From Streptomyces sp. B3I8 (GTDB lineage Bacteria; Actinomycetota; Actinomycetes; Streptomycetales; Streptomycetaceae), in the NCBI RefSeq assembly GCF_030816915.1, contig NZ_JAUSYN010000002.1, forward strand, positions 3,857,501 to 3,921,500: DNA of 64,000 nucleotides, in the 5' to 3' direction. The translations under genes were made by a program, and so were the position numbers. The number at the start of each line of letters is the position of its first letter. Within the stretch, counting starts at the first letter, position 1. The notes under the pieces are model-generated. The model searched no databases and was not told the DNA's origin. It saw only the letters and a list, made by a program, of their open reading frames with translations. Positions 1 to 64,000 of the stretch are shown here, piece by piece.

Positions 1-694
1 GTCGGTGGAAGTCGAGCACCGGCCAGCCGCGGGCGACGGCCTCGCGGCGCAGCGCCCGGTCGGGGTTGACGGCGTGCGGGTGTCCGACGGACTCCAGCAT
101 CGGGACATCGGTCGCGGAGTCGCTGTACGCGTAGCAGCGGGCGAGGTCGTACCCCTCGGAGGCGGCCAGTTCGCGCACCGCTTCCGCCTTGGTCGGTCCG
201 TACGCGTAGTACTCCACCTCGCCGGTGAAGCAGCCGTCGTCGCCCACCACCATCCGGGTCGCCACGACCCGGTCCGCGCCGAGCAGTTCCCCGATGGGTT
301 CGACCACTTCGGCACCGGAGGTGGAGACGATGACGACATCGCGTCCGGCGGTGTGGTGCGCCTCGATCAGGGACGCGGCCTCGTCGTAGATGATCGGGTC
401 GATGAGGTCGTGCAGCGTCTCGGCGACGATCTCCTTCACCTGCTGGACGTTCCAGCCCCGGCAGAGCGCGGACAGGTACTGCCGCATGCGCTCCATCTGG
501 TCGTGGTCCGCGCCGCCGGCCAGGAAGACGAACTGGGCATAGGCGGTACGCAGGACGGCCCGGCGGTTGATCAGGCCGCCTTGGTAGAACGACTTGCTGA
601 ACGTGAGCGTGCTCGACTTCGCAATGACCGTCTTGTCCAGGTCAAAGAAGGCCGCTGTGCGGGGCGAGGAGTGCTTTTCCACGGGCCCGAGCAT
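1..694 (-). CDS. HAD-IB family phosphatase, 3' end cut by window edge
   Basis: The minus-strand frame opens at the ATG at 694 and runs off the left edge, so about 231 N-terminal codons are visible. Residues 18-22 are DLDKT, the nucleophile motif of HAD phosphatases. A VIVSTS motif II and a YSDSATDVPM metal-binding motif follow in the right order, which is the SerB-like HAD-IB pattern. Streptomyces proteins of this type beside the Tad locus are often annotated as 'inhibition of morphological differentiation' proteins; that name is recalled, not shown here. A stop codon at 713-715 blocks any upstream extension, so the ATG is secure although no clear ribosome site precedes it. The substrate is unknown. 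Confidence 0.85.
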   Translation of the reverse strand, partial: MLGPVEKHSSPRTAAFFDLDKTVIAKSSTLTFSKSFYQGGLINRRAVLRTAYAQFVFLAGGADHDQMERMRQYLSALCRGWNVQQVKEIVAETLHDLIDPIIYDEAASLIEAHHTAGRDVVIVSTSGAEVVEPIGELLGADRVVATRMVVGDDGCFTGEVEYYAYGPTKAEAVRELAASEGYDLARCYAYSDSATDVPMLESVGHPHAVNPDRALRREAVARGWPVLDFHR

Positions 695-1218
695 ATGCGC
701 CCACCATTCGGGCTAGCGCGGGGCGCGGCTGGTTTGCCTGAGAGGGGCTTCGGGTACACCATGGAAGTCACGGATCGTTCGCGACCGTGCTAACCCGGCC
801 CGACTCCTCCCCCCCCGAGTCGGCCGTGGAGACGACCCCCGCTCTCCCCCCCGGCGGGGGTCGTCGCATGTCCGGATGGGTTTTCTCGTTCCGAGCCCGG
901 TTGATGCAACGGCCCTGCGTGGAACCGGGGGTTATTTGTCATGGGCATGACTTGCTACTCAGGGTAGTCATGGTGTAGCGGTATGACAGTCGTACGCCGT
1001 TCACCGATATGGGTGAGCGCGATATCCACAATCGCCGAGTTGTCCACCGTTTTGGACCAAGATCCACACGATTTCGGGGAGCGCCACATCGTGTTTCCAG
1101 CGCGTCCACTCGCGGCGAGTTCGGCGGAGTTCATGGCCGGTTGTCGTTTGTCGGACGCAATGGCCGGTTCGTATCGGCTGTTCGCCGTGAGAACCCGACG
1201 ACGAAGGGGCTGGAGACC
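695..1218. other. Intergenic region between divergent HAD and ssd/tad genes
   Basis: This 524-base stretch separates two divergently transcribed genes. I see no convincing protein-coding gene; the forward frame open from 1009 continues into the downstream gene but lacks family-like sequence before 1219. It holds two hairpins, CGACTC/GAGTCG around 799-826 and a stronger one at 831-865. The remainder, roughly 900-1150, is less GC-rich than its surroundings and is the likely tad promoter region. Confidence 0.6.
831..865. terminator. Perfect 12-bp hairpin in a divergent intergenic region
   Basis: The arm at 831-842 (GACGACCCCCGC) is perfectly complementary to 854-865 with an 11-base C-rich loop. 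It looks like a Streptomyces GC-rich terminator without a U-tract. Both flanking genes point away from it, so it does not end either of them. It could end an unannotated small transcript or act in the 5' leader of one of the genes. Confidence 0.6.
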
Positions 1219-2313
1219 GTGACGGAAACCATCGAGCACGACGGGACACACCGCGCAGAGGGACGGCAGCGCGGACCGCTGATCGTCACCGAGGACACCG
1301 AGCTGCTCGACGACCTGCTGCGCCTGTGCGCCGCCGCGGGTGCCCGGCCCGAGGTGCATCCGACGGTGCCCGAGGGCCGGGAACGCTGGGAGGCGGCGCC
1401 CTTGGTGCTGGTCGGGAACGACGCGGTGCCCCGGGTCCGGGGGGCCACCCGCAGGCGGGGAGTGGTGCTGGTCGGACGGGACCAGGACGACTCGGGAGTG
1501 TGGCGCCGGGCCGTCGAGATCGGGGCCGACCACGTCCTCGTGCTCCCGGACGGCGAACAGTGGCTGGTCGACCGCATCGCCGACGTCACCGAGGGCGTGG
1601 GGCGTCCGGCCCTGACCGTCGGGGTGCTCGGCGGACGTGGCGGGGCGGGCGCCTCCACACTGGCCTGCGCGCTCGCCGTCACCTCCGCCCGCGAGGGCCG
1701 GCGCACCCTCTTGGTGGACGCGGACCCGCTGGGCGGCGGACTGGACGTCCTGCTGTGCGGTGAGTCGGCGCGCGGTCTGCGCTGGCCCGCCTTCGCCGCC
1801 TCGCGGGGCCGCGTGGGCAGCGGGGCACTGGAGGAGTCACTGCCCGCGCTGCACGCCCTGCGAGTGCTGAGCTGGGACCGGAGCGACGCCGTGACGGTGC
1901 CTCCCGAAGCTGTCCGTGCCGTCCTGGCCGCCGCCCGTCGACGCGGGGGCACGGTGGTCGTCGACCTGCCGCGCCGATTCGACGAGGGCACCGCCGAGGT
2001 TCTCGCACAGGTCGACCTGGGGCTCCTGGTCGTCCCGGCCGAGCTGCGCGCGATCGCCGCGGCCCGGCGGGTGGCGTCGGCGGCCGGCCTGGTCCTGGGC
2101 GACCTCCGGGTTGCGGTGCGCGCCCCCTTCGCGCCCGGGTTGGACGACCGTGAGGTGGCCCGGTTGCTCGGGCTGCCGCTGGCCGGCGAGGTGCCGACGG
2201 AACTCCTCGCCCCGGACGGGGGCACACCGCCCGGAGCGGCGGCGCGAGGCCCGCTCGCCCGCTTCTGCTCGGCCTTCTGGAGCCGGGCCCTGACCGGGAC
2301 GGAGGCGGCGTGA
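1219..2313 (+). CDS. Septum-site-determining / TadZ-CpaE-like P-loop protein
   Basis: A 364-residue MinD/ParA-superfamily protein at the head of a Tad cluster. TadZ/CpaE proteins place the secretion apparatus, and the mycobacterial counterpart (Ssd, Rv3660c) affects septation. Residues about 1-125 form a receiver-like domain. The ATPase domain starts near residue 133 with GVLGGRGGAGAST, followed by LLVDADPLGGGLD. The P-loop has Arg and Ala where the classic deviant Walker A (KGGxGKT) has lysines, so ATP hydrolysis may be weak or absent. I chose GTG 1219, after GGAG, over the open frame reaching back to 1009 because upstream residues look non-coding. Its stop overlaps the next start by four bases. 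Confidence 0.85.
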   Translation: MTETIEHDGTHRAEGRQRGPLIVTEDTELLDDLLRLCAAAGARPEVHPTVPEGRERWEAAPLVLVGNDAVPRVRGATRRRGVVLVGRDQDDSGVWRRAVEIGADHVLVLPDGEQWLVDRIADVTEGVGRPALTVGVLGGRGGAGASTLACALAVTSAREGRRTLLVDADPLGGGLDVLLCGESARGLRWPAFAASRGRVGSGALEESLPALHALRVLSWDRSDAVTVPPEAVRAVLAAARRRGGTVVVDLPRRFDEGTAEVLAQVDLGLLVVPAELRAIAAARRVASAAGLVLGDLRVAVRAPFAPGLDDREVARLLGLPLAGEVPTELLAPDGGTPPGAAARGPLARFCSAFWSRALTGTEAA

Positions 2314-3680
2314 ACGGCGTCGGCGTGCGAAGCGGTGGCGGAAGCGGCAATGGCCTCGGGAGCGGAGGCGGGAGCGGCAGGGCCAGTGGCCGTGGAAGTG
2401 GCGTCGGCACGGAGCGCGCCGACGACCGCCGTTCCGAGACCGGACATGCCGCACTGTTGGACGGGGTGCGGCGATGGCTGGCCGAGAGCGGGGCCGAACC
2501 GACCCCCGCACGCGTGGCACAGGCCCTGCGGGAGCAGGGCAGGGTGCTGGGCGACGCCGAAATCCTCGGCACCGCCGAGCGGCTGCGCTCCGAACTGGTC
2601 GGCAGCGGGCCGCTGGAACCGTTGCTCGCCGACCCCTCGGTGACCGACGTGCTGGTCTCGGCGCCCGATCGGGTCTGGGTGGACCGCGGCGGCGGCCTGG
2701 TGCTCACGCCGGTGACCTTCCCGGACGCGGCGGCCGTACGGCGTCTCGCACAGCGCCTCGCGGCCGTGGCGGGACGGCGCCTCGACGATGCGCGGCCCTG
2801 GGTGGACGCTCGGCTTCCGGACGGCACCCGACTCCATGCCGTCCTGCCTCCGGTCGCCGTCGGTTCCACCTGTCTGTCCCTCCGGGTGGTCCGGCCGCGC
2901 GCCTTCACCCTCGGCGAGCTGGTCGAGGCGGGCACGGTACCGCCCGGCGGCGACCGCCTGCTGCGGGCACTGATCGACGCCCGGCTGTCGTACGTCATCA
3001 GCGGTGGCACCGGCTCGGGCAAGACGACTCTGCTCAGCGCGTTGCTGGGCCTGGTGGACCCGGGGGAGCGGATCGTCCTTGCCGAGGACTCCGCGGAGCT
3101 GCGGCCGCACCACCCCCATGTGGTGCGGCTGGAGGGACGTCCCGCCAACCAGGAGGGCGCCGGCCTGGTCGAACTACCGGACCTGGTGCGGCAGGCGCTG
3201 CGGATGAGACCCGACCGGCTGGTCGTCGGCGAGGTGCGGGGCCCGGAGGTCGTCTCCCTGCTGGCGGCTCTGAACACAGGACATGACGGCGGTTCGGGCA
3301 CGCTTCACGCCAACGCGGCGGCCCAGGTGCCTGCCCGTCTCGAAGCGCTCGGCACCGCCGCCGGACTCGATCGCGCGGCCCTGCACAGCCAGCTCGCCGC
3401 CGCACTGTCGGTCGTTCTTCACCTCGTGCGCGACCGCACCGGTTGGCGGCGCATCGCCGAGGTGCACGTCCTGGAGCGGGACGCGGCCGGGTGGGTGGTC
3501 ACCGTGCCCGCGCTGCGCTGGGGCAGGAACGCCTTCGTCCGGGAGGAGGGCTGGGAGCGGCTGAGAGTCCTCCTCCGACAGGCGGGCGTGGACGAGGGCG
3601 AAGGCGAAGGCGCGGGCGAGGACGCGACGACGGAGACCGGGATCGGAGGACGAGCGGGTGCTGTGCGATGCGGTGAGTAG
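2310..3680 (+). CDS. tadA: TadA/CpaF-family secretion ATPase
   Basis: A 456-residue type II/IV secretion ATPase that would power assembly or export of the Flp-like pilin encoded downstream. After a Gly/Ser-rich N-terminus (residues 1-35) come the N-terminal domain and the core. Walker A GGTGSGKTTLL lies near residue 231. An Asp box (AEDSAELRP), Walker B-type residues (RPDRLVVGEVRG) and a His-containing GTLHANA segment follow, as in CpaF/TadA. The GTG start overlaps the preceding TGA (GTGA), indicating translational coupling. The C-terminus is a short acidic Glu/Gly tail. Confidence 0.92.
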   Translation: MNGVGVRSGGGSGNGLGSGGGSGRASGRGSGVGTERADDRRSETGHAALLDGVRRWLAESGAEPTPARVAQALREQGRVLGDAEILGTAERLRSELVGSGPLEPLLADPSVTDVLVSAPDRVWVDRGGGLVLTPVTFPDAAAVRRLAQRLAAVAGRRLDDARPWVDARLPDGTRLHAVLPPVAVGSTCLSLRVVRPRAFTLGELVEAGTVPPGGDRLLRALIDARLSYVISGGTGSGKTTLLSALLGLVDPGERIVLAEDSAELRPHHPHVVRLEGRPANQEGAGLVELPDLVRQALRMRPDRLVVGEVRGPEVVSLLAALNTGHDGGSGTLHANAAAQVPARLEALGTAAGLDRAALHSQLAAALSVVLHLVRDRTGWRRIAEVHVLERDAAGWVVTVPALRWGRNAFVREEGWERLRVLLRQAGVDEGEGEGAGEDATTETGIGGRAGAVRCGE

Positions 3681-3712
3681 GGCCCGGGTGAGGGGCGGGA
3701 GCAGGACAAGGG

Positions 3713-4642
3713 ATGAGGGCTGACGATGAGGGGAGTGGGGCGGTGACGGGGATGGGCGTGGTGGCCGCGTGCGCCGGTCTGGTCTGCGCGGGGACGGCCG
3801 CCTGGTTGCTCGGCGGGCGGCACGGCGGCCCCGGGCGGGCCCGGCTGCTGCTCGCCGGTGCGGACGGCGGGGCAGGTGAGACGGCTGCCGGGGGCGGAAC
3901 CGGAAGGGGCGCCGGGGCCGGGGCCGAGCTGTGGCAGTTGGTGCTCGCGCGGGTGGGCCGGCTCGGCGCCGAGTGGTGGTCGGTGGCTGCGGGCATCGTG
4001 CTGGCGCTGCTCGGCATGTCGGTACTCCCGCTGCTGGCCGGGGCGCTCGGCGTTCCGGCTCTGCGGAAGGTGCGGATGGCCCGGGGGGCGCAACGGGATC
4101 GGGAACGCAACGGTGAGGCGGTCATCGCGCTGTGCGCGGCGCTCGCCGGTGAAGTGCGCGCGGGACGGCAGCCGGGCGAGGCACTGCGGCACGCGGCACA
4201 GGACTCGGGCGGTCTCGGCGGAGCCAGGGCGGCGGTGCTGGCGGCGGCCCGCTTCGGCGGCGACGTACCTGGCGCGCTCACCGAAGCGGCGCGCGGGCCG
4301 GGGGCCGAGGGACTGCTGGGGCTGGCCGCCTGCTGGCGGGTGGCCGTCGACCGGGGCGCGGGGCTGGCCGCCGGGCTCGACCGGCTGGAGGCAGCCCTGC
4401 GCGCGGAGCGCGACCAGCGAGCCGACCTGCGGGCCCAACTGGCGGGAGCCCGGTCGACGGCGGTGATGCTCGCCGGACTCCCCGTGCTCGGCCTGCTGCT
4501 GGGCACCGCTCTGGGCGCCGATCCGCTGCATGTGGTGCTGCATACCGGTCCGGGGCTGATGTGCCTGCTCGTCGGTGCGGTGCTGGAAGGCGCGGGGCTG
4601 TGGTGGGCGCTGCGGATCGTCCGGGGAGCGGAGGAGGCATGA
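3713..4642 (+). CDS. tadB: TadB-like type II secretion F-family membrane protein
   Basis: A protein of about 300 residues with an N-terminal membrane segment (GVVAACAGLVCAGTAAWLL), a second hydrophobic pair near residues 85-115, and a C-terminal hydrophobic pair after a T2SSF-like helical region (GEVRAGRQPGEALRHAA). This matches the inner-membrane platform TadB. Start choice is uncertain: ATG 3713 after AAGGG, GTG 3743 and ATG 3752 are all in frame and only change the length of a short lead. The gene ends in an ATGA overlap with tadC. Confidence 0.85.
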   Translation: MRADDEGSGAVTGMGVVAACAGLVCAGTAAWLLGGRHGGPGRARLLLAGADGGAGETAAGGGTGRGAGAGAELWQLVLARVGRLGAEWWSVAAGIVLALLGMSVLPLLAGALGVPALRKVRMARGAQRDRERNGEAVIALCAALAGEVRAGRQPGEALRHAAQDSGGLGGARAAVLAAARFGGDVPGALTEAARGPGAEGLLGLAACWRVAVDRGAGLAAGLDRLEAALRAERDQRADLRAQLAGARSTAVMLAGLPVLGLLLGTALGADPLHVVLHTGPGLMCLLVGAVLEGAGLWWALRIVRGAEEA

Positions 4643-5484
4643 GCGGGCGGTACATGGCCGGATTCCTGGCGCTGGGGGTGGAGCTCCCGCTTGTCCACAG
4701 GCTGGGAACGGTGTCTGCGCTGACGGCGGCCCTGTGGTGGTCGGCCCGTGCCCTCACCCGGATGCGGCGCGCACGGCGACTGCGGCGACGGCTGAAAGCG
4801 GTGCTGCTTCGCAGATCGGTGGGCCGACGACAGTACGGGCTCCGCGTACGAGACATGGCGCAGGGGTGGCTGCCTCCGGTCGGGGCGGTATGCGGAACGT
4901 GGGCCCTGATCGGGGGTGTCGGCGGCCTGCTGCCGGGACTGCTCGCGGGAGCCGCCCTCCGGTGGTGGCGGCTGCGGCGTCAGCGAGGCACCGGGACCGG
5001 CTCCCGGGCGGGGGAAACGGCGGCCGACGACACGCTCGCCGCCCGCCAGCTACCGCTCGCGGCGGATCTCCTGGCCGCCTGCATCGCGGCCGGCGCCACC
5101 CCGGTGACCGCAGCCCAGGCGGTGGGCGAAGCTCTCATGGGACCCGTCGGAGAGCGGTTGGCGACCGGGGCGGCCGAGGTTCGGCTCGGCGGTGAACCGG
5201 CCACCGCCTGGCGGGAGCTGGCGGAGCTGCCGGGTGCGGCATCACTGGCCCGGCTGCTGGAGAGGGCCGGTGATTCGGGTGCCCCGGCTGCCGTCCCCGT
5301 GGCCCGCCTCGCCGCGGATGCCCGAGCGGAGCGGGGCCGTGCCGCGACGGCAAGGGCCCGGCGGGCGGGTGTCCTGATCACCATGCCGTTGGGCCTGTTC
5401 TTCCTGCCGGCCTTCCTCGTGGTGGGTGTTCTGCCCGTGGTGATCGGACTGGCCGGCGGACTGTTGAGCGGAGGTGGCGCCTGA
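4639..5484 (+). CDS. tadC: TadC-like type II secretion F-family membrane protein
   Basis: A 281-residue second platform protein. The order is membrane segments (VSALTAALWWSARAL; PVGAVCGTWALIGGVGGLLPGLLAG), a T2SSF domain (LPLAADLLAACIAAGATPVTAAQAVGEAL) and a final hydrophobic stretch (GVLITMPLGLFFLPAFLVVGVLPVVIGLAGG). I start it at ATG 4639, preceded by GGAGGAGG and overlapping the tadB stop as ATGA, rather than at in-frame ATG 4561 inside tadB. TadB and TadC normally act as a pair. Confidence 0.88.
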   Translation: MSGRYMAGFLALGVELPLVHRLGTVSALTAALWWSARALTRMRRARRLRRRLKAVLLRRSVGRRQYGLRVRDMAQGWLPPVGAVCGTWALIGGVGGLLPGLLAGAALRWWRLRRQRGTGTGSRAGETAADDTLAARQLPLAADLLAACIAAGATPVTAAQAVGEALMGPVGERLATGAAEVRLGGEPATAWRELAELPGAASLARLLERAGDSGAPAAVPVARLAADARAERGRAATARARRAGVLITMPLGLFFLPAFLVVGVLPVVIGLAGGLLSGGGA

Positions 5485-5630
5485 GGAGCGAACCCGAGAC
5501 GCGAACCGCGAACTCGATACGAGAACACCGACGTGGACCCGTGCGGTGCACGGGAGATGACGGACGAGACACCGCAGTCAGGCCAATGGCAGCAGGAACG
5601 ACACACAGCGACAGCGACACGGGGGTCGAG

Positions 5631-5954
5631 ATGAGCAGGACCGAACGAAACCGAGGACGAGGACGGGAGCGCGGAGCAGGACAGATGCGGGAACCAGGGC
5701 GATCGCAAATGCGGGCGCGGATGCGGACGTGGATGCGGGCGCTGGCGTGGATGCGCGCTCCGGTGCATGAGTTGCGCAGCCTGTATGAGCGGCGGACGCT
5801 GCGCCAGGACAGCGGAATGGTCACCTCCGAATACGCCGTCGGCATTATCGCGGCGGTGGGGCTGGCGGCAGTGCTCTACAAGGTGCTGACAAGCGGCCAG
5901 GTGGCCGGGGAACTGCAGGACATCGTGAAGCGGGCGCTCAGTGTCCGTATGTGA
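5631..5954 (+). CDS. DUF4244 Flp-like pilin subunit
   Basis: A 107-residue small protein whose C-terminal half, GMVTSEYAVGIIAAVGLAAVLYKVL, is the signature of DUF4244. This is the actinobacterial Flp-pilin-like component, with a Glu just before the hydrophobic helix as in type IV pilins. The N-terminal half is Arg/Met-rich (RMRTWMRALAWMRAP) and looks disordered or leader-like. The ATG at 5631 is chosen over an open frame from 5541, but no strong ribosome site is visible and starts nearer 5689 are possible. No prepilin peptidase gene is seen in the cluster. Confidence 0.75.
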   Translation: MSRTERNRGRGRERGAGQMREPGRSQMRARMRTWMRALAWMRAPVHELRSLYERRTLRQDSGMVTSEYAVGIIAAVGLAAVLYKVLTSGQVAGELQDIVKRALSVRM

Positions 5955-6366
5955 ACGGGCGAGGCCCGTGGACGCACGGGGTGACCGCGGCACAGTACGG
6001 CGGGCGATGGCGGACCGGATGCGCGACCGCGGCTTCGTGACGGCGGAAGCGGCAGTCGTACTGCCCGGGCTGGTGCTCTTCGTGATGGCGCTGATGTGGG
6101 CGCTGCTCGCCGCGTCCGCGCAGATCCAGTGCGTGGACGCGGCGCGGGCCGGGGCCCGTGCCGCGGCTCGGCAGGACCCGTCCGACACGGTCCGGGCGAC
6201 GGCCCGCCGGGCGGCCCCGGAGGGGGCGACGGTGACGGTGGGCCGGGAGGGCGACCTCGTCCGAGTGACGGTGGTGGCCCATCCGCCCGGGCCGGACACG
6301 CTGACGCTGGAGCTGCGCAGCACGGCCGTGGCCCTGGCGGAGGAGACGGTGGGGGTGGGCACATGA
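5941..6366 (+). CDS. TadE-family pseudopilin-like protein
   Basis: A 141-residue TadE-like protein. After a charged lead comes RGFVTAEAAVVLPGLVLFVMALMWALLAASAQIQ, with the conserved Glu followed by a hydrophobic helix. The small extracytoplasmic part (DAARAGARAAARQDP...) is typical of TadE-like minor pseudopilins. The GTG at 5941 overlaps the DUF4244 gene by 14 bases; ATG 6007 is an alternative start directly before the hydrophobic segment. It ends with ATGA coupling to the next gene. Confidence 0.82.
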   Translation: MSVCERARPVDARGDRGTVRRAMADRMRDRGFVTAEAAVVLPGLVLFVMALMWALLAASAQIQCVDAARAGARAAARQDPSDTVRATARRAAPEGATVTVGREGDLVRVTVVAHPPGPDTLTLELRSTAVALAEETVGVGT

Positions 6367-7397
6367 GTGCGGAGGGAGGAGGAGTCGACCCGCGGGTTCC
6401 CAGTGACCGCGACGCCCGCCGCCCCCGAGGTGATCGCGGCTCGGCCGCGGTCTGGGTGGTCTTCGCGCTTGCCGGAGTATGTGCCGTGTTCGGTGCCCTG
6501 CTGCTGGCGGGTCAGGCGGTGGTCGTGCGGCACCGGGCGGCGGGTGCCGCTGACCTCGCCGCGCTGGCAGCCGCGGATCGCTGGACGCAGGGCGGTGGGC
6601 CGGCCTGCGACACGGCCCGGCGGGTGGCACGGGCGCAGGGCGCGCGGCTGGTGCGGTGTGAGATCGAGGGCGAGGTCTCCGACGTGACGGCGGCTTCGGG
6701 GAGGGGGCCGTTCACGGTCCGGGTGCGGGCCCGCGCGGGTCCGCCCGGGGCCTACCCGGCCGGAGACACCGCCCCGGCGCTCCCCTCCGCGCCGCGCACC
6801 GCCGTGCCCTCGCCCGCCGTGCCCTCGCCCGCCGTGCCTGCGCCCGACGTGCGCGCGCCCGACGTGTCGTCGTCCTCGGCGTCGCCGTGCTCCGTGTCCT
6901 CGCCCCCCGACCCTCCCCGCAGGAGTTCGGCCAGCAGGCGTACGGCGCCCCTCTTGTGCAGCGGCTCGTTGCCGTTGCCGCACTTGGGGGACTGGATGCA
7001 GGAGGGGCAGCCGGCCTCGCACTCGCAGGAGGCGATGGCCTCTCGGGTGGCGGTGAGCCACTCCCGGGCGGTGTGGAAGGCGCGCTCGGCGAACCCCGCG
7101 CCACCCGGATGGCCGTCGTACACGAAGACCGTCGGCAGCAGCGTGTCGGGGTGGAGCGGGACGGAGACTCCGCCGATGTCCCAGCGGTCGCACGTGGCGA
7201 ACAGCGGGAGCAGACCGATGGACGCGTGCTCTGCGGCGTGCAGGGCACCCCCGAGGATCTCCGGGTTGATCCGGGCCGCGTCGAGCTGGTCCTCGGTGAC
7301 CGTCCACCACACCGCGCGGGTGCGCAGCGTACGGGGAGGGAGGTCGAGCTTGGTCTCGCCCAGCACCTCGCCGGTGAGGACGCGGCGGCGCAGATAG
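6363..7397 (+). CDS. TadG-like (Rv3654c-type) protein with antisense-overprinted tail
   Basis: The first ~130 residues look genuine: a charged lead, GSAAVWVVFALAGVCAVFGALLLAG, then ADLAALAAADRW and Cys residues. This matches the TadE-like protein found next to the helicase in actinobacteria. The start ATG 6363 overlaps the TadE stop. The frame has no stop until 7395-7397, so from 6752 onward about 215 codons lie antisense to the helicase gene and read as Pro/Ser/Arg-rich low complexity. Family members are usually under about 160 residues. Either the natural stop was lost or a sequencing/indel error hides it. The true 3' end is uncertain. Confidence 0.6.
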   Translation: MSAEGGGVDPRVPSDRDARRPRGDRGSAAVWVVFALAGVCAVFGALLLAGQAVVVRHRAAGAADLAALAAADRWTQGGGPACDTARRVARAQGARLVRCEIEGEVSDVTAASGRGPFTVRVRARAGPPGAYPAGDTAPALPSAPRTAVPSPAVPSPAVPAPDVRAPDVSSSSASPCSVSSPPDPPRRSSASRRTAPLLCSGSLPLPHLGDWMQEGQPASHSQEAMASRVAVSHSRAVWKARSANPAPPGWPSYTKTVGSSVSGWSGTETPPMSQRSHVANSGSRPMDACSAACRAPPRISGLIRAASSWSSVTVHHTARVRSVRGGRSSLVSPSTSPVRTRRRR

Positions 7398-9352
7398 GAG
7401 ACGACCTGGTTCGTCACCTCGACGGAGCCGTAGCAGAGCCGGCCCTCGCCCCAGGGGACCTCGACGTCCGTCTCCAGCACGGAGATCGACGTGGTGTCGC
7501 GAGCGACGGTGGTGTACGGCGGCTCGGCCCGCTCGACCAGGGCGACGGAGTCCTCCAGGTCGAGCGAGCGCACCAGATACGTGCGGCCCTGGTGGAGGTG
7601 GACCGCGCCCTCGTGCACGCCGGTGTGCGCGGCGCCGGCGTCGACCGTGCCGAGCAGCCGTCCGGTGCCCTCCTCCACCACCTGCACCGGCCGCCCGCCC
7701 TGGCCGCGGATGTCGGCGAGGTCGGCGGCCCGTTCCCGGCGTGTCCAGTGCCAGGCCTTCGTACGACGGCGCAGCAGGCCGGCGGCCTCGAGCTGGGGCA
7801 TCAGTTCCGCGCACGCGGGGCCGAAGAGTGTGAGGTCGTCGTCGCTCAGGGGCAGTTCCGCGGCGGCTGCGCACAGGTGCGGGGCGAGGACGTAAGGGTT
7901 GTCCGGGTCGAGGACGGTGGACTCGACGGGCTGGTCGAAGAGGGCCTCGGGGTGGTGGACGAGGAAGGTGTCCAGCGGGTCGTCGCGGGCGATCAGCACT
8001 GCCAGGGCACCCTGTCCGGCGCGGCCCGCCCGGCCCGCCTGCTGCCACAGAGAGGCCCGGGTTCCCGGGTAGCCGGCGATCAGGACGGCGTCCAGGCCGG
8101 AGACGTCGATGCCGAGCTCCAGGGCGGTGGTGGCGGCGAGGCCGAGGAGCTCGCCGGAGTGCAATGCACGTTCCAGCGCGCGGCGTTCCTCGGGGAGGTA
8201 GCCACCGCGGTAGGCGGCGACACGCCGGGCGAGGGAGCGGTCGACCTCGGCCAGCCGTTCCTGGGCGATCAGCGAGATCAGCTCGGCGCCGCGCCGGGAC
8301 CGTACGAAGGCGACCGAGCGCACGTCCTGTACGACGAGGTCGGTCAGCAGGTCGGCGGTCTCGGCGGTGGCGGTGCGGCGGACGGGGGCGCCCTTCTCGC
8401 CGTGCAGCTCGGTGAGCGGGGGTTCCCAGAGAGCGAACACCAGTTCACCGCGGGGTGAGGCATCGTCCGCCACCTCCACCACCGGCAGCCCGGTCAGCCG
8501 GCCCGCGGCCACCGCGGGGTCGGCGGCGGTGGCGGAGGCGAGCAGGAAGACGGGGGAGGAGCCGTAACGGGCGCACAGTCGGCGCAGCCGCCGCAGCACC
8601 TGGGCGACGTGCGAGCCGAAGACACCCCGGTAGGTGTGGCACTCGTCGATGACCACGTATTTCAGGGCGCGCAGGAAGGAGGCCCAGCGCGGGTGAGAGG
8701 GCAGGATCCCGCGGTGCAGCATGTCGGGGTTGGTGAGCACATAGTTGGCGTACTGACGTACCCATTCGCGTTCCTCGGGCGGGGTGTCGCCGTCGTACAC
8801 GGCGGGCCGCACGGCCGTGCCCAGGGGCTGGGAGAGCTCCTTCACCGACCGGTGCTGGTCGGCCGCGAGCGCCTTGGTGGGGGCCAGGTAGAGCGCGGTG
8901 GCACCCCGGCCGTTGGGCGCCTCGGAACCGTCGAGGAGGCGGGAGAGCACGGGCACGAGGTAGGCCAGGGACTTGCCGGAGGCGGTGCCGGTGGCGACCA
9001 CGACCGAGTCGCCGTCCAGCGCGTGTTCGGCGGCCAGTGCCTGGTGGGCCCAGGGGTGTTCGATGCCGCACTCGCGCACCGCGGCGAGCACCTCGGCGCG
9101 AATCCGGTCAGGCCAGACGGCATGGCGGCCCGCCCGCGGGGGCAAGTGCTCCGTATGAGTGACGCGCGAAGCCCGGCTCGGCCCGGCGGTCAGCCGGTCC
9201 AGCACGGTGCCCGGCGGGGTCCGCCCGGCGGTGCCCGTCGGGGGTCGATCGGATCGGTGATTCTTGGCCATCGGTCCCGAGTGTGTCACCGGTGTGACGG
9301 ACAATGGACCCAAGGCGTCGTGCACGCCTGCCGGTAAGTGATTGAATGCCAT
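6752..9352 (-). CDS. DEAD/DEAH-box helicase with C-terminal DUF1998 Cys cluster (MrfA/Rv3649-type)
   Basis: An 866-residue superfamily 2 helicase. Walker A TGTASGKS is near residues 121-128, motif II DECH at 236-239, SATAADP is motif III, and LIAGYPGTRASLWQQAGRAGR covers motif VI. The C-terminus carries CECEAGCPSCIQSPKCGNG, the four-cysteine cluster of DUF1998. This architecture matches Hrq1/MrfA helicases; B. subtilis MrfA repairs mitomycin C damage, so a DNA-repair role is inferred. The tail after the Cys cluster contains TAGEG-type repeats and looks disordered. Its 3' end overlaps the TadG-like frame. Confidence 0.9.
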   Translation of the reverse strand: MAFNHLPAGVHDALGPLSVTPVTHSGPMAKNHRSDRPPTGTAGRTPPGTVLDRLTAGPSRASRVTHTEHLPPRAGRHAVWPDRIRAEVLAAVRECGIEHPWAHQALAAEHALDGDSVVVATGTASGKSLAYLVPVLSRLLDGSEAPNGRGATALYLAPTKALAADQHRSVKELSQPLGTAVRPAVYDGDTPPEEREWVRQYANYVLTNPDMLHRGILPSHPRWASFLRALKYVVIDECHTYRGVFGSHVAQVLRRLRRLCARYGSSPVFLLASATAADPAVAAGRLTGLPVVEVADDASPRGELVFALWEPPLTELHGEKGAPVRRTATAETADLLTDLVVQDVRSVAFVRSRRGAELISLIAQERLAEVDRSLARRVAAYRGGYLPEERRALERALHSGELLGLAATTALELGIDVSGLDAVLIAGYPGTRASLWQQAGRAGRAGQGALAVLIARDDPLDTFLVHHPEALFDQPVESTVLDPDNPYVLAPHLCAAAAELPLSDDDLTLFGPACAELMPQLEAAGLLRRRTKAWHWTRRERAADLADIRGQGGRPVQVVEEGTGRLLGTVDAGAAHTGVHEGAVHLHQGRTYLVRSLDLEDSVALVERAEPPYTTVARDTTSISVLETDVEVPWGEGRLCYGSVEVTNQVVSYLRRRVLTGEVLGETKLDLPPRTLRTRAVWWTVTEDQLDAARINPEILGGALHAAEHASIGLLPLFATCDRWDIGGVSVPLHPDTLLPTVFVYDGHPGGAGFAERAFHTAREWLTATREAIASCECEAGCPSCIQSPKCGNGNEPLHKRGAVRLLAELLRGGSGGEDTEHGDAEDDDTSGARTSGAGTAGEGTAGEGTAVRGAEGSAGAVSPAG

Positions 9353-9435
9353 CGCGGCTGGCGAACCGTCCCCAGGGCTCTCATGCCGAGATGACCCGAA
9401 GGACGAACGCTCGATAGCAAGGTGCTGGAGGATCC

Positions 9436-9777
9436 GTGGACCTGTCCCTGTCGACCCGTACCGTCGGCGATCGTACGGTCGTCGAGGTCGGTGGCGAAAT
9501 CGACGTATACACCGCGCCCAAGCTGCGCGAGCAGCTGGTCGAGCTGGTGAACGACGGGAGTTTCCACCTCGTCGTCGACATGGAGGGCGTGGACTTCCTC
9601 GACTCCACCGGGCTCGGCGTACTGGTCGGTGGTCTGAAGCGGGTGCGCGCCCATGAGGGCTCGTTGCGCCTCGTGTGCAACCAGGAGCGCATCCTGAAGA
9701 TCTTCCGTATCACCGGTCTCACCAAGGTGTTCCCCATCCACACCTCGGTGGACGAAGCGGTGGCGGCCACCGACTGA
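9436..9777 (+). CDS. bldG: Anti-anti-sigma factor BldG
   Basis: A 113-residue STAS-domain protein that I recognise as BldG, needed for aerial mycelium and antibiotic production in Streptomyces. The phosphoacceptor motif DSTGLG puts Ser at residue 57, the site reported to be phosphorylated in BldG. The length and the start ([10 protein letters not shown]) match the known protein. The GTG at 9436 is preceded by GGAGG. It lies divergent from the helicase and 100 bases upstream of its anti-sigma partner, the usual order. In the unphosphorylated state BldG would bind the anti-sigma kinase and free a sigma factor. Confidence 0.97.
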
Positions 9778-9877
9778 CACCGTCGCCGGGCCCGTGCCCG
9801 GACGGCAGATCGAAGCGGAGGGCCGGGGCCGCAGTGGCCCGGCCCCCCGAGAGCACGCCCAGTTCCGAGGGGGATGC

Positions 9878-10324
9878 ATGGCCACCGTTGAGCTCCGCTT
9901 CAGCGCGCTGCCCGAGCACGTCAGGACCGCCAGGCTGGTGGCGGCGGCGGTGGCGCGCAGGGCCGGAGTGGACGAGGCCGTCCTCGACGAGGTCCGGCTC
10001 GCCGTCGGGGAGGCCTGTTCGCGGGCCGTCGGTCTGCACCGGAGCAGCGGCGTGCAGGCGCCGGTGCACGTGGTGCTGGTCGAGGAGGAGAAACAGTTCT
10101 CCATCGAGGTGGGCGACGAGGCCCCGGGCAGCGCGTCACCGGTGGAACGCATCCCCGGTACGTCCGGCGCGGACGACCCCGACTCCGACAGCGAGGACGA
10201 CGACATGGGCCTCGCCGTCATCAGCGGGCTCGTCGACGACGTGGAGGTGACCGCGGGGGAGCACGGCGGCTGGATCAGGATGACCTGGCCCACCGCGCCG
10301 CCGCCCACCGAACTGCTCCCCTGA
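9878..10324 (+). CDS. Anti-sigma factor, ATP-binding kinase-like partner of BldG (ApgA type)
   Basis: A 148-residue HATPase (RsbW/SpoIIAB-like) protein. The N-box region LDEVRLAVGEACSRAV is clear and the G1 region is VEVGDEAPG. An acidic insert (DDPDSDSEDDD) lies before GLAVISGLVDDVEV, the G2 region. The ATG at 9878 follows GAGGGGG; an overlapping ATG at 9874 is out of frame. In S. coelicolor the gene after bldG (SCO3548, ApgA, recalled) encodes an anti-sigma factor that binds BldG. A strong hairpin directly follows. Confidence 0.9.
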   Translation: MATVELRFSALPEHVRTARLVAAAVARRAGVDEAVLDEVRLAVGEACSRAVGLHRSSGVQAPVHVVLVEEEKQFSIEVGDEAPGSASPVERIPGTSGADDPDSDSEDDDMGLAVISGLVDDVEVTAGEHGGWIRMTWPTAPPPTELLP

Positions 10325-10345
10325 GTCCCGGCGACACGACTGACC

Positions 10346-10385
10346 CGTGAGGGAGGGCTCCGCTTCGGCGGGGTCCTCCCTCACG
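10346..10385 (+). terminator. Intrinsic terminator of the bldG operon
   Basis: CGTGAGGGAGG at 10346-10356 pairs with CCTCCCTCACG at 10375-10385, an 11-bp perfect stem starting 22 bases after the anti-sigma stop. The 18-base interior (CTCCGCTTCGGCGGGG-like) can itself fold. There is no U-tract, as is usual in Streptomyces. Confidence 0.85.
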
Positions 10386-10401
10386 GCGTTTCCACAGCTC
10401 C

Positions 10402-10444
10402 GCCGCCGTCCCGCCGCAGTTCTGCCGCCGTCCCGCCGCAGTTC
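10402..10444. repeat. 22-bp-period direct repeat
   Basis: The 21-mer at 10402-10422 recurs exactly at 10424-10444, with a degenerate continuation to about 10510 built on CCGTCCCGC and CAGTTCCTCA-like units. It lies just after the bldG-operon terminator and codes for nothing obvious. Confidence 0.8.
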
Positions 10445-10553
10445 CTCAGCCGTCCCGCGGCCGTCCTGGCCCAGCTCCGCGGTAGTTTCTCAACCGTCCC
10501 GCCCACGGGCCCGCGGCCCTCCTGCCACGGCTCCGGTGCCGCTCCGCCGATTG

Positions 10554-10695
10554 CGTGAAGGAATTCACGAGCATTTACCGATCGGCGTGTTTCCGCCGCC
10601 GAAATGATCATTCGATTGCGCGGCAATCCGGTGAAATCCCCGGTCAATGGTTTAGAGGCATTACCTCTTTCGTGTAGGGCGTGACGCCGTTCACG
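10554..10695. promoter_or_regulatory. Two CGTGA-N6-TCACG sites upstream of hppA
   Basis: Inverted repeats at 10554-10569 and 10680-10695 both read CGTGA, six bases, TCACG. The layout equals the Crp/Fnr-type TGTGA-N6-TCACA and nearly fits the recalled Streptomyces Crp consensus GTG-N6-GNCAC, with T at the G position in both. They sit 127-268 bases before the hppA start in an unusually AT-rich leader. BldD, which also binds GTGA/TCAC half-sites, is an alternative. No binding is shown. Confidence 0.5.
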
Positions 10696-10750
10696 ATCAT
10701 TCCGATGGGCGAACATCGGCGAACCAAGACCGATTCCGTTTACCGCACAC

Positions 10751-10779
10751 TGTTTAGATCAGGTTTCGCTACCTACAAT
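10751..10779 (+). promoter_or_regulatory. Candidate hppA promoter
   Basis: TACAAT at 10774-10779 is a good -10 hexamer. TGTTTA at 10751-10756 is a weak -35 with a 17-base spacer. It sits 42 bases before the hppA ATG, and AAGGAGGA at 10811-10818 is a near-perfect ribosome site. Confidence 0.5.
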
Positions 10780-10821
10780 CCGTCCACATCTTGAGCTCAG
10801 CCCAAGCGTCAAGGAGGACGA

Positions 10822-13230
10822 ATGGCGGGGCTTTCTACCCCTCAGCAGTTCGACCACCCCATCAACCTCGCCGGTGCGGTGCTGACCGACGACAATCGTT
10901 TGATCGTCATCATCATCGGGATCGTCGCGCTCGCGGCACTCGTGGTCGCCGGAGTCCTGGTCCGCCAGGTGCTCCAGGCCGGCGAGGGCACCGACAGCAT
11001 GAAAAAGATCGCGGCGGCGGTCCAGGAGGGCGCCAACGCCTATCTGGCCCGCCAGTTGCGCACGCTCGGCGTTTTCGCCGTGATCGTGTTCTTCCTGCTC
11101 ATGCTGCTGCCCGCGGACGACTGGGATCAGCGTGCCGGACGATCGGTGTTCTTCCTGATCGGCGCGGCATTCTCAGCCGCCACCGGGTATATCGGCATGT
11201 GGCTCGCCGTACGGAGCAATGTGCGGGTCGCCGCGGCGGCGCGGGAGGCGACACCGGCGGCCGGAGAGCCGGAAAAGGATCTCACTGCCGTCTCCCACAA
11301 GGCCATGAAGATCGCTTTCCGTACGGGCGGCGTCGTCGGCATGTTCACGGTGGGGCTCGGTCTGCTGGGCGCCTCATGCGTGGTGCTCGTCTACGCCGCC
11401 GACGCGCCGAAGGTCCTGGAGGGCTTCGGCCTCGGCGCCGCGCTGATCGCCATGTTCATGCGAGTCGGCGGCGGCATCTTCACCAAGGCCGCCGACGTCG
11501 GCGCCGACCTGGTCGGCAAGGTCGAACAGGGCATCCCGGAGGACGACCCCCGTAACGCCGCGACCATCGCCGACAACGTGGGCGACAACGTCGGCGACTG
11601 CGCGGGTATGGCGGCCGACCTGTTCGAGTCGTACGCCGTCACGCTGGTGGCCGCGCTGATCCTCGGCAAGGCCGCCTTCGGCGACGCAGGGCTCGCCTTC
11701 CCGCTGATCGTGCCCGCGATCGGTGTCCTCACCGCCATGATCGGCATCTTCGCGGTCGCGCCGCGCCGTGCCGACCGCAGCGGCATGACCGCCATCAACC
11801 GCGGCTTCTTCATCTCCGCGGTCATCTCGCTGGTCCTGGTGGCCGTGGCCGTCTACACCTACCTGCCGTCGAGCTACGCCGACCTGGACGGCGTCGGCGA
11901 GGCGGCGATCGCCGGCAGGGACGGCGACCCGCGCATCCTCGCGCTCGTCGCCGTGGCCATCGGGATCGTGCTGGCGGCCCTCATCCAGCAGCTCACCGGC
12001 TACTTCACCGAGACCACCCGGCGACCCGTCCGGGACATCGGCAAGAGCTCGCTGACCGGCCCGGCCACCGTCGTCCTCGCCGGCATCTCCATCGGCCTGG
12101 AGTCGGCCGTCTACACCGGTCTGCTGATCGCGCTCGGCGTCTACGGGGCGTTCCTGCTCGGCGGCACCTCGATCATGCTGGCGCTGTTCGCGGTGGCGCT
12201 GGCCGGCACCGGACTGCTCACCACGGTCGGCGTGATCGTCGCCATGGACACCTTCGGTCCGGTCTCCGACAACGCGCAGGGCATCGCCGAGATGTCCGGC
12301 GACGTCGAGGGTGCGGGTGCCCAGGTGCTCACCAACCTGGACGCGGTCGGCAACACCACCAAGGCCATCACCAAGGGCATCGCCATCGCGACCGCCGTCC
12401 TGGCCGCCTCCGCGCTGTTCGGGTCGTACCGTGACGCGATCACCACGGGCGCGCAGGACGTCGGCGAGAAGCTGTCCGGGGCGGGCGCGCCGATGAGTCT
12501 GATGATGGACATCTCGCAGCCCAACAACCTGGTCGGCCTGATCGCGGGCGCGGCGGTCGTCTTCCTCTTCTCGGGACTGGCGATCAACGCGGTGTCGCGG
12601 TCGGCGGGCGCGGTGGTCTACGAGGTGCGGCGCCAGTTCCGGGAGAAGCCCGGGATCATGGACTACTCGGAGACCCCGGAGTACGGCAAGGTCGTCGACA
12701 TCTGCACCAAGGACGCCCTGCGGGAACTCGCCACGCCGGGGCTGCTCGCCGTGATGGCGCCCATCTTCATCGGGTTCACGCTCGGAGTGGGCGCGCTGGG
12801 CGCGTTCCTGGCGGGCGCGATCGGTGCCGGCACGCTGATGGCGGTCTTCCTCGCCAACTCCGGTGGTGCGTGGGACAACGCCAAGAAGCTCGTCGAGGAC
12901 GGCCACCACGGCGGCAAGGGCAGTGAGGCGCACGCCGCGACGGTCATCGGCGACACCGTCGGCGACCCGTTCAAGGACACCGCGGGCCCGGCGATCAACC
13001 CGCTGCTGAAGGTGATGAACCTGGTGGCGCTGCTGATCGCGCCCGCGGTCATCAAGTTCTCCTACGGCGACGACAAGAACATCGGCGTGCGGATCGTCGT
13101 CGCGTTGCTGTCGTTGCTGGTGATCGTCGTCGCGGTCTACATCTCCAAGCGGCGCGGGATCGCGGTCGGGGACGAGGACGAGAGTGCCGAACGGGTGAGC
13201 GAAACGGTGAACCCCGCGGTGGTGTCGTAG
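10822..13230 (+). CDS. hppA: K+-independent H+-translocating membrane pyrophosphatase
   Basis: An 802-residue, multi-helix membrane pyrophosphatase that couples PPi hydrolysis to proton export. The substrate site is clear in DVGADLVGKVE (about residue 230), DDPRNAATIADNVGDNVGD and the C-terminal GDTVGDPFKDTAGPAINPLLK. The diagnostic position reads GNTTKA: Lys here marks the K+-insensitive subclass (Ala in K+-dependent enzymes). Start ATG 10822 has a strong AAGGAGGA. It stands alone between two hairpin terminators. Confidence 0.96.
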   Translation: MAGLSTPQQFDHPINLAGAVLTDDNRLIVIIIGIVALAALVVAGVLVRQVLQAGEGTDSMKKIAAAVQEGANAYLARQLRTLGVFAVIVFFLLMLLPADDWDQRAGRSVFFLIGAAFSAATGYIGMWLAVRSNVRVAAAAREATPAAGEPEKDLTAVSHKAMKIAFRTGGVVGMFTVGLGLLGASCVVLVYAADAPKVLEGFGLGAALIAMFMRVGGGIFTKAADVGADLVGKVEQGIPEDDPRNAATIADNVGDNVGDCAGMAADLFESYAVTLVAALILGKAAFGDAGLAFPLIVPAIGVLTAMIGIFAVAPRRADRSGMTAINRGFFISAVISLVLVAVAVYTYLPSSYADLDGVGEAAIAGRDGDPRILALVAVAIGIVLAALIQQLTGYFTETTRRPVRDIGKSSLTGPATVVLAGISIGLESAVYTGLLIALGVYGAFLLGGTSIMLALFAVALAGTGLLTTVGVIVAMDTFGPVSDNAQGIAEMSGDVEGAGAQVLTNLDAVGNTTKAITKGIAIATAVLAASALFGSYRDAITTGAQDVGEKLSGAGAPMSLMMDISQPNNLVGLIAGAAVVFLFSGLAINAVSRSAGAVVYEVRRQFREKPGIMDYSETPEYGKVVDICTKDALRELATPGLLAVMAPIFIGFTLGVGALGAFLAGAIGAGTLMAVFLANSGGAWDNAKKLVEDGHHGGKGSEAHAATVIGDTVGDPFKDTAGPAINPLLKVMNLVALLIAPAVIKFSYGDDKNIGVRIVVALLSLLVIVVAVYISKRRGIAVGDEDESAERVSETVNPAVVS

Positions 13231-13269
13231 GCGGCGGCACCGACGGCCGTGAGCGGCGGTCGCAACCCA

Positions 13270-13305
13270 GGGGCGGACGGCGCGTGCTGACGTGCCGTCC
13301 GCCCC
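13270..13305 (+). terminator. Intrinsic terminator after hppA
   Basis: GGGGCGGACGGC at 13270-13281 pairs perfectly with GCCGTCCGCCCC at 13294-13305 over a 12-base loop, 40 bases after the hppA stop. Confidence 0.88.
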
Positions 13306-13466
13306 TCGCATGGGGGTGCGCGCCGGTTCGTGAGCCTTCTCTCGCTTCGGGCGGGCGCCTTGGTGCAAATGGCTTCACAGGGGTACATAAAGGCGGTCCG
13401 CGGTCCGGTCGCCCCGCGTCCGGCGTGTATGTTCCGGGGCCGGAAGCCATGGAAGGGACCGATCCG

Positions 13467-14045
13467 GTGAACAAGAAGCTCGCTGCCGCACTGTCCGGCG
13501 GTGCGGTACTGGCAGTGGCGCTCACGGGCTGCGGCGCCGACGACGACAGCAGCAAGGAACTGGACACCTGGGCCGCGAAGGTGTGCGACGGCGTCCAGCC
13601 GCAGGCGAAGAAGATCGAGGCCGCCAACACCGCGATCCAGAAGGAGACGTCGGACAACAGCACGCCGGCCGACGTCCAGAAGACGGACTCCCAGGCCTTC
13701 CAGGACATCTCCGACGCCTACAAGGCGATGGCGCAGGCCGTGCAGAAGGCGGGCGCGCCCCCGAACGTGGACAAGGGCGAGACCAAGTCGGCCAACGCGG
13801 TCAAGGAGCTCGACAACCTGTCGTCCTCCTACGCCGACCTGAAGAAGCAGACCGCGGGCCTCGACACCAAGGACCAGGCGAAGTTCGCCTCCGGGCTCAA
13901 GGACGTGGCGACCCAGCTGGAGAAGCTGAGCAAGAGCGGCAGCGACGCCCTGAAGGACCTGGAGGAGGGCGACGTCGGCAAGGCGATGGCGAGGCAGGCA
14001 AGCTGCAAGTCGGCGTCGGCCACGGCGACGGCTTCGGCGGCATAG
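13467..14045 (+). CDS. Small secreted lipoprotein, function unknown
   Basis: A 192-residue protein with a short signal peptide (MNKKLAAALSGGAVLAVALTGC) and an LTGC lipobox, so it is probably lipid-anchored outside the membrane. The mature part is mostly helical (KELDTWAAKVCDGVQPQAKKIEAAN ... TQLEKLSKSGSDALKDLEEG) with two further Cys (WAAKVC, QASC) that could pair. GTG 13467 sits eight bases after GGAAGGGA; in-frame ATG 13449 is an alternative. Orthologs are annotated only as small secreted proteins. Confidence 0.85.
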   Translation: MNKKLAAALSGGAVLAVALTGCGADDDSSKELDTWAAKVCDGVQPQAKKIEAANTAIQKETSDNSTPADVQKTDSQAFQDISDAYKAMAQAVQKAGAPPNVDKGETKSANAVKELDNLSSSYADLKKQTAGLDTKDQAKFASGLKDVATQLEKLSKSGSDALKDLEEGDVGKAMARQASCKSASATATASAA

Positions 14046-14121
14046 CGCCCGCCACACCGCCGCGGCCGCCCCGGGGCTGACGTCCCGTCGGAGTGAATGT
14101 CGCATCGGAGTCGACGTGCGT

Positions 14122-14153
14122 CGGAGGCGGCGCGCGGCGGAGGCGGCGCGCGG
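14122..14153. repeat. Tandem 16-bp repeat
   Basis: CGGAGGCGGCGCGCGG occurs twice back to back at 14122-14137 and 14138-14153, in the GC-extreme spacer before the methyltransferase gene. It is probably neutral slippage. Confidence 0.75.
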
Positions 14154-14284
14154 CGGCCGAGGCGTGGCGTCGACGAGGGGCGCGGGGGTATGCGGTGTGC
14201 CGTCTACGGAGGGCGCGAGGGGCGGGGGCGGTGCGCCGCCGGGCGGAAGGCGCGGGAGCGGGCGTGCGGGCCACAATGGGGGGC

Positions 14285-15811
14285 GTGAGCACCTCCCAGC
14301 CGGCCCCCCTGGCCCCTCTGCCCTCGACCGACCGCCCCGACGTCGCCGCCGCGCTGCGGGACGCGCTGCGGGCGGCCTCCTTCACCGCCGACGGACTGCT
14401 CGAACTCCTCGGCGCACCGGCCTACGCCGCGCTGGCCCGCAATGAGGTGGTCCCGGCGCTGCGGGCCACCCGGGGCGACAGCCCGCTGGAAGCACTCGTA
14501 CGCCTGTTTCTGCTGCAGCAGCCCGTGCCCCGCGCACGCGTGGCCGCCGCCCTGCCCGTCGATGCCTGCCTGGAGGCCGGCTGGCTGATCCGGGCCGACG
14601 ACGAGGTCGCCGCCACCGTCGACGTGCGGCCTTACGGAGGGGCCGACGGCGAGGACTGGTTCATCGTCTCCGACCTGGGCTGCGCGGTCGGCGGCGCGGG
14701 TGGCATCGGCAGCCGCCAGGAGTCCGTGGTGCTCGGCGTCGGCGGTGCCTCGACGACGCTGGCCGGGCTCACCGTCCGGACACCCGTGGGTGCCGCGCTC
14801 GATCTCGGCACCGGCTCCGGCATCCAGGCGCTGCACGCCTCCCGGCACGCCACACGGGTGACCGCGACCGACGTCAACCCGCGTGCCCTGCACATCACCG
14901 CGCTCACCCTCGCCCTCTCCGGGGCGCCCGCCGCCGACCTGCGCGAGGGCTCGCTGTTCGAACCGGTCGCGGAGGACGAGACGTACGACCTGATCGTGTC
15001 CAACCCGCCGTTCGTCATCTCGCCCGACGCCCGGCTCACCTACCGCGACGGCGGCATGGCCGGGGACGATCTGTGCCGCACGCTCGTTCAGCAGGCGGGG
15101 GACCGGCTCAACCCGGGCGGGTTCGCCCAGTTCCTGGCCAACTGGCAGCACGTGGAGGGGGAGGACTGGCAGGAGCGGCTGCGCTCGTGGGTGCCGCGCG
15201 GCTGCGACGCGTGGATCGTGCAGCGCGAGGTGCAGGACGTCACCCAGTACGCCGAACTGTGGCTGCGGGACGCGGGCGACCACCGCGACGACACGGCCCG
15301 GTACCAGGCGCGCTACGACGCGTGGCTGGACGCGTTCGAGGCGCGCAAGGTGAAGGCCGTCGGCTTCGGCTGGATCACCCTGCGCAGGTCCGACGCGTCG
15401 GAACCCTCGGTGACCGTGGAGGAGTGGCCGCATTCCGTCGAACAGCCGCTCGGGGACGTCGTACGGGCGCACTTCGACCGGGTCGACTTCCTGCGGGCGC
15501 ACGACGACGCGGCGCTGCTCGCCGGGCACTTCCGGCTGGCCTCCGAGGTCGTCCAGGAGCAGGTCGGGCTGCCCGGCGCGGAGGACCCGGAGCACGTGGT
15601 GCTGCGTCAGTACCGCGGCATGCGCCGGGCCACCACGGTCGACACGGTCGGCGCGGGCTTCGCCGGGGTGTGCGACGGCACGCTGAGCGCGGGGCGCATT
15701 CTGGACGCCATCGCCCAGCTCGTCGGTGAGGATCCGGTCGCGCTGCGTGACCGGACGCCGGCGCAGATCCGACTGCTGGTGGGACAGGGCTTCCTCGAAC
15801 CGGCGCGCTGA
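14285..15811 (+). CDS. Class I SAM-dependent methyltransferase with DUF7059-like N-terminus
   Basis: A protein of about 508 residues. An N-terminal helical domain (residues 1-150) precedes a Rossmann methyltransferase core. Motif I ALDLGTGSGIQAL is near residue 180, VTATDVNPRAL is motif II, and VSNPPFVI is near residue 239. NPPF/Y is typical of enzymes methylating amide or exocyclic amino nitrogens (HemK/RsmC/N6-A type), so a protein, RNA or DNA nitrogen target is likely but unidentified. The C-terminal third is unique to this actinobacterial family. GTG 14285 and ATG 14276 are both possible starts. Confidence 0.85.
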   Translation: MSTSQPAPLAPLPSTDRPDVAAALRDALRAASFTADGLLELLGAPAYAALARNEVVPALRATRGDSPLEALVRLFLLQQPVPRARVAAALPVDACLEAGWLIRADDEVAATVDVRPYGGADGEDWFIVSDLGCAVGGAGGIGSRQESVVLGVGGASTTLAGLTVRTPVGAALDLGTGSGIQALHASRHATRVTATDVNPRALHITALTLALSGAPAADLREGSLFEPVAEDETYDLIVSNPPFVISPDARLTYRDGGMAGDDLCRTLVQQAGDRLNPGGFAQFLANWQHVEGEDWQERLRSWVPRGCDAWIVQREVQDVTQYAELWLRDAGDHRDDTARYQARYDAWLDAFEARKVKAVGFGWITLRRSDASEPSVTVEEWPHSVEQPLGDVVRAHFDRVDFLRAHDDAALLAGHFRLASEVVQEQVGLPGAEDPEHVVLRQYRGMRRATTVDTVGAGFAGVCDGTLSAGRILDAIAQLVGEDPVALRDRTPAQIRLLVGQGFLEPAR

Positions 15812-16143
15812 CGGGGCGCGGGGGCCGCCCCGCGGCGGCCTGCCTTGCCCGCGACGATCCGTTCCGCCCGGTCCGCGGCGGCCTGCCCCGCCTCGCGCCG
15901 CGACGGTCCGCCCCGGTCCGCGGGCGCACTGACCCCGTTCGCGGCGTCGGCCGCGGCTCGGCCCCCCGCGGCCTCGCCGCCCCGGCCCGCCGGTGCCCCT
16001 CTCCCCCGGCCGCCCCGTGTTCACCCCCGGTTCGTCCGGCCGCCGGTCGGCCGTCTCTCCCGCGTGTCAGCCTCGCCTCGCCGGGCCGGACGGCCCGATG
16101 CGACACCCGGGCGCGGGAGCCGGGACGGCAGGGGGAGCGGGGC
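15812..16143. other. Non-coding GC-rich spacer
   Basis: I see no gene in these 332 bases. The 13-mer GCGGCGGCCTGCC occurs at 15832-15844 and 15875-15887, and a second imperfect pair built on CGCGAC(G/A)(G/A)TCCG follows each copy, so a 43-bp unit has duplicated. A GC hairpin just after the methyltransferase stop may terminate it. Confidence 0.55.
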
Positions 16144-16341
16144 ATGGAAAGCGGGCCGGCGATCTTCGCGGGGACGGTGTTCGCTCTGTTCGGGGGCGCG
16201 CTGCTGAGCTGGACCGCCGTGCGGTGGCGGCAGGGCGAGCCGGTCGCCGACGGTGTGAGTCCCGTCGCATCCGCGACCGTCGCGGCCCTCAGCGGTGTCG
16301 CCGCGCTCGTGGTGGCCGCCTGGTGCCTCAGGCACGGGTGA
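16144..16341 (+). CDS. Small two-helix membrane protein
   Basis: A 65-residue protein with two hydrophobic helices (AIFAGTVFALFGGALLSWTAV and VASATVAALSGVAALVVAAWCL) joined by RWRQGEPVADG. It is preceded by a GGGGGAG run. A small membrane protein at this place before topA is, as recalled, conserved in Streptomyces. No function is known. Confidence 0.7.
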   Translation: MESGPAIFAGTVFALFGGALLSWTAVRWRQGEPVADGVSPVASATVAALSGVAALVVAAWCLRHG

Positions 16342-16788
16342 CCCGGCCTCACGGTGCCACGCGTGGTGGTGCCCTGGTGCCGCACACCGTGGTGACCCGG
16401 TGTCTCACGCGGTGGTGAGGCGGCGGGCGCGCACAACGGCGTACGTCCCTGCGTACGCCGTCATACGTACCACCGGCTACGCCACCGTACGCATTGCGTC
16501 GCGCGCCCCGGGCGGCCCCCTCGTACGGGCGCCGGAACGGCCCGGACAAGGGGCACCGGGCAAGTGACAGAGGGCGCTCCGCTTCGACCGCGCGGAGCCG
16601 TCACCCACTCCGGGCGGCAGGAATAGCACGAGTCGGGTTACCGTTCGAGTGGCCGTTGCGGGCTTTTCCCGTTTGACACGGGGGCGGGAGGTACCGTCAC
16701 ACTCCGCAGCGTCACCATGACGACCCACCCCCTGGGCACAGGCCCGGGAGATGGAGCCACACTGCGCCGACCGGAGAGAAGAGCGAAG
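16342..16788 (+). promoter_or_regulatory. topA upstream region
   Basis: This 447-base spacer has no convincing gene. It includes several GGTGCC/GTGGTG and TACG-rich short repeats (16350-16490). TTGACA at 16673-16678 is a perfect -35 hexamer; the best partner is CACACT at 16699-16704 with a long 20-base spacer. In S. coelicolor topA expression responds to supercoiling, so an off-length spacer here could be functional; that is inference. Confidence 0.5.
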
Positions 16789-19629
16789 TTGTCCCCGACC
16801 AGCGAGACCGCACAGGGCGGCCGCCGACTCGTCATCGTCGAGTCGCCTGCCAAGGCGAAGACGATCAAGGGCTATCTGGGCCCCGGCTACATCGTCGAGG
16901 CGAGCGTCGGGCACATCCGCGACCTTCCCAACGGTGCCGCGGAGGTGCCGGAGCAGTACACCGGCGAGGTGCGCCGCCTCGGCGTGGACGTCGACCACGA
17001 CTTCCAGCCCGTCTACGTGGTCAACGCGGACAAGAAGCAGCAGGTCAGGAAGCTCAAGGAGCTGCTGCGCGAGTCCGACGAACTCTTCCTCGCCACCGAT
17101 GAGGACCGCGAGGGCGAGGCCATCGCGTGGCACCTCCAGGAAGTGCTGAAGCCGAAGATCCCGGTCCACCGGATGGTCTTCCACGAGATCACCAAGGACG
17201 CGATCCAGCAGGCCGTGCGCAGCCCGCGCGAGCTCAACCAGAAGCTGGTCGACGCCCAGGAGACCCGCCGCATCCTCGACCGTCTGTACGGTTACGAGGT
17301 CTCGCCGGTGCTGTGGAAGAAGGTCATGCCGCGGCTGTCGGCGGGCCGTGTCCAGTCCGTCGCCACCCGGCTCGTCGTGGAGCGGGAACGCGAGCGGATC
17401 GCCTTCCGTTCCGCCGAGTACTGGGATCTGACGGGCACCTTCTCCACCGGCCGCGCCGGTGATCCCTCGGACCCGTCCTCGCTCGTCGCCCGCCTGGCCA
17501 GTGTCGACGGCCGCCGGGTCGCGCAGGGCCGCGACTTCGACTCCCTGGGACAGGCCAAGAGCGCGCAGGTCCTCCACCTGGACGAGGCGAACGCCCGCGC
17601 GCTGGCCGCGGCCCTGGAGAACACCCGCTTCGCCGTCCGCTCCGTCGAGTCCAAGCCCTACCGCCGCTCGCCGTACGCCCCGTTCCGTACGACGACGCTC
17701 CAGCAGGAGGCGAGCCGCAAGCTCGGCTTCGGCGCGAAGGCGACGATGCAGGTCGCCCAGAAGCTGTACGAGAACGGCTACATCACGTACATGCGTACGG
17801 ACTCCACGACGCTGTCGGAGACCGCCGTGGCCGCCGCCCGCGCCCAGGTCACCCAGCTCTACGGGGCCGACTACCTCCCGGAGCGCCCCCGTACGTACGC
17901 CGGCAAGGTCAAGAACGCCCAGGAGGCGCACGAGGCGATCCGCCCCTCGGGCGACCGCTTCCGCACGCCCGCCGAGACGGGGCTGAGCGGCGACCAGTTC
18001 CGGCTCTACGAGCTGATCTGGAAGCGGACCGTCGCCTCCCAGATGAAGGACGCGGTCGGCAACAGCGTCACCGTGCGGATCGGCGGCACGGCCGCCGACG
18101 GCCGGGACGCCGAGTTCACCGCCTCCGGCAAGACGATCACGTTCCACGGCTTCCTCAAGGCGTACGTCGAGGGCGCCGACGACCCGAACGCCGAGCTCGA
18201 CGACCGCGAGCGCAGGCTGCCGCAGGTCGCCGAGGGCGACGCGCTGGGCGCCGAGGAGATCACGGTCGACGGGCACGCCACCAAGCCTCCGGCCCGCTAC
18301 ACCGAGGCCAGCCTGGTCAAGGAGCTCGAAGAGCGCGAGATCGGCCGCCCGTCCACGTACGCGTCGATCATCGGGACCATCCTCGACCGCGGCTACGTCT
18401 TCAAGAAGGGCACGGCCCTGGTGCCGTCCTTCCTGTCCTTCGCCGTCGTCAACCTGCTGGAGAAGCACTTCGGCCGGCTCGTCGACTACGACTTCACCGC
18501 CCGCATGGAGGACGACCTCGACCGCATCGCGCGGGGCGAGGCGCGGGCCGTGCCGTGGCTGCGGCGGTTCTACTTCGGCGAGGGCGACGACAGTGTCGGC
18601 ACCGCCAGCGCGGCCGCGGCGGGCAACGGCGACGGGGACCACCTCGGCGGCCTCAAGGAACTGGTGACCGACCTGGGCGCGATCGACGCCCGCGAAGTCT
18701 CCTCGTTCCCCATCGGCGACGGCATCGTGCTGCGGGTCGGCCGCTACGGGCCGTACATCGAGCGCGGTGAGAAGGACTCCGAGGAGTACCAGCACGCCGA
18801 CATCCCCGACGACCTCGCGCCCGACGAGCTCGGCGTGGAGTACGCGGAGGAGCTGCTCGCCAAGCCGAGCGGTGACTTCGAGCTGGGCACCGACCCGTCG
18901 ACCGGCCGCGCGATCGTCGCCAAGGCCGGCCGCTACGGCCCCTACGTCACCGAAGTGCTCCCCGAGGGCACCCCGAAGACCGGCAAGAACGCCGTCAAGC
19001 CGCGCACGGCCTCACTGTTCAAGTCGATGTCCCTGGACACGGTCACGTTGGACGACGCCCTGAAGCTGATGTCGCTGCCGCGCGTCGTCGGCACCGACGC
19101 CGAGGGCCAGGAGATCACCGCGCAGAACGGCCGCTACGGCCCGTACCTGAAGAAGGGCACCGACTCGCGCTCCCTGCAGGCCGAGGAGCAGCTCTTCACG
19201 ATCACGCTGGAGGAGGCGCTGGCGATCTACGCCCAGCCCAAGCAGCGTGGCCGGGCCGCGGCCAAGCCGCCGCTGAAGGAGCTGGGCGAGGACCCGGTCA
19301 GCGGAAAGCCGGTCGTGGTCAAGGACGGCCGCTTCGGGCCGTACGTCACCGACGGGGAGACCAACGCGACGCTGCGCTCCGGCGACAGCGTCGAGGAGAT
19401 CACCCCGGAGCGCGGGTTCGAGCTGCTGGCGGAGAAGCGGGCGAAGGGGCCGGCCAAGAAGACCGCGAAGAAGGCCCCCGCCAAGAAGGCACCCGCCAAG
19501 AAGGCCGCTGCGAAGAAGACGGCCGCCAAGACGACGACGGCCAAGAAGACCGCCGCGAAGAAGACGACGACGGCCAAGAAGACGACCGCGAAGAAGACGA
19601 CCGCGAAGAAGACGGCCTCGGCCGAGTAG
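16789..19629 (+). CDS. topA: DNA topoisomerase I
   Basis: A 946-residue type IA topoisomerase that relaxes negative supercoils. The TOPRIM domain begins with LVIVESPAKAKTI, with DEDREGEAIAW as the metal-binding part. The catalytic Tyr is in YITYMRTDSTT near residue 331. Repeated GRYGPY C-terminal modules follow (three copies plus GRFGPY). Instead of zinc fingers there is a Lys/Ala/Thr tail (KKTAKKAPAKKAPAKKAA...), known in Streptomyces TopA to raise processivity. I start at TTG 16789 (SPTSETAQGG), matching the remembered S. coelicolor N-terminus; ATG 16717 is in frame and would add 24 residues. Confidence 0.95.
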   Translation: MSPTSETAQGGRRLVIVESPAKAKTIKGYLGPGYIVEASVGHIRDLPNGAAEVPEQYTGEVRRLGVDVDHDFQPVYVVNADKKQQVRKLKELLRESDELFLATDEDREGEAIAWHLQEVLKPKIPVHRMVFHEITKDAIQQAVRSPRELNQKLVDAQETRRILDRLYGYEVSPVLWKKVMPRLSAGRVQSVATRLVVERERERIAFRSAEYWDLTGTFSTGRAGDPSDPSSLVARLASVDGRRVAQGRDFDSLGQAKSAQVLHLDEANARALAAALENTRFAVRSVESKPYRRSPYAPFRTTTLQQEASRKLGFGAKATMQVAQKLYENGYITYMRTDSTTLSETAVAAARAQVTQLYGADYLPERPRTYAGKVKNAQEAHEAIRPSGDRFRTPAETGLSGDQFRLYELIWKRTVASQMKDAVGNSVTVRIGGTAADGRDAEFTASGKTITFHGFLKAYVEGADDPNAELDDRERRLPQVAEGDALGAEEITVDGHATKPPARYTEASLVKELEEREIGRPSTYASIIGTILDRGYVFKKGTALVPSFLSFAVVNLLEKHFGRLVDYDFTARMEDDLDRIARGEARAVPWLRRFYFGEGDDSVGTASAAAAGNGDGDHLGGLKELVTDLGAIDAREVSSFPIGDGIVLRVGRYGPYIERGEKDSEEYQHADIPDDLAPDELGVEYAEELLAKPSGDFELGTDPSTGRAIVAKAGRYGPYVTEVLPEGTPKTGKNAVKPRTASLFKSMSLDTVTLDDALKLMSLPRVVGTDAEGQEITAQNGRYGPYLKKGTDSRSLQAEEQLFTITLEEALAIYAQPKQRGRAAAKPPLKELGEDPVSGKPVVVKDGRFGPYVTDGETNATLRSGDSVEEITPERGFELLAEKRAKGPAKKTAKKAPAKKAPAKKAAAKKTAAKTTTAKKTAAKKTTTAKKTTAKKTTAKKTASAE

Positions 19630-19643
19630 GGCGGCGGGAGCAG

Positions 19644-19671
19644 CGGGGCCGGGCGCCATGCCCCGGCCCCG
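19644..19671 (+). terminator. Intrinsic terminator after topA
   Basis: CGGGGCCGGG at 19644-19653 pairs with CCCGGCCCCG at 19662-19671 across an 8-base loop, 15 bases after the topA stop. Confidence 0.85.
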
Positions 19672-19680
19672 TCGGCCTGC

Positions 19681-19740
19681 TCTCGGCTCCGTGGGACTGT
19701 CCTTGGCTCCGTGGGACTGTTTTCGGCTCCGTGGAAGTGT
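19681..19740. repeat. Three tandem 20-bp repeats
   Basis: Units at 19681-19700, 19701-19720 and 19721-19740 share the core GGCTCCGTGGGACTGT (last copy GGAAGTGT). They lie ten bases after the topA terminator in the topA-tmk spacer. The period is near two helical turns. Confidence 0.85.
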
Positions 19741-19936
19741 CCTCGATCCCCGCCGTTTCCCGGGGCGCCACGCCCGGCAGGATCTTGCGCGTGCGGCGCC
19801 GGAAGTGGCTGACGCCTCGTCAGAACCCGCTCTCTGGCGTGCTGTTCCTCGCATATAAACATATGTAAATGCGAAGGCCGTGCGTACGTTCGGGTGGCTG
19901 CTTCGGGGTGTCGGTGCCTGCCGATACTCTGAACGC

Positions 19937-22900
19937 ATGACGCGAGCCGAGCAGCCAACGGCCCCCAGCACGGACCCCCAGACCCCCGGCAAGGCCGCCG
20001 ACACCTCCGGACCCTCCGGAGCCGACGACGCCCTGGTTGCCGACTCCCGCGAGCGCGCCGTGCGGGCGCTGCTTCGCAGGCCGCAGCTCAGGCGGCTGTG
20101 GAGCGCGCAGCTCGTGGGCGGCGTCGGGGACGCGCTGGGGGTGCTCGTCCTGATCGTGCTCGCCCTCCAGGCGGCGGTCGTGCGGGGTTCCCTCGGCGGC
20201 GGCTACCACGGGGTGGCCTTCGCCGTGGCGTGCGTCCTGGGCGCACGCGTCCTGGCGTCGCTTCTCTTCGGCGCCGTACTGCTCGGCCCCCTCGCCACGC
20301 TCACCGCGCCGGACGGCCCGCTCGACCGTCGCTGGACCATGGTCGGCGCCGACGGACTGCGGGTCGCGCTTCTGATCGTCGCTCCGCTGTGGATCGACTG
20401 GACCCCGGACAACGCGCTCGTCCTGCTCCTGGTGACCGCATTCGTCACCGGCATGGCCGAGCGGCTGTGGACGGTGTGCAAGGAGAGCGCGGCGCCCGCG
20501 CTGCTGCCGCCGCCCCCGCCGGAGGGCGCCTCGGTGCGTCCGCTGCCCGACCACATGGACGCGCTGCGCCGGCTGTCCCTGCGCACGAGCTTCGTGTCCG
20601 TGCCGTTGGCGGCCGCCGCGCTGGTCCTCGCCGGGCTGCTGAACAACCTGCTGGGCGCCGGGATCGAGTGGTTCGACCAGCACCAGGCGGCGCTGGCCTC
20701 CTACGTCGCCGCGGGCCTGTTCGCGGCCGCGCTCTCCGTGCTGACCGCCCTCGAACTGCCGGACACCCGCACCCCGCGTGCACGCTCGCCGCTGGAGGGG
20801 CTGCGCCGCCCGAGGGCGGCCACGGGTCTCGGCAACAGCGCCGTCCCCGACAAGGGCCGCACGGGTGTGCTGCCGCTGCTCGTGCTGGCCTGCGCCTCGG
20901 TCGCGGGCGCGATCGCGGCCGCCGTCGGCGTGAGCGTGCTGCACGCCAAAGACCTCGGCGGCGGCCCCGTCCTGTACGGGCTGCTGGTGCTCGCCGTGAC
21001 CGGCGGCGTGGTCGTCGGCATCCGTACGGCGCCCGGGCTGCTGCCCGCGCTGTCCCGGCGCCGGCTGCTGGCGCTGGCGATCGCCTTCACCGGGCCGGCA
21101 CTGCTGGCCGCCGGGCTGGTCCCGGACGACACCACCGTGCTGCTGCTCCTCGCCCTGGCCGGCATCGGCGCCGGCGTCGCCGCGAACACCGGGCACACCC
21201 TGCTCGACCAGGAGACCGAGGACCAGCGCCGGGCGCGCACCACCGAACACCTGCACGCGGTCGTACGGGTGTTCGTGGCGCTGGGCGCGCTGCTCGGCCC
21301 GCTGGTGGCGGCCGGCATCGGCCCGCACCGGCTGGTCAACGGCAAATTCGTCTTCGCGCACGGCGGCGCGGCCTTCACCCTGATGCTGGTCGGCGCGCTG
21401 CTGCTGCCGGTCGCCGCCCTGGTTCTCGCCAAGGTCGACGACCGCTCCGGCGTCCCCCTCCGGCTCGATCTGAGGGACGCCCTGCGCGGCGGGGACGACC
21501 CCGTGCAGATCCCCGCGACGAACGGTTTCTTCCTCGCCCTGGAGGGCGGCGACGGCGCGGGCAAGTCGACGCAGGCGGAGGCGCTCGCCGAGTGGATCCG
21601 CGCCAAGGGTCATGAGGTGGTCCTCACCCACGAGCCGGGCGCGACCCCGGTCGGCAAGCGACTGCGCTCGATCCTGCTGGACGTGTCCGGCGCCGGGCTC
21701 TCGCACCGCGCGGAGGCCCTCCTCTACGCGGCGGACCGCGCGGAGCACGTGGACACCGTCGTACGGCCCGCCCTGGAACGCGGCGCGGTCGTCATCTCCG
21801 ACCGGTACACCGACTCCTCCGTCGCCTATCAGGGCGCGGGCCGCGACCTGTCCCCGACGGAGATCGCCCGCATCTCGCGCTGGGCGACCAACGGCCTCGT
21901 ACCGCACCTGACCGTGCTGCTCGACGTCGACCCGCAGGCCGCCCGCGAGCGGTTCACCGAGGCGCCCGACCGGCTGGAGTCCGAGCCCGCCGAGTTCCAC
22001 GCGCGCGTGCGGGCCGGTTTCCTCACCCTCGCCGCAGCCGACCCCGGCCGCTACCTGGTCGTCGACGGCGGCCAGGAGCCGGAGGCGGTCACGACGGCCG
22101 TACGGCACCGGCTCGACCGGATGCTGCCCCTCTCCGAGGCCGAGAAGAAGGCCCAGGAGGAGGCGCGCCGCAAGGCGGAGGAAGAGGCCCGCCGCAAGGC
22201 TGAGGAAGAGGCGCGCCGCAAGGCGGAGGAGGAGCGCCAGGAGCGCGAGCGCCTGGAGCAGCTCGCCAGGCTCCGCGCCGAGGAGGAGGAGCGCAAGCGC
22301 CTCGAGCGGGAGGAAGCCCAGCGGCGTGAGGCCGAGCGGCAGGCCGAGGAGGCCCGGCAGCGGGCGGAGGAGGCGCGCCGCAGGGCCGAGGAGGAGCAGG
22401 CCCGGCTGCTCGCCGAGGAGAAGGTGCGCGCCGAGGAGGAGGCCCGCCGCAAGGCGGAGGAGGACCGGCTGCGTCGGCAGGCCGAGGAGGAGGCGCGGCT
22501 GCGCGCCGAGGCAGAGGAGCGGCGCCTGGAGAAGCAGCGCAAGGCGGAGGCCGCGCTGCTGCGGGCGGAAGAGGCCCGCCGGGCCGCGGAGGCGGCGGCG
22601 GCCGCGGCGGCGGCCGAGACGGCGGCGAGGAACGCGCGAGCGGCCGAGGAGCGCGGCACGGCGGGCCCGTCGGCCGCCGAGACGACCGTATCGACCCCGG
22701 TGGTGAATCCGGCCGAGACCACGGGCGGCCCCGCGGACGAGACGGCGGTGCTGCCCCCGGTGATTCCTGAGGGGCCCGACGCCGAGACGACCACCCAGAT
22801 GCCCCGTCCGCAGATCCCGCAGCCGCAGGACGACGAGACGACGGTGCTCCCGGCGGTGACGCCGGGCGCGGCGGACGAGACGGCTGTACTACCGCCGGTG

Positions 22901-23221
22901 CGGGACGACGGCGATGGCAGGGACGTCCGGGAGCCTGGGCACGACCCGGACGGCCGGGACCCGGCGGACAGGGTTCCGCCGGGCTACTTCCGCGACGAGC
23001 ACCCCGAACCGCGTCCCGAGCCGCGTCCCGACGGGCGTGAGGACCGCACCCGCGAGCTCCCCCAGGTCCCCGCCGAGGAGGCCGCCCCCCGCCGCGGTCG
23101 CCGCAACCGCCGACGCCCCGACTGGGCCGAGGAGACCCCCCTGGACGACCTCCCCACCCTGGCCGACGAACTCCTGGGCCCGCGGGACGACGAGGACGAC
23201 GCCGGGAAGGGCAGGTCGTAG
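19937..23221 (+). CDS. tmk: Thymidylate kinase fused to an N-terminal MFS-like membrane domain
   Basis: A 1094-residue fusion. Residues about 35-510 are a polytopic membrane domain resembling MFS transporters. Residues about 528-740 are a complete dTMP kinase: P-loop LEGGDGAGKST, DR motif VVISDRYTDSSVAYQGAGRDL, and LLDVDPQAARERF. Residues about 745-900 are an Ala/Glu/Arg coiled coil, followed by an acidic Pro-rich tail with repeated DETAVLPPV/DETTVLPAV units. This layout is characteristic of Streptomyces. It anchors dTTP synthesis at the membrane; the role of the transporter-like part is unknown. ATG 19937 follows TACTCT by six bases, so the mRNA may be leaderless; GTG 19880 is the alternative. 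Confidence 0.93.
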   Translation: MTRAEQPTAPSTDPQTPGKAADTSGPSGADDALVADSRERAVRALLRRPQLRRLWSAQLVGGVGDALGVLVLIVLALQAAVVRGSLGGGYHGVAFAVACVLGARVLASLLFGAVLLGPLATLTAPDGPLDRRWTMVGADGLRVALLIVAPLWIDWTPDNALVLLLVTAFVTGMAERLWTVCKESAAPALLPPPPPEGASVRPLPDHMDALRRLSLRTSFVSVPLAAAALVLAGLLNNLLGAGIEWFDQHQAALASYVAAGLFAAALSVLTALELPDTRTPRARSPLEGLRRPRAATGLGNSAVPDKGRTGVLPLLVLACASVAGAIAAAVGVSVLHAKDLGGGPVLYGLLVLAVTGGVVVGIRTAPGLLPALSRRRLLALAIAFTGPALLAAGLVPDDTTVLLLLALAGIGAGVAANTGHTLLDQETEDQRRARTTEHLHAVVRVFVALGALLGPLVAAGIGPHRLVNGKFVFAHGGAAFTLMLVGALLLPVAALVLAKVDDRSGVPLRLDLRDALRGGDDPVQIPATNGFFLALEGGDGAGKSTQAEALAEWIRAKGHEVVLTHEPGATPVGKRLRSILLDVSGAGLSHRAEALLYAADRAEHVDTVVRPALERGAVVISDRYTDSSVAYQGAGRDLSPTEIARISRWATNGLVPHLTVLLDVDPQAARERFTEAPDRLESEPAEFHARVRAGFLTLAAADPGRYLVVDGGQEPEAVTTAVRHRLDRMLPLSEAEKKAQEEARRKAEEEARRKAEEEARRKAEEERQERERLEQLARLRAEEEERKRLEREEAQRREAERQAEEARQRAEEARRRAEEEQARLLAEEKVRAEEEARRKAEEDRLRRQAEEEARLRAEAEERRLEKQRKAEAALLRAEEARRAAEAAAAAAAAETAARNARAAEERGTAGPSAAETTVSTPVVNPAETTGGPADETAVLPPVIPEGPDAETTTQMPRPQIPQPQDDETTVLPAVTPGAADETAVLPPVRDDGDGRDVREPGHDPDGRDPADRVPPGYFRDEHPEPRPEPRPDGREDRTRELPQVPAEEAAPRRGRRNRRRPDWAEETPLDDLPTLADELLGPRDDEDDAGKGRS

Positions 23222-23229
23222 GACGGGTG

Positions 23230-23285
23230 CGGCAGGTCGTGGGCCGGGACGCGGGTGGAGCCGCGTCCCGGCCCACGACCTGCCG
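23230..23285 (+). terminator. Perfect 25-bp hairpin terminator after tmk
   Basis: The arm 23230-23254 is perfectly complementary to 23261-23285 with a six-base loop (GTGGAG), starting nine bases after the tmk stop. It is one of the longest perfect hairpins in the window and should insulate tmk from the gene 98 bases beyond. Confidence 0.92.
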
Positions 23286-23383
23286 AGCCTTCTCCTTCCG
23301 CCGACCCACCCGCACCCCGCTGTCAGTGCCCACCCGCACAATGGGTACCGACAGCCTCCGTACGATCCGAAAGGCGGCGGCAC

Positions 23384-24589
23384 ATGTCCGTGTGGGACGA
23401 CCTCGTCGGCCAGGAGCGGCTGAGCGCCCAGCTCGCCGCCGCCGCCCGCGACGCCGACGCCTTCGTCACCGCCGCGGCGGTGAACGCGCCGCCCCCCGAG
23501 GCGTCGAGCATGACCCACGCCTGGCTGTTCACGGGCCCGCCCGGCGCGGGCCGCAACCAGGCGGCCCGCGCCTTCGCCGCCGCGCTGCAGTGCGTCAGCC
23601 CCGACCGTGCCCTCGGCGGCACCCCCGGCTGCGGCTTCTGCGACGGCTGCCACACCGCCCTGATCGGCACCCACGCCGACGTCAGCACGGTGGCCGCGGT
23701 GGGCGCCCAGATCCGCGCCGCCGACATGCGCGACACCGTCCGCAAGTCGTTCACCTCACCGGCGAACGGCCGCTGGCAGGTGATCCTCGTCGAGGACGCC
23801 GAGCGCTTGAACGAGCAGTCGGCGAACGCGGTCCTCAAGGCCGTCGAGGAGCCCGCGTCCCGTACGGTCTGGATGCTGTGCGCACCCTCCGTCGAGGACG
23901 TTCTGCCCACCATCCGCTCCCGCTGCCGCCATGTGAACCTGCGCACGCCCCCGGTGGAGGCCGTCGCGGATCTGCTGATCCGCCGGGACGGCATCGAGCC
24001 GGAGGTCGCGCTCGCCGCCGCCCGCGCCACCCAGGGTCATGTGGACAACGCCCGCCGCCTCGCGACCGACGAGCGGGCCCGCGCCCGCCGCGCGGCCGTG
24101 CTCAAACTGCCGCTCCGCCTGGACGACGTCGGCGGCTGCCTCAGAGCGGCGCAGGAACTGGTCGACGCGGCCGCGGCGGACTCCAAGCAGGTCGCCGAGG
24201 AGCGGGAGGCCAAGGAGACCGAGGAGATGAAGGCGGCGCTCGGCGCGGCCCAGGGCGGTCGGCTGCCACGCGGCACCGCAGGCGTGATGAAGGACCTGGA
24301 GGACGACCAGAAGCGCCGCAGGAGACGCGTCCAGCGGGACAGCCTGGACGTCGCCCTGCTGGACCTCACCGGTTTCTACCGCGACGTGCTGGCCCTCCAG
24401 CTCGGCTCCCGACTGGCCCTGGCCAACATGGACGCCGAGGACGCGTTGGAGCGGATCGCCCGCGGCGGCACCCCGGAGGCCACGCTGCGCCGCATCGAGG
24501 CGATCGGCGCATGCCGGGAGGCCCTCGACCGCAATGTGGCCCCGCTGCTGGCGGTGGAGGCGATGACGATGGCGCTGCGCGCGGGCTGA
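23384..24589 (+). CDS. holB: DNA polymerase III subunit delta-prime (clamp-loader)
   Basis: A 401-residue AAA+ clamp-loader protein. GPPGAGRNQAARAFAAALQC is a P-loop lacking the key Lys-Ser/Thr, and CGFCDGC belongs to the clamp-loader zinc module. LVEDAERLNEQSANAVLKAVEEP is the Walker B/sensor region and PTIRSRCRHVNLRTPP the SRC motif. The degenerate P-loop fits delta-prime, which does not hydrolyse ATP. A charged helical segment (VAEEREAKETEEMKAAL) is inserted near residues 265-290. ATG 23384 is chosen because residues before it look non-coding. Confidence 0.92.
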   Translation: MSVWDDLVGQERLSAQLAAAARDADAFVTAAAVNAPPPEASSMTHAWLFTGPPGAGRNQAARAFAAALQCVSPDRALGGTPGCGFCDGCHTALIGTHADVSTVAAVGAQIRAADMRDTVRKSFTSPANGRWQVILVEDAERLNEQSANAVLKAVEEPASRTVWMLCAPSVEDVLPTIRSRCRHVNLRTPPVEAVADLLIRRDGIEPEVALAAARATQGHVDNARRLATDERARARRAAVLKLPLRLDDVGGCLRAAQELVDAAAADSKQVAEEREAKETEEMKAALGAAQGGRLPRGTAGVMKDLEDDQKRRRRRVQRDSLDVALLDLTGFYRDVLALQLGSRLALANMDAEDALERIARGGTPEATLRRIEAIGACREALDRNVAPLLAVEAMTMALRAG

Positions 24590-24698
24590 CTCCGACGAGC
24601 ACACCACACCCACCATTCGTGCGTTGACGCCCTCACCCGAAAGGGGAGCGTTCATCGCCCTTCGTGAGCGGAGGGCGACCCAGGGTTACGCTCGTCGA

Positions 24699-26384
24699 AT
24701 GCACCTCAGGCGCCCTCCCGCACCCCGCCCCCCACAGCCCGTCCCCGGCTCCGGTTCCGGCCGCGCCCCCGGCTCCGGTTCCGGCCGCGCCCCCGGCCCT
24801 GCCCCGTTCCGCCGGTTCCTGGCCCGTAGCACCCCGCCGGCCGCCGCGCTCGCCCTGCTGTTCTCCGCCGCCTGCTCCGCCGGGCACTCGGCGACGCCCG
24901 CCGTGCCCTCCACGGCGCAGGCGGCGCCGGCCGCCCTGGCCGCGCTCCCCCGGTCCACACCGGCCACGCTCACCTCGTACTACGACCAGAAGCCGACGTG
25001 GCGCGCGTGCGGCGTGCCCGGGTTCCAGTGCGCCACGGTCAAGGCCCCGCTGGACTACGACAAGCCCTCCGCCGGTGACGTCCGGCTCGCGGTGGCCCGC
25101 AAGAAGGCGACCGGTCCGGGCAAGCGCCTCGGCTCGCTGCTGGTCAATCCGGGCGGTCCCGGCGGCTCGGCGGTCGGCTACCTCCAGCAGTTCGCGGGCA
25201 TCGGCTATCCGGCCTCCGTCCGAGCCCGGTACGACATGGCGGCCGTCGACCCGCGCGGCGTCGCCCGCAGCGAGCCCGTCGAGTGCCTGACCGACCGCCA
25301 GATGGACGCGTACACACAGACCGACGCCACCCCGGACGACGGGAAGGAGACCGCCGGGCTCGTCGACGCGTACAAGACGTTCGCGGAGGGCTGCGGCAAG
25401 CACGCCCCGAAGCTCCTGCGGCACGTCTCGACGGTCGAGGCGGCGCGCGACATGGACATCGTCCGCGCGGCGCTGGGCGACAAGAAGCTGAACTACGTCG
25501 GCGCCTCGTACGGCACGTTCCTGGGCGCCACGTACGCGGGGCTCTTTCCCGACCGCGTCGGACGCCTCGTCCTGGACGGCGCGATGGACCCGTCGCTCTC
25601 GGCGCGCAGGCTCAACCAGGACCAGACGGCCGGCTTCGAGACGGCGTTCCAGTCCTTCGCCAAGGACTGCGTACGCCGCTCCGACTGCCCCCTCGGCACC
25701 GCGCGCACCACCCCCGCGCAGGTCGGCGACCACCTGGAGGCGTTCTTCCGTCGACTGGACGCGAAGCCCTTGCCGACGGGTGAAGCGGACGGCCGCAGGC
25801 TCGGCGAGTCCCTGGCCACCACCGGCGTGATCGCGGCGATGTACGACGAGGCGGCCTGGCCCCAGCTCCGCAAGGCGCTCACCTCCGCGATGAAGGACAA
25901 GGACGGCGCCGATCTTCTCGCCCTCTCGGACAGCTACTACGAACGCGACGGCGACGGCCACTACACCAACCTGATGTACGCCAACGCCGCCGTGAACTGC
26001 CTCGACCTGCCCCCCGCACTGCGGTCCACCAAGGAGGTGGACAAGGCGCTCCCGGCGTTCGAGAAGGCCTCCCCGGTCTTCGGCCCGAGCCTGGCCTGGG
26101 CGTCGCTGACCTGCGCGTACTGGCCGGTCAAACCGACGGGCAAGCCGCACCGCATCGAGGCGAAGGGCGCGGCGCCGATCGTGGTCGTCGGCACCACCCG
26201 CGACCCGGCCACCCCGTACCGCTGGGCGAAGTCCCTCGCCGCACAGCTCTCCTCCGGCCGCCTCCTCACCTACGAGGGCGACGGCCACACGGCGTACAAC
26301 CGCGGCAGCCGGTGCATCGACACCGCGATCAACACCTACCTCCTCCGCGGCACCCCGCCGACCGACGGCAAACGCTGCACCTGA
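24699..26384 (+). CDS. Secreted alpha/beta-hydrolase peptidase (tripeptidyl aminopeptidase-like)
   Basis: A 561-residue exported hydrolase. The N-terminus is Pro/Arg-rich with a duplicated GSGSGRAP unit, then a hydrophobic segment ending LLFSAAC, a plausible lipobox. The catalytic triad is visible: Ser in VGASYGTFLG (near residue 269), Asp in GTTRDPATPY (near 499) and His in YEGDGHTAYN (near 529). NPGGPGGSAVGY is the oxyanion-hole region and a TAP-like C-terminal domain with paired Cys follows. It probably trims N-terminal peptides outside the cell. ATG 24699 is close to TACGCT and may be leaderless. Confidence 0.9.
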   Translation: MHLRRPPAPRPPQPVPGSGSGRAPGSGSGRAPGPAPFRRFLARSTPPAAALALLFSAACSAGHSATPAVPSTAQAAPAALAALPRSTPATLTSYYDQKPTWRACGVPGFQCATVKAPLDYDKPSAGDVRLAVARKKATGPGKRLGSLLVNPGGPGGSAVGYLQQFAGIGYPASVRARYDMAAVDPRGVARSEPVECLTDRQMDAYTQTDATPDDGKETAGLVDAYKTFAEGCGKHAPKLLRHVSTVEAARDMDIVRAALGDKKLNYVGASYGTFLGATYAGLFPDRVGRLVLDGAMDPSLSARRLNQDQTAGFETAFQSFAKDCVRRSDCPLGTARTTPAQVGDHLEAFFRRLDAKPLPTGEADGRRLGESLATTGVIAAMYDEAAWPQLRKALTSAMKDKDGADLLALSDSYYERDGDGHYTNLMYANAAVNCLDLPPALRSTKEVDKALPAFEKASPVFGPSLAWASLTCAYWPVKPTGKPHRIEAKGAAPIVVVGTTRDPATPYRWAKSLAAQLSSGRLLTYEGDGHTAYNRGSRCIDTAINTYLLRGTPPTDGKRCT

Positions 26385-26514
26385 CCGCCGTCACCGCCCC
26401 CGCGCCGCGGCTCGGGGGCGGTGCGGGGCGGTGCGGGGGCGGTTCGGAGCACCCCCGGGAACTGTGTAGACTTACCGTCGTCGCTGATCGCACCATAGTG
26501 CGCACGGCCGACTC

Positions 26515-26588
26515 GCCGCCTTAGCTCAGATGGCCAGAGCAACGCACTCGTAATGCGTAGGTCTCGGGTTCGAATCCCGAAGGCGGCT
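26515..26588 (+). tRNA. tRNA-Thr (anticodon CGU)
   Basis: A full cloverleaf is readable: acceptor GCCGCCT/AGGCGGC, D-arm with AGCTCAGATGG, anticodon arm ACGCA-CTCGTAA-TGCGT giving anticodon CGT, and T-arm with GGTTCGAATCC. CCA is encoded at 26589-26591. It reads ACG codons, which are abundant in this genome. The nearby threonyl-tRNA synthetase gene is probably coincidental but notable. Confidence 0.98.
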
Positions 26589-26593
26589 CCACT

Positions 26594-26630
26594 GAAACCC
26601 CAGCTCAGAAGCGATCTGAGCTGGGGTTTC
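26594..26630. terminator. Perfect 15-bp hairpin after tRNA-Thr
   Basis: GAAACCCCAGCTCAG at 26594-26608 pairs with CTGAGCTGGGGTTTC at 26616-26630, loop of seven. It starts three bases after the CCA end and has A- and T-rich bases at the stem foot. It also serves the converging histidine-phosphatase gene (stop at 26665). Confidence 0.95.
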
Positions 26631-26664
26631 GCGTTTCGGTGGACGTCGCACCCGTCCGTTGCCC

Positions 26665-27288
26665 TCAGATGCGCAGTTCCTGGGGGAAGCCGGTCCAGCG
26701 GAGGTCGGGCGGGAGGTGGCCGGTGTCGTTGAAGGCGAGGAGTGCCGGGGGACGGCCGGGGGCGTAGCGGATGACGGTCAGGGCCGCGTTGGCGTGGTTG
26801 ATGCCCAGCCAGCGCCATCTCGGCGCGTCGAGGGCGGCGCGGATGAGCCAGCCGGCGAGGAAGTTGTGGGTGACGACGAGTTCGTGGCGCGGCTCGTCAC
26901 CGGGAACGGTGCCGGTGAACTCCGCGCCCGCCTGCGCCGCGAGCCGGGGCCCTTCTTCGCGCTCCTGTGCCGGGAACTGTTCCAGGAAGGCGAGCCAGGT
27001 GTCGGCCGACTCGGGTGGTAGTTCCTCGCGGGCCGGCAGGTACGGGACGTAGTCGCCGGCGGCCGGAGAGGGGCGCACGGGGACGCCGTCGAGCCGGTCG
27101 CCGATCAGCCGGGCGGTCTGCGCGGCACGGGCGAGTGGCCCGTGGTGGATCGCCGCCAGCGGAACGCCCCGGAGCCGCTCGCCCAGCAGGGCGGCCTGAC
27201 GGCGGCCCGCTTCCGTCAGTTCACTCTCGTCGGGCGAAGCCTCGCCGTGGCGGGTGATGTAGAGGTGGCGGGCGGCCGTACCGGTCAT
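26665..27288 (-). CDS. Histidine phosphatase family protein
   Basis: A 207-residue phosphoglycerate-mutase-like protein. RHGE near residues 14-17 holds the phospho-accepting His. A second basic site is in HHGPLARAAQTARLIGD, and VVTHNFLAGWLI supplies the second catalytic His. Such proteins dephosphorylate small metabolites or proteins; the substrate cannot be told. It is transcribed in the same direction as thrS but separated from it by a strong hairpin, so it is likely an independent unit. Confidence 0.88.
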   Translation of the reverse strand: MTGTAARHLYITRHGEASPDESELTEAGRRQAALLGERLRGVPLAAIHHGPLARAAQTARLIGDRLDGVPVRPSPAAGDYVPYLPAREELPPESADTWLAFLEQFPAQEREEGPRLAAQAGAEFTGTVPGDEPRHELVVTHNFLAGWLIRAALDAPRWRWLGINHANAALTVIRYAPGRPPALLAFNDTGHLPPDLRWTGFPQELRI

Positions 27289-27375
27289 GGGCGAGTCCTC
27301 CAGTGCGGCACGGTGCGGTGCGGGGATCTTGTGGGCCGGGGGAGACGCCGACCCGCGCGCTGTGGTTCCCGGTAC

Positions 27376-27411
27376 GGGGCCGGGGCCGGGACATCTCCCG
27401 GCCCCGGCCCC
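27376..27411 (-). terminator. Perfect 15-bp hairpin terminator after thrS
   Basis: The arm at 27376-27390 pairs perfectly with 27397-27411 over a six-base loop (ACATCT). It begins 36 bases beyond the thrS stop, before the next minus-strand gene at 27288. Confidence 0.9.
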
Positions 27412-27447
27412 CTGCCGTCTCGGTGCCGCCCTACGCGACGGTCCGCC

Positions 27448-29448
27448 TCACGCGGCCGACGGTCCCGTGTTGGTCCGGGACCTGACGACCTCGACCACGT
27501 GGGCCACGGCCTCCTCCAGCGGGACCCCGTTGCGCTGCGAGCCGTCCCGGTAGCGGAAGGACACCGTGCCGCCGTTGACGTCGTCGTCGCCCGCGATCGC
27601 CATGAACGGGATCTTCTGCTGCTGGGCGGTGCGGATCTTCTTCTGCATCCGGTCGTCGGAGTGGTCGACCTCGGCCCGGATGCCCTGCTCCCTCAGCTTC
27701 GCGACGAACTCGGCGAGGTAGTCGGCGTGGTCGTCGCGGATCGGGATGCCGACCACCTGCACCGGGGCGAGCCACGCCGGGAACGCGCCGGCGTAGTGCT
27801 CGGTGAGCACGCCGAAGAACCGCTCGATCGACCCGAACAGCGCCCGGTGGATCATGACGGGCTGCTCCCGGCCGCCGTTGGCCGCCGAGTACTCGAGCCC
27901 GAACCGCTTCGGCTGGTTGAAGTCGACCTGGATGGTGGACATCTGCCAGGTCCTGCCGATCGCGTCCTTCGCCTGCACGCTGATCTTCGGGCCGTAGAAG
28001 GCCGCGCCGCCCGGGTCCGGCACCAGGTCGAGACCGGACTCGGCCGCCGCCGAGCGCAGCGCCTCGGTGGCCTCGTCCCAGTCCTCGTCGCTCCCGATGA
28101 ACTTCGGCGAGTCGTCGCGGGTGGACAGCTCCAGGTAGAAGTCGTCGAGACCGTAGTCGCGCAGCAGCGCCAGGACGAAACGCAGCAGCGAGGTCAGCTC
28201 GCCGGCCATCTGGTCGCGGGTGCAGTAGATGTGCGAGTCGTCCATCGTCAGACCGCGCACCCGGGTCAGCCCGTGCACCACGCCCGACTTCTCGTACCGG
28301 TACACCGTGCCGAACTCGAACAGCCGCAGCGGCAGCTCGCGGTACGACCGCCCCCGCGACTTGTAGATCAGGTTGTGGAAGGGGCAGTTCATCGGCTTGA
28401 GGTAGTAGTCCGCGCCCTCCATCTCGATCGGCGGGAACATGGTGTCCGCGTAGTACGGCAGGTGACCGGAGGTCTCGAAGAGCTTGCCCTTGGTGATGTG
28501 AGGGGAGTTCACGAAGGAGTAGCCGGCCTCCTCGTGCTTGACGCGCGAGTAGTTCTCCATCTCGCGGCGGACGATCCCGCCCTTGGGGTGGAAGACCGCG
28601 AGGCCGGAGCCGATCTCGTCGGGGAAGGAGAACAGGTCGAGTTCGGCGCCGAGCTTGCGGTGGTCGCGGCGCGAGGCCTCCTCCAGCAGCGTCAGGTGCG
28701 CCTTCAGGGCATCGCGGCTGGGCCACGCGGTGCCGTAGATCCGCTGCAGCTGCGGGTTGCGCTCGTTGCCCCGCCAGTACGCCGCCGCCGACCGCATCAG
28801 CTTGAACGCGGGAATCATCCGGGTCGACGGCAGGTGCGGTCCGCGGCACAGGTCGCCCCAGACGCGGTGGCCGTCCTTCGGGTCGAGGTTGTCGTACGCG
28901 GTGAGTTCACCGGCGCCGACCTCCATCACCTCTTCGGCGTCCACCTCGCCCTTGAGGTCCACCAATTCCAGCTTGTACGGCTCCTTCGCCAATTGCTCCT
29001 TGGCGTCCTCCAGGGAGTCGTAACGCCGGCGCTGGAATCGCTGCCCCTGCTTGATGATTTCCTGCATGCGCTTTTCCAGCCGCTTCAGGTCTTCCGGCTG
29101 GAACGGCTTGGCGACATCGAAGTCGTAGTAGAAGCCGTTTTCGATCGGCGGTCCGATGCCGAGCTTGGCCTCCGGGAACACGTCCTGCACCGCCTGCGCC
29201 AGCACGTGCGCGGTGGAGTGCCGCAGCACGTTCAGACCGTCCGGCGAATCCAGCGCGACGGGAGTGACCTTGGTGTCCAGTTCCGGCACCCAGTCCAGGT
29301 CGCGCAGCCGGCCCGCGGGGTCGCGCACCACCACGATCGCCGTCGGCCCGGTTCCCGGCAGGCCCGCGGCGGTCACCGCCTCGCCCGCCGTCGTCCCCGC
29401 CGCGACGACGAGAGAGCCGGCCAGAGCAGGTGGACGAGGTGCAGACAC
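27448..29448 (-). CDS. thrS: Threonyl-tRNA synthetase
   Basis: A 666-residue class II synthetase. The N-terminal TGS-like domain is divergent. The editing domain follows with [10 protein letters not shown] and [11 protein letters not shown]. The catalytic core has zinc-binding Cys in [10 protein letters not shown], motif 2 [18 protein letters not shown], and motif 3 with [13 protein letters not shown]; the anticodon domain is C-terminal. The start is GTG 29448 after AGGAGA. Its N-terminus differs from the S. coelicolor housekeeping ThrRS as I remember it, and it lies outside the usual thrS neighbourhood, so it could be a second copy. Duplicate ThrRS can confer resistance to ThrRS inhibitors such as borrelidin. 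Confidence 0.95.
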
Positions 29449-29589
29449 GATGGTTCTCCTTCGGCGAGCGGTCCGGCGAGTCCGGGCCGTCAACCATGCT
29501 ATCGGCCCCGTACGGCCCCACACCGACCTGCGTGGCGGTGCGGGCGGACGGGCGCGCGCCGCCGGCGAGCGCCTGCCGGACAGTGGTCC

Positions 29590-29650
29590 GGGTGATATCG
29601 CGGACGGGCCCGGGGTGATTTCGCGGATGGTTCGGGCGTATTTCGCGGAG
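29590..29650. repeat. Three TCGCGGA repeats at 22-23 bp spacing upstream of thrS
   Basis: Units GGGTGATATCGCGGA, GGGTGATTTCGCGGA and GGGCGTATTTCGCGGA lie at 29590, 29613 and 29634, putting TCGCGGA at 29598, 29621 and 29643. They fall 140-200 bases upstream of thrS in a 424-base spacer (29449-29872) in which I see no gene. The two-turn spacing could mean a regulator array or an ordinary repeat. Confidence 0.55.
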
Positions 29651-29872
29651 TGGCTGTGACGTGCTTTGCCGGTCCGGTGCGTCTGCCGCTTTCCGGTCCG
29701 GTATTACGGCCGTCGCGCTCTTTCTTCCGAGTTGTGCGGCGGATCGGCGGATGTGTTCCTGTCGAATGTGCGCCTTGGAATACGGGGGAGGCGGTTCGCG
29801 TGCCGCATTCCCTTCACCGGCCGCCCGCCGCCGCCCCGGTGGGCCGGGACGTCGGGGCCGGACCGGCGGAGT

Positions 29873-31330
29873 TCAGCCGTGGGCCTGTCGCGGGTGCGTG
29901 GGAAGGAGGCGGACCAGGGACAGGGTCAGCAGGTTCAGCCCGGCCGCGACGGCGAACACCAGTTCCGCCGCGGTGAGGCCCGAGCGCGGGGTCAGGTGGC
30001 CGGCGCGGGCGTAGAACACCGTGCCGAGGGCGGCGACGCCGAGCGCGCCGGCGAACTGCTGGACGGCGTTGAGGAGGCCCGCCCCGGTGCCGACCTCCTC
30101 CGGGGTGGCGTCGCCGATGATGAAGTCGGTGAGCGGGACGAACACCAGTCCGGAGCCGAAGCCGGTGAGAAGCAGGGCGGGGGTCAGCTTCCAGACGGTG
30201 ATGCCGGTGTCCCAGTGGGCCACGGACCACCACAGGGCGAGCAGCCCGACGACGGCCAGGGCGAGCCCGAGGTGCAGCGCGGCCCGCCCCAGCTTCTCGG
30301 CGAGCACGGCGCCCGCGAGCAGGACGGCGACGGCGGTGCCGAGGGCCCAGGGGAGGAGGGCGAGTCCGGTGCGCAGTGGGGTCCAGTGCATGCCCTGCTG
30401 CAGCATCAGATTGATGACCAGCACAAACGCGCTGAGTGCGGCGTAGAACCCGGCCACGATCACCAGGCCGACGACGAAGCTTCGTTTGCGCAGCAGTGTG
30501 GGTGCGACGACGGGGTGGTCGCTGTGCCGCTGGGAGACGGCGAACAGCGCGAACAGCGCGAGGCCGGCGGCCATCATGACGTACGTCCAGACGGGCCAGC
30601 CGAGTTCGCGGCCCTGGATGAGCGGGACGACGAGCAGGGCCGAGGCGGCGGTGAGCAGACCGATGCCGGTCAGGTCGAGGCGGGCGTCCGGGTCCTCGCC
30701 GCCGCTGCGGGGCATGACCCGGGCGCCGAGCAGGGCGGCGAGAACGCCGAAGGGCACGTTGATCAGGAAGATGGAGCGCCACTGGCTGCCGAACAGGTCC
30801 AGGTGGAGCAGCCAGCCGGCCAGGACGGGGCCGCCCACCATGGTCAGCCCCATCAGCGGGCCGACCGGGGTCAGCGCCTTGCGCAGGTGCTGCGGCGGGA
30901 AGACGACCTTCACCAGGGCCAGGCCCTGCGGGATCATCACCGACCCGCACAGGCCCTGTGCCGCCCGGGCGACGATGAGGAAGGCCGCGTTCGGGGCGAG
31001 GCCGCAGGCGAGTGAGGCCAGGGTGAAGCCGGTCATGCCGAGCAGGAAGAGACGTCGGCGGCCGAGCAGGTCGCCGAGCCGCCCGGAGGTGACCAGGCCG
31101 AGGGCGAAGGTCGCGGTGTAGGCGCTGAGCACCCACTGCACCGTCACCTGGCCACCGCCGAGGTCGGCGTGGATGGACGGGCCGGCGAGGTTGGCGATGC
31201 TCGAGTCGATCAGATCCATGAGGTCGGCCAGCACCACGACGACCAGGACCAGCCATGCGGTGCGCGACGGACGGACGTCGGAGGGGACGGGCGTGGGAGC
31301 CGCCGGAGGAGAAATCTCGGAAGTGGACAC
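29873..31330 (-). CDS. MFS drug-efflux transporter, DHA2 (14-helix) family
   Basis: A 485-residue major facilitator. The first helix carries VVVLADLMDLIDSSIANLAGPSIHADLG, a DHA2/EmrB-type motif. GRLGDLLGRRRLFLLGM is motif A, and about 14 hydrophobic segments follow. It should export a toxic compound by proton antiport. I start it at GTG 31330 (VSTSEISPP), which directly abuts the first operator copy. TAGAAC with a TTGTTA -35 at 17 bases puts transcription at about the start codon, so the mRNA is probably leaderless. It is divergent from and surely controlled by the TetR gene. Confidence 0.92.
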   Translation of the reverse strand: MSTSEISPPAAPTPVPSDVRPSRTAWLVLVVVVLADLMDLIDSSIANLAGPSIHADLGGGQVTVQWVLSAYTATFALGLVTSGRLGDLLGRRRLFLLGMTGFTLASLACGLAPNAAFLIVARAAQGLCGSVMIPQGLALVKVVFPPQHLRKALTPVGPLMGLTMVGGPVLAGWLLHLDLFGSQWRSIFLINVPFGVLAALLGARVMPRSGGEDPDARLDLTGIGLLTAASALLVVPLIQGRELGWPVWTYVMMAAGLALFALFAVSQRHSDHPVVAPTLLRKRSFVVGLVIVAGFYAALSAFVLVINLMLQQGMHWTPLRTGLALLPWALGTAVAVLLAGAVLAEKLGRAALHLGLALAVVGLLALWWSVAHWDTGITVWKLTPALLLTGFGSGLVFVPLTDFIIGDATPEEVGTGAGLLNAVQQFAGALGVAALGTVFYARAGHLTPRSGLTAAELVFAVAAGLNLLTLSLVRLLPTHPRQAHG

Positions 31331-31404
31331 GAACACTGTTCTACAGCAGAACAGTGTTCGTAACAAGACGAACAGCGTTCCTTGGTTCATGGAACACTGT
31401 TCGT
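31329..31404. promoter_or_regulatory. Four-copy TetR operator between MFS and TetR genes
   Basis: The 11-bp palindrome GAACA-S-TGTTC occurs at 31331-31341, 31349-31359 and 31392-31402, with a one-mismatch copy at 31370-31380. The copies pair into two larger inverted repeats: 31329-31361 (14-bp arms, 5-bp spacer) and 31368-31404 (14-bp arms, one mismatch). They cover the -35/-10 of the MFS promoter (TTGTTA, 31361-31366; TAGAAC, 31338-31343, both minus strand) and the spacer before TAGACT (31413-31418) of the leaderless tetR promoter. Confidence 0.9.
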
Positions 31405-31424
31405 GGGTTCGCTAGACTGCGCCC

Positions 31425-32171
31425 ATGCCACCGACTCCGCAGGAACGGCGCGCGGCGCGACACCAGCTCGGCGCCGGCCCGGACACGCCAGGAGCCCGCC
31501 GGGGAGCGCCCGGCAGGCGCAAGAAGCCGATCACGGTCGACGCCATCGTCGACACCGCGTTCGGCATCGTGGAGCGGGAGGGCTACGAGGCCCTGACCAT
31601 GCGAAGGGTGGCCGCCGCACTGGAGACGGGACCGTCCTCGCTCTACGCCCACGTGGTCAACAAGGAGGACCTGGACGAGCTGCTCATCGGCCGTCTCTGC
31701 GCCGGGATCGACCTCCCCGAACCCGACCCCGACGACTGGCGGCGCCGGCTCATCGACGTCTGCACCCAGCTCCGCGACCAGTACCTGCGCTACCCGGGCA
31801 TCTCCCGGGCCGCCTTCGCCGCCGCCCCGTCCAACCTCGACACGCTCCGCGTCAGCGAGGGGATGCTGGCCCTGCTGCTCGCCGGGGGCATCGAGCCGCG
31901 GGCCGCCGCCTGGGCCCTCGACGCGCTCGTCCTCTACGTCAACGCGTACAGCCTCGAAGTCTCCATGGTGAACAGCAGGGTCGGCAGCGGCGACGGGCAC
32001 TGGGTGGTCGGCCGTGACGAACTGATGCGCCGTTTCGCCGCGCTGCCCGACACGTTCCCGCACACCAAGCGGCACGCCGCCGAACTCACCGCCGGGACGG
32101 TGCCCGACCGCTTCGACTTCACCCTCGGTCTGATGATCGACGGACTCCGGGGCGCGCGGCAGGACACGTGA
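31425..32171 (+). CDS. TetR-family repressor of the divergent MFS pump
   Basis: A 248-residue regulator. After an Arg-rich lead comes the DNA-binding domain (TVDAIVDTAFGIVEREGYEALTMRRVAAALETGPSSLYAHVVNKEDL). The C-terminal ligand domain is TetR_C type (LEVSMVNSRVGSGDGHWVVGRDELMRRFAAL). The ATG at 31425 is seven bases from TAGACT, so translation is probably leaderless. It should repress itself and the MFS gene through the four-site operator until the pump substrate binds. Confidence 0.92.
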   Translation: MPPTPQERRAARHQLGAGPDTPGARRGAPGRRKKPITVDAIVDTAFGIVEREGYEALTMRRVAAALETGPSSLYAHVVNKEDLDELLIGRLCAGIDLPEPDPDDWRRRLIDVCTQLRDQYLRYPGISRAAFAAAPSNLDTLRVSEGMLALLLAGGIEPRAAAWALDALVLYVNAYSLEVSMVNSRVGSGDGHWVVGRDELMRRFAALPDTFPHTKRHAAELTAGTVPDRFDFTLGLMIDGLRGARQDT

Positions 32172-32285
32172 GCCGAGCGCCCGCGTCCGCGCGCCCGTCG
32201 GCGGGGCGTCCGCGCCCGCGTCCCCGGCGGCAGTGCGCCCGCTTCCCCGGCGGCGGGGCGCCGGCGCCGTCTTCCGGCTGTCCGG

Positions 32286-33386
32286 TCACTTCCTTCCGCG
32301 TTGCCGCCTGATCGGCTCGCCCACCCGGTGCAGATGGGTCAGCGCCTCGCGGTACGACTGGAGCAGACCCGTCTCGTGGTACGGGACGCCGATCTCGGCG
32401 CAGTACGCGCGGACGACAGTCCGCGCCCGGCGCAGGTGCGGCGTCGGCATGCTCGGGAACAGGTGGTGCTCGATCTGGTAGTTGAGACCGCCCAGCATCA
32501 GGTCGGTGAACCGCCCGCCGCGCACATTGCGCGAGGTCAGCACCTGGCGGCGCAGGAAGTCGGGGCGGTCGTCGCCGGTGAGCGTCGGCATGCCCTTGTG
32601 GTTGGGGGCGAAGACGCAGCCCAGGTAGATGCCGAACAGGCACTGGTTGACGGCGAGGAACGCCACCGCCCGCCCCGGCGACAGCACGAGGAAGAGGGCG
32701 GACAGGAGGGCCGTCAGGTGCAGCAGGAGCAGGGCGGCCTCCAGCGGCCGCCGCTTCATCGACGGCGAGCGCAGCGCGCGCAGGCTCGAGACGTGCAGGT
32801 TGAAGCCCTCCAGCGTCAGCAGCGGGAAGAACAGCAGCGCCTGGTGGCCGCCGACGAAGCGGGCCAGGCCCCGGCTGGAGCGGGCCTGGTCGGTGGACCA
32901 CACCAGGATGTCCGGGGCGACGTCCGGGTCCAGCTCCTCATGGTTGGGGTTGGCGTGGTGGCGGGTGTGCTTGTTCATCCACCAGCCGTAGCTCATCCCG
33001 ACGCCGAGGTTGCCGAACAGCCGGCCGCCGATCTCGCTCGGCCGACGGCGCCGGAAGATCTGCCGGTGCGCCAGGTCGTGGGCGACCAGCGCGATCTGGC
33101 CGAAGACGAAGGCCAGGAAGGCGGCGACGGTCAGTTGCCACCAGGTGTCGCCGAGCGCGAAGAAGGCGGTCCAGCCCGCCGCGAGGGCGGCGGTCACCAG
33201 GGTCAGGCGCGCGGTGTAGTAGCCGGGGCGCCGTTCCAGCAGGCCGGCCTCGGCGATGCGCCGGGAGAGGCGGGCGAAGTCACTGCCGGTGCCGGTGCCG
33301 GTGCTCGTGGTGGTGCCGGTGGCGGTGCCCGTTTCCGTGCTCAGGGGCGGACCGAGTGCGGGGCGGCTGTCCGTCGGAATCGTCAT
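32286..33386 (-). CDS. Membrane fatty-acid desaturase
   Basis: A 366-residue di-iron desaturase. The three histidine boxes are HDLAH, HTRHH and QIEHH, the last being the front-end/acyl-lipid variant as in DesA3-type enzymes. Hydrophobic hairpins flank the boxes (ARLTLVTAALAAGWTAFFAL and AALLLLHLTALLSALFLVL). It inserts a double bond into membrane acyl chains using O2 and a ferredoxin/flavodoxin-type donor. The N-terminus has a Thr/Gly repeat (TGTATGTTTSTGTGTG) encoded by a GGTGCC-rich array at 33284-33335. It converges with the TetR gene and diverges from argG. Confidence 0.9.
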   Translation of the reverse strand: MTIPTDSRPALGPPLSTETGTATGTTTSTGTGTGSDFARLSRRIAEAGLLERRPGYYTARLTLVTAALAAGWTAFFALGDTWWQLTVAAFLAFVFGQIALVAHDLAHRQIFRRRRPSEIGGRLFGNLGVGMSYGWWMNKHTRHHANPNHEELDPDVAPDILVWSTDQARSSRGLARFVGGHQALLFFPLLTLEGFNLHVSSLRALRSPSMKRRPLEAALLLLHLTALLSALFLVLSPGRAVAFLAVNQCLFGIYLGCVFAPNHKGMPTLTGDDRPDFLRRQVLTSRNVRGGRFTDLMLGGLNYQIEHHLFPSMPTPHLRRARTVVRAYCAEIGVPYHETGLLQSYREALTHLHRVGEPIRRQRGRK

Positions 33387-33585
33387 GCGGTCGAGTCTGT
33401 GGACCACCGGCCGGGTACGGCAGCCTGCTGGGCCCCGTCTCCGAGCAGTGCTGTCCCCCGGACGCGTGCGGGGGTTTTCACCACCCTCGCGCCTTTGACC
33501 AGGGGGAACGTGGGCCGGGAGGAGTCGGCGGGCGGGGCGCGGTTTCCCGTGCGTGCGTTTCGCCGCGCACGATGAGTGATCCGCG

Positions 33586-35069
<1,484 letters not shown>

Positions 35070-35127
35070 GGGTGCGGCGGCGGGGGTTCCGCCCCCGCCG
35101 CTCCTACCCGGGGGATCCTCCGCATCT

Positions 35128-35270
35128 GCGCGCCTGGCCCGGGACCTTTCGTACCCGCGGCCCTGGCCCGGGGCTTCCCGTACCCGCGCGCCTGGCCCGG
35201 CACCTGCGCCCCCGGGCCCGGGGGCCCTCCGCACCCACGCGCCCGGCCCGGCACTCTCCGCGGTCGCGCC
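35128..35270. repeat. ~32-bp imperfect repeats with CCTGGCCCGG core
   Basis: Units beginning CGCGCCTGGCCCGG or close variants recur about every 32 bases downstream of argG, each followed by a variable part often ending CGTACC. The core is palindrome-like (GGCCCGGGCC), so the tract can form stacked hairpins and may terminate argG. Confidence 0.6.
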
Positions 35271-35300
35271 ACACCCCCGGCCCGCCCCGGCCGACCTCAA

Positions 35301-35450
35301 GGGGCGCGGGGAACTGCGCGACCAGCCCCGTACCACCCGCACTCGCCGCGACGTACGGGAACTCCCCATCCCCTGCCGCGCCCGCGTAGGGCACCCGCAC
35401 TCGCCGCGACGCACGGGAACTCCCCACCCCCTGCCGCGCCCGCGCAGGGC
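35301..35450. repeat. Streptomyces intergenic GGGGCGCGGGGAACTG element plus 58-bp tandem duplication
   Basis: 35301-35330 matches a short element (GGGGCGCGGGGAACTGCGCG then ACCAGCCCC) that I recall as very common between Streptomyces genes; GGGGC/GCCCC can pair as a hairpin. It is followed by two 58-bp copies at 35335-35392 and 35393-35450 that differ at only a few bases, and a decayed third copy to about 35490. I see no coding content. Confidence 0.75.
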
Positions 35451-35502
35451 ACCCGTACCCGCCGACGCACCGGGACCCGCCCCCGCCGCGCCGCGCAAGG
35501 AG

Positions 35503-37185
35503 TCATTTCGCCTCCGCGTAGCAGCCCACGACCGCCGTCGTGAAGGGCACCCGCACCGGTACGTCGCCGAAGGCCAGCCGCGTGGCGAGGTCGGACGCGC
35601 TCCGGAGCGCGTCCACCACCATGTCCGCCTCCTCCACAGGGCAGTGCACGATCACCTCGTCGTGCTGGAAGAACACCAGCTCCGCCTCCAGCCCGGCGCA
35701 CGCGCGGCGGAGCGCGGCCAGGAGCAGCAGGGCCCAGTCCGCCGCGCTGCCCTGCACCACGAAGTTCCGCGCGAACCGGCCCCGCGCGCGGGCGTCGCCC
35801 GGAACCCCGCGGCTCCCGCCGACGGGGCCCTCCGGGCCCTCCTGGGGGATGCCGGCCTCCTCCGCGTCGTCGGCCGCGCCCGCCGCCGGGGGACACGTAC
35901 GCCCGAGCCACGTCCGCACCAGCCGGCCCTCCTCGCCCGCGCGGGCCGCCTCGTCGACGTACGCCACGGCGCGGGGGAACCGGCGGCGCAGCGCGGCGAG
36001 GTTCTTCAGGCCGTCCCCCGAGGTCTGGCCGTAGATCGCGCCGAGGACGGCGAGCTTGGCCTGGCCGCGGTCGCCGGAGAACGCCCGTTCGGACACCGAC
36101 TGGTACAGATCGTCCGTACGGGCGGCGACCTCCATCAGCCCGGTGTCGCGCGAGATCGCCGCCAGCACCCGCGGCTCCAGTTGCGCGGCGTCGGCCACGA
36201 CCAGGCACTTGCCGGGGTCGGCGACCACCGCCCGCCGGATGACCTTGGGTATCTGCAGCGCACCGCCGCCATTGGTGACCCAGCGGCCGGTGACCGTGCC
36301 GCCCGCGTGGAACTCCGGACGGAACCGGCCGTCGCGCACCCAGTCCTGCAGCCAGGACCAGCCGTGCGCGACCCAGATGCGGTACAGCCGTTTGTACTCC
36401 AGCAGCGGCTGTACGGCGGGGTGGTCCACGGACCGGATCTCCCAGCGCCGGGTGGAACCGACCTTGATCCCCGCCTGCGCGAACGCCTTGACGACGTCGG
36501 CCGGCAGATCCGGCCGTACCCGGCGGCCGAACGCGGCCGACACCTCCTCCGCGAGCTCCGCCAGCCGCGTCGGCTCGCCCCCGCCGGGGTACCGCTCGCC
36601 GAGCAGTTCCCGCAGCACTTCGCGGTGGACGTCCGCACGCCAGGGCAGTCCGGCCGCGTTCATCTCGGCGGCGATCAGCATGCCGGCCGACTCGGAGGTG
36701 ATCAGCAGCCGCATCCGGTCGGGGTGGGAGGTGGCGTCTGTCCGGCGCCGCTGCGCGGAGTACACCTCGGCGAGGTCCTCCAGGGACACCCGCTGCCGCG
36801 CGGGGTGCGCGTCGAAGAGGGAGGACTGGGTGCCGGGGTCGGCGGGGCGGGCCGGCGGATCCGGGGGTACGGCGGTTCCGCGCAGCCGGGCCAGCGCGGC
36901 GGCCGCGGACCGGGGTTCGCCCAGCCTGCCCTCGTGGCCGAGCAGGAGCGTCTCGGCGTCCTCCACGTCGTAGCACCGCTCCACCCGCACGCCGGCGGCG
37001 AGCAGCCGCGGATAGATCTCGGCGGTGGAGCGCCACACCCAGCGGGTGACCTCCGGGCGGCCGCGGACCGCCGCCACGAGGTCCGTCTCCTGCCGTACGG
37101 GCCCTGCGGGCAGCCCGTCCGGACCGAGGGGGGCGAGGCGCGCTCCGCCGTCCTCGGCCGGGACGAGTACCCAGTGGCCGGTCAC
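35503..37185 (-). CDS. Stand-alone family-A DNA polymerase (bifunctional 3'-5' exonuclease/polymerase type)
   Basis: A 560-residue Pol I-like protein without the 5' nuclease domain. The polymerase domain is intact: VVADAAQLEPRVLA (motif A, with Ala where classic Pol I has YSQIE), DRGQAKLAVLGAIYGQTS (O-helix/motif B) and FFQHDEVIVHCP (motif C, HDE). The N-terminal exonuclease-like region is short and degenerate. A comparable S. coelicolor protein (SCO3434, recalled) has been studied biochemically as a Pol I-like enzyme. A low-complexity loop (PPAAGAADDAEEAGIPQEGPEG) is inserted between motifs B and C. GTG 37185 follows GGGA. Confidence 0.88.
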   Translation of the reverse strand: MTGHWVLVPAEDGGARLAPLGPDGLPAGPVRQETDLVAAVRGRPEVTRWVWRSTAEIYPRLLAAGVRVERCYDVEDAETLLLGHEGRLGEPRSAAAALARLRGTAVPPDPPARPADPGTQSSLFDAHPARQRVSLEDLAEVYSAQRRRTDATSHPDRMRLLITSESAGMLIAAEMNAAGLPWRADVHREVLRELLGERYPGGGEPTRLAELAEEVSAAFGRRVRPDLPADVVKAFAQAGIKVGSTRRWEIRSVDHPAVQPLLEYKRLYRIWVAHGWSWLQDWVRDGRFRPEFHAGGTVTGRWVTNGGGALQIPKVIRRAVVADPGKCLVVADAAQLEPRVLAAISRDTGLMEVAARTDDLYQSVSERAFSGDRGQAKLAVLGAIYGQTSGDGLKNLAALRRRFPRAVAYVDEAARAGEEGRLVRTWLGRTCPPAAGAADDAEEAGIPQEGPEGPVGGSRGVPGDARARGRFARNFVVQGSAADWALLLLAALRRACAGLEAELVFFQHDEVIVHCPVEEADMVVDALRSASDLATRLAFGDVPVRVPFTTAVVGCYAEAK

Positions 37186-37344
37186 GTTCCCGAGTGTCGC
37201 AGGGGGGTACGACAACGGCCTCGGCCTTCGTGCCGTGCGAGCCGGCCGCGGCGAGCGCTCTGACCTCCGGGAACGGGACCGGGGACGGAACACCTGGTCC
37301 GTCGTCCACCCCCGTCGTCCACCCCCGTCGTCCCACCCCGTCGT

Positions 37345-38091
37345 CTAGTCCGTCGTCGGCTCCGTCCTCGCCTTCGGCTCCGTCAGGGCGGCGAGCTGTT
37401 CGTTCACGTACGCCTCCGTCGCCGCCTTGGTCAGCCCCAGGCCGCTCAGGACACCCCCGCCGTTCTCGTGTTCGAGCAGGGCGAGCAGCAGGTGTTCGGT
37501 GCCGATGTGGTTGTGGCCCAGGCGCAGCGCTTCCCTGAACGTCAGTTCGAGGGCCTTCTTGGCGCTCGGGGCGTACGGGATCAGTTCCGGGACCTCGTCC
37601 GCCGCCGGGGGCAGTGCCTCCTTCGCGGCCTCGCGGACGGTGTCCAGGGTGACCCCCTGCGCCACGATCGCCTTCGCCGCCAGGGCCTCGGGCTCGCTGA
37701 GCAGGCCCAGGACCAGGTGTTCGGGGGTGCCTTCCGGGTTGCGGGCGGCCTTGGCCGCGTCGTGCGCGGCCATGACGGCGCTCCGCGCGCGGGGGGTGTA
37801 GCGGCTGAACCCCTGGCTGGGGTCGAGGTCCGCGCCCTCCTTGGGCACGAAGCGCTTCTGCGCCGCCTGCCGGGTGACACCCATGCATCGGCCGATGTCC
37901 GTCCAGGACGCGCCGGACCGTCGTGCCTGGTCCACGAAGTGGCCGATCAGGTGGTCGGCCACCTGGTCCAGGTGCTCGGCGGCGAGCATCGCGTCCTGGA
38001 GCTGGTCGAGTGCGTCGGGGTGCATCTTCTTGATGGCCTCGATCAGGTCGTCGAGGCGTACGGACCGTGTGCCTGGTGAGTTCGACGTCAT
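37345..38091 (-). CDS. HTH plus double Clp_N domain protein, likely autoregulator
   Basis: A 248-residue protein. The N-terminal ~75 residues contain a helix-turn-helix (GASWTDIGRCMGVTRQAAQKRF). The rest is two Clp_N repeats (SRYTPRARSAVMAAHDAAKAARNPEGTPEHLVLGLL and IPYAPSAKKALELTFREALRLGHNHIGTEHLLLALL), the substrate/adaptor-binding module of ClpA/ClpC. There is no AAA+ domain. The family pairs DNA binding with a chaperone-type sensor; direct function is unproven. Two perfect TGTCAAC-N5-GTTGACA palindromes cover its own leaderless promoter, so autoregulation is likely. Confidence 0.9.
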   Translation of the reverse strand: MTSNSPGTRSVRLDDLIEAIKKMHPDALDQLQDAMLAAEHLDQVADHLIGHFVDQARRSGASWTDIGRCMGVTRQAAQKRFVPKEGADLDPSQGFSRYTPRARSAVMAAHDAAKAARNPEGTPEHLVLGLLSEPEALAAKAIVAQGVTLDTVREAAKEALPPAADEVPELIPYAPSAKKALELTFREALRLGHNHIGTEHLLLALLEHENGGGVLSGLGLTKAATEAYVNEQLAALTEPKARTEPTTD

Positions 38092-38092
38092 G

Positions 38093-38139
38093 TGTCAACC
38101 GTAAGTTGACAGTAGCCGGGTGTCAACCTGAAGTTGACA
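38093..38139. promoter_or_regulatory. Twin TGTCAAC-N5-GTTGACA operators and leaderless promoter
   Basis: Perfect palindromes lie at 38093-38111 (spacer CGTAA) and 38121-38139 (spacer CTGAA), 28 bases apart. On the minus strand the distal copy supplies TTGACA (38121-38126) as -35. Seventeen bases later TACGGT serves as -10, with the ATG of the Clp_N/HTH gene six to seven bases beyond. Both sites therefore occlude the promoter. The format resembles the RheA heat-shock operator TGTCATC-N5-GATGACA. The divergent DUF2786 gene starts 44 bases from the distal site. Confidence 0.88.
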
Positions 38140-38182
38140 TCTGTCGGGGCTCGCTGTCGGACCCCCGTGTCACGATCGAGGG

Positions 38183-39349
38183 GTGAGTACGCCGACCACC
38201 GTCGGGCGCGCCTTCGAGGCCGCCCTCTACGCCGAGACGGACGCCGCCCTCGACACCGGCGCGTCCCTGCTGGCCGCCGACCCGGCGGCCGACGCCGAGC
38301 TGACCCGGCGCGGCGAGGAGTTCGTCGCCGCGGCCTGGCGGCGCGGGTGGCAGCCCGCCGATGTCGTCCGGTACGTCCGCCGGGAGCTGGACGAGACGCA
38401 CGTACGGCTGGTGGCGGCGCTCATACGCGGCGAGGCGGGCCGGCGGCCGGCGCCCCACCCGCGCTGGGCCGCGCAGCTCGCCGAGGTGGCCGAAGCGGCC
38501 GGGCCGGACGGCTCCCCGCTCCCGCGCACCGACCGCTTCTCGCGGGCCACCGCCGTCCTGGAGCTGTACCGGCTGCTGCTCGGGCTGCCCGCCCTGGAGC
38601 CGCTGGATCCGCCGCGCAGGGCCGCCGTCTCCTCGTCGGACTCCCGGACGCTCGCCCGGATCCGCGCCCTGCTCGCCAAGGCCGAGGCGACCGGCTATCC
38701 GGAGGAGGCGGAGGCCCTCAGCGCCAAGGCGCAGGAGTTGATGGCCCGGCACAGCATCGACGAGGCCGTGCTCGCGGCCGGCGGCGGCACCGTGCGGGCG
38801 GGCGGCGCTGACGCGCCCGGGGCCTGCCGCATAGGGGTCGATCCGCCCTACGAGACGGCCAAGGCGGTCCTGCTGGACGCGGTCGCCGCCGCCAACCGCT
38901 GCCGCGCGGTGTGGCACGAGGAGTTCGGCTTCTCCACGGTCGTCGGCTTCGAGGCCGATCTGGAGGTGGTCGAGCTGCTGCACACTTCGCTGCTGGTCCA
39001 GGCCACGGCCGCCATGACCGCGGCGGAGGCGGCACAGCGCGCCGGCGGGCGGAAGCGTACGAAGACGTTCCGGCAGTCGTTCCTGGCCGCGTACGCGCAC
39101 CGCATGGGCGACCGGCTCGCGGCCACCGCGCGGGAGCAGACGGCCGAGGCGGCGGGGGAGGGGGGACGGGAACGGGATCTGCTGCCGGTTCTCGCGGCCA
39201 GGGACGTGGCGGTGACGGAGCACCTGGAACGCCTGTTCCCGAAGACCGTCACGACCCGCCTGCGCGGTGTCTCCGACGAGGCCGGCTGGCACCAGGGCAC
39301 GGCGGCGGCCGACCGGGCCCGGGTGGAGCGCCACCGCCCACTGCGCTGA
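38183..39349 (+). CDS. DUF2786-domain protein, function unknown
   Basis: A 388-residue protein. The DUF2786 core LARIRALLAKAEATGYPEEAEALSAKAQELMARHSID lies near residues 157-195. It is followed by a conserved C-terminal part with WHEEFGFSTVVGFEADLEVVELL and RTKTFRQSFLAAYAHRMGDRL. An N-terminal helical region (residues 1-140) is actinobacterial. DUF2786 proteins are often phage- or repair-associated but no activity is established. GTG 38183 has GAGGG just before it. It is divergent from the Clp_N/HTH gene and could share its operators. Confidence 0.85.
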   Translation: MSTPTTVGRAFEAALYAETDAALDTGASLLAADPAADAELTRRGEEFVAAAWRRGWQPADVVRYVRRELDETHVRLVAALIRGEAGRRPAPHPRWAAQLAEVAEAAGPDGSPLPRTDRFSRATAVLELYRLLLGLPALEPLDPPRRAAVSSSDSRTLARIRALLAKAEATGYPEEAEALSAKAQELMARHSIDEAVLAAGGGTVRAGGADAPGACRIGVDPPYETAKAVLLDAVAAANRCRAVWHEEFGFSTVVGFEADLEVVELLHTSLLVQATAAMTAAEAAQRAGGRKRTKTFRQSFLAAYAHRMGDRLAATAREQTAEAAGEGGRERDLLPVLAARDVAVTEHLERLFPKTVTTRLRGVSDEAGWHQGTAAADRARVERHRPLR

Positions 39350-39364
39350 CGGCGCTCCGGACGG

Positions 39365-39401
39365 ACCGAACCCCTGCCGCGGCCGTGCGGAAGGGGTCGG
39401 T
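39365..39401. terminator. Hairpin between convergent DUF2786 and lipoprotein genes
   Basis: ACCGAACCCCT (39365-39375) pairs with AGGGGTCGGT (39392-39401) with one bulged base, 15 bases after the DUF2786 stop. The opposite gene ends at 39425. Confidence 0.7.
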
Positions 39402-39424
39402 GCGCGGCGGTCAGTGCACGGAGG

Positions 39425-39955
39425 TCAGTCCCCGGCCGTCTGGAAGGGGCTCACCGTGGCGTCCAGGCCCGCGCCCTTCTCGGCGACCACGCCGTACGTC
39501 CACTTCGCCGTCTTGCTGCCGGAGCCGCCCGGCAGGGCGATCCGCAGGGTGTCCGCGGCGCCCTTGCCGCCCGCCTCGCCCCGCACGTAGGTGAGGGTGA
39601 ACGTCGCCGACTCGTCCTGGTGCAGGGTCAGCTTCGCGGGCTGCGCGGACTTGTCCCCGGCCACGGTCCACGAGGTGTCGCCGGCCAGCAGCCGGACCTC
39701 GGGGAAGCCGTCGAGCGTGCAGGCGTCGGCCTTGGTGTTGGTCAGGGTGACGGGGAGGTTGCCCGTGTCGCCGACGGCCGGGGCGGCGTTGGCCGGGCCG
39801 ACCTCGACGCCCAGCCCGGCAAGGCCGCAGGCGGCGCCGTTCTTGCCACCGCTGTCGGAGCCGGTGTCGGAGTCGGTGTCACCGCCGCTGCCGCAGGCGG
39901 TCAGGGCGAGGGCCGCCGCGAGGGCGGTCACGGCGAGAGGAAAGGTGGCGCGCAT
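39425..39955 (-). CDS. DUF4232-type secreted lipoprotein
   Basis: A 176-residue lipoprotein. The signal peptide MRATFPLAVTALAAALALTAC ends in an LTAC lipobox, then a Gly/Ser/Asp linker (GSGGDTDSDTGSDSGG). The mature domain (GNLPVTLTNTKADACTLDGFPEVRLLAGDTSWTV ... ADTLRIALPG) is a beta-rich DUF4232 fold with one likely disulfide. ATG 39955 follows AAGGA. The role is unknown. The next upstream gene, also a lipoprotein, is on the same strand. Confidence 0.87.
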   Translation of the reverse strand: MRATFPLAVTALAAALALTACGSGGDTDSDTGSDSGGKNGAACGLAGLGVEVGPANAAPAVGDTGNLPVTLTNTKADACTLDGFPEVRLLAGDTSWTVAGDKSAQPAKLTLHQDESATFTLTYVRGEAGGKGAADTLRIALPGGSGSKTAKWTYGVVAEKGAGLDATVSPFQTAGD

Positions 39956-40091
39956 GGGGTCCTTCGGCGTTCGTGACGGTGACACGGCAGTCGTGCCGGT
40001 GCGTCGGGACCACGATCATCACGCAGGCGTGAACGCCCCGCACGCGCGCCCCCGGCGTACGGGCGCCGCTACGAACCCGGCGGGCCCGACG

Positions 40092-40601
40092 TCACGAACC
40101 CGGCAGGCCCGACGTGGGGAAACCGCTGGGCGGTTTGGTGCCCTCGGACTTCTGGTACGTCTCCGTACCGGCGCCGCCCTTCCAGGTGATCCGCAGGGAC
40201 TTGGCGGTCACGGAGTCCACCGTGCCGGTCGTCCGGTCGTCGCCGCCCTTGCCCTGGCAGTCGGTCAGGTGCACGGTCCAGGCGCCGGACACCTTGCCGG
40301 CCGTGCCGCTGCAGACGGTACCGCCGGTGGCGAACAGTCCGGCCTGCTTCCCGGTCACCACCAGGACGACAGCCTTGCCGCCGGCGGTGGTCAGCCAGCT
40401 GCCCTCCAGCTTTCCCGGCCTGCCGCCGGGGGAGGCGGTGGCGGAGCCGGTCGCGGTCGCGGCGGTGGAGGTGGCGGCGCCGGTGGCATCGGAGCCGCTG
40501 TCGCCCGAGCCCTCGTGGGTGCAGGCGGCGAGGGCGAGGGCGGCCGCGAGTGCCGCGGCCGCGGCCGTCGTGGTGCGGAGGGGAAAGGGCGCCGACGTCA
40601 C
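40092..40601 (-). CDS. Secreted lipoprotein with beta-rich domain, function unknown
   Basis: A 169-residue protein starting at GTG 40601 after GGAGG. Its signal peptide (TTTAAAAALAAALALAAC) has an LAAC lipobox and is followed by a Ser/Thr/Ala linker. The mature part (LEGSWLTTAGGKAVVLVVTGKQAGLFATGGTVCSGTAGKV ... LTDCQGKGG) has two Cys and a lipocalin-like GSW start, but I do not assign a family. It is separated from the next lipoprotein gene by 136 bases without features. Confidence 0.8.
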   Translation of the reverse strand: MTSAPFPLRTTTAAAAALAAALALAACTHEGSGDSGSDATGAATSTAATATGSATASPGGRPGKLEGSWLTTAGGKAVVLVVTGKQAGLFATGGTVCSGTAGKVSGAWTVHLTDCQGKGGDDRTTGTVDSVTAKSLRITWKGGAGTETYQKSEGTKPPSGFPTSGLPGS

Positions 40602-40668
40602 GAGTGCCTCCAGGGGGTTGCCGGTGCCGATGCCGGCTTCGGGCGGCGTGGGCGGCAAGTTACCAGCC

Positions 40669-40691
40669 GGGGGTGGTGGGGTGGGTGGGGG
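40669..40691 (+). other. G-quadruplex-type motif
   Basis: Runs of 5, 4, 3 and 5 G separated by TGGT, T and T occur within 23 bases. It lies 68-90 bases upstream of the lipoprotein gene start, with the G-rich strand as that gene's template. The rest of the 432-base spacer 40602-41033 holds no gene I can support, only the DUF397 promoter below. Confidence 0.6.
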
Positions 40692-40924
40692 CGTTGTGCG
40701 GGTTCGTCGTGGCTTGTCGCTCGGTGTGCCGCACCCGGCCGAGGGACGGACATCGGGACTCGGGCGGGAACGAGGACGGGATCACGCACGTCTTCTCTCA
40801 CGTGGGCGGAAAACCGGCCAGTGATCGAGCGACGCCGCATGTGGGACGGGGTCTTGGGCAGACGGGTGAAGGGCGGTGGTCAGTCAAGGGACCGTAAAAG
40901 CTGTAACCGGGGGAACACCCCGCG

Positions 40925-40970
40925 TGCACGTGCATCTGCTCATGCATCCGCAGGTGAACGGGGCTATGAT
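40925..40970 (+). promoter_or_regulatory. TGCANN-hexamer array and promoter of the DUF397 gene
   Basis: 40925-40951 reads as consecutive hexamers TGCACG-TGCATC-TGCTCA-TGCATC followed by CGC. TATGAT at 40965-40970 is a good -10, and ATGCAT at 40942-40947 occupies the -35 position with a 17-base spacer, inside the array. The same 27-base motif with three differences occurs upstream of the ATPase gene at 42125-42151. A regulator shared by the two genes probably binds here. Confidence 0.75.
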
Positions 40971-41033
40971 CCGGGGCAGTTGACCACTGCATCAATGGCC
41001 ACATCAGCCAATGCACCACCCGGGGAGCGACCT

Positions 41034-41291
41034 GTGGACCACGACGTGTGCGACGTGGATGACGTGTACAACGGCATGGCCGCGACAGAGTTGTACGGAG
41101 TGGCCTGGCAGAAGAGCCGGCACAGCAACTCGCAGGGCTCCTGCGTCGAGTTCGCCAGGCTGCCCGGCGGTGACGTGGCCGTACGGAACTCGCGCTTTCC
41201 CGACGGGCCCGCGCTCGTCTACACCCGCGCGGAGATCGAGGCCATGCTGCTGGGTGTCAAGGACGGCGAGTTCGATCATCTGATCGCGTGA
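41034..41291 (+). CDS. DUF397 protein of a whiJ-like regulatory trio
   Basis: An 85-residue protein. WQKSRHSNSQGSCVEFARLPGGDVAVRNSRFPDGPALVYTRAEIEAMLLGVKDGEFDHL is the complete DUF397 domain. GTG 41034 has GGGGAG six bases before; in-frame ATG 40995 would add 13 residues. In Streptomyces such proteins are encoded with an XRE regulator and an ATPase-like anti-sigma factor, as in the whiJ and abaA loci that affect sporulation and antibiotics. DUF397 proteins are thought to antagonise the XRE partner. Confidence 0.9.
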   Translation: MDHDVCDVDDVYNGMAATELYGVAWQKSRHSNSQGSCVEFARLPGGDVAVRNSRFPDGPALVYTRAEIEAMLLGVKDGEFDHLIA

Positions 41292-41312
41292 CACGCGTCA
41301 AGCGGGAACGCG

Positions 41313-41330
41313 CGGGGCGCCGGCGCCCCG
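41313..41330. terminator. GC palindrome between convergent DUF397 and ATPase genes
   Basis: An 18-bp perfect palindrome (CGGGGCGCC and its complement) lies 22 bases after the DUF397 stop. It can fold with a four-base loop. Confidence 0.6.
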
Positions 41331-41478
41331 CCGCGAACGCGGTCGCGGACGCGAGTACGAATATGAACGCGGGTGCGGAAGCGAACGCGGGTGCGGGGCG
41401 ACCGGGCTCCTGAGCCCCGCCGCCCGCACCCTCGGGCAATCCGCACCCTCCCGCAAGTGGCCCCGGGCTCAGCTCCCC

Positions 41479-41548
41479 GGGATCGGTCCAGCGGGATCGG
41501 TCCAGCGGGATCAGTGCAGCGGGACCGGTCCCGCTGGATCAGTCCCCC
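41479..41548. repeat. Five 14-bp tandem repeats
   Basis: GGGATCGGTCCAGC occurs exactly at 41479 and 41493, then with changes at 41507, 41521 and 41535. The last unit runs through the stop codon of the ATPase gene (41539-41541), so the repeat has been captured at its 3' end. Confidence 0.85.
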
Positions 41549-42051
41549 GGAGGCGTCAGGCGGAACATCGCCCACACGACCTTGCCGCCGAGTGTGCCGG
41601 CCAGTGGATGCCAGCCCCAGCCGTCGGCGAAGGACTCGACGAGGAGCAGTCCGCGTCCGCACTCCGCCGAGAAGTCGTCCGCAGCCTCCTCCGCGTCCCG
41701 CGCGACGGGGCTCTCCCGGCTGGGATCGCGCACCGCGCAGACCAGCCGCGTCGCCCACCGCATCAGGTGCAGCCGCACCGGAGCGGCCTGGTCGGCGCCG
41801 CCGGGCAGGTCCGCCGGAAGCGCGTGGCGCAGTGCGTTGGTGACGAGTTCGGAGACCACCAGGCACACGTCGTCGAAGAGGTCGCCCCGCTCCCACTGGT
41901 CGAGGGTCCGCCGGGTGAACCGGCGTGCCTCGCGCACCGCTTCGTACCGGGCGGGCAGGCCGCAGGAGGTGGCGGTGGACACGGCCGCGGGGTCCAGCGG
42001 CGGAAGTCCCTGCCGTAAGGGCTCGAGCATGGTCGATCCATTCGTCCCCAT
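41539..42051 (-). CDS. HATPase/anti-sigma-like ATP-binding protein of the whiJ-like trio
   Basis: A 170-residue RsbW-type protein. VCLVVSELVTNALRHA is the N-box, VRDPSRESP the degenerate G1 region, and GRGLLLVESFADGWGWHPLAGTLGGKVVWAMF the G2 region. Streptomyces encode many such single-domain kinases, often beside DUF397/XRE genes. ATG 42051 lies eight bases from GGGAG; GTG 42060 and ATG 42030 are alternatives. It converges with the DUF397 gene and diverges from the XRE gene, and carries the same upstream 27-base motif as the DUF397 gene. Confidence 0.88.
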   Translation of the reverse strand: MGTNGSTMLEPLRQGLPPLDPAAVSTATSCGLPARYEAVREARRFTRRTLDQWERGDLFDDVCLVVSELVTNALRHALPADLPGGADQAAPVRLHLMRWATRLVCAVRDPSRESPVARDAEEAADDFSAECGRGLLLVESFADGWGWHPLAGTLGGKVVWAMFRLTPPGD

Positions 42052-42124
42052 GCGAGGCACTCCCGGGTGTTCGCGGTCGTGGCGATGCAGCGGTGGCGCG
42101 GGACCATGGTTTCCGATGCGTACA

Positions 42125-42151
42125 GCAGATGCAAGGGCAGATGCACGTGCA
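42125..42151 (-). promoter_or_regulatory. TGCANN-hexamer array upstream of the ATPase gene
   Basis: On the minus strand this reads TGCACG-TGCATC-TGCCCT-TGCATC-TGC, matching the DUF397-gene site at 24 of 27 positions. It lies 74 bases before ATG 42051. The 350-base spacer 42052-42401 holds this array and the divergent XRE promoter region but no gene. Confidence 0.75.
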
Positions 42152-42401
42152 GATGCCTGGAATGGACCCTCCCGTACCGCTTGTCACGCATTTCTTCCGT
42201 CACTTTCTTCCCCGCTGTTCCTCCCCCACGGCCCGTTCCGTGCCCTGAGAGGCCTTTCCGGTCGCCCCCACGCACCTCTTCCCTGCCCCTCCCGGCGCTC
42301 CGCGGGCCACCGCTTTCCATTTCTGTAATCGCACGAGTACTGCTGGTCGTGGTTTAGTGGCAGACTGCGCGTCCGAAAGACCGTTGGGGAGGGCTGACGA
42401 A

Positions 42402-43268
42402 GTGAGCGCTGGGGAGTCCACTAGCGGCTCGGTGGTGCGGCGCATGCTGCTGGGGTCACACCTCAGGCGTCTGCGGGAGTCGCGGGGTATCACGCGGGAA
42501 GCGGCCGGCTATTCGATCCGCGCCTCCGAATCGAAGATCAGCCGCATGGAGTTGGGTCGCGTGAGCTTCAAGACGCGGGACGTCGAGGACCTGTTGACGC
42601 TGTACGGCGTCGCCGACGAGGCGGAGCGCACCTCCCTGCTCTCCCTCGCGAAGGAGGCGAACGTCGCCGGGTGGTGGCACAGCTACTCGGACGTCCTGCC
42701 CAGCTGGTTCCCCACATACATCGGCCTGGAGGGCTCGGCCCACCTGATCCGCTCCTACGAGGTGCAGTTCGTGCACGGTCTGCTGCAGACCGAGGCGTAC
42801 GCGCGGGCCGTGGTCACCCGCGGCATGCGCGGCGCCGCCGCGGCCGACATCGACCGCCGGGTGGCGCTGCGCCTGGAACGCCAGAAGTGCCTGGTCTCCG
42901 AGAAGGCCCCGGAGTTCCACATCGTCCTGGACGAGGCGGCACTGCGCCGGCCCTACGGCGACCGCGAGGTGATGCGCGATCAGCTCCAGCACCTCATCGA
43001 CCTCTCCGAGCGCCCCAACGTACGGTTGCAGGTCATGCCGTTCGGTTTCGGCGGCCACTCCGGCGAGAGCGGCGCCTTCACCCTGCTCAGTTTCCCCGAG
43101 TCCGACCTCTCGGACGTCGTCTACCTGGAGCAGCTCACCAGCGCCCTGTACCTCGACAAGCCCGAGGACGTCGCCCAGTACGAGCAGGCGCTCAAGCAGC
43201 TCCAGCAGGACAGTCCCTCGCCCGAGGAGAGCCGCCACCTCCTGCGCGGACTGCTCCAGCTCTCCTGA
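42402..43268 (+). CDS. XRE-family regulator with DUF5753 (WhiJ-like)
   Basis: A 288-residue regulator. The N-terminal HTH is LGSHLRRLRESRGITREAAGYSIRASESKISRMELGR. The C-terminal DUF5753 domain spans the rest (AKEANVAGWWHSYSDVLPSWFPTYIGLEGSA, VQFVHGLLQTEAYARAVV, PFGFGGHSGESGAFTLLSFPE). This is the WhiJ/BldB-network type regulator. GTG 42402 has GGGGAGGG upstream; GTG 42357 is in frame. It is the obvious candidate to bind the two TGCANN arrays beside the DUF397 and ATPase genes. Confidence 0.92.
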   Translation: MSAGESTSGSVVRRMLLGSHLRRLRESRGITREAAGYSIRASESKISRMELGRVSFKTRDVEDLLTLYGVADEAERTSLLSLAKEANVAGWWHSYSDVLPSWFPTYIGLEGSAHLIRSYEVQFVHGLLQTEAYARAVVTRGMRGAAAADIDRRVALRLERQKCLVSEKAPEFHIVLDEAALRRPYGDREVMRDQLQHLIDLSERPNVRLQVMPFGFGGHSGESGAFTLLSFPESDLSDVVYLEQLTSALYLDKPEDVAQYEQALKQLQQDSPSPEESRHLLRGLLQLS

Positions 43269-43300
43269 ACCCGCTCCCGGATCCTTCTCCAGAGCCCGCA

Positions 43301-43330
43301 CCCGGGTCCCTCTCTCCCGGGTCCCTCTCT
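43301..43330. repeat. Tandem 15-bp repeat
   Basis: CCCGGGTCCCTCTCT occurs at 43301-43315 and 43316-43330, followed by CCCGAG-type decay, in the XRE-aldehyde dehydrogenase spacer. Confidence 0.75.
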
Positions 43331-43402
43331 CCCGAGCCCGAGCCCGGTCCGCCCGAGTCCGCCCGGCGCCTCCCAACTCCCCAGTCCCACACGTACGATG
43401 AC

Positions 43403-43438
43403 GTTCGATCGAACACTCGTCGAGCGACCGATCGGTCG
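43403..43438. promoter_or_regulatory. Two palindromes upstream of the aldehyde dehydrogenase gene
   Basis: GTTCGATCGAAC (43403-43414) and CGACCGATCGGTCG (43425-43438) are perfect palindromes sharing a CGATCG centre, 23 bp apart centre to centre. They lie 68-103 bases before the ATG and look like a TetR-type operator pair. No obvious regulator gene adjoins. Confidence 0.6.
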
Positions 43439-43505
43439 AGCGGATGACGGCGACTGCGACGACTGCGACGGCTGTCACGGCAGCGACAGGGGATCGAGGG
43501 AGAAC

Positions 43506-44966
43506 ATGTCGTCCTACTTCACGGACCTGGCTCAGCAGTACATCGACGGCGAGTGGCGTCCGGGTACCGGGGCCTGGGAGATCATCGACTTCAACCCGTA
43601 CGACGGCGAGAAGCTCGCGACGATCACGATAGCCACCGTGGACGAGGTCGATCAGGCCTACCGCGCCGCCGAGCGCGCCCAGCGGGACTGGGCGGCCACC
43701 AACGCCTACGCCCGGCGCGCGGTGTTCGAGAAAGCCCTGCGCCTCCTGGAGGAGCGTGAGGCGGAGATCGCCGAGCTGATCATCGCCGAACTGGGCGGCA
43801 CCCGCACCAAGGCCGGCTTCGAACTGCACCTCGCCAAGGAGTTCCTGCGCGAGGCGGTCCACCTGACGCTGACCCCCCAGGCCCGCGTCCTCCCCTCGCC
43901 GACCGAGGGCAAGGAGAACCGCGTGTACCGCGTCCCCGTCGGCGTCGTCGGGGTGATCAGCCCCTTCAACTTCCCCTTCCTGCTCTCCCTGAAGTCCGTC
44001 GCCCCGGCGCTCGCGCTCGGCAACGCGGTCGTCCTCAAGCCGCACCAGGACACGCCCGTCACCGGCGGCACCCTGGTCGCGAAGATCTTCGAGGACGCGG
44101 GGCTCCCCGGCGGCCTGCTCAACGTCGTGGTCACCGACATCTCGGAGATCGGCGATGCCTTCCTGGAGCACCCGGTGCCCAAGGTGATCTCCTTCACCGG
44201 CTCCGACAAGGTCGGCCGGCACGTGGCCACGGTCTGCGCCTCGCACTTCAAGCGCACGGTCCTCGAACTCGGCGGCAACAGCGCCCTGGTGGTACTGGAC
44301 GACGCCGACCTCGACTACGCCGTCGACGCGGCCGTCTTCAGCCGGTACGTCCACCAGGGCCAGGTCTGCATGGCCGCCAACCGCATCCTCGTCGACCGCT
44401 CGGTGCTGGAGGAGTTCACCGCGAAGTTCGTCGCCAAGGTGAAGTCCCTCAAGGCCGGCGACCCCAGTGACCCGGCCACGGTCATCGGCCCGGTCATCAA
44501 CTCCTCCCAGGCCGACGCCCTCACCGGCGCCGTCGACCAGGCCGTCGAGGCGGGTGCCACCGCCCTGGTGCGCGGGCGGACCACGGCCAACCTCGTCGAG
44601 CCGTCCGTCCTCACCGACATCCCGGCCGGCTCCCCCCTGCTCAGGCAGGAGCTGTTCGGCCCGGTGGCGCTGCTCCTCCCGTTCGACGGCGAGGAGGAGG
44701 CCGTCCGCCTCGTCAACGACACCCCGTACGGTCTCAGCGGCGCTGTCCACACCGGGGACGTCGAGCGCGGTGTGGCCTTCGCCCGGCGGATCGACACCGG
44801 CATGTTCCACGTGAACGACGGCACGGTCCACGACGAGCCGCAGGTCCCCTTCGGCGGCGAGAAGCACTCCGGGGTGGGCCGGCTGAACGGCGAGACGACG
44901 GTGGAGGCGTTCACCACGCAGAAGTGGATCTCGGTGCAGCACGGCCGCAGCCGCTTCCCGTTCTGA
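43506..44966 (+). CDS. NAD(P)+-dependent aldehyde dehydrogenase
   Basis: A 486-residue ALDH-superfamily enzyme oxidising an aldehyde to the acid. PVGVVGVISPFNFPF and KPHQDTPVTGG form the cofactor site, SFTGSDKVGRHVA follows, and the catalytic Glu is in LELGGNSALVVL. The nucleophilic Cys is in QGQVCMAANR, near residue 296. It resembles benzaldehyde/vanillin-type dehydrogenases, but the substrate is not determined. ATG 43506 follows GAGGGAG. A palindrome pair upstream suggests specific induction. Confidence 0.92.
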   Translation: MSSYFTDLAQQYIDGEWRPGTGAWEIIDFNPYDGEKLATITIATVDEVDQAYRAAERAQRDWAATNAYARRAVFEKALRLLEEREAEIAELIIAELGGTRTKAGFELHLAKEFLREAVHLTLTPQARVLPSPTEGKENRVYRVPVGVVGVISPFNFPFLLSLKSVAPALALGNAVVLKPHQDTPVTGGTLVAKIFEDAGLPGGLLNVVVTDISEIGDAFLEHPVPKVISFTGSDKVGRHVATVCASHFKRTVLELGGNSALVVLDDADLDYAVDAAVFSRYVHQGQVCMAANRILVDRSVLEEFTAKFVAKVKSLKAGDPSDPATVIGPVINSSQADALTGAVDQAVEAGATALVRGRTTANLVEPSVLTDIPAGSPLLRQELFGPVALLLPFDGEEEAVRLVNDTPYGLSGAVHTGDVERGVAFARRIDTGMFHVNDGTVHDEPQVPFGGEKHSGVGRLNGETTVEAFTTQKWISVQHGRSRFPF

Positions 44967-45113
44967 GCCGACCCGCGCATTCGTCGCAGGGGGCGCACAG
45001 GGCATCCTGGTGACACCCGTGGAACCCGGCGGGGACACCTTGCGTTGATAGCTTTGACCGGCCACACCTTCTCGGTGCGGCCGTACCCCCTCACTCCTCG
45101 GGAGCCCGGAACC

Positions 45114-46196
45114 GTGCAGACGCTTGCCCTCGGACCGAGCTGGATGGATCCGAATCACCTCCTCGACTCGTTCGGCATCTGGGGCCTGCTCCTCGTCGTC
45201 TTCGCCGAGTCGGGCCTGCTCATCGGCTTCTTCCTGCCGGGCGACTCGCTGCTGTTCACCTGCGGTCTGCTGATCACGTCGCACCAGATGGACTTCCCCC
45301 TGTGGGCGGCGGTCGTGCTGATCTGCCTCGCCGCGGTCCTGGGCGACCAGGCGGGCTTCATGTTCGGCAAGAAGGTCGGCCCCTCGCTCTTCAACCGCCC
45401 CGACTCCCGGCTGTTCAAGCAGGAGAACGTCGTCAAGGCGCACGAGTTCTTCGAGAAGTACGGCGCCAAGTCCCTCGTCCTCGCCCGCTTCGTGCCCGTC
45501 GTGCGCACGTTCACCCCGATCATCGCGGGCGTCAGCGGCATGCGGTACCGCTCGTTCCTGACCTTCAACGTCATCGGCGGCGTCCTGTGGGGCGCGGGCG
45601 TGACGCTGCTCGGCTCCTGGCTGGGCAAGATCGACGCGGTCAAGAACAACATCGAGGCGATCCTCATCCTGATCGTGCTCGTCTCGGTCGTCCCGATCGC
45701 CATCGAGTTCCTGCGCGCCCGGTCCAAGGCGAAGAAGAACCCTCCCGAGGCAGCGCCCCAGCCGGCACCGGCCGGACAAGCGGCCCACGGCCTCCCCCGG
45801 CACCCGCAGATGGACGACGCCACCACCCGCCTGCGCGCCGTCCCCCCGGCCCACCAGGACCAGCGTTACGGCAGCGGCCACCGCGACAACGGCGGGACCG
45901 GTCACGGGATGGGCAACGCCGGGCAGCAGCAGCCGTACGGTGGCCGGCAGCCGTACGGCGATCAGCAGCATCACGGCACCCAGCAGCATCATGGCGATCA
46001 GCAGCACCACGGCGGCGATCAGCAGCACTACGGCGATCAGCAGCACTACGGCGATCAGCAGCACTACGGTGACCAGCAGGATTACGGCTACCAGGACTAC
46101 GGCCAGGGGCAGCAGTACCCCCAGCAGTACGAGGACCAGTCGCAGCAGCCGTACGGCTACGACCAGGGCCGCCGACAGCAGCACCCGTACCACTGA
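45114..46196 (+). CDS. DedA/SNARE-associated family membrane protein with repeat-rich tail
   Basis: A 360-residue protein. Residues about 15-205 form the DedA domain: FAESGLLIGFFLPGDSLLF, the ARFVPVVRTFTPIIAGVSGM motif with its conserved Arg residues, and GGVLWGAGVTLLGSWLG. DedA proteins are proton-linked and many flip lipids such as undecaprenyl phosphate. The C-terminal ~140 residues are Gln/His/Tyr/Gly-rich and disordered, including GDQQHY repeats encoded by an 18-bp tandem array. GTG 45114 is chosen; ATG 45144 is possible. Confidence 0.9.
   Translation: MQTLALGPSWMDPNHLLDSFGIWGLLLVVFAESGLLIGFFLPGDSLLFTCGLLITSHQMDFPLWAAVVLICLAAVLGDQAGFMFGKKVGPSLFNRPDSRLFKQENVVKAHEFFEKYGAKSLVLARFVPVVRTFTPIIAGVSGMRYRSFLTFNVIGGVLWGAGVTLLGSWLGKIDAVKNNIEAILILIVLVSVVPIAIEFLRARSKAKKNPPEAAPQPAPAGQAAHGLPRHPQMDDATTRLRAVPPAHQDQRYGSGHRDNGGTGHGMGNAGQQQPYGGRQPYGDQQHHGTQQHHGDQQHHGGDQQHYGDQQHYGDQQHYGDQQDYGYQDYGQGQQYPQQYEDQSQQPYGYDQGRRQQHPYH
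46014..46085 (+). repeat. 18-bp coding tandem repeat (GDQQHY)
   Basis: GGCGATCAGCAGCACTAC is repeated exactly at 46014, 46032 and 46050, with a degenerate fourth copy at 46068 and further decayed units back to about 45955. Copy-number change keeps frame, so tail length probably varies between strains. Confidence 0.88.
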
Positions 46197-46252
46197 AGGG
46201 TGTTGCGGAAGGTCCGGCTTCGGCACGCCGAAGTGGCGCCTGGCCTGTTGTT

Positions 46253-46612
46253 TCACCGTGTCATGGCGAGGTTGTGCATGGTGGCGACGGCTTGGACCGC
46301 GTGGTGGAGGCCGTCTCCTTTCCGGCGGCAGTCGCGCGGATCTTCCAGTTCTTCATCCGGGCGAAGGTGTGCTCGACGCGGGCGCGGACGCGCCGGTGCT
46401 CGGCGTTGTCTTCTTCCTGGCCGCGCAGGAGGGGGCGACCGGCTCTCTTGCGGTGCGGGACGACCGGGCCGGTGCCGAGGTAGGCGCAGTCCACGATCCA
46501 CAGTCGGTCCACGCCGGCAACCGGCCGCGGGGCGGGCTCCAGGGCCGGTGGCGGACGCAGGCGGTGGATGACCCGGCAGACGGTGGCTGGGGAGATCGTC
46601 AGACGCGGCCGA
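46253..46612 (-). pseudogene. IS5-type DDE transposase remnant, deleted and frameshifted
   Basis: The minus-strand frame reads ISPATVCRVIHRLRP ... VAGVDRLWIVD, then jumps to CAYLGTGPVVPHRKRAGRPLLRGQEEDNAEHRRVRARVEHTFARMKNWKI. In intact relatives roughly 90-110 residues, including the first two catalytic Asp, lie between WIVD and the GTG/VPHR part, so an internal deletion is inferred at about 46487. A one-base loss near 46337 then shifts frame; LRDCRRKGDGLHHAVQAVATMHNLAMTR continues in another frame to a stop at 46253. The 5' third is missing too. It cannot encode an active transposase. Confidence 0.88.
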
Positions 46613-46642
46613 GGCCGATCACGACATTCCCGGGGCCCTTGT

Positions 46643-47521
46643 TCAGCGGTGGCTCTGAATGGGGGGTGTGGGCCGGTCGAGGACCGCTTGCGACTCGTCG
46701 ACGAGTGCGGTCAGGCGCGCGACCTCGGTGTCGGTCAATTGTTCGGCAACTTCGGAAGCTGCGATGTTGGACCGCAGGTGGTCGGGATTGCTTGTGCCGG
46801 GGATGACGACCATGGAGGGCGAACGGCGCAGCAGCCAGGCCAGTGCGATCTGGGCCGGTGTGGCACCCAGGCGCTCCGCCGGGCCGGTCAGCTCTTGGTG
46901 GCCGCTGAGCTGTCCGGCGGCCAGCGGGAAGTAGGGGATGAAGAGGATGCCCTGCGTCTCACAGTCGGCGAGGACCTGGACGCCGCTGCGGTCAAGCAGG
47001 TTGAAGCGGTTCTGCACTGCCGCGATGGGGGTCGTCTGCTGGGCGCGGGCCAGCATCTGCGGGGACGCGCCGGACAGGCCGATGCGGCGGATCAGCCCCT
47101 GGTCTCGAAGCTGGACGAGTGCGCCGAGCGACTCCTCCAGCGGTACGTCCTGGTGCGCGCCGGGTGAGTCACCGACGAGTCGGAGGTAAGTCAGCTCGCT
47201 CGCTTCCGTTCCCATGTCGGTAAGGGCCTCATGCACCTGCCGCCGGACCGTCTCGGGGCGGCCGTCGACGACCCAGGACTTGTCCGGGCCGCGTTCCGCA
47301 CCGACCTTGTTGCCCACGATCACGCCCGCGGGGATCGGTCCCAGTGCCTGCCCGATCAGCTGGTTCACCGTTCGTGGCCCGTAGGCGTTCGCGGTGTCGA
47401 AGAAGGTCACGCCCAGCTCGACGGCCAGGCGCAACACCCGCCGCGCGGCCTCCGGGTCGTCCGGAAATCCCCAGACCCCGGGGCCCGCGAGCTGCATGGC
47501 TCCGTATCCCACACGATTCAT
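46643..47521 (-). CDS. Aldo/keto reductase
   Basis: A 292-residue NADPH-dependent reductase of the AKR superfamily. GVTFFDTANAYGP holds the catalytic Asp/Tyr pair and VGNKVG the Lys. LVGDSPGAHQDVPLEESLGALVQLRDQGLIRRIGLSG replaces the usual catalytic His motif region (normally LxxLHxxD) with RLVGDSPG, as in some AKR subfamilies. IPGTSNPDHLRSNIAA is the phosphate-binding part. ATG 47521 follows AGGAGAG. It sits between an IS remnant and its divergent TetR regulator, so it probably arrived as a module. Confidence 0.9.
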   Translation of the reverse strand: MNRVGYGAMQLAGPGVWGFPDDPEAARRVLRLAVELGVTFFDTANAYGPRTVNQLIGQALGPIPAGVIVGNKVGAERGPDKSWVVDGRPETVRRQVHEALTDMGTEASELTYLRLVGDSPGAHQDVPLEESLGALVQLRDQGLIRRIGLSGASPQMLARAQQTTPIAAVQNRFNLLDRSGVQVLADCETQGILFIPYFPLAAGQLSGHQELTGPAERLGATPAQIALAWLLRRSPSMVVIPGTSNPDHLRSNIAASEVAEQLTDTEVARLTALVDESQAVLDRPTPPIQSHR

Positions 47522-47535
47522 CGAGCTCTCCTGCC

Positions 47536-47583
47536 GTATCACTGCAACGCGAATATCGGTATCACTGAACGAATCAGTGATAC
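47536..47583. promoter_or_regulatory. TetR operator between aldo/keto reductase and TetR genes
   Basis: GTATCACTGA at 47559-47568 and TCAGTGATAC at 47574-47583 form a perfect 10-bp inverted repeat with a 5-base spacer. An extra half-site GTATCACTG lies at 47536-47544, 23 bases away, overlapping the likely -10 of the reductase. The right arm abuts TAGCAT (47595-47600), the -10 of the leaderless tetR gene. One repressor should control both. Confidence 0.9.
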
Positions 47584-47607
47584 ACCGGGTGTCGTAGCAT
47601 TGCAACT

Positions 47608-48309
47608 GTGGATGATGCGAAGACCCGCAGTCGCAGGCAGATCCTGGAAGTCGCAGCCGAGCTCTTGGAGCGGAAGGGCGCCCAGGCGCTGTCCACCCGC
47701 GCCGTCGCCGCGGCGGCAGGTATCCGGGCCGCCTCCTTGTACCAGCTCTTCGGTGACAAGGACGGGCTGCTTTCGGCGCTGGCCATACACGCCTTCGACC
47801 TTTACGTGGCGCAGAAACACACCTTGTCGTCGAGCGGCGACCCGGTCGACGGCATACGCCGCGGATGGGACATGCATGTCGACTTCGGCCTGGAACACCC
47901 CGCCCTCTACCTGCTGATGTACGGCACCGACCGCCCCGGTCGGCGCCCACCTGCCGCACGGGAGGCTCAGGAACTCCTCATGACGTTCCTCGGCCGCGCC
48001 GCCTCCGACGGCCGCCTACGAGTACCGCCCGTCCTTGCCGCCCACCTCACGCTGGCAGCGGTGACCGGCGTCACGCTCTCCCTGATCGGCATCCCCGAGG
48101 GCGAACGCGACCCGCAGGTCTCACCGCGCATGCGGGAAGCACTCATCGACGCCCTGACCACCGACACGAGTCCAGCCCCGGACTCCACCCTCGCCGCTCG
48201 CGCCCTCGCGCTCGATGCCACCCTCAGCAGGGCGGATCCAGCTACCGTCCCACTCCGCCCCGTCGAGACCGCACTCCTTCAGGACTGGCTCCAGCATCTC
48301 GCCCACTAG
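47608..48309 (+). CDS. TetR-family regulator of the aldo/keto reductase
   Basis: A 233-residue regulator. SRRQILEVAAELLERKGAQALSTRAVAAAAGIRAASLYQLFGDKDGLLSALA is the N-terminal HTH; the C-terminal domain is all-helical. GTG 47608 is eight bases from TAGCAT, giving a leaderless message. It is divergent from the reductase gene, with a perfect palindrome between them. Confidence 0.92.
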   Translation: MDDAKTRSRRQILEVAAELLERKGAQALSTRAVAAAAGIRAASLYQLFGDKDGLLSALAIHAFDLYVAQKHTLSSSGDPVDGIRRGWDMHVDFGLEHPALYLLMYGTDRPGRRPPAAREAQELLMTFLGRAASDGRLRVPPVLAAHLTLAAVTGVTLSLIGIPEGERDPQVSPRMREALIDALTTDTSPAPDSTLAARALALDATLSRADPATVPLRPVETALLQDWLQHLAH

Positions 48310-48397
48310 GGTCTTTCGTTTGGCTCAGGCCGGCTGGGAGGCGCGGTGCGTCTTCGACCGACCCGTGCCGGACCCCGCGACGCCGGAATGATCCAGA

Positions 48398-48419
48398 CGA
48401 GAGGCCCTAAGGGCTCTCG
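48398..48419. terminator. Hairpin between convergent TetR and ThrE-like genes
   Basis: CGAGAGGCCC pairs with GGGCTCTCG around a three-base loop with one bulge. It lies 89 bases after the TetR stop and 23 before the end of the opposite gene. Confidence 0.6.
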
Positions 48420-48441
48420 AAGGCCATTTTTCGGACACGGC

Positions 48442-50208
48442 CTAGAACCCCCGGGTCCGCTTCGCGGCCCGCCGTCCCTCCGCCGAGCCGACCCGCAGGA
48501 ACAGCCGGGAGATCTCGGCCCCCAGGTTCACCCCGATCGCGATGGCCATGGAGAGCGCCACGGCCTTGGTGAGCGACACCAGGCCGCCGTCGATGTCGTT
48601 CTGGGCGATGCCCAGCAGCCCGAAGTACGTCGCCGAACCGGGCAGCAGCGGGCCGATCGCCGCCGTGGTGAACGGCAGCGCGGACGCGAACCGGTAGCGC
48701 GACAGGAGCTGTCCGAAGAGGCCGACCAGTCCGGCCGCCGCGGCCGTGGACGCCACCGGCGACAGGTCGCCCGCGTAGCGCATCGCGCCGTAGATCGACC
48801 AGGCCACCCCGCCGTTGAGGGTGACCAGCAACACCGTCGAGCGCTCCTGCTGGAGCAGCACCGCGAAGGTCAGCGACAGCAGCATGGAGGCGGCGAGCTG
48901 CCATCCCGGCCGCTGGACGCTGCCGAGCGCCGCGTCCGGATTGAGCTCGGCGCCCAGCGTCACCCCGAAGTACAGCACCACGAGCACCCCGACAACGATG
49001 CCGGTGAAGAAGTACATGACCTCCAGCAAGCGCGCGGAGGCGGTGATGTAGAAGCCGGTGAGCCCGTCCTGCACGCCCGCCACCAGCGCCCGCCCCGGCA
49101 GCAGCGCGAACAGGCCACCCGTGATCACCGCGGACGCCTTCACGTCGACGTCCGCGAGCGTGAGGGCCACGCCGATCGCGGCCGGGGGCATGGCCGCCAC
49201 CGTGAACTGGTAGAACTCCGGCAGGCCGCGCCCGGCGCACAGCCAGGCCAGCCGGTCGCCGAGCATCGCGCCCGCCGCGGCGGCGAGGAACACGAACAGA
49301 CCGCCGCCGACCAGGACCGAGGCGGCGCCCGCGAGCAGTCCGCTCGCCGCGGTCAGCGCCCAGCCGGGGTACGGGTGCCGGTTGCGCCGTATCTCCGCGA
49401 GCCGCCCGTAGGCCTCCTCCAGGGAGATTTCCGTCTCGTCGTCGCTGAGGTCGTCGACGAGCTGGAAGACGGCGGAGAGCCGGGTGTAGTCGGTACCGCG
49501 GCGGCGTACCACGCGGGAGGCCGAGACCGGGTCGTCGACGAGGGACGGCTGGTACGAGACGGACAGCAGCGTGAAGGTGACGTTGGGCTCACAGCGGTCC
49601 AGGCCGTAGGAGCGGCAGACCGCGAACATCGCGGCCTCGACGTCCTCGGCGCCCTCCCCGCCCGCGAGCAGCAGTTCGCCGATGCGGAGGGTGAGGTCGA
49701 GGACGCGCGGCACGGCCGGGCCCGGCTCGTCGGCACGCCGCACCGTCTCCAGGGCGGGCCGCTCGGTGACGGACATGCGCAGCATCGTGCGCATCCGGTC
49801 CTGCCAGGGCGCCTCCTTGGTGAGCTTCACCAGGGGCACGCCGGTGGGCGGCGTGAAGGCGGGCGGGGCATCGCGGGCGCTGTACGTGCGCGGGGGGCTG
49901 AACGCGGACCGCTCGGGCTCGACGGGCGGGGGCTGCGGCACGTCCAGACCGCGCGGCATCGCGAACTCGGAGGTGGTCTCCGACTCACCGGCGGGCGCGT
50001 GCGGCACGTCCAGGCCCTTGGGGACGGCGAACTCGGACGTCGTCGACGACTCGTTGTCACCTGACGTGCCTGACGTGCCTGACGTGCCTGACGTGCCGGC
50101 AGTGCCCGATGCGCCGCCCGCTCCCGCTGCGGCTGTCGTCGGGGGCGCGAACGCGCTGCGCGCCTCGTCCGACTGCGGCTTGCGGCCGTCCGCCTCGCCC
50201 TCCGCCAC
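48442..50208 (-). CDS. ThrE-type threonine/serine exporter family membrane protein
   Basis: A 588-residue protein with both ThrE halves. A cytoplasmic domain (LRIGELLLAGGEGAEDVEAAMFAVCRSYGLDRCEPNVTFTLLSVSY) is followed by about ten membrane segments starting at GWALTAASGLLAGAASVLVGG. Corynebacterial ThrE exports Thr/Ser; export here is inferred. The N-terminal 120 residues are disordered and repetitive: GTSGTSGTSGTSG from a 9-bp DNA repeat near 50060, and two copies of TTSEFA-P-GLDVP. GTG 50208 is the start. Confidence 0.9.
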   Translation of the reverse strand: MAEGEADGRKPQSDEARSAFAPPTTAAAGAGGASGTAGTSGTSGTSGTSGDNESSTTSEFAVPKGLDVPHAPAGESETTSEFAMPRGLDVPQPPPVEPERSAFSPPRTYSARDAPPAFTPPTGVPLVKLTKEAPWQDRMRTMLRMSVTERPALETVRRADEPGPAVPRVLDLTLRIGELLLAGGEGAEDVEAAMFAVCRSYGLDRCEPNVTFTLLSVSYQPSLVDDPVSASRVVRRRGTDYTRLSAVFQLVDDLSDDETEISLEEAYGRLAEIRRNRHPYPGWALTAASGLLAGAASVLVGGGLFVFLAAAAGAMLGDRLAWLCAGRGLPEFYQFTVAAMPPAAIGVALTLADVDVKASAVITGGLFALLPGRALVAGVQDGLTGFYITASARLLEVMYFFTGIVVGVLVVLYFGVTLGAELNPDAALGSVQRPGWQLAASMLLSLTFAVLLQQERSTVLLVTLNGGVAWSIYGAMRYAGDLSPVASTAAAAGLVGLFGQLLSRYRFASALPFTTAAIGPLLPGSATYFGLLGIAQNDIDGGLVSLTKAVALSMAIAIGVNLGAEISRLFLRVGSAEGRRAAKRTRGF

Positions 50209-50362
50209 CAGTTCGCCCCACCTCTCGTACGCGCGGCCCGGTCACTGCGTCCTCGGTACGGGTACTCCCCGCACGCCTCAGTATGCGCACGACAGACCAA
50301 CGGGCCGCGTCGCCCACAGGGGTAACGCGGCCCGTTCGGTACGACGGGGAGGGGCGGGGAGG

Positions 50363-50857
50363 TCAGTGACCCCCGTGCTCCTCGGCACGCTTGTACGACC
50401 GCTCGATCTCGGCCTCGGCATCCGTGCGGCCGACCCAGTTGGCGCCCTCGACCGACTTGCCGGGCTCGAGGTCCTTGTACACCTCGAAGAAGTGCTGGAT
50501 CTCCAGGCGGTCGAACTCGGACACGTGGTGGATGTCCCGCAGGTGCTCCACGCGCGGGTCCGAAGCCGGGACGCACAGCAGCTTGTCGTCGCCGCCGGCC
50601 TCGTCGGTCATCCGGAACATGCCGATGGTGCGGCACTTGATGAGGCAGCCGGGGAACGTCGGCTCCTCGAGCAGGACCAACGCGTCCAGCGGGTCGCCGT
50701 CCTCGCCGAGGGTGTTCTCGACGAAGCCGTAGTCGGCCGGGTAGCTGGTCGAGGTGAAGAGTCGACGGTCCAGGCGGATCCGACCGGTCTCGTGGTCCAC
50801 CTCGTACTTGTTCCGCGAACCCTTCGGGATCTCGATCGTGACGTCGAACTCCACCGG
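50363..50857 (-). CDS. ppa: Inorganic pyrophosphatase (soluble, family I)
   Basis: A 164-residue cytoplasmic enzyme hydrolysing PPi to phosphate. [23 protein letters not shown] and the signature [10 protein letters not shown], here [15 protein letters not shown], hold the Asp metal ligands. I start at GTG 50857 ([10 protein letters not shown]): the in-frame ATG at 50869 begins with GGAGGAG, which is better read as the ribosome site for the GTG. The genome thus has both soluble and membrane (hppA) pyrophosphatases. It is divergent from the carboxypeptidase gene. Confidence 0.96.
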
Positions 50858-51079
50858 TGGCTCCTCCATGATCAACACATAGTTCTGGTGGTTAAGTGTC
50901 CCTCACGCTTGCGTGTGATCGCGAAAGGGGCTGGTGGTCGTGCCGGAGCTGAGGGCCTGGCCGGCCGCGTACCCGCGCCCGGCGCGGTTCGCGGAGGCCG
51001 TGCCGGAACAGAGGGTGGCACGAACCGAGCGCACGGTGACACAGCGTGTGGCGCGGATCACGAGCGAGGGGGGTCCCTC

Positions 51080-53236
51080 GTGACGCGAATCACAAATGCC
51101 GATCCGGACCGGGAGCCGGACCCGGAGTCGAAGCCGAGGGGCATCTCGGCGGACGGGCCCACCGCGGAGGGGGCCGACGTCTCCACCGGAGCGAAGGCCG
51201 ACGGGCCCCCCGAAGGGGCCGACGCCGCCACCCCGCCCGGGACCGCCGGGGCGGACCGCGGCCCGGGGGCCGAGGCGGAGCCGGACTCCGCGGAGTCGGC
51301 TTCCGCCGATCCGGCCGATCCGGCCGGCCCGGCTCAAGAGCCGGAGGCGGACGGTGTCCCGGCGGGCGGGGGCGACACGGACGGAGGCGGAGAGGCGGCC
51401 GCCCCGGGGCCCGGCCCGGAGGGCGACCCTGCACCCCGGTCCCCGACCGCCCCGGCGCCCGCGACAGCGGCCGAGGCGGCCTCCGGCTCCGTGGCCGAGG
51501 CGACCCTCGACCCCGCGGCCGGCCCGGCCCCCGGCTCCGCCGGACCCGCAGCCGGCAAGTCCCCCGACCCCGCGAGCGACCCGGCCCCCGCCACCCCCGG
51601 TGGGCCCACCCCCGCCGCTCCGGGAGCCGGCAGGCCCCGCACGGCCGCACCCGTGGCGCGGGTCCGCGCGGTCGTCGGACCGCGCGCCGCCCGCCTCGCC
51701 GATGTCGTCCACGGCGCGCTGCCGTATCTCCTGCGCGCCGTGCGGGACGGGCGTGCGCGCCTCGGGGGAGTCGCGCACGGTCTCCGTACGCGCTCCCCGC
51801 GGGCCGGCACCGCCCGGTTCGCCCTGGTCGCCGTCGTCGTCGGACTGGCGGTGGCCGCCGGTGCGGTGACCGCCGCCGGTCCCTGGGGCGCCGGCGGCCG
51901 GCGCGTCGCCGAGCGGGAGCGCGCCGTCGCGGCCGCCACCGGCGCCCCGCACGGCTCCGGCCCGGGCGCTCCCCGCCCCGCCCCCAGCGCCGTCGCCGTA
52001 CTGACCGGCCTCGACCGCTCCGCAGCCACGGGAACCACCGGAACCGCCAAGGGCACCGGAACCGACAAAGCCACCGGCAAGAACCTCGCCGGCATCCTCG
52101 GCCCGCTGCTGGAGGACCCCTCGCTGGGCGACCGGCGCGGGGCCGCCGTCGTCGACGTCACCACCGGCGAACGGCTGTACGCCGAGGACGCGGACGCCGG
52201 GCTCACCCCCGCCTCCACCACCAAGATCGCCACCGCCGTCGCCGCGCTCTCCGCGCTCGGTCCCGACCACCGCCTCACCACCCGCACGGTCGTGGAACCC
52301 GGCACCCGGAAGGTCGTCCTCGTCGGCGGCGGCGACCCCACCCTCACCGCACGCAAGAAGGCGGACGGCTGGGCCAGCCTGCGCACCCTCGCCGACACCA
52401 CGGCCGCCGCGCTGAGGAAGCGGCACCTGACCTCCGTGACCCTGACGTACGACACCTCCCTCTACACCGGCACCACCAGGCACCCCATCGGCGTCAACGA
52501 GAACCTCGCCGAGGTCACCCCGCTGACGGCCGACGAGGGCCGCCTGGACGATTCCGCGAGCGGCCCCGCCACCCGTACCGCCGACCCGGCCGAGGCCGCC
52601 GCCCGACGCTTCGCCGCCCTGCTCGGCGGCCACGGCGTGAAGGCCACCGTGGCGGGCTCCGCCGAGGCCACCGACCGTGCCGAGGCCCTGGCCGCCGTCC
52701 AGTCGCCGCCGCTCTCCGCCGTCGTCGAACGCATGCTGACCAACAGCGACAACGACATCGCCGAGGCCCTGGCCCGCCAGACCGCCCTCGGCACCGGCGG
52801 CGCGGGGAGCTTCGCGGGCGGTGCCGCGGCCGTCGGCGCACAGGTGAAGAAGCTCGGACTGCCGGTCGCGGGCGCGCGGTTCCACGACGGCAGCGGCCTC
52901 GACCGCCGCGACAAGCTCACCGCCCGCCTGCTGACCTCCCTGCTCGTCCTGGCCGGTTCCGCCGACCACCCCGAGCTGCGTCCGGTCCTCACCGGCCTGC
53001 CGGTCGCCGGCTTCACCGGCACCCTCAGCGACCGCTACGAGGGCGCCGACACCCGCGCGGGCACCGGCCTCGTCCGGGCCAAGACCGGCTCCCTGACCGG
53101 CGTCAACACCCTCGCCGGCACGGTCGTGGACGCCAGTGGCCGCCTCCTCGCCTTCGCCTTCCTGACCGAGAACTCCATGGACCAGCCCGCCGCCCGAGCC
53201 GCCCTCGACCGCGCCGCCGCCCGCCTCGCGCGCTGA
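51080..53236 (+). CDS. dacB: D-alanyl-D-alanine carboxypeptidase/endopeptidase (PBP4, S13 family)
   Basis: A 718-residue penicillin-binding protein trimming peptidoglycan. The three active-site motifs are present: ASTTKIAT (SxxK), TNSDNDIAE (SxN) and AKTGSLTG (KTG). The first ~190 residues are a Pro/Ala/Gly/Asp-rich disordered cytoplasmic region, followed by a membrane anchor (ALVAVVVGLAVAAGAVTAAG, near 255-275) and then the catalytic domain, so it is type II-anchored. GTG 51080 follows GAGGGGGG. The frame is open far upstream but that part lacks protein-like sequence. Confidence 0.92.
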   Translation: MTRITNADPDREPDPESKPRGISADGPTAEGADVSTGAKADGPPEGADAATPPGTAGADRGPGAEAEPDSAESASADPADPAGPAQEPEADGVPAGGGDTDGGGEAAAPGPGPEGDPAPRSPTAPAPATAAEAASGSVAEATLDPAAGPAPGSAGPAAGKSPDPASDPAPATPGGPTPAAPGAGRPRTAAPVARVRAVVGPRAARLADVVHGALPYLLRAVRDGRARLGGVAHGLRTRSPRAGTARFALVAVVVGLAVAAGAVTAAGPWGAGGRRVAERERAVAAATGAPHGSGPGAPRPAPSAVAVLTGLDRSAATGTTGTAKGTGTDKATGKNLAGILGPLLEDPSLGDRRGAAVVDVTTGERLYAEDADAGLTPASTTKIATAVAALSALGPDHRLTTRTVVEPGTRKVVLVGGGDPTLTARKKADGWASLRTLADTTAAALRKRHLTSVTLTYDTSLYTGTTRHPIGVNENLAEVTPLTADEGRLDDSASGPATRTADPAEAAARRFAALLGGHGVKATVAGSAEATDRAEALAAVQSPPLSAVVERMLTNSDNDIAEALARQTALGTGGAGSFAGGAAAVGAQVKKLGLPVAGARFHDGSGLDRRDKLTARLLTSLLVLAGSADHPELRPVLTGLPVAGFTGTLSDRYEGADTRAGTGLVRAKTGSLTGVNTLAGTVVDASGRLLAFAFLTENSMDQPAARAALDRAAARLAR

Positions 53237-53337
53237 CGACGTCCGGGCGCGCCCGGGACAGGGGGCGCGGCGCCCGGGGCCGGAGGGCGCCCCGCTTCCA
53301 CCTGCCCCCAGCGGCAGCGCTCCCGTACCGTTGACAC

Positions 53338-54474
53338 ATGACGAGCATCGGTGGTGCAGCATCGTCCGGGATGATCGACTGGAATCTCGCGGTGGCGACC
53401 GCGACCCGCTTCGTGCGGCCGGGCCCCGAGGTCAGCCGTGACGAGGCCCGGGCCGTCGTCGCGGAACTGCGCAAGCACGCCAAGGCCTCCGAGGAGCACG
53501 TGCGGGGCTTCACCCGGCTCGGCGAGGCGGGCGCGCACGACACCCCCGTCCTGGTCGTCGACCGCCCCGGCTGGGTCCGGGCCAACGTCGCCGGCTTCCG
53601 CGAGCTGCTGAAGCCGCTGCTCGACAAGATGCAGGAACGGCGCGGCGGCACCCCCGGCGGTGCGGTCCTCGGCGCCGTCGGCGGCAAGGTCACCGGCGTG
53701 GAGGTCGGCATGCTGCTGGCCTTCATGTCCTCCCGGGTCCTCGGCCAGTACGAGACCTTCGCCCCGGCCTCGCGCGATCTGCCCGCGGGCGAGGACGGCG
53801 GCGGCCGACTGCTGCTGGTCGCGCCCAACATCGTCCACGTGGAACGCGAACTGGAGGTCGACCCGCACGACTTCCGGCTCTGGGTCTGCCTCCACGAGGA
53901 GACGCACCGCACGCAGTTCACGGCCGTGCCCTGGCTGCGCGACCACGTCCAGGGCGAGATCCAGTCCTTCCTCGGCGAGACCGAGATGGACCCCATGACG
54001 GTCCTGGAGCGCATTCGGGAGGCCGCCCAGTCCCTGGCCGGCGGGCGCCCCGAGGGCGAGCGGGACGACGACGGCGGCCGCTCCCTGGTCGAGCTGGTGC
54101 AGACGCCCGCCCAGCGGGAGATCCTCGGCCGACTGACCGCGGTGATGTCGCTGCTGGAGGGCCACGCCGACTTCGTGATGGACGGGGTCGGCCCCGCGGT
54201 CGTGCCGTCCGTCGCCGAGATCCGCGAGAAGTTCCAGCAGCGCCGCGCCAAGGGCGCCTCCCGCCTGGACCTCGCGCTGCGCAGGCTGCTCGGCCTGGAC
54301 GCCAAGCTGCGCCAGTACCGGGACGGTGAACGGTTCGTCCGGGCTGTCGTCGAGGAGGTCGGCATGGACGGCTTCAACCGGGTGTGGACCTCGCCGAACA
54401 CCCTGCCCACCAAGTCGGAGATCGCCGCACCGGCGGACTGGATCGCACGGGTGCACCGCAAGCCGGAGTCCTGA
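53338..54474 (+). CDS. Zinc-dependent metalloprotease-like protein (DUF2342, F420-associated family)
   Basis: A 378-residue actinobacterial zincin. WVCLHEETHRTQF carries an HExxH motif (HEETH), and SLLEGHADFVMDGVG supplies the downstream ligand region (EGHAD). The family is annotated as zinc-dependent metalloprotease or 'coenzyme F420 biosynthesis associated', but activity is unproven. TACCGT at 53326-53331 places transcription at the ATG at 53338, so the mRNA is probably leaderless. It precedes tilS, as in most actinobacteria. Confidence 0.9.
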   Translation: MTSIGGAASSGMIDWNLAVATATRFVRPGPEVSRDEARAVVAELRKHAKASEEHVRGFTRLGEAGAHDTPVLVVDRPGWVRANVAGFRELLKPLLDKMQERRGGTPGGAVLGAVGGKVTGVEVGMLLAFMSSRVLGQYETFAPASRDLPAGEDGGGRLLLVAPNIVHVERELEVDPHDFRLWVCLHEETHRTQFTAVPWLRDHVQGEIQSFLGETEMDPMTVLERIREAAQSLAGGRPEGERDDDGGRSLVELVQTPAQREILGRLTAVMSLLEGHADFVMDGVGPAVVPSVAEIREKFQQRRAKGASRLDLALRRLLGLDAKLRQYRDGERFVRAVVEEVGMDGFNRVWTSPNTLPTKSEIAAPADWIARVHRKPES

Positions 54475-54756
54475 CGGACAGGTGCGGGACGACGGGCAGG
54501 CGACACCGGAGGGGCGGGTCCCGGCGCCGGACCGGGTCATGACAGCGGCTGCCGGGTCCTGACAGCACTCGTCCGGAGCCTGAACGAATCCGGTCGACGG
54601 CAGGGGAACGCCCCCGCAATCACCCGTCCGAGGGACCGTGGGCCCGGGAAAGGCGTGCGATGCTCGGGAAACGCCCCGGTTCTGTCACCATCTACACACT
54701 CTGCGTGACCGAACCAGGGGTCAACCCCCCCGAAAACTTCATGAAGGGAACCGGAC

Positions 54757-56022
54757 ATGGGTCCCCACCCCGCGGTCGCGGCGATACGCCTGGCGGTCCG
54801 CCGCGTCCTCCACGACATCCTCACCGAACACGCCACCACCGGCGCCCCCGACGGCGTCGACGCCCTCCGTCGCGCCCCCGCCCCGCCGGCCGGCGGCGGA
54901 CGCACCGCGTCGGCGACCTCCCCCGCGCGCCCCGCAGAGGCCGTACGCCCTGCGGAAGCGGTCCACCTCGCGGAAGCCGTCCACCCCGCCGAGGCCGCCC
55001 GTCCCACCGGCTCCGTCCACCGCGCCGGCCCCGCCCCCGCGCATCCCGCGGCCGTCCCCGTGCCCGGAGCCTTCCCCGCCGTGCCCGCCCCGCTCGGCCC
55101 CGGCCGCACCGGGCCGCTCGTGCTCGTGGCCTGTTCCGGCGGCGCCGACTCGATGGCACTCGCCTCCGCCCTCGCCTTCGAGGCGTCCCGGCTCGGCATC
55201 CGCGCCGGAGGCGTCACCGTCGACCACGGCCTGCAGGCCGGCTCCGACCAGCGCGCCGAGGAGGTCGTCGAACGTCTGCGCGCACTCGGCCTGGACCCGG
55301 TCGAGTCGATCGCGGTCTCCGTCGGCCGTGACGGCGGCCCCGAGGCCGCCGCCCGCGACGCCCGCTACGCCGCGCTCGACGCCGCCGCGGACCGCCACGG
55401 CGCCGCCGCCGTCCTGCTCGGCCACACCCGCGACGACCAGGCCGAGACGGTCCTGCTCGGCCTCGCCCGCGGCTCCGGCATCCGTTCCCTGTCCGGAATG
55501 GCGGCGGTCTCGGGGGCCGCCGGCCGTTACCGCCGCCCCTTCCTGCGGCTCGACCGGCAGACCGCCCGCACGGCCTGCATGGCCCAGTCCCTACCCGTCT
55601 GGGACGACCCGCACAACTCCGACCCCGCCTACACCCGCTCCCGGCTCCGCCACGAGGGGCTGCCCGCTCTGGAGAAGGCGCTCGGCAAGGGCGTCGTCGA
55701 GGCCCTCGCCCGCACCGCGCGGCTCTCCCGGGAGGACGCCGACGCACTCGACGCCTGGGCCCGCGAGGCCGAGGAAGGCGTACGGGACGACGCCGGACGG
55801 CTGGAATGCGCCAAACTCGACGTACTCCCCCCGGCCGTGCGCCGCCGCATCCTGCGCCGCGCCGCCCTCGCGGCCGGTGCCCCGGGCGGCTCCCTCTTCG
55901 CCCGCCACATCGAGGAGGTCGACCGGCTGGTCACCGCCTGGCGAGGTCAGGGGGCCATCAATCTCCCGGGCCGGGTCGTGGTCCGTCGCCAGGGTGGCAG
56001 ACTGGTGATTCGGCAAGGCTGA
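54757..56022 (+). CDS. tilS: tRNA(Ile)-lysidine synthase with an N-terminal repeat insertion
   Basis: A 421-residue enzyme making lysidine at C34 of tRNA-Ile(CAU), essential for AUA decoding. The PP-loop is [11 protein letters not shown] near residue 125, with [20 protein letters not shown] later. [16 protein letters not shown] and [20 protein letters not shown] follow the family. Between the conserved N-terminal helix ([21 protein letters not shown]) and the PP-loop lies about 70 extra residues with PAEAV-type repeats, not in the S. coelicolor protein as I remember it. ATG 54757 follows GAAGGGA. Confidence 0.93.
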
Positions 56023-56098
56023 ATCCGGGCCCCTCCCACCGGACCCTCCGCAGGGGTCGTGCGGTGGCCCGGAATGGCCGGTGGGACGACCGAAAGTG

Positions 56099-56659
56099 AT
56101 GCGGGTGGACGCGAAAGACATGGGCACCGACCTCAAAGAGGTGCTCATCACCAAGGAAGAGATCGACGCGAAGCTGGCCGAGCTGGCCGCGAAGATCGAC
56201 GCGGAGTACGCGGACAAGGACCTGCTGATCGTCGGCGTCCTCAAGGGCGCGGTGATGGTCATGGCGGACCTCGCCCGCGCGCTGTCCACCCCCGTCACGA
56301 TGGACTGGATGGCGGTCTCCTCCTACGGAGCCGGCACCCAGTCCTCGGGTGTGGTGCGGATCCTGAAGGACCTCGACACCGACATCAAGGGACGGCACGT
56401 CCTGATCGTCGAGGACATCATCGACTCCGGCCTGACCCTGTCCTGGCTGATCTCGAACCTGGGCTCCCGGGAGCCCGCCTCCCTCAAGGTGTGCACGCTG
56501 CTGCGCAAGCCCGACGCGGCCAAGGTCGCGATCGACGTGGAGTGGGTCGGCTTCGACATCGCCAACGAGTTCGTCGTGGGCTACGGGCTCGACTACGCCG
56601 AGAAGTACCGGAACCTCCCGTTCGTCGGTACGCTCGCGCCCCACGTGTACGGCGGCTGA
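56099..56659 (+). CDS. hpt: Hypoxanthine phosphoribosyltransferase
   Basis: A 186-residue purine-salvage enzyme. [16 protein letters not shown] is the pyrophosphate loop, [12 protein letters not shown] the flexible loop and [14 protein letters not shown] the PRPP motif; [30 protein letters not shown] is the base-binding end. ATG 56099 is taken as start (MRVDAKDMG); GTG 56081 and ATG 56120 are also in frame. It lies 76 bases after tilS and is likely co-transcribed, the usual tilS-hpt-ftsH order. Confidence 0.96.
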
Positions 56660-56668
56660 CCCCGCGCG

Positions 56669-56712
56669 GCAGGGTTCCCGCGGGCTTCCGCGGGACGGCC
56701 GGGAACCCCTGC
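56669..56712 (+). terminator. Hairpin after hpt
   Basis: GCAGGGTTCCCG pairs with CGGGAACCCCTGC (one bulged C), enclosing a smaller CGCGGG/CGCGGG-type fold. It starts ten bases beyond the hpt stop and separates it from ftsH. Confidence 0.7.
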
Positions 56713-56823
56713 GGGGTCCCCGCCGTTGAAGCATGCGAGGACGGGATCGCGGGAACCCGCGCTGCGGCGTCGGGTGACAATCCTGGGGTACCGTCCGAAG
56801 AACAGTCTTCTATCAAACTCACT

Positions 56824-58896
56824 ATGGCAGGAGGGACGGGGCGGCACCGCTCCGTATGGATGGACGTGAAGCGATACTTCCGTGGGCCGGTCATGTGGAT
56901 CGTGCTGGCCGTCCTTGCCGTGGTCGTGTTGATGCAGGTCGTCGGCTCCTCCGGCGGCTACAAGACGGTGGACACCGGCCAGGTCGTCCAGGCGATCAAC
57001 CAGAACAAGGTCGAGTCGGCCAAGCTCTCCACCGGTGACGACCAGGTCATCAAGGTCCAGCTCAAGGACGGCGTCAAGGTCGAGGGCAGCTCGAAGATCC
57101 AGGCGAGCTACATCGGCGACCAGGGCGTCAACCTGGCCAACACTCTTCAGGACAAGTACCAGAACAAGCAGATCCCGGACGGATACACGGTCTCGCCGTC
57201 CAAGCAGAACCCCTTCCTGGGCATTCTGCTGACGCTGCTCCCCTTCGTCCTCATCGTCGTCATTTTCCTGTTCCTGATGAACCAGATGCAGGGTGGCGGC
57301 TCCCGGGTCATGAACTTCGGGAAGTCCAAGGCGAAGCTCATCACCAAGGACACCCCGAAGACGACGTTCTCGGACGTCGCCGGGTCGGACGAGGCCGTCG
57401 AGGAGCTCCACGAGATCAAGGAGTTCCTCCAGGAGCCGGCGAAGTTCCAGGCCGTCGGCGCCAAGATCCCCAAGGGCGTGCTGCTGTACGGCCCGCCCGG
57501 AACCGGCAAGACGCTGCTCGCGCGGGCCGTCGCCGGTGAGGCCGGGGTCCCCTTCTACTCGATCTCCGGTTCCGACTTCGTCGAGATGTTCGTCGGTGTC
57601 GGTGCCTCCCGGGTCCGTGACCTCTTCGAACAGGCCAAGGCGAACGCCCCGGCGATCGTCTTCGTCGACGAGATCGACGCGGTCGGCCGCCATCGCGGCG
57701 CCGGCCTCGGCGGTGGTCACGACGAGCGCGAGCAGACGCTGAACCAGCTCCTCGTCGAGATGGACGGCTTCGACGTCAAGGGCGGCGTCATCCTCATCGC
57801 GGCCACCAACCGGCCCGACATCCTGGACCCGGCGCTGCTGCGCCCCGGCCGGTTCGACCGGCAGATCGCCGTCGACCGCCCGGACATGCAGGGCCGGCTG
57901 GAGATCCTCAAGGTCCACCAGAAGGGCAAGCCGGTCGCCCCGGACGTCGACCTGTCGGCCGTCGCCCGCCGTACCCCCGGCTTCACCGGTGCCGATCTGT
58001 CCAACGTGCTGAACGAGGCCGCGCTGCTGACGGCCCGCAGCGACCGCAAGCTGATCGACAACCAGATGCTGGACGAGGCGATCGACCGTGTGGTCGCGGG
58101 CCCGCAGAAGCGGACCCGGATCATGTCGGACAAGGAGAAGAAGATCACCGCGTACCACGAGGGCGGTCACGCCCTGGTCGCGGCGGCCTCGCCGAACTCC
58201 GACCCGGTGCACAAGATCACCATCCTGTCCCGCGGCCGGGCCCTCGGTTACACGATGGTCCTGCCGGAAGAGGACAAGTACTCGACCACGCGCAACGAGA
58301 TGCTGGACCAGCTCGCCTACATGCTGGGCGGCCGGGCGGCCGAGGAACTGGTGTTCCACGACCCGACCACGGGCGCGGCCAACGACATCGAGAAGGCCAC
58401 GTCCACGGCGCGCGCCATGGTCACCCAGTACGGCATGACCGAGCGGCTCGGCGCCATCAAGTTCGGCGGCGACAACACCGAGCCGTTCCTCGGCCGTGAG
58501 ATGGCTCACCAGCGCGACTACTCGGAAGAGGTCGCCGCGCTGGTGGACGAGGAAGTCAAGAAGCTGATCGAGAACGCGCACAACGAGGCCTGGGAGATCC
58601 TGGTCGAGAACCGCGACGTGCTCGACAACCTGGTGCTGGCCCTGCTGGAGAAGGAGACGCTGGGCAAGGAGGAGATCGCCGAGGTCTTCGCCTCCATCCA
58701 CAAGCGTCCCCCGCGTCCCGCGTGGACCGGTTCCTCGCGTCGCACGCCGTCCACCCGCCCGCCGGTGCTCTCCCCGAAGGAGCTCGCACTGACGAACGGG
58801 GCGAACGGCGCCACGGCGATCAGCACCGTCAAGTCCACGGCGGCCGAGTCCGCCCCGGTGGTCGAGCCGGCCCCGGAGGACCGCCGGGACAGCTGA
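56824..58896 (+). CDS. ftsH: ATP-dependent zinc metalloprotease FtsH
   Basis: A 690-residue membrane AAA+ protease degrading membrane and regulatory proteins. The two membrane helices are [20 protein letters not shown] (near 20-40) and [20 protein letters not shown] (near 133-155). Walker A is GPPGTGKT, Walker [11 protein letters not shown], and the zinc site [11 protein letters not shown], with the third ligand in the [11 protein letters not shown] region. The start is uncertain: ATG 56824 has no ribosome site, while in-frame ATG 56860 (MDVKRYF) is the family-typical N-terminus but AGGAGGG lies 25 bases before it. The C-terminal tail is disordered. Confidence 0.95.
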
Positions 58897-58954
58897 GTCC
58901 CACGGCTCTGACGGGCCCGACGGTCGTCCGCCGGCCGCCCGTCGGGCCCGGAAC

Positions 58955-58998
58955 AAATGCCGCGCCTCCCAGGTTCTAGCCTGGGAGGCGCGGCATTT
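58955..58998. terminator. Perfect 19-bp hairpin between ftsH and folE
   Basis: The arm 58955-58973 is perfectly complementary to 58980-58998, with a six-base loop (TTCTAG). The stem starts AAATG and ends CATTT, giving A- and T-tracts on both sides, the most classical intrinsic terminator in the window. It insulates folE from ftsH. Confidence 0.95.
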
Positions 58999-59097
58999 CG
59001 TCGTACGGCCGCGCGGGAGCGCCCCCGTACGCGCGGCCGGTACGCACGACGCGTGGGAGACCCCGGACGCGTCACAGGCTCAGGAACGAGGGAGCAG

Positions 59098-59703
59098 ATG
59101 ACGGACCCGGTGACGCTGGACGGCGAGAGCACGATCGGCGAGTTCGACGAGAAGCGCGCCGAGAACGCCGTGCGCGAGCTCCTCATCGCCATCGGCGAGG
59201 ACCCCGACCGCGAGGGCCTCAGGGACACCCCGGGCCGGGTGGCGCGGGCGTACCAGGAGATCTTCGCAGGACTGTGGCAGCGCCCCGAGGACGTGCTCAC
59301 CACGACGTTCGACCTGGGCCACGACGAGATGGTGCTGGTGAAGGACATCGAGGTGTACTCGACCTGCGAGCACCACCTGGTGCCGTTCCGCGGCGTGGCG
59401 CACGTCGGATACATCCCGTCGGCCAACGGGAAGATCACCGGCCTGTCGAAGCTGGCCCGGCTGGTGGACGTCTACGCCCGCCGCCCCCAGGTGCAGGAGC
59501 GGCTCACCACGCAGGTCGCCGACTCGCTCATGGAGATCCTCGAACCGCGCGGGGTGATCGTGGTGGTCGAGTGCGAGCACATGTGCATGTCGATGCGGGG
59601 CATCCGCAAGCCCGGTGCCAAGACGATCACGTCGGCGGTGCGCGGCCAGCTGCGCGACGCCGCCACCCGCAACGAGGCGATGAGCCTGATCATGGCCCGC
59701 TGA
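59098..59703 (+). CDS. folE: GTP cyclohydrolase I
   Basis: A 201-residue enzyme converting GTP to 7,8-dihydroneopterin triphosphate, the first step of folate synthesis. The zinc ligands are in [10 protein letters not shown] and [30 protein letters not shown] and [18 protein letters not shown] are conserved. ATG 59098 follows GGGAG. It is on its own, converging with the other fol genes, which lie on the opposite strand about 600 bases away. Confidence 0.97.
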
Positions 59704-59741
59704 GCCGTCGGCAGTCACCCGGCGCGGGAACCGGCGGTGCC

Positions 59742-60239
59742 TCAGGCGGGGGCCGCGGTGCCGTTGCCGTCGTTCTTGTCGTCGTCACCGTCCTCCGGGA
59801 GCCTGCACACGCGCTCCAGGAAGAAGGCGGCCGCTATGACCGCGATGCCGGCGACGACCGAGGCGCCCGCGTAGATGGCCTGGTCGCGTCGGCTGGGGAT
59901 GTCGAGGTACTCCAGCAGGAAGGCGCCCACGCCGCCGTACATGCCGGCGACGAGCGCGGCGACCAGGGCGCTCGCCTGGCCGAAGACGACCGAGCGGGCG
60001 GCCATCAGGGGGTCCACGCCCTTCGCCTCGGGCCGGCGCTCGCGCTGGGCCCGTAGCCGGGAGCGCAGCGACAGCGCGGTGGCCAGCAGGACCGCGGCGA
60101 TCAGCGCCAGGACGATGGGCGCGGCCGGCGGGACGCCCGGGAGGGTGCCCACCGCCGTCCACAGTCGGGCGCCCGCCCAGGACAGGACTCCGGCCACCAC
60201 GAACACCGCCGCCAGCGTCCTGATGCGCAGCTCTTTCAC
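59742..60239 (-). CDS. DUF3180 membrane protein
   Basis: A 165-residue protein with four hydrophobic helices: LAAVFVVAGVLSWAGARLW, APIVLALIAAVLLATALSL, ASALVAALVAGMYGGVGAFLL and AIYAGASVVAGIAVIAAAFFL. Its tail is acidic (DGDDDKNDGNGT). DUF3180 is found almost only after folK in actinobacteria; its function is unknown. GTG 60239 follows AAGGGG. Confidence 0.88.
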   Translation of the reverse strand: MKELRIRTLAAVFVVAGVLSWAGARLWTAVGTLPGVPPAAPIVLALIAAVLLATALSLRSRLRAQRERRPEAKGVDPLMAARSVVFGQASALVAALVAGMYGGVGAFLLEYLDIPSRRDQAIYAGASVVAGIAVIAAAFFLERVCRLPEDGDDDKNDGNGTAAPA

Positions 60240-60292
60240 GGTGCCCCTTCGTCGGTGTCGAGCGGTCGTTCCGGCTCGATAGACCTTAACGA

Positions 60293-60901
60293 CTACTCGG
60301 GCAGCCGTAGTTCCAGGTCCGCGCGCGGCGCCACACCGTCCCGGGTGAGCGCGGCGAGCAGGTCGGCCACCCTGCCGTGCCCGGGCAACGCCGCGGAGGG
60401 GTCCACGTCGTACCAGGGTGCCAGCACGAAGGCCCGCTGGTGCGCGCGCGGGTGGGGGAGGGTCAGCACGGGATCGTCGGAGACGGCGTCGTCGTACGAC
60501 ACGATGTCGACGTCGAGCGTGCGCGGCCCCCAGCGTTCGTCCCGGACCCGGTGGAAGGCCTCCTCCACCGCCTGCGCCCGCTCCAGCAGCGAGGACGGCG
60601 GCAGCGTCGTCCTGAGCACGACCACCGCGTTGAAGTAGGACGGCTGGCTGCCCGGTTCGACGCCCCACGGCTCCGTCTCGTAGACGGGGGAGACCGCCTT
60701 GACGCGGACGCCGGGCGTGTCCTCCATGGCGTCGACGGCGCCCTGGAGGGTCTCCAGGCGGTTGCCGAGGTTGGAGCCCAGGGAGAGCACGGCGCCCCGG
60801 GGGTTCTGCAGGGTGCTGTCGGCGGCGTCCACCCGCGCGGTCACCGAGGCGGGCACGGGCTGGACCACAGGGTCGCCGGGTCCGGGGCTGAAGGCTGTCA
60901 T
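60293..60901 (-). CDS. folK: HPPK: 6-hydroxymethyl-dihydropterin pyrophosphokinase
   Basis: A 202-residue folate enzyme transferring pyrophosphate from ATP to the pterin. AVLSLGSNLGNRLETLQGAV is the N-terminal signature, VSPVYETEPWG and YFNAVVVLRTTLPP follow, and RDERWGPRTLDVDIVSYDD is the ATP/Mg motif. HPRAHQRAFVLAPW ends the core. A 35-residue lead precedes the fold. ATG 60901 overlaps the expected folB stop by four bases. Because folB is frameshifted here, the folB frame reads straight into folK (see folB). Confidence 0.93.
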   Translation of the reverse strand: MTAFSPGPGDPVVQPVPASVTARVDAADSTLQNPRGAVLSLGSNLGNRLETLQGAVDAMEDTPGVRVKAVSPVYETEPWGVEPGSQPSYFNAVVVLRTTLPPSSLLERAQAVEEAFHRVRDERWGPRTLDVDIVSYDDAVSDDPVLTLPHPRAHQRAFVLAPWYDVDPSAALPGHGRVADLLAALTRDGVAPRADLELRLPE

Positions 60902-61258
60902 ACGCGGCTCCGGGCGATGGTGACGGTCACGTCGTCGAACGGCACGGTGAGGGGGGCCTCGGGCTTGTGCACGCACACCTCGACCTCCTCGACCCGTTCG
61001 TGCCGCAGACAGGCGGCGGGCGATGCGCTCGGCGAGGGTCTCGATCAGGTCGACGGGGTCGCCCCCGACGAGTGCCACGACCTCCTCGGCGACGATCCCG
61101 TAGTGCACCGTCTTCGTCAGGTCGTCGTCCGCGGCGGCGGGGCGGGTGTCCAGGCCGAGGACGACGTCCACGACGAAGGTCTGCCCCCGTTCGCGTTCCT
61201 CGGGGAACACGCCGTGGTGGCCGCGGGCCCTCAGCCCGCGCAACGCGACACGGTCCAC
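60898..61258 (-). pseudogene. folB: Dihydroneopterin aldolase gene with a one-base frameshift
   Basis: From GTG 61258 (after AGGAG) the frame reads a good FolB: VDRVALRGLRARGHHGVFPEERERGQTFVVDVVLGLD ... TKTVHYGIVAEEVVALVGGDPVDLIETLAERIA. The rest of the family (CLRHERVEEVEVCVHKPEAPLTVPFDDVTVTIARSRV, stop at 60898) is present in another frame. The total length, 361 bases, is one more than a multiple of three, placing a single extra base near 61011-61022 in a GGCGGCGGG run. As given, the first frame continues through folK, making a fused protein of about 322 residues with a scrambled joint. It may be a real mutation or a sequencing error. Confidence 0.85.
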
Positions 61259-61567
61259 GCGTCTCACTCCTGCCGGTCGGTGCGGAGCGGCCGGGCGACG
61301 GCCGCCGGGGCCATATGCGGGCGGCATACCGGCCACGAACGAATCTACCCGTGCCCACTGACAGCACCCCCGCCCGGGGACACGGGCCCGACGACGGCCG
61401 GAACCGGCCGCTTCGGCCGTCCCGCCCGAGCGAGGACGCCCACGGGCCGGCCGCCGCGCGAGGGGCCGTGATTCCCCCCACGTCCGGATCGTGGACGGAC
61501 ATGTGAAGGTACGTGTGAAGGACGTGCCCCGGCATCCACCCCGCATCGGCCGGCCGACGGTGTCCGT
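61259..61567. other. Spacer between the NTF2-like gene and folB
   Basis: This 309-base stretch has no supported gene. It holds a probable folB promoter on the minus strand (TAGATT about 80 bases before the GTG), a GTCC/GGAC palindrome near 61484-61498, and a 13-bp tandem TGTGAAGGTACG/TGTGAAGGACG near 61502-61525. In a compact fol operon this gap suggests that folB-folK-DUF3180 have their own promoter. Confidence 0.5.
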
Positions 61568-62089
61568 TCAGGCCGTCGTGTCCGGGTCGCCGCCGGTTCC
61601 CCCGGTGTCCCCGCCGTCGGATTCGGCCAGTACCGGGGAGGCGTGGTGGGACCACAGCCGCCAGCCGTCCGGGGTGCGGCGCCAGACGTTGGTGGCGACC
61701 ACGAGCTGGCCGACGAGCGGCCCCGGCTCGTCGCCGCCCTCGGGCGCGGGGCCGCCGCTGAGGATGTTCTCGGTGCAGGTGACCACGGCGGTGTCGCCGG
61801 TCACCGAGACGTGCACGTCGGTGAGGAAGAACTGGATGTACTCGGTGTTCGCCATGATCAGCGCGTACGACCGCAGCACCTCGCCGCGTCCGGTGAGCAC
61901 CGGCCAGCCCGGGTGGACGCAGGAGATCACCCCGCTCTCGGCCGGGTCGTGGTACTCCTCGTCGACGCCCACGTCGGAGGGGGTCAGCCAGATCGAGGAC
62001 AGCTCCTCGAAGTCGCCGCGTTCCATCGCCTCGTAGAAGGCGGTGTTGGCCTGTTCGACCTGTTCGACGTCGAGGTGGGGGGCGGTCAT
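61568..62089 (-). CDS. NTF2/SnoaL-like small protein
   Basis: A 173-residue protein with the NTF2-like cone fold: VEQANTAFYEAMERGDFEELSSIWL, GWPVLTGRGEVLRSYALIM and WRLWSHHASPV. Genes of this type lie between folP and folB in many actinobacteria, but no role is known; a pterin-related or stress function is conceivable. ATG 62089 overlaps the folP stop (ATGA), so it is translationally coupled to folP. Confidence 0.87.
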   Translation of the reverse strand: MTAPHLDVEQVEQANTAFYEAMERGDFEELSSIWLTPSDVGVDEEYHDPAESGVISCVHPGWPVLTGRGEVLRSYALIMANTEYIQFFLTDVHVSVTGDTAVVTCTENILSGGPAPEGGDEPGPLVGQLVVATNVWRRTPDGWRLWSHHASPVLAESDGGDTGGTGGDPDTTA

Positions 62090-62946
62090 CGGGCTCCTTC
62101 CACGGCGCGGGCGACGCGCACGGCGTCGGCGGTCGCGCGCACCTCGTGCACCCGCACCGCCCACGCGCCCGCCTGCGCCGCCAGCGCGGAGACGGCGGCG
62201 GTGGCGGCGTCCCGCTCGCGGGCGGGCGGCGGGGCGCCGTCCGGCCCGGCCAGCACCCGGCCCAGGAACCGCTTGCGCGAGGCGGCGACCAGCAGCGGGT
62301 GGCCGAGGCCGAGGACCCGGTCCAGGCGGGCCAGCAGGGCGAGGTCGTGGTCGACGTCCTTGGAGAAGCCGAGTCCCGGGTCGACGACGATCCGGTCCGG
62401 CGCGACACCGCCGGCCAGGACGGCCTCCACGCGCGCGTGCAGCTCGTCGACGACCTCGGTGACGACGTCCCCGTACACGCCCCGGATGTTGCCGCCCTCC
62501 AGGAAGCCGCGCCAGTGCATGACGACGAAGGGGACGCCCGAGGCGGCGACGACGGGGACCATCGCCGGGTCGGACAGGCCGCCGCTGACGTCGTTGACGA
62601 GGACGGCACCGGCGGCCACCGCCTGCTCGGCGACCCGGGCCCGCATGGTGTCGACGGAGACCACCACCCCCTCGGAGGCGAGGCCCCGCACCACGGGGAC
62701 GACCCGCCGGAGTTCCTCGGCCTCGTCGACGCGGGTGGCGCCGGGCCGGGTGGACTCGCCGCCGACGTCGACCAGGTCGGCGCCCTCTCCGACGAGGTCC
62801 AGGCCGTGCTTGACGGCAGCGGTGGTGTCGAACCAGCGGCCGCCGTCGGAGAAGGAGTCGGGCGTCACGTTGACGACTCCCATGACCGCACAGCGGTCCC
62901 ATGTCGGCAGTCCAGCCACGGGGCTCCGCCCGGTCTCTTCGCGCAT
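62086..62946 (-). CDS. folP: Dihydropteroate synthase
   Basis: A 286-residue enzyme joining p-aminobenzoate to the pterin pyrophosphate; it is the sulfonamide target. VMGVVNVTPDSFSDGG is the first signature, ADLVDVGGESTRPGA the second, LVNDVSGG and DPGLGFSKDVDHDLALL bind pterin, and AASRKRFLG is the pABA/phosphate site. ATG 62946 is used. It heads the folP-NTF2-(gap)-folB-folK-DUF3180 gene order. Confidence 0.95.
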   Translation of the reverse strand: MREETGRSPVAGLPTWDRCAVMGVVNVTPDSFSDGGRWFDTTAAVKHGLDLVGEGADLVDVGGESTRPGATRVDEAEELRRVVPVVRGLASEGVVVSVDTMRARVAEQAVAAGAVLVNDVSGGLSDPAMVPVVAASGVPFVVMHWRGFLEGGNIRGVYGDVVTEVVDELHARVEAVLAGGVAPDRIVVDPGLGFSKDVDHDLALLARLDRVLGLGHPLLVAASRKRFLGRVLAGPDGAPPPARERDAATAAVSALAAQAGAWAVRVHEVRATADAVRVARAVEGAR

Positions 62947-62953
62947 GTGTTCA

Positions 62954-63001
62954 GCGTAGGCGGCGTACCGGGGGAGGACGTACCGCGTAGGCGGCGTACC
63001 G
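62954..63001. repeat. 17-bp direct repeat upstream of folP
   Basis: GCGTAGGCGGCGTACCG occurs at 62954-62970 and 62985-63001 (period 31 bases, about three helical turns), eight bases before the folP start. CGTACC also recurs in the unit between. It could be a regulator site or a slippage product. Confidence 0.7.
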
Positions 63002-63117
63002 CGTGAGGGCCACCTGTTCCCGCACCCGCGGGCGCCCACGGGCCCGCGCCCGTGCGGGTTCCGCGAGCTCGCGAGCATCGGCCGCCCCGCTGCCTCGGGC
63101 GTCGACCTCGGTGCGCT

Positions 63118-63198
63118 GCGCTGCCCGGATTCGAGCCGGGACAGGGTCCTGATCGGGATGCCGGTGGTCTGCGACAGGGCGGTCGAGGTGGCGCCGCG
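63118..63198 (-). pseudogene. Remnant of an XRE-type regulator gene
   Basis: The minus strand reads GATSTALSQTTGIPIRTLSRLESGQR, the turn and recognition helix of an XRE regulator, preceded by an Arg-rich stretch where the first helices should be and followed by unrelated sequence. There is no proper start or continuation, so it is a decayed fragment. The wider 62947-63512 spacer (566 bases) holds otherwise only the 17-bp repeat and the esterase promoter region; TATCCT at 63437-63442 is a possible -10. Confidence 0.65.
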
Positions 63199-63512
63199 GC
63201 GGTGGCGCCGCCGGCGGGCGCCTTCGACCTGGTGTCCGTCCACCCCTTCCCCCTGCGGCGCCAGGCCGGCCGTATCGACGAAGCCCGCCCGCGCATCGCC
63301 CCGGCCCGGGGCGGCATGCCGGTCGCCGCCGCCGGCCAACCGCGGGTACGTGCCGCGGGCCGGGCGAGCCCGCACCTGTCGGCGCACCGCGTGCCCGCTC
63401 CCGACGCGTTTGCGCGGGCGTCCGGCTTGCCCCCTCTATCCTGATGCACTCCGTTCCCTCCCGGTGCGCTCCGCCGCGCACCCCGGGACCCGGCACAGGC
63501 GAAGGGAGGCCG

Positions 63513-64000
63513 ATGGGCCTCACCGGCACCACCACCCTCATCGCCGCCACGCTGTGCGCCACCGCGCTGTTCGCCGGCACCGTCTGGTGCTGGCCCCGGC
63601 TGGCCCGCGGCTCCTGGCGGACCGTCGGCGGACGCGTCGGGCTGCTGCTCGCCACCCAGCTCGCGCTCTTCGTCTGCGTGGCCCTCGCCGCCAACCGCGA
63701 CTTCGGCTTCTACGCGAGCTGGGCGGATCTGTTCGGCCGGGAACGGGGCGAGGGTGTGGTGGTCGAGTACACCCCGGGCGGAGCGGGCGGCGCGGACGGA
63801 CCGCTGCGGGTCGTCGGCCTCGAAGGGGTCGACGGGCCCGCCGGGCCGGACACGGCCGACGGACAGATCCAGCGCGTCCGGATCGTCGGCCGCACGACCC
63901 GCATCGCCACGCCCGCGCTGGTCTATCTGCCGCCGGAGTACTTCCGGCCCCGGTACCGCGCCCGCACCTTCCCCGTCGCCGTGGTGCTCACCGGCTATCC
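63513..64000 (+). CDS. Membrane-anchored esterase/alpha-beta hydrolase, 3' end beyond window
   Basis: 162 codons are visible. The start ATG 63513 has a strong GAAGGGAGG. Two membrane helices come first (LIAATLCATALFAGTVWCW and GLLLATQLALFVCVALAA). An exported region follows with VRIVGRTTRIATPALVYLPPEYFRPRYRARTFPVAVVLTGYP, which is the beginning of a putative-esterase (antigen 85/tributyrin-esterase-like) fold. The catalytic residues would lie beyond the edge. Confidence 0.78.
   Translation, partial: MGLTGTTTLIAATLCATALFAGTVWCWPRLARGSWRTVGGRVGLLLATQLALFVCVALAANRDFGFYASWADLFGRERGEGVVVEYTPGGAGGADGPLRVVGLEGVDGPAGPDTADGQIQRVRIVGRTTRIATPALVYLPPEYFRPRYRARTFPVAVVLTGY

What the first reader, a model, noticed from the sequence alone, without database searches (positions are those of the whole stretch)
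37345..39349. Clp_N-domain protein as a DNA-binding autoregulator with twin operators
A protein made of an HTH and two Clp_N repeats, without any ATPase, has two perfect TGTCAAC-N5-GTTGACA sites covering the -35 and -10 of its own leaderless promoter. The sites also face a divergent DUF2786 gene. Clp_N normally recruits adaptors or damaged proteins to ClpC, so the protein could sense protein damage or pArg-marked proteins and relieve repression. The site format resembles the RheA heat-shock operator.
Basis: partly seen in the sequence, partly recalled or inferred. Interest (0 to 1): 0.78.

Follow-up and report, generated by a model that had tools for sequence, protein, structure and literature searches.

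The report
Streptomyces ClpC2-type decoy and self-repressor
The gene is a Streptomyces version of ClpC2, a known mycobacterial protein that blocks its own gene until a molecule binds its Clp-like domain; comparison with relatives suggests that its front helix-turn-helix, not the Clp-like part, reads the DNA, and that the same reading module is joined to other domains elsewhere.

Summary
Observation confirmed. Two exact TGTCAAC-N5-GTTGACA sites (38093-38111, 38121-38139) sit on the leaderless promoter of a 248-aa HTH + double Clp_N protein (37345-38091, minus strand). The system is published in mycobacteria: ClpC2 represses itself from such twin sites and is released by cyclomarin A (PMC10030653). 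This is a Streptomyces orthologue: 72 of 77 usable named loci keep both sites, 27-29 bp apart, the -10 inside the proximal dyad. Exact sites never exceed two per genome in 150 Streptomyces, so the regulon looks like clpC2 alone; the divergent DUF2786 gene was found only beside Streptomyces members. New here: the paper puts DNA contact in the Clp_N domain, but comparison points to the N-terminal HTH. Such sites also precede HTH genes without Clp_N: DUF3887 fusions 14 of 16, ClpX-zinc-finger fusions 26 of 28, against 18 of 4074 control ORFs, though only 3 of 13 DUF2812-like and 4 of 29 unclassified members. Residue 79 tracks the inner half-site base: Lys-C 155/155, Glu-G 24/24, Gln mixed (related sequences). 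Ligand binding in this organism is inferred.

The parts
37345..38091 (-). clpC2 orthologue, 248 aa: N-terminal dimerising HTH domain, linker, two Clp_N repeats, no ATPase
   Evidence: (9p2p ClpC2 E 6.8e-69; 8ad9 Mtb ClpC2 1.7e-40; 8ada Rv2667 N-term 6.4e-28)
37849..37905 (-). helix-turn-helix, residues 63-81 (recognition helix 74-81; Lys79)
   Evidence: model helices 63-70 and 74-81; most conserved stretch, mean entropy 0.36 bits over 61-82 against 1.36 over 93-235
37387..37815 (-). Clp_N double repeat, residues 93-235: likely ligand-binding (sensor/decoy) domain; cyclomarin contacts by alignment Q93, F95, Y173, E182
38093..38111 (-). proximal operator TGTCAACTTACGGTTGACA, one base before ATG; contains the -10 TACGGT
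38121..38139 (-). distal operator TGTCAACTTCAGGTTGACA; its right arm holds the -35 TTGACA
38098..38103 (-). -10 element TACGGT inside the proximal operator
   Evidence: sequence; TA at this place in 72 of 72 orthologues with both sites, 0 of 72 in the distal site
38121..38126 (-). -35 element TTGACA inside the distal operator, 17 nt before the -10
   Evidence: sequence; spacer 17 nt in 58, 18 nt in 13, 16 nt in 1 of 72
38183..39349 (+). divergent gene, DUF2786 + DUF7168, 388 aa from GTG; starts 91 bp from the clpC2 start

Best explanation
The gene is the Streptomyces orthologue of ClpC2. A homodimer formed by the N-terminal domain binds each palindrome with its HTH; two dimers on sites 28 bp apart cover -35 and -10 of the gene's own leaderless promoter and keep it nearly off (conserved layout shown here; repression shown only in mycobacteria). 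When a ligand that would otherwise occupy the ClpC1 N-domain (a cyclomarin-like peptide, possibly unfolded protein) binds the Clp_N domain, the dimer leaves the DNA and the gene is strongly expressed; the surplus ClpC2 soaks up the ligand and spares ClpC1 (inferred for this organism). The DNA is read by recognition helix 74-81, with Lys79 reading the innermost C:G of the half-site GTCAAC (inferred from covariation), not by the Clp_N domain as published; the Clp_N part is a swappable sensor.
For: Orthology. Conserved twin sites and embedded promoter: 72 of 77 usable named loci. Site and gene travel together: comparing by hand over the same 150 Streptomyces genomes (this one included), 104 of 123 with the gene have an exact site, 4 of 27 without it (one of these four is the operator of a paralogue, L175). 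Dimer salt bridge D46-R57 invariant in 44 of 44. Published function of the orthologue. HTH as reader: similar sites before 14 of 16 HTH-DUF3887, 26 of 28 ClpX-zinc-finger-HTH and 170 of 201 HTH-Clp_N genes, against 18 of 4074 control ORFs; residue 79 against inner base; five genomes at least 99% complete carry an HTH-DUF3887 gene with such a site but no HTH-Clp_N protein; crystal 8ADA stops at residue 72, just before the recognition helix.
Against: Taylor 2023 found that R185A/R189A in the Clp_N domain weakens operator binding, and those arginines are conserved here (R186 42/44, R190 41/44); the Clp_N domain may add contacts. Not every relative of the HTH has such a site: 3 of 13 DUF2812-like and 4 of 29 unclassified members only; a twin by the same rule is found in 119 of 201 Clp_N, 4 of 16 DUF3887 and 12 of 28 zinc-finger genes (controls 6 of 4074). 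A rule-free twin test beat shuffles clearly in 5 of 14 HTH-DUF3887 loci only. 19 of 123 Streptomyces genomes with the gene lack an exact site (some orthologues have GACAAC variants). One cyclomarin contact is Tyr here instead of Phe. The covariation counts related sequences many times. No model of the isolated N-terminal domain was obtained.
Confidence: 0.82

Rival explanations
1. The Clp_N domain itself is the DNA reader (its helix with R186/R190), and the N-terminal domain only dimerises, as proposed for Mtb ClpC2.
For: EMSA with R185A/R189A in PMC10030653; both arginines conserved here.
Against: Operators of the same format precede HTH genes that have no Clp_N, also in genomes where no match runs through both HTH and Clp_N; the half-site changes with the recognition helix; the first of the two arginines is also present in ClpC1 (recalled), which the paper found to bind with little sequence specificity.
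Confidence: 0.12
2. The main signal is protein damage: unfolded or pArg-marked protein occupies Clp_N and relieves repression.
For: Clp_N fold; a pArg-bound ClpC N-domain is solved (5hbn); heat raises clpC2 in mycobacteria; a 2026 paper describes unfolded protein drawing ClpC2 off its promoter (PMC12913811).
Against: Strongest measured inducer is cyclomarin A, 263-fold; ilamycin and ecumicin bind ClpC2 without inducing it; the arginine-kinase search found nothing but rang in no control genome either, so it is uninformative.
Confidence: 0.25
3. The twin operators also control the divergent DUF2786 gene as a two-gene regulon.
For: Start codons 91 bp apart; 26 of 48 rows (the window's own locus counted twice) are at 150 bp or less, so the DUF2786 promoter must lie near or over the operators.
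Against: Found beside 18 of 80 named loci, all Streptomyces (flanks of 3 kb); in 7 of 48 rows the starts are 739-921 bp apart, with a LysE-like gene between in four of the five of these that I looked at; no promoter matched on either strand.
Confidence: 0.25

Closest known systems
ClpC2 of Mycobacterium (Rv2667 / M. smegmatis ClpC2), PMC10030653
   Same: Domain order, length, N-terminal dimer residues D46/R57, double Clp_N, twin palindromes of the same consensus over -35/-10, leaderless start one to two bases after the proximal site
   Different: Outer base T instead of C in the operator; Tyr173 for the cyclomarin contact Phe172; divergent DUF2786 neighbour; ligand untested
RelI antitoxin of M. 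tuberculosis (PMC13284704, PDB 9SDC)
   Same: Same N-terminal HTH-like domain (profile hit 7e-16); the authors noted likeness to ClpC2
   Different: No sensor domain, binds a toxin; authors found no inverted repeats in the 1000 bp upstream and no evidence of DNA binding
ClpC1 N-terminal domain (3wdc, 6cn8 and others)
   Different: No HTH; belongs to an AAA+ unfoldase
RheA heat-shock repressor (recalled)
   Same: Palindrome with N5 spacer and TGTC start
   Different: Different half-site (TGTCATC, recalled); protein not compared

Membership tests
ClpC2 (actinobacterial HTH + Clp_N autorepressor) | N-terminal dimerisation/HTH domain plus double Clp_N, no ATPase | tested here: met
ClpC2 (actinobacterial HTH + Clp_N autorepressor) | Twin YGTCAAC-N5-GTTGACR sites over -35 and -10, proximal site 1-2 bp before the start codon | tested here: met
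ClpC2 (actinobacterial HTH + Clp_N autorepressor) | Dimer salt-bridge residues D46 and R57 | tested here: met
   44 of 44 rows of A1
ClpC2 (actinobacterial HTH + Clp_N autorepressor) | Cyclomarin-contact residues Q94, F96, F172, E181 of Mtb | tested here: inconclusive
   Q93, F95, Y173, E182 here: three of four the same; a ClpC1 F80Y mutant was still crystallised with cyclomarin (3wde title)
ClpC2 (actinobacterial HTH + Clp_N autorepressor) | Binds own operator and is released by cyclomarin A | not testable with these tools
   needs purified protein
RheA | RheA protein homology and hsp18 regulation | not tested
   operator format recalled only
pArg sensor (McsB/ClpC system) | Arginine kinase in the genome | tested here: inconclusive
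   PF00217 not found, but no control genome rang either

The most novel reading that the evidence does not exclude
ClpC2 is one branch of a larger actinobacterial regulator family in which one small HTH, reading YGT(C/A)A-type palindromes, single or twin, at its own promoter, is joined to exchangeable docking or ligand domains: the ClpC N-domain, the ClpX zinc-binding domain (125-aa ClpX-zinc-finger-HTH proteins), both together (L192), and DUF3887. The docking domains of the two Clp unfoldases would serve as decoy sensors that report and soak up whatever attacks or overloads that unfoldase, and residue 79 of the recognition helix would set the operator (Lys: C; Glu: G).
Probability: 0.5. Interest if true: 0.78.

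Novelty: new member of a known kind. Interest (0 to 1): 0.57.

Why it matters
The locus carries an autoregulated antibiotic decoy, known from mycobacteria, into Streptomyces, the genus from which cyclomarins and ilamycins come. The comparison challenges the published DNA-binding site of ClpC2 and makes it testable with fragments and one residue swap. If the ClpX zinc-finger branch works alike, it offers native sensors of ClpX ligands.

Tried and rejected
A wider regulon: exact YGTCAAC-N5-GTTGACR sites never exceed two per genome in 150 Streptomyces (the list of places was capped, and decayed sites are not counted). The 1-mismatch site in the own genome (L003) lies 28 bp before a frame of at least 490 codons, and the 2-mismatch site (L005) 39 bp before what reads like a MarR-type gene; neither was pursued. 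Of the three Streptomyces genomes with a lone exact site and no clpC2-type gene (G312, G398, G422) I looked at G312 and G422 only: the sites lie within long open frames, common at this G+C; three in 150 is no more than the reversed-pattern control (5 of 150).

A search of the protein database with the HTH part alone gave only Clp_N proteins among the 120 rows shown, so fusions were sought by genome searches instead.

Whole-model structure comparison showed Clp_N folds only (50 rows); it says nothing about the HTH part. The isolated N-terminal domain could not be modelled.

A rule-free test for twin palindromes before HTH-DUF3887 genes was beaten by at most 1 of 300 base shuffles in 5 of 14 loci (L189, L196, L197, L255, L259) and by 40 to 191 of 300 in the other nine; several of those nine have one site, not two.

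Papers: PDB codes 9p2p/9p39/9p4h led to no relevant paper; searches for ClpX zinc finger with HTH listed nothing on such proteins; searches on ClpC2 with Streptomyces or with other Clp-targeting peptides listed no work on this short Streptomyces ClpC2, by titles and abstracts; ClpC2 with HTH, operator, leaderless listed only the Taylor paper with the name ClpC2 among ten rows of 1,122. 'ClpC2' in the Streptomyces acyldepsipeptide papers is a full Clp-ATPase by the abstract, so the name clashes. The library is partial, which limits these statements.

In one search the pattern also caught GACACC/GACAGT-like matches that lie between the twin sites; therefore kept only half-sites starting GT, which drops L192 (GACAAC) and the GGCAAG arms of L182-L188.

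Full report
What is there. The minus-strand ORF 37345-38091 encodes 248 aa: a helical N-terminal domain, a short linker and two Clp_N repeats. The predicted model (mean pLDDT 91) shows helices 13-23, 27-58, 63-70 and 74-81, then the Clp_N part; 63-70/turn/74-81 is a classic HTH. Upstream, TGTCAAC-N5-GTTGACA occurs twice without mismatch, 28 bp apart, and nowhere else exactly in the genome. The proximal site ends one base before ATG and contains TACGGT; the distal site ends with TTGACA, 17 nt before it. A transcript starting at A of ATG would be leaderless. The generic promoter scan reports nothing.

It is ClpC2. The best solved-structure matches are ClpC2 chains: 9p2p (6.8e-69), 8ad9 and 8b9o, with 8ada for the N-terminal part. 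Taylor and co-workers (PMC10030653; I saw the outline, abstract, found passages, and sections 7 and 13) showed that mycobacterial ClpC2 represses itself, described CGTCAAC-n5-GTTGACG sites repeated over -35 and -10 with a likely leaderless start, and showed release by cyclomarin A, protection as a sponge, and milder induction by heat. A 2026 paper (PMC12913811, passages) adds that ilamycin and ecumicin bind ClpC2 without inducing it, and describes unfolded protein as another signal.

Conservation. One scan of named genomes returned 80 loci, the best 80 of 171. Of these 77 were usable (L061, L082, L083 dropped because my script found no full ORF); 72 of 77 have both sites with at most two mismatches. 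The five others are L017 and L042, whose distal site is perfect and proximal site decayed, and L063, L084, L085, of which the last two are distant Clp_N proteins. Spacing is 28 bp in 58, 29 in 13, 27 in 1. TA falls at the -10 position in 72 of 72 proximal and 0 of 72 distal sites, so operator and promoter are interlocked. Among 150 Streptomyces genomes 108 have an exact YGTCAAC-N5-GTTGACR site, never more than two, against 5 of 150 for the reversed pattern. Comparing that list by hand with the N-terminal search of the same 150 genomes (orthologue taken as E below 1e-20), 104 of 123 with the gene have an exact site and 4 of 27 without it; one of those four is the operator of a shorter paralogue in G357 (L175).

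DUF2786. The divergent gene was found beside clpC2 in 18 of the 80 named loci, all Streptomyces (some loci end at a contig edge), and in 25 of the 29 Streptomyces loci L146-L174, of which L146 is this genome. Start-to-start distance is 74-296 bp in 41 of 48 rows (this genome's locus is there twice) and 739-921 bp in 7. I looked at five of those seven: in L011, L015, L026 and L078 a frame that reads like a LysE exporter (by eye) lies between; for L019 the frame printed was another one. Control of DUF2786 by the operators is possible in short-gap species, not a general feature.

Which domain reads the DNA. Taylor and co-workers assign it to a helix of the Clp_N domain, from R185A/R189A. Their N-terminal crystal was proteolysed and ends at residue 72, by alignment just before the recognition helix. 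In 44 aligned orthologues and relatives the HTH (61-82) is the most conserved stretch: 0.36 bits mean entropy, against 0.60 for 28-60 and 1.36 for Clp_N. I then searched for proteins that share the HTH only.

HTH relatives and their sites. HTH-DUF3887 proteins without Clp_N: 12 of the 14 first examined have a YGT(A/C)AA(G/C)-type palindrome, 4 to 7 of 7 pairs matching, at -20 (L265 at -26) before the start (starts picked by hand, usually the first in frame; L263 and L264 have none). An 81-aa HTH-only protein (L333) has CGTCAAC twins at -46/-20. Proteins with a ClpX-type zinc finger followed by the HTH (125 aa; L309, L325, L336-L365; zinc finger by Pfam in the database listing of relatives) have CGTCAAG or YGTCAGG palindromes, one or two, at -20 to -61; some have a leader with a ribosome-binding-site-like stretch, so these are not all leaderless. 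Such proteins turned up in 34 of 296 genomes of the class, by my reading of the match ranges; most other matches of that call are ClpX itself. L192 has HTH, Clp_N and ClpX zinc finger with TGACAAC twins. A second HTH-Clp_N paralogue (L175-L180) has CGTCAAY sites, a third (L182-L188) TGTCAAG/AGGCAAG sites.

Counts and control. With one rule for all (both half-sites [CT]GT[AC][AT]NN, at least 4 of 6 equal, within 66 bp of any in-frame start, distinct proteins, classes by HMMs I built from these loci), a site precedes 170 of 201 HTH-Clp_N, 14 of 16 DUF3887, 26 of 28 zinc-finger, 0 of 1 Clp_N plus zinc finger (L192, whose sites start TGAC), 3 of 13 DUF2812-like and 4 of 29 unclassified proteins, against 18 of 4074 other ORFs of at least 100 aa in the same loci. 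Two sites 26-30 bp apart by this rule: 119, 4, 12, 0, 1 and 1, against 6 of 4074. A stricter rule fixed at -20/-21, with at most one mismatch to a degenerate consensus that I drew from the data, gave 150 of 202, 11 of 16, 2 of 2 (zinc-finger loci then held), 1 of 1, 1 of 13, 1 of 29 and 21 of 3926 controls. A rule-free twin test was clear in 5 of 14 DUF3887 loci only. The DUF2812-like and unclassified classes show that not every member of the HTH family is built this way.

Code. The residue corresponding to Lys79 follows the innermost base of the half-site, which the rule leaves free (majority base per protein): Lys with C in 155 of 155 proteins with a site (152 Clp_N, 3 DUF3887), Glu with G in 24 of 24 (all zinc-finger), Arg with C in 3 of 3, Gln mixed (10 C, 15 G, 7 T, 1 A); all half-sites of a protein agree in 150 of the 155 and in all 24. 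Proteins without a site were set aside: 22 Lys, 8 Glu, 9 Arg, 30 Gln. The rows are related, so the number of independent changes is small; Lys with C in two different fusions is the best sign that this is not only descent. Five genomes at least 99% complete (G676, G606, G678, G661, G518) carry an HTH-DUF3887 gene with such a site (L265, L258, L256, L257, L261; that of L261 is weak), and none of their matches to the window protein runs from the HTH through the Clp_N repeats (furthest 43-124); their strong Clp_N matches lie in frames of 843-1099 aa.

Judgement. I take the autorepressor as near certain by orthology, HTH reading as likely (about 0.85), and the antibiotic-decoy function in this Streptomyces as plausible (about 0.5): three of four cyclomarin contacts are kept, the fourth is Tyr for Phe, as in a ClpC1 mutant that was still crystallised with cyclomarin. 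The wider reading, that docking domains of ClpC and ClpX are reused as sensors on one HTH, rests on sequence and operators alone. The RelI paper (PMC13284704, passages) saw the HTH likeness and the DUF3887 and DUF2812 fusions; in those passages no operators of the fusions are given, and no evidence that RelI binds DNA was found. The listings held nothing on ClpX zinc-finger-HTH proteins as regulators.

Noticed in passing
L309, L325, L336-L365: 125-aa ClpX-type zinc finger plus C-terminal HTH proteins (1222 database proteins at E <= 1e-10; the 120 listed cover 87-100% of the query), many with YGTCAGG or CGTCAAG palindromes upstream.
   Followed up: partly
L192 938-1843: Protein with HTH, Clp_N and a ClpX zinc finger in one chain, with TGACAAC twin sites two bases before its start.
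   Followed up: partly
L190, L191, L193: HTH proteins without Clp_N (L190 and L193 have no Pfam match), preceded by TGTCATC-type palindromes 26 bp apart, close to the recalled RheA operator.
   Followed up: no
L007, L008, L016, L018, L026, L033, L089: A second palindrome, [CT]GTCCACA-N3-TGTGGACA, upstream of clpC2 on the DUF2786 side in several Streptomyces; not among the matches in this window.
   Followed up: no
L011, L015, L026, L078: A LysE-like exporter gene (by eye) lies between DUF2786 and clpC2, in the direction of clpC2, perhaps an older gene order.
   Followed up: no
L005 (G000:C2:4881897-4881915): Near-match CGTCAACAGCCTGTTGACC 39 bp before a MarR-like gene (by eye) in the same genome.
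   Followed up: partly
L194, L213: HTH-DUF2812-like genes with TGTCAAGG/CCTTGACG-type sites some hundreds of bases upstream of the likely start rather than at it.
   Followed up: no
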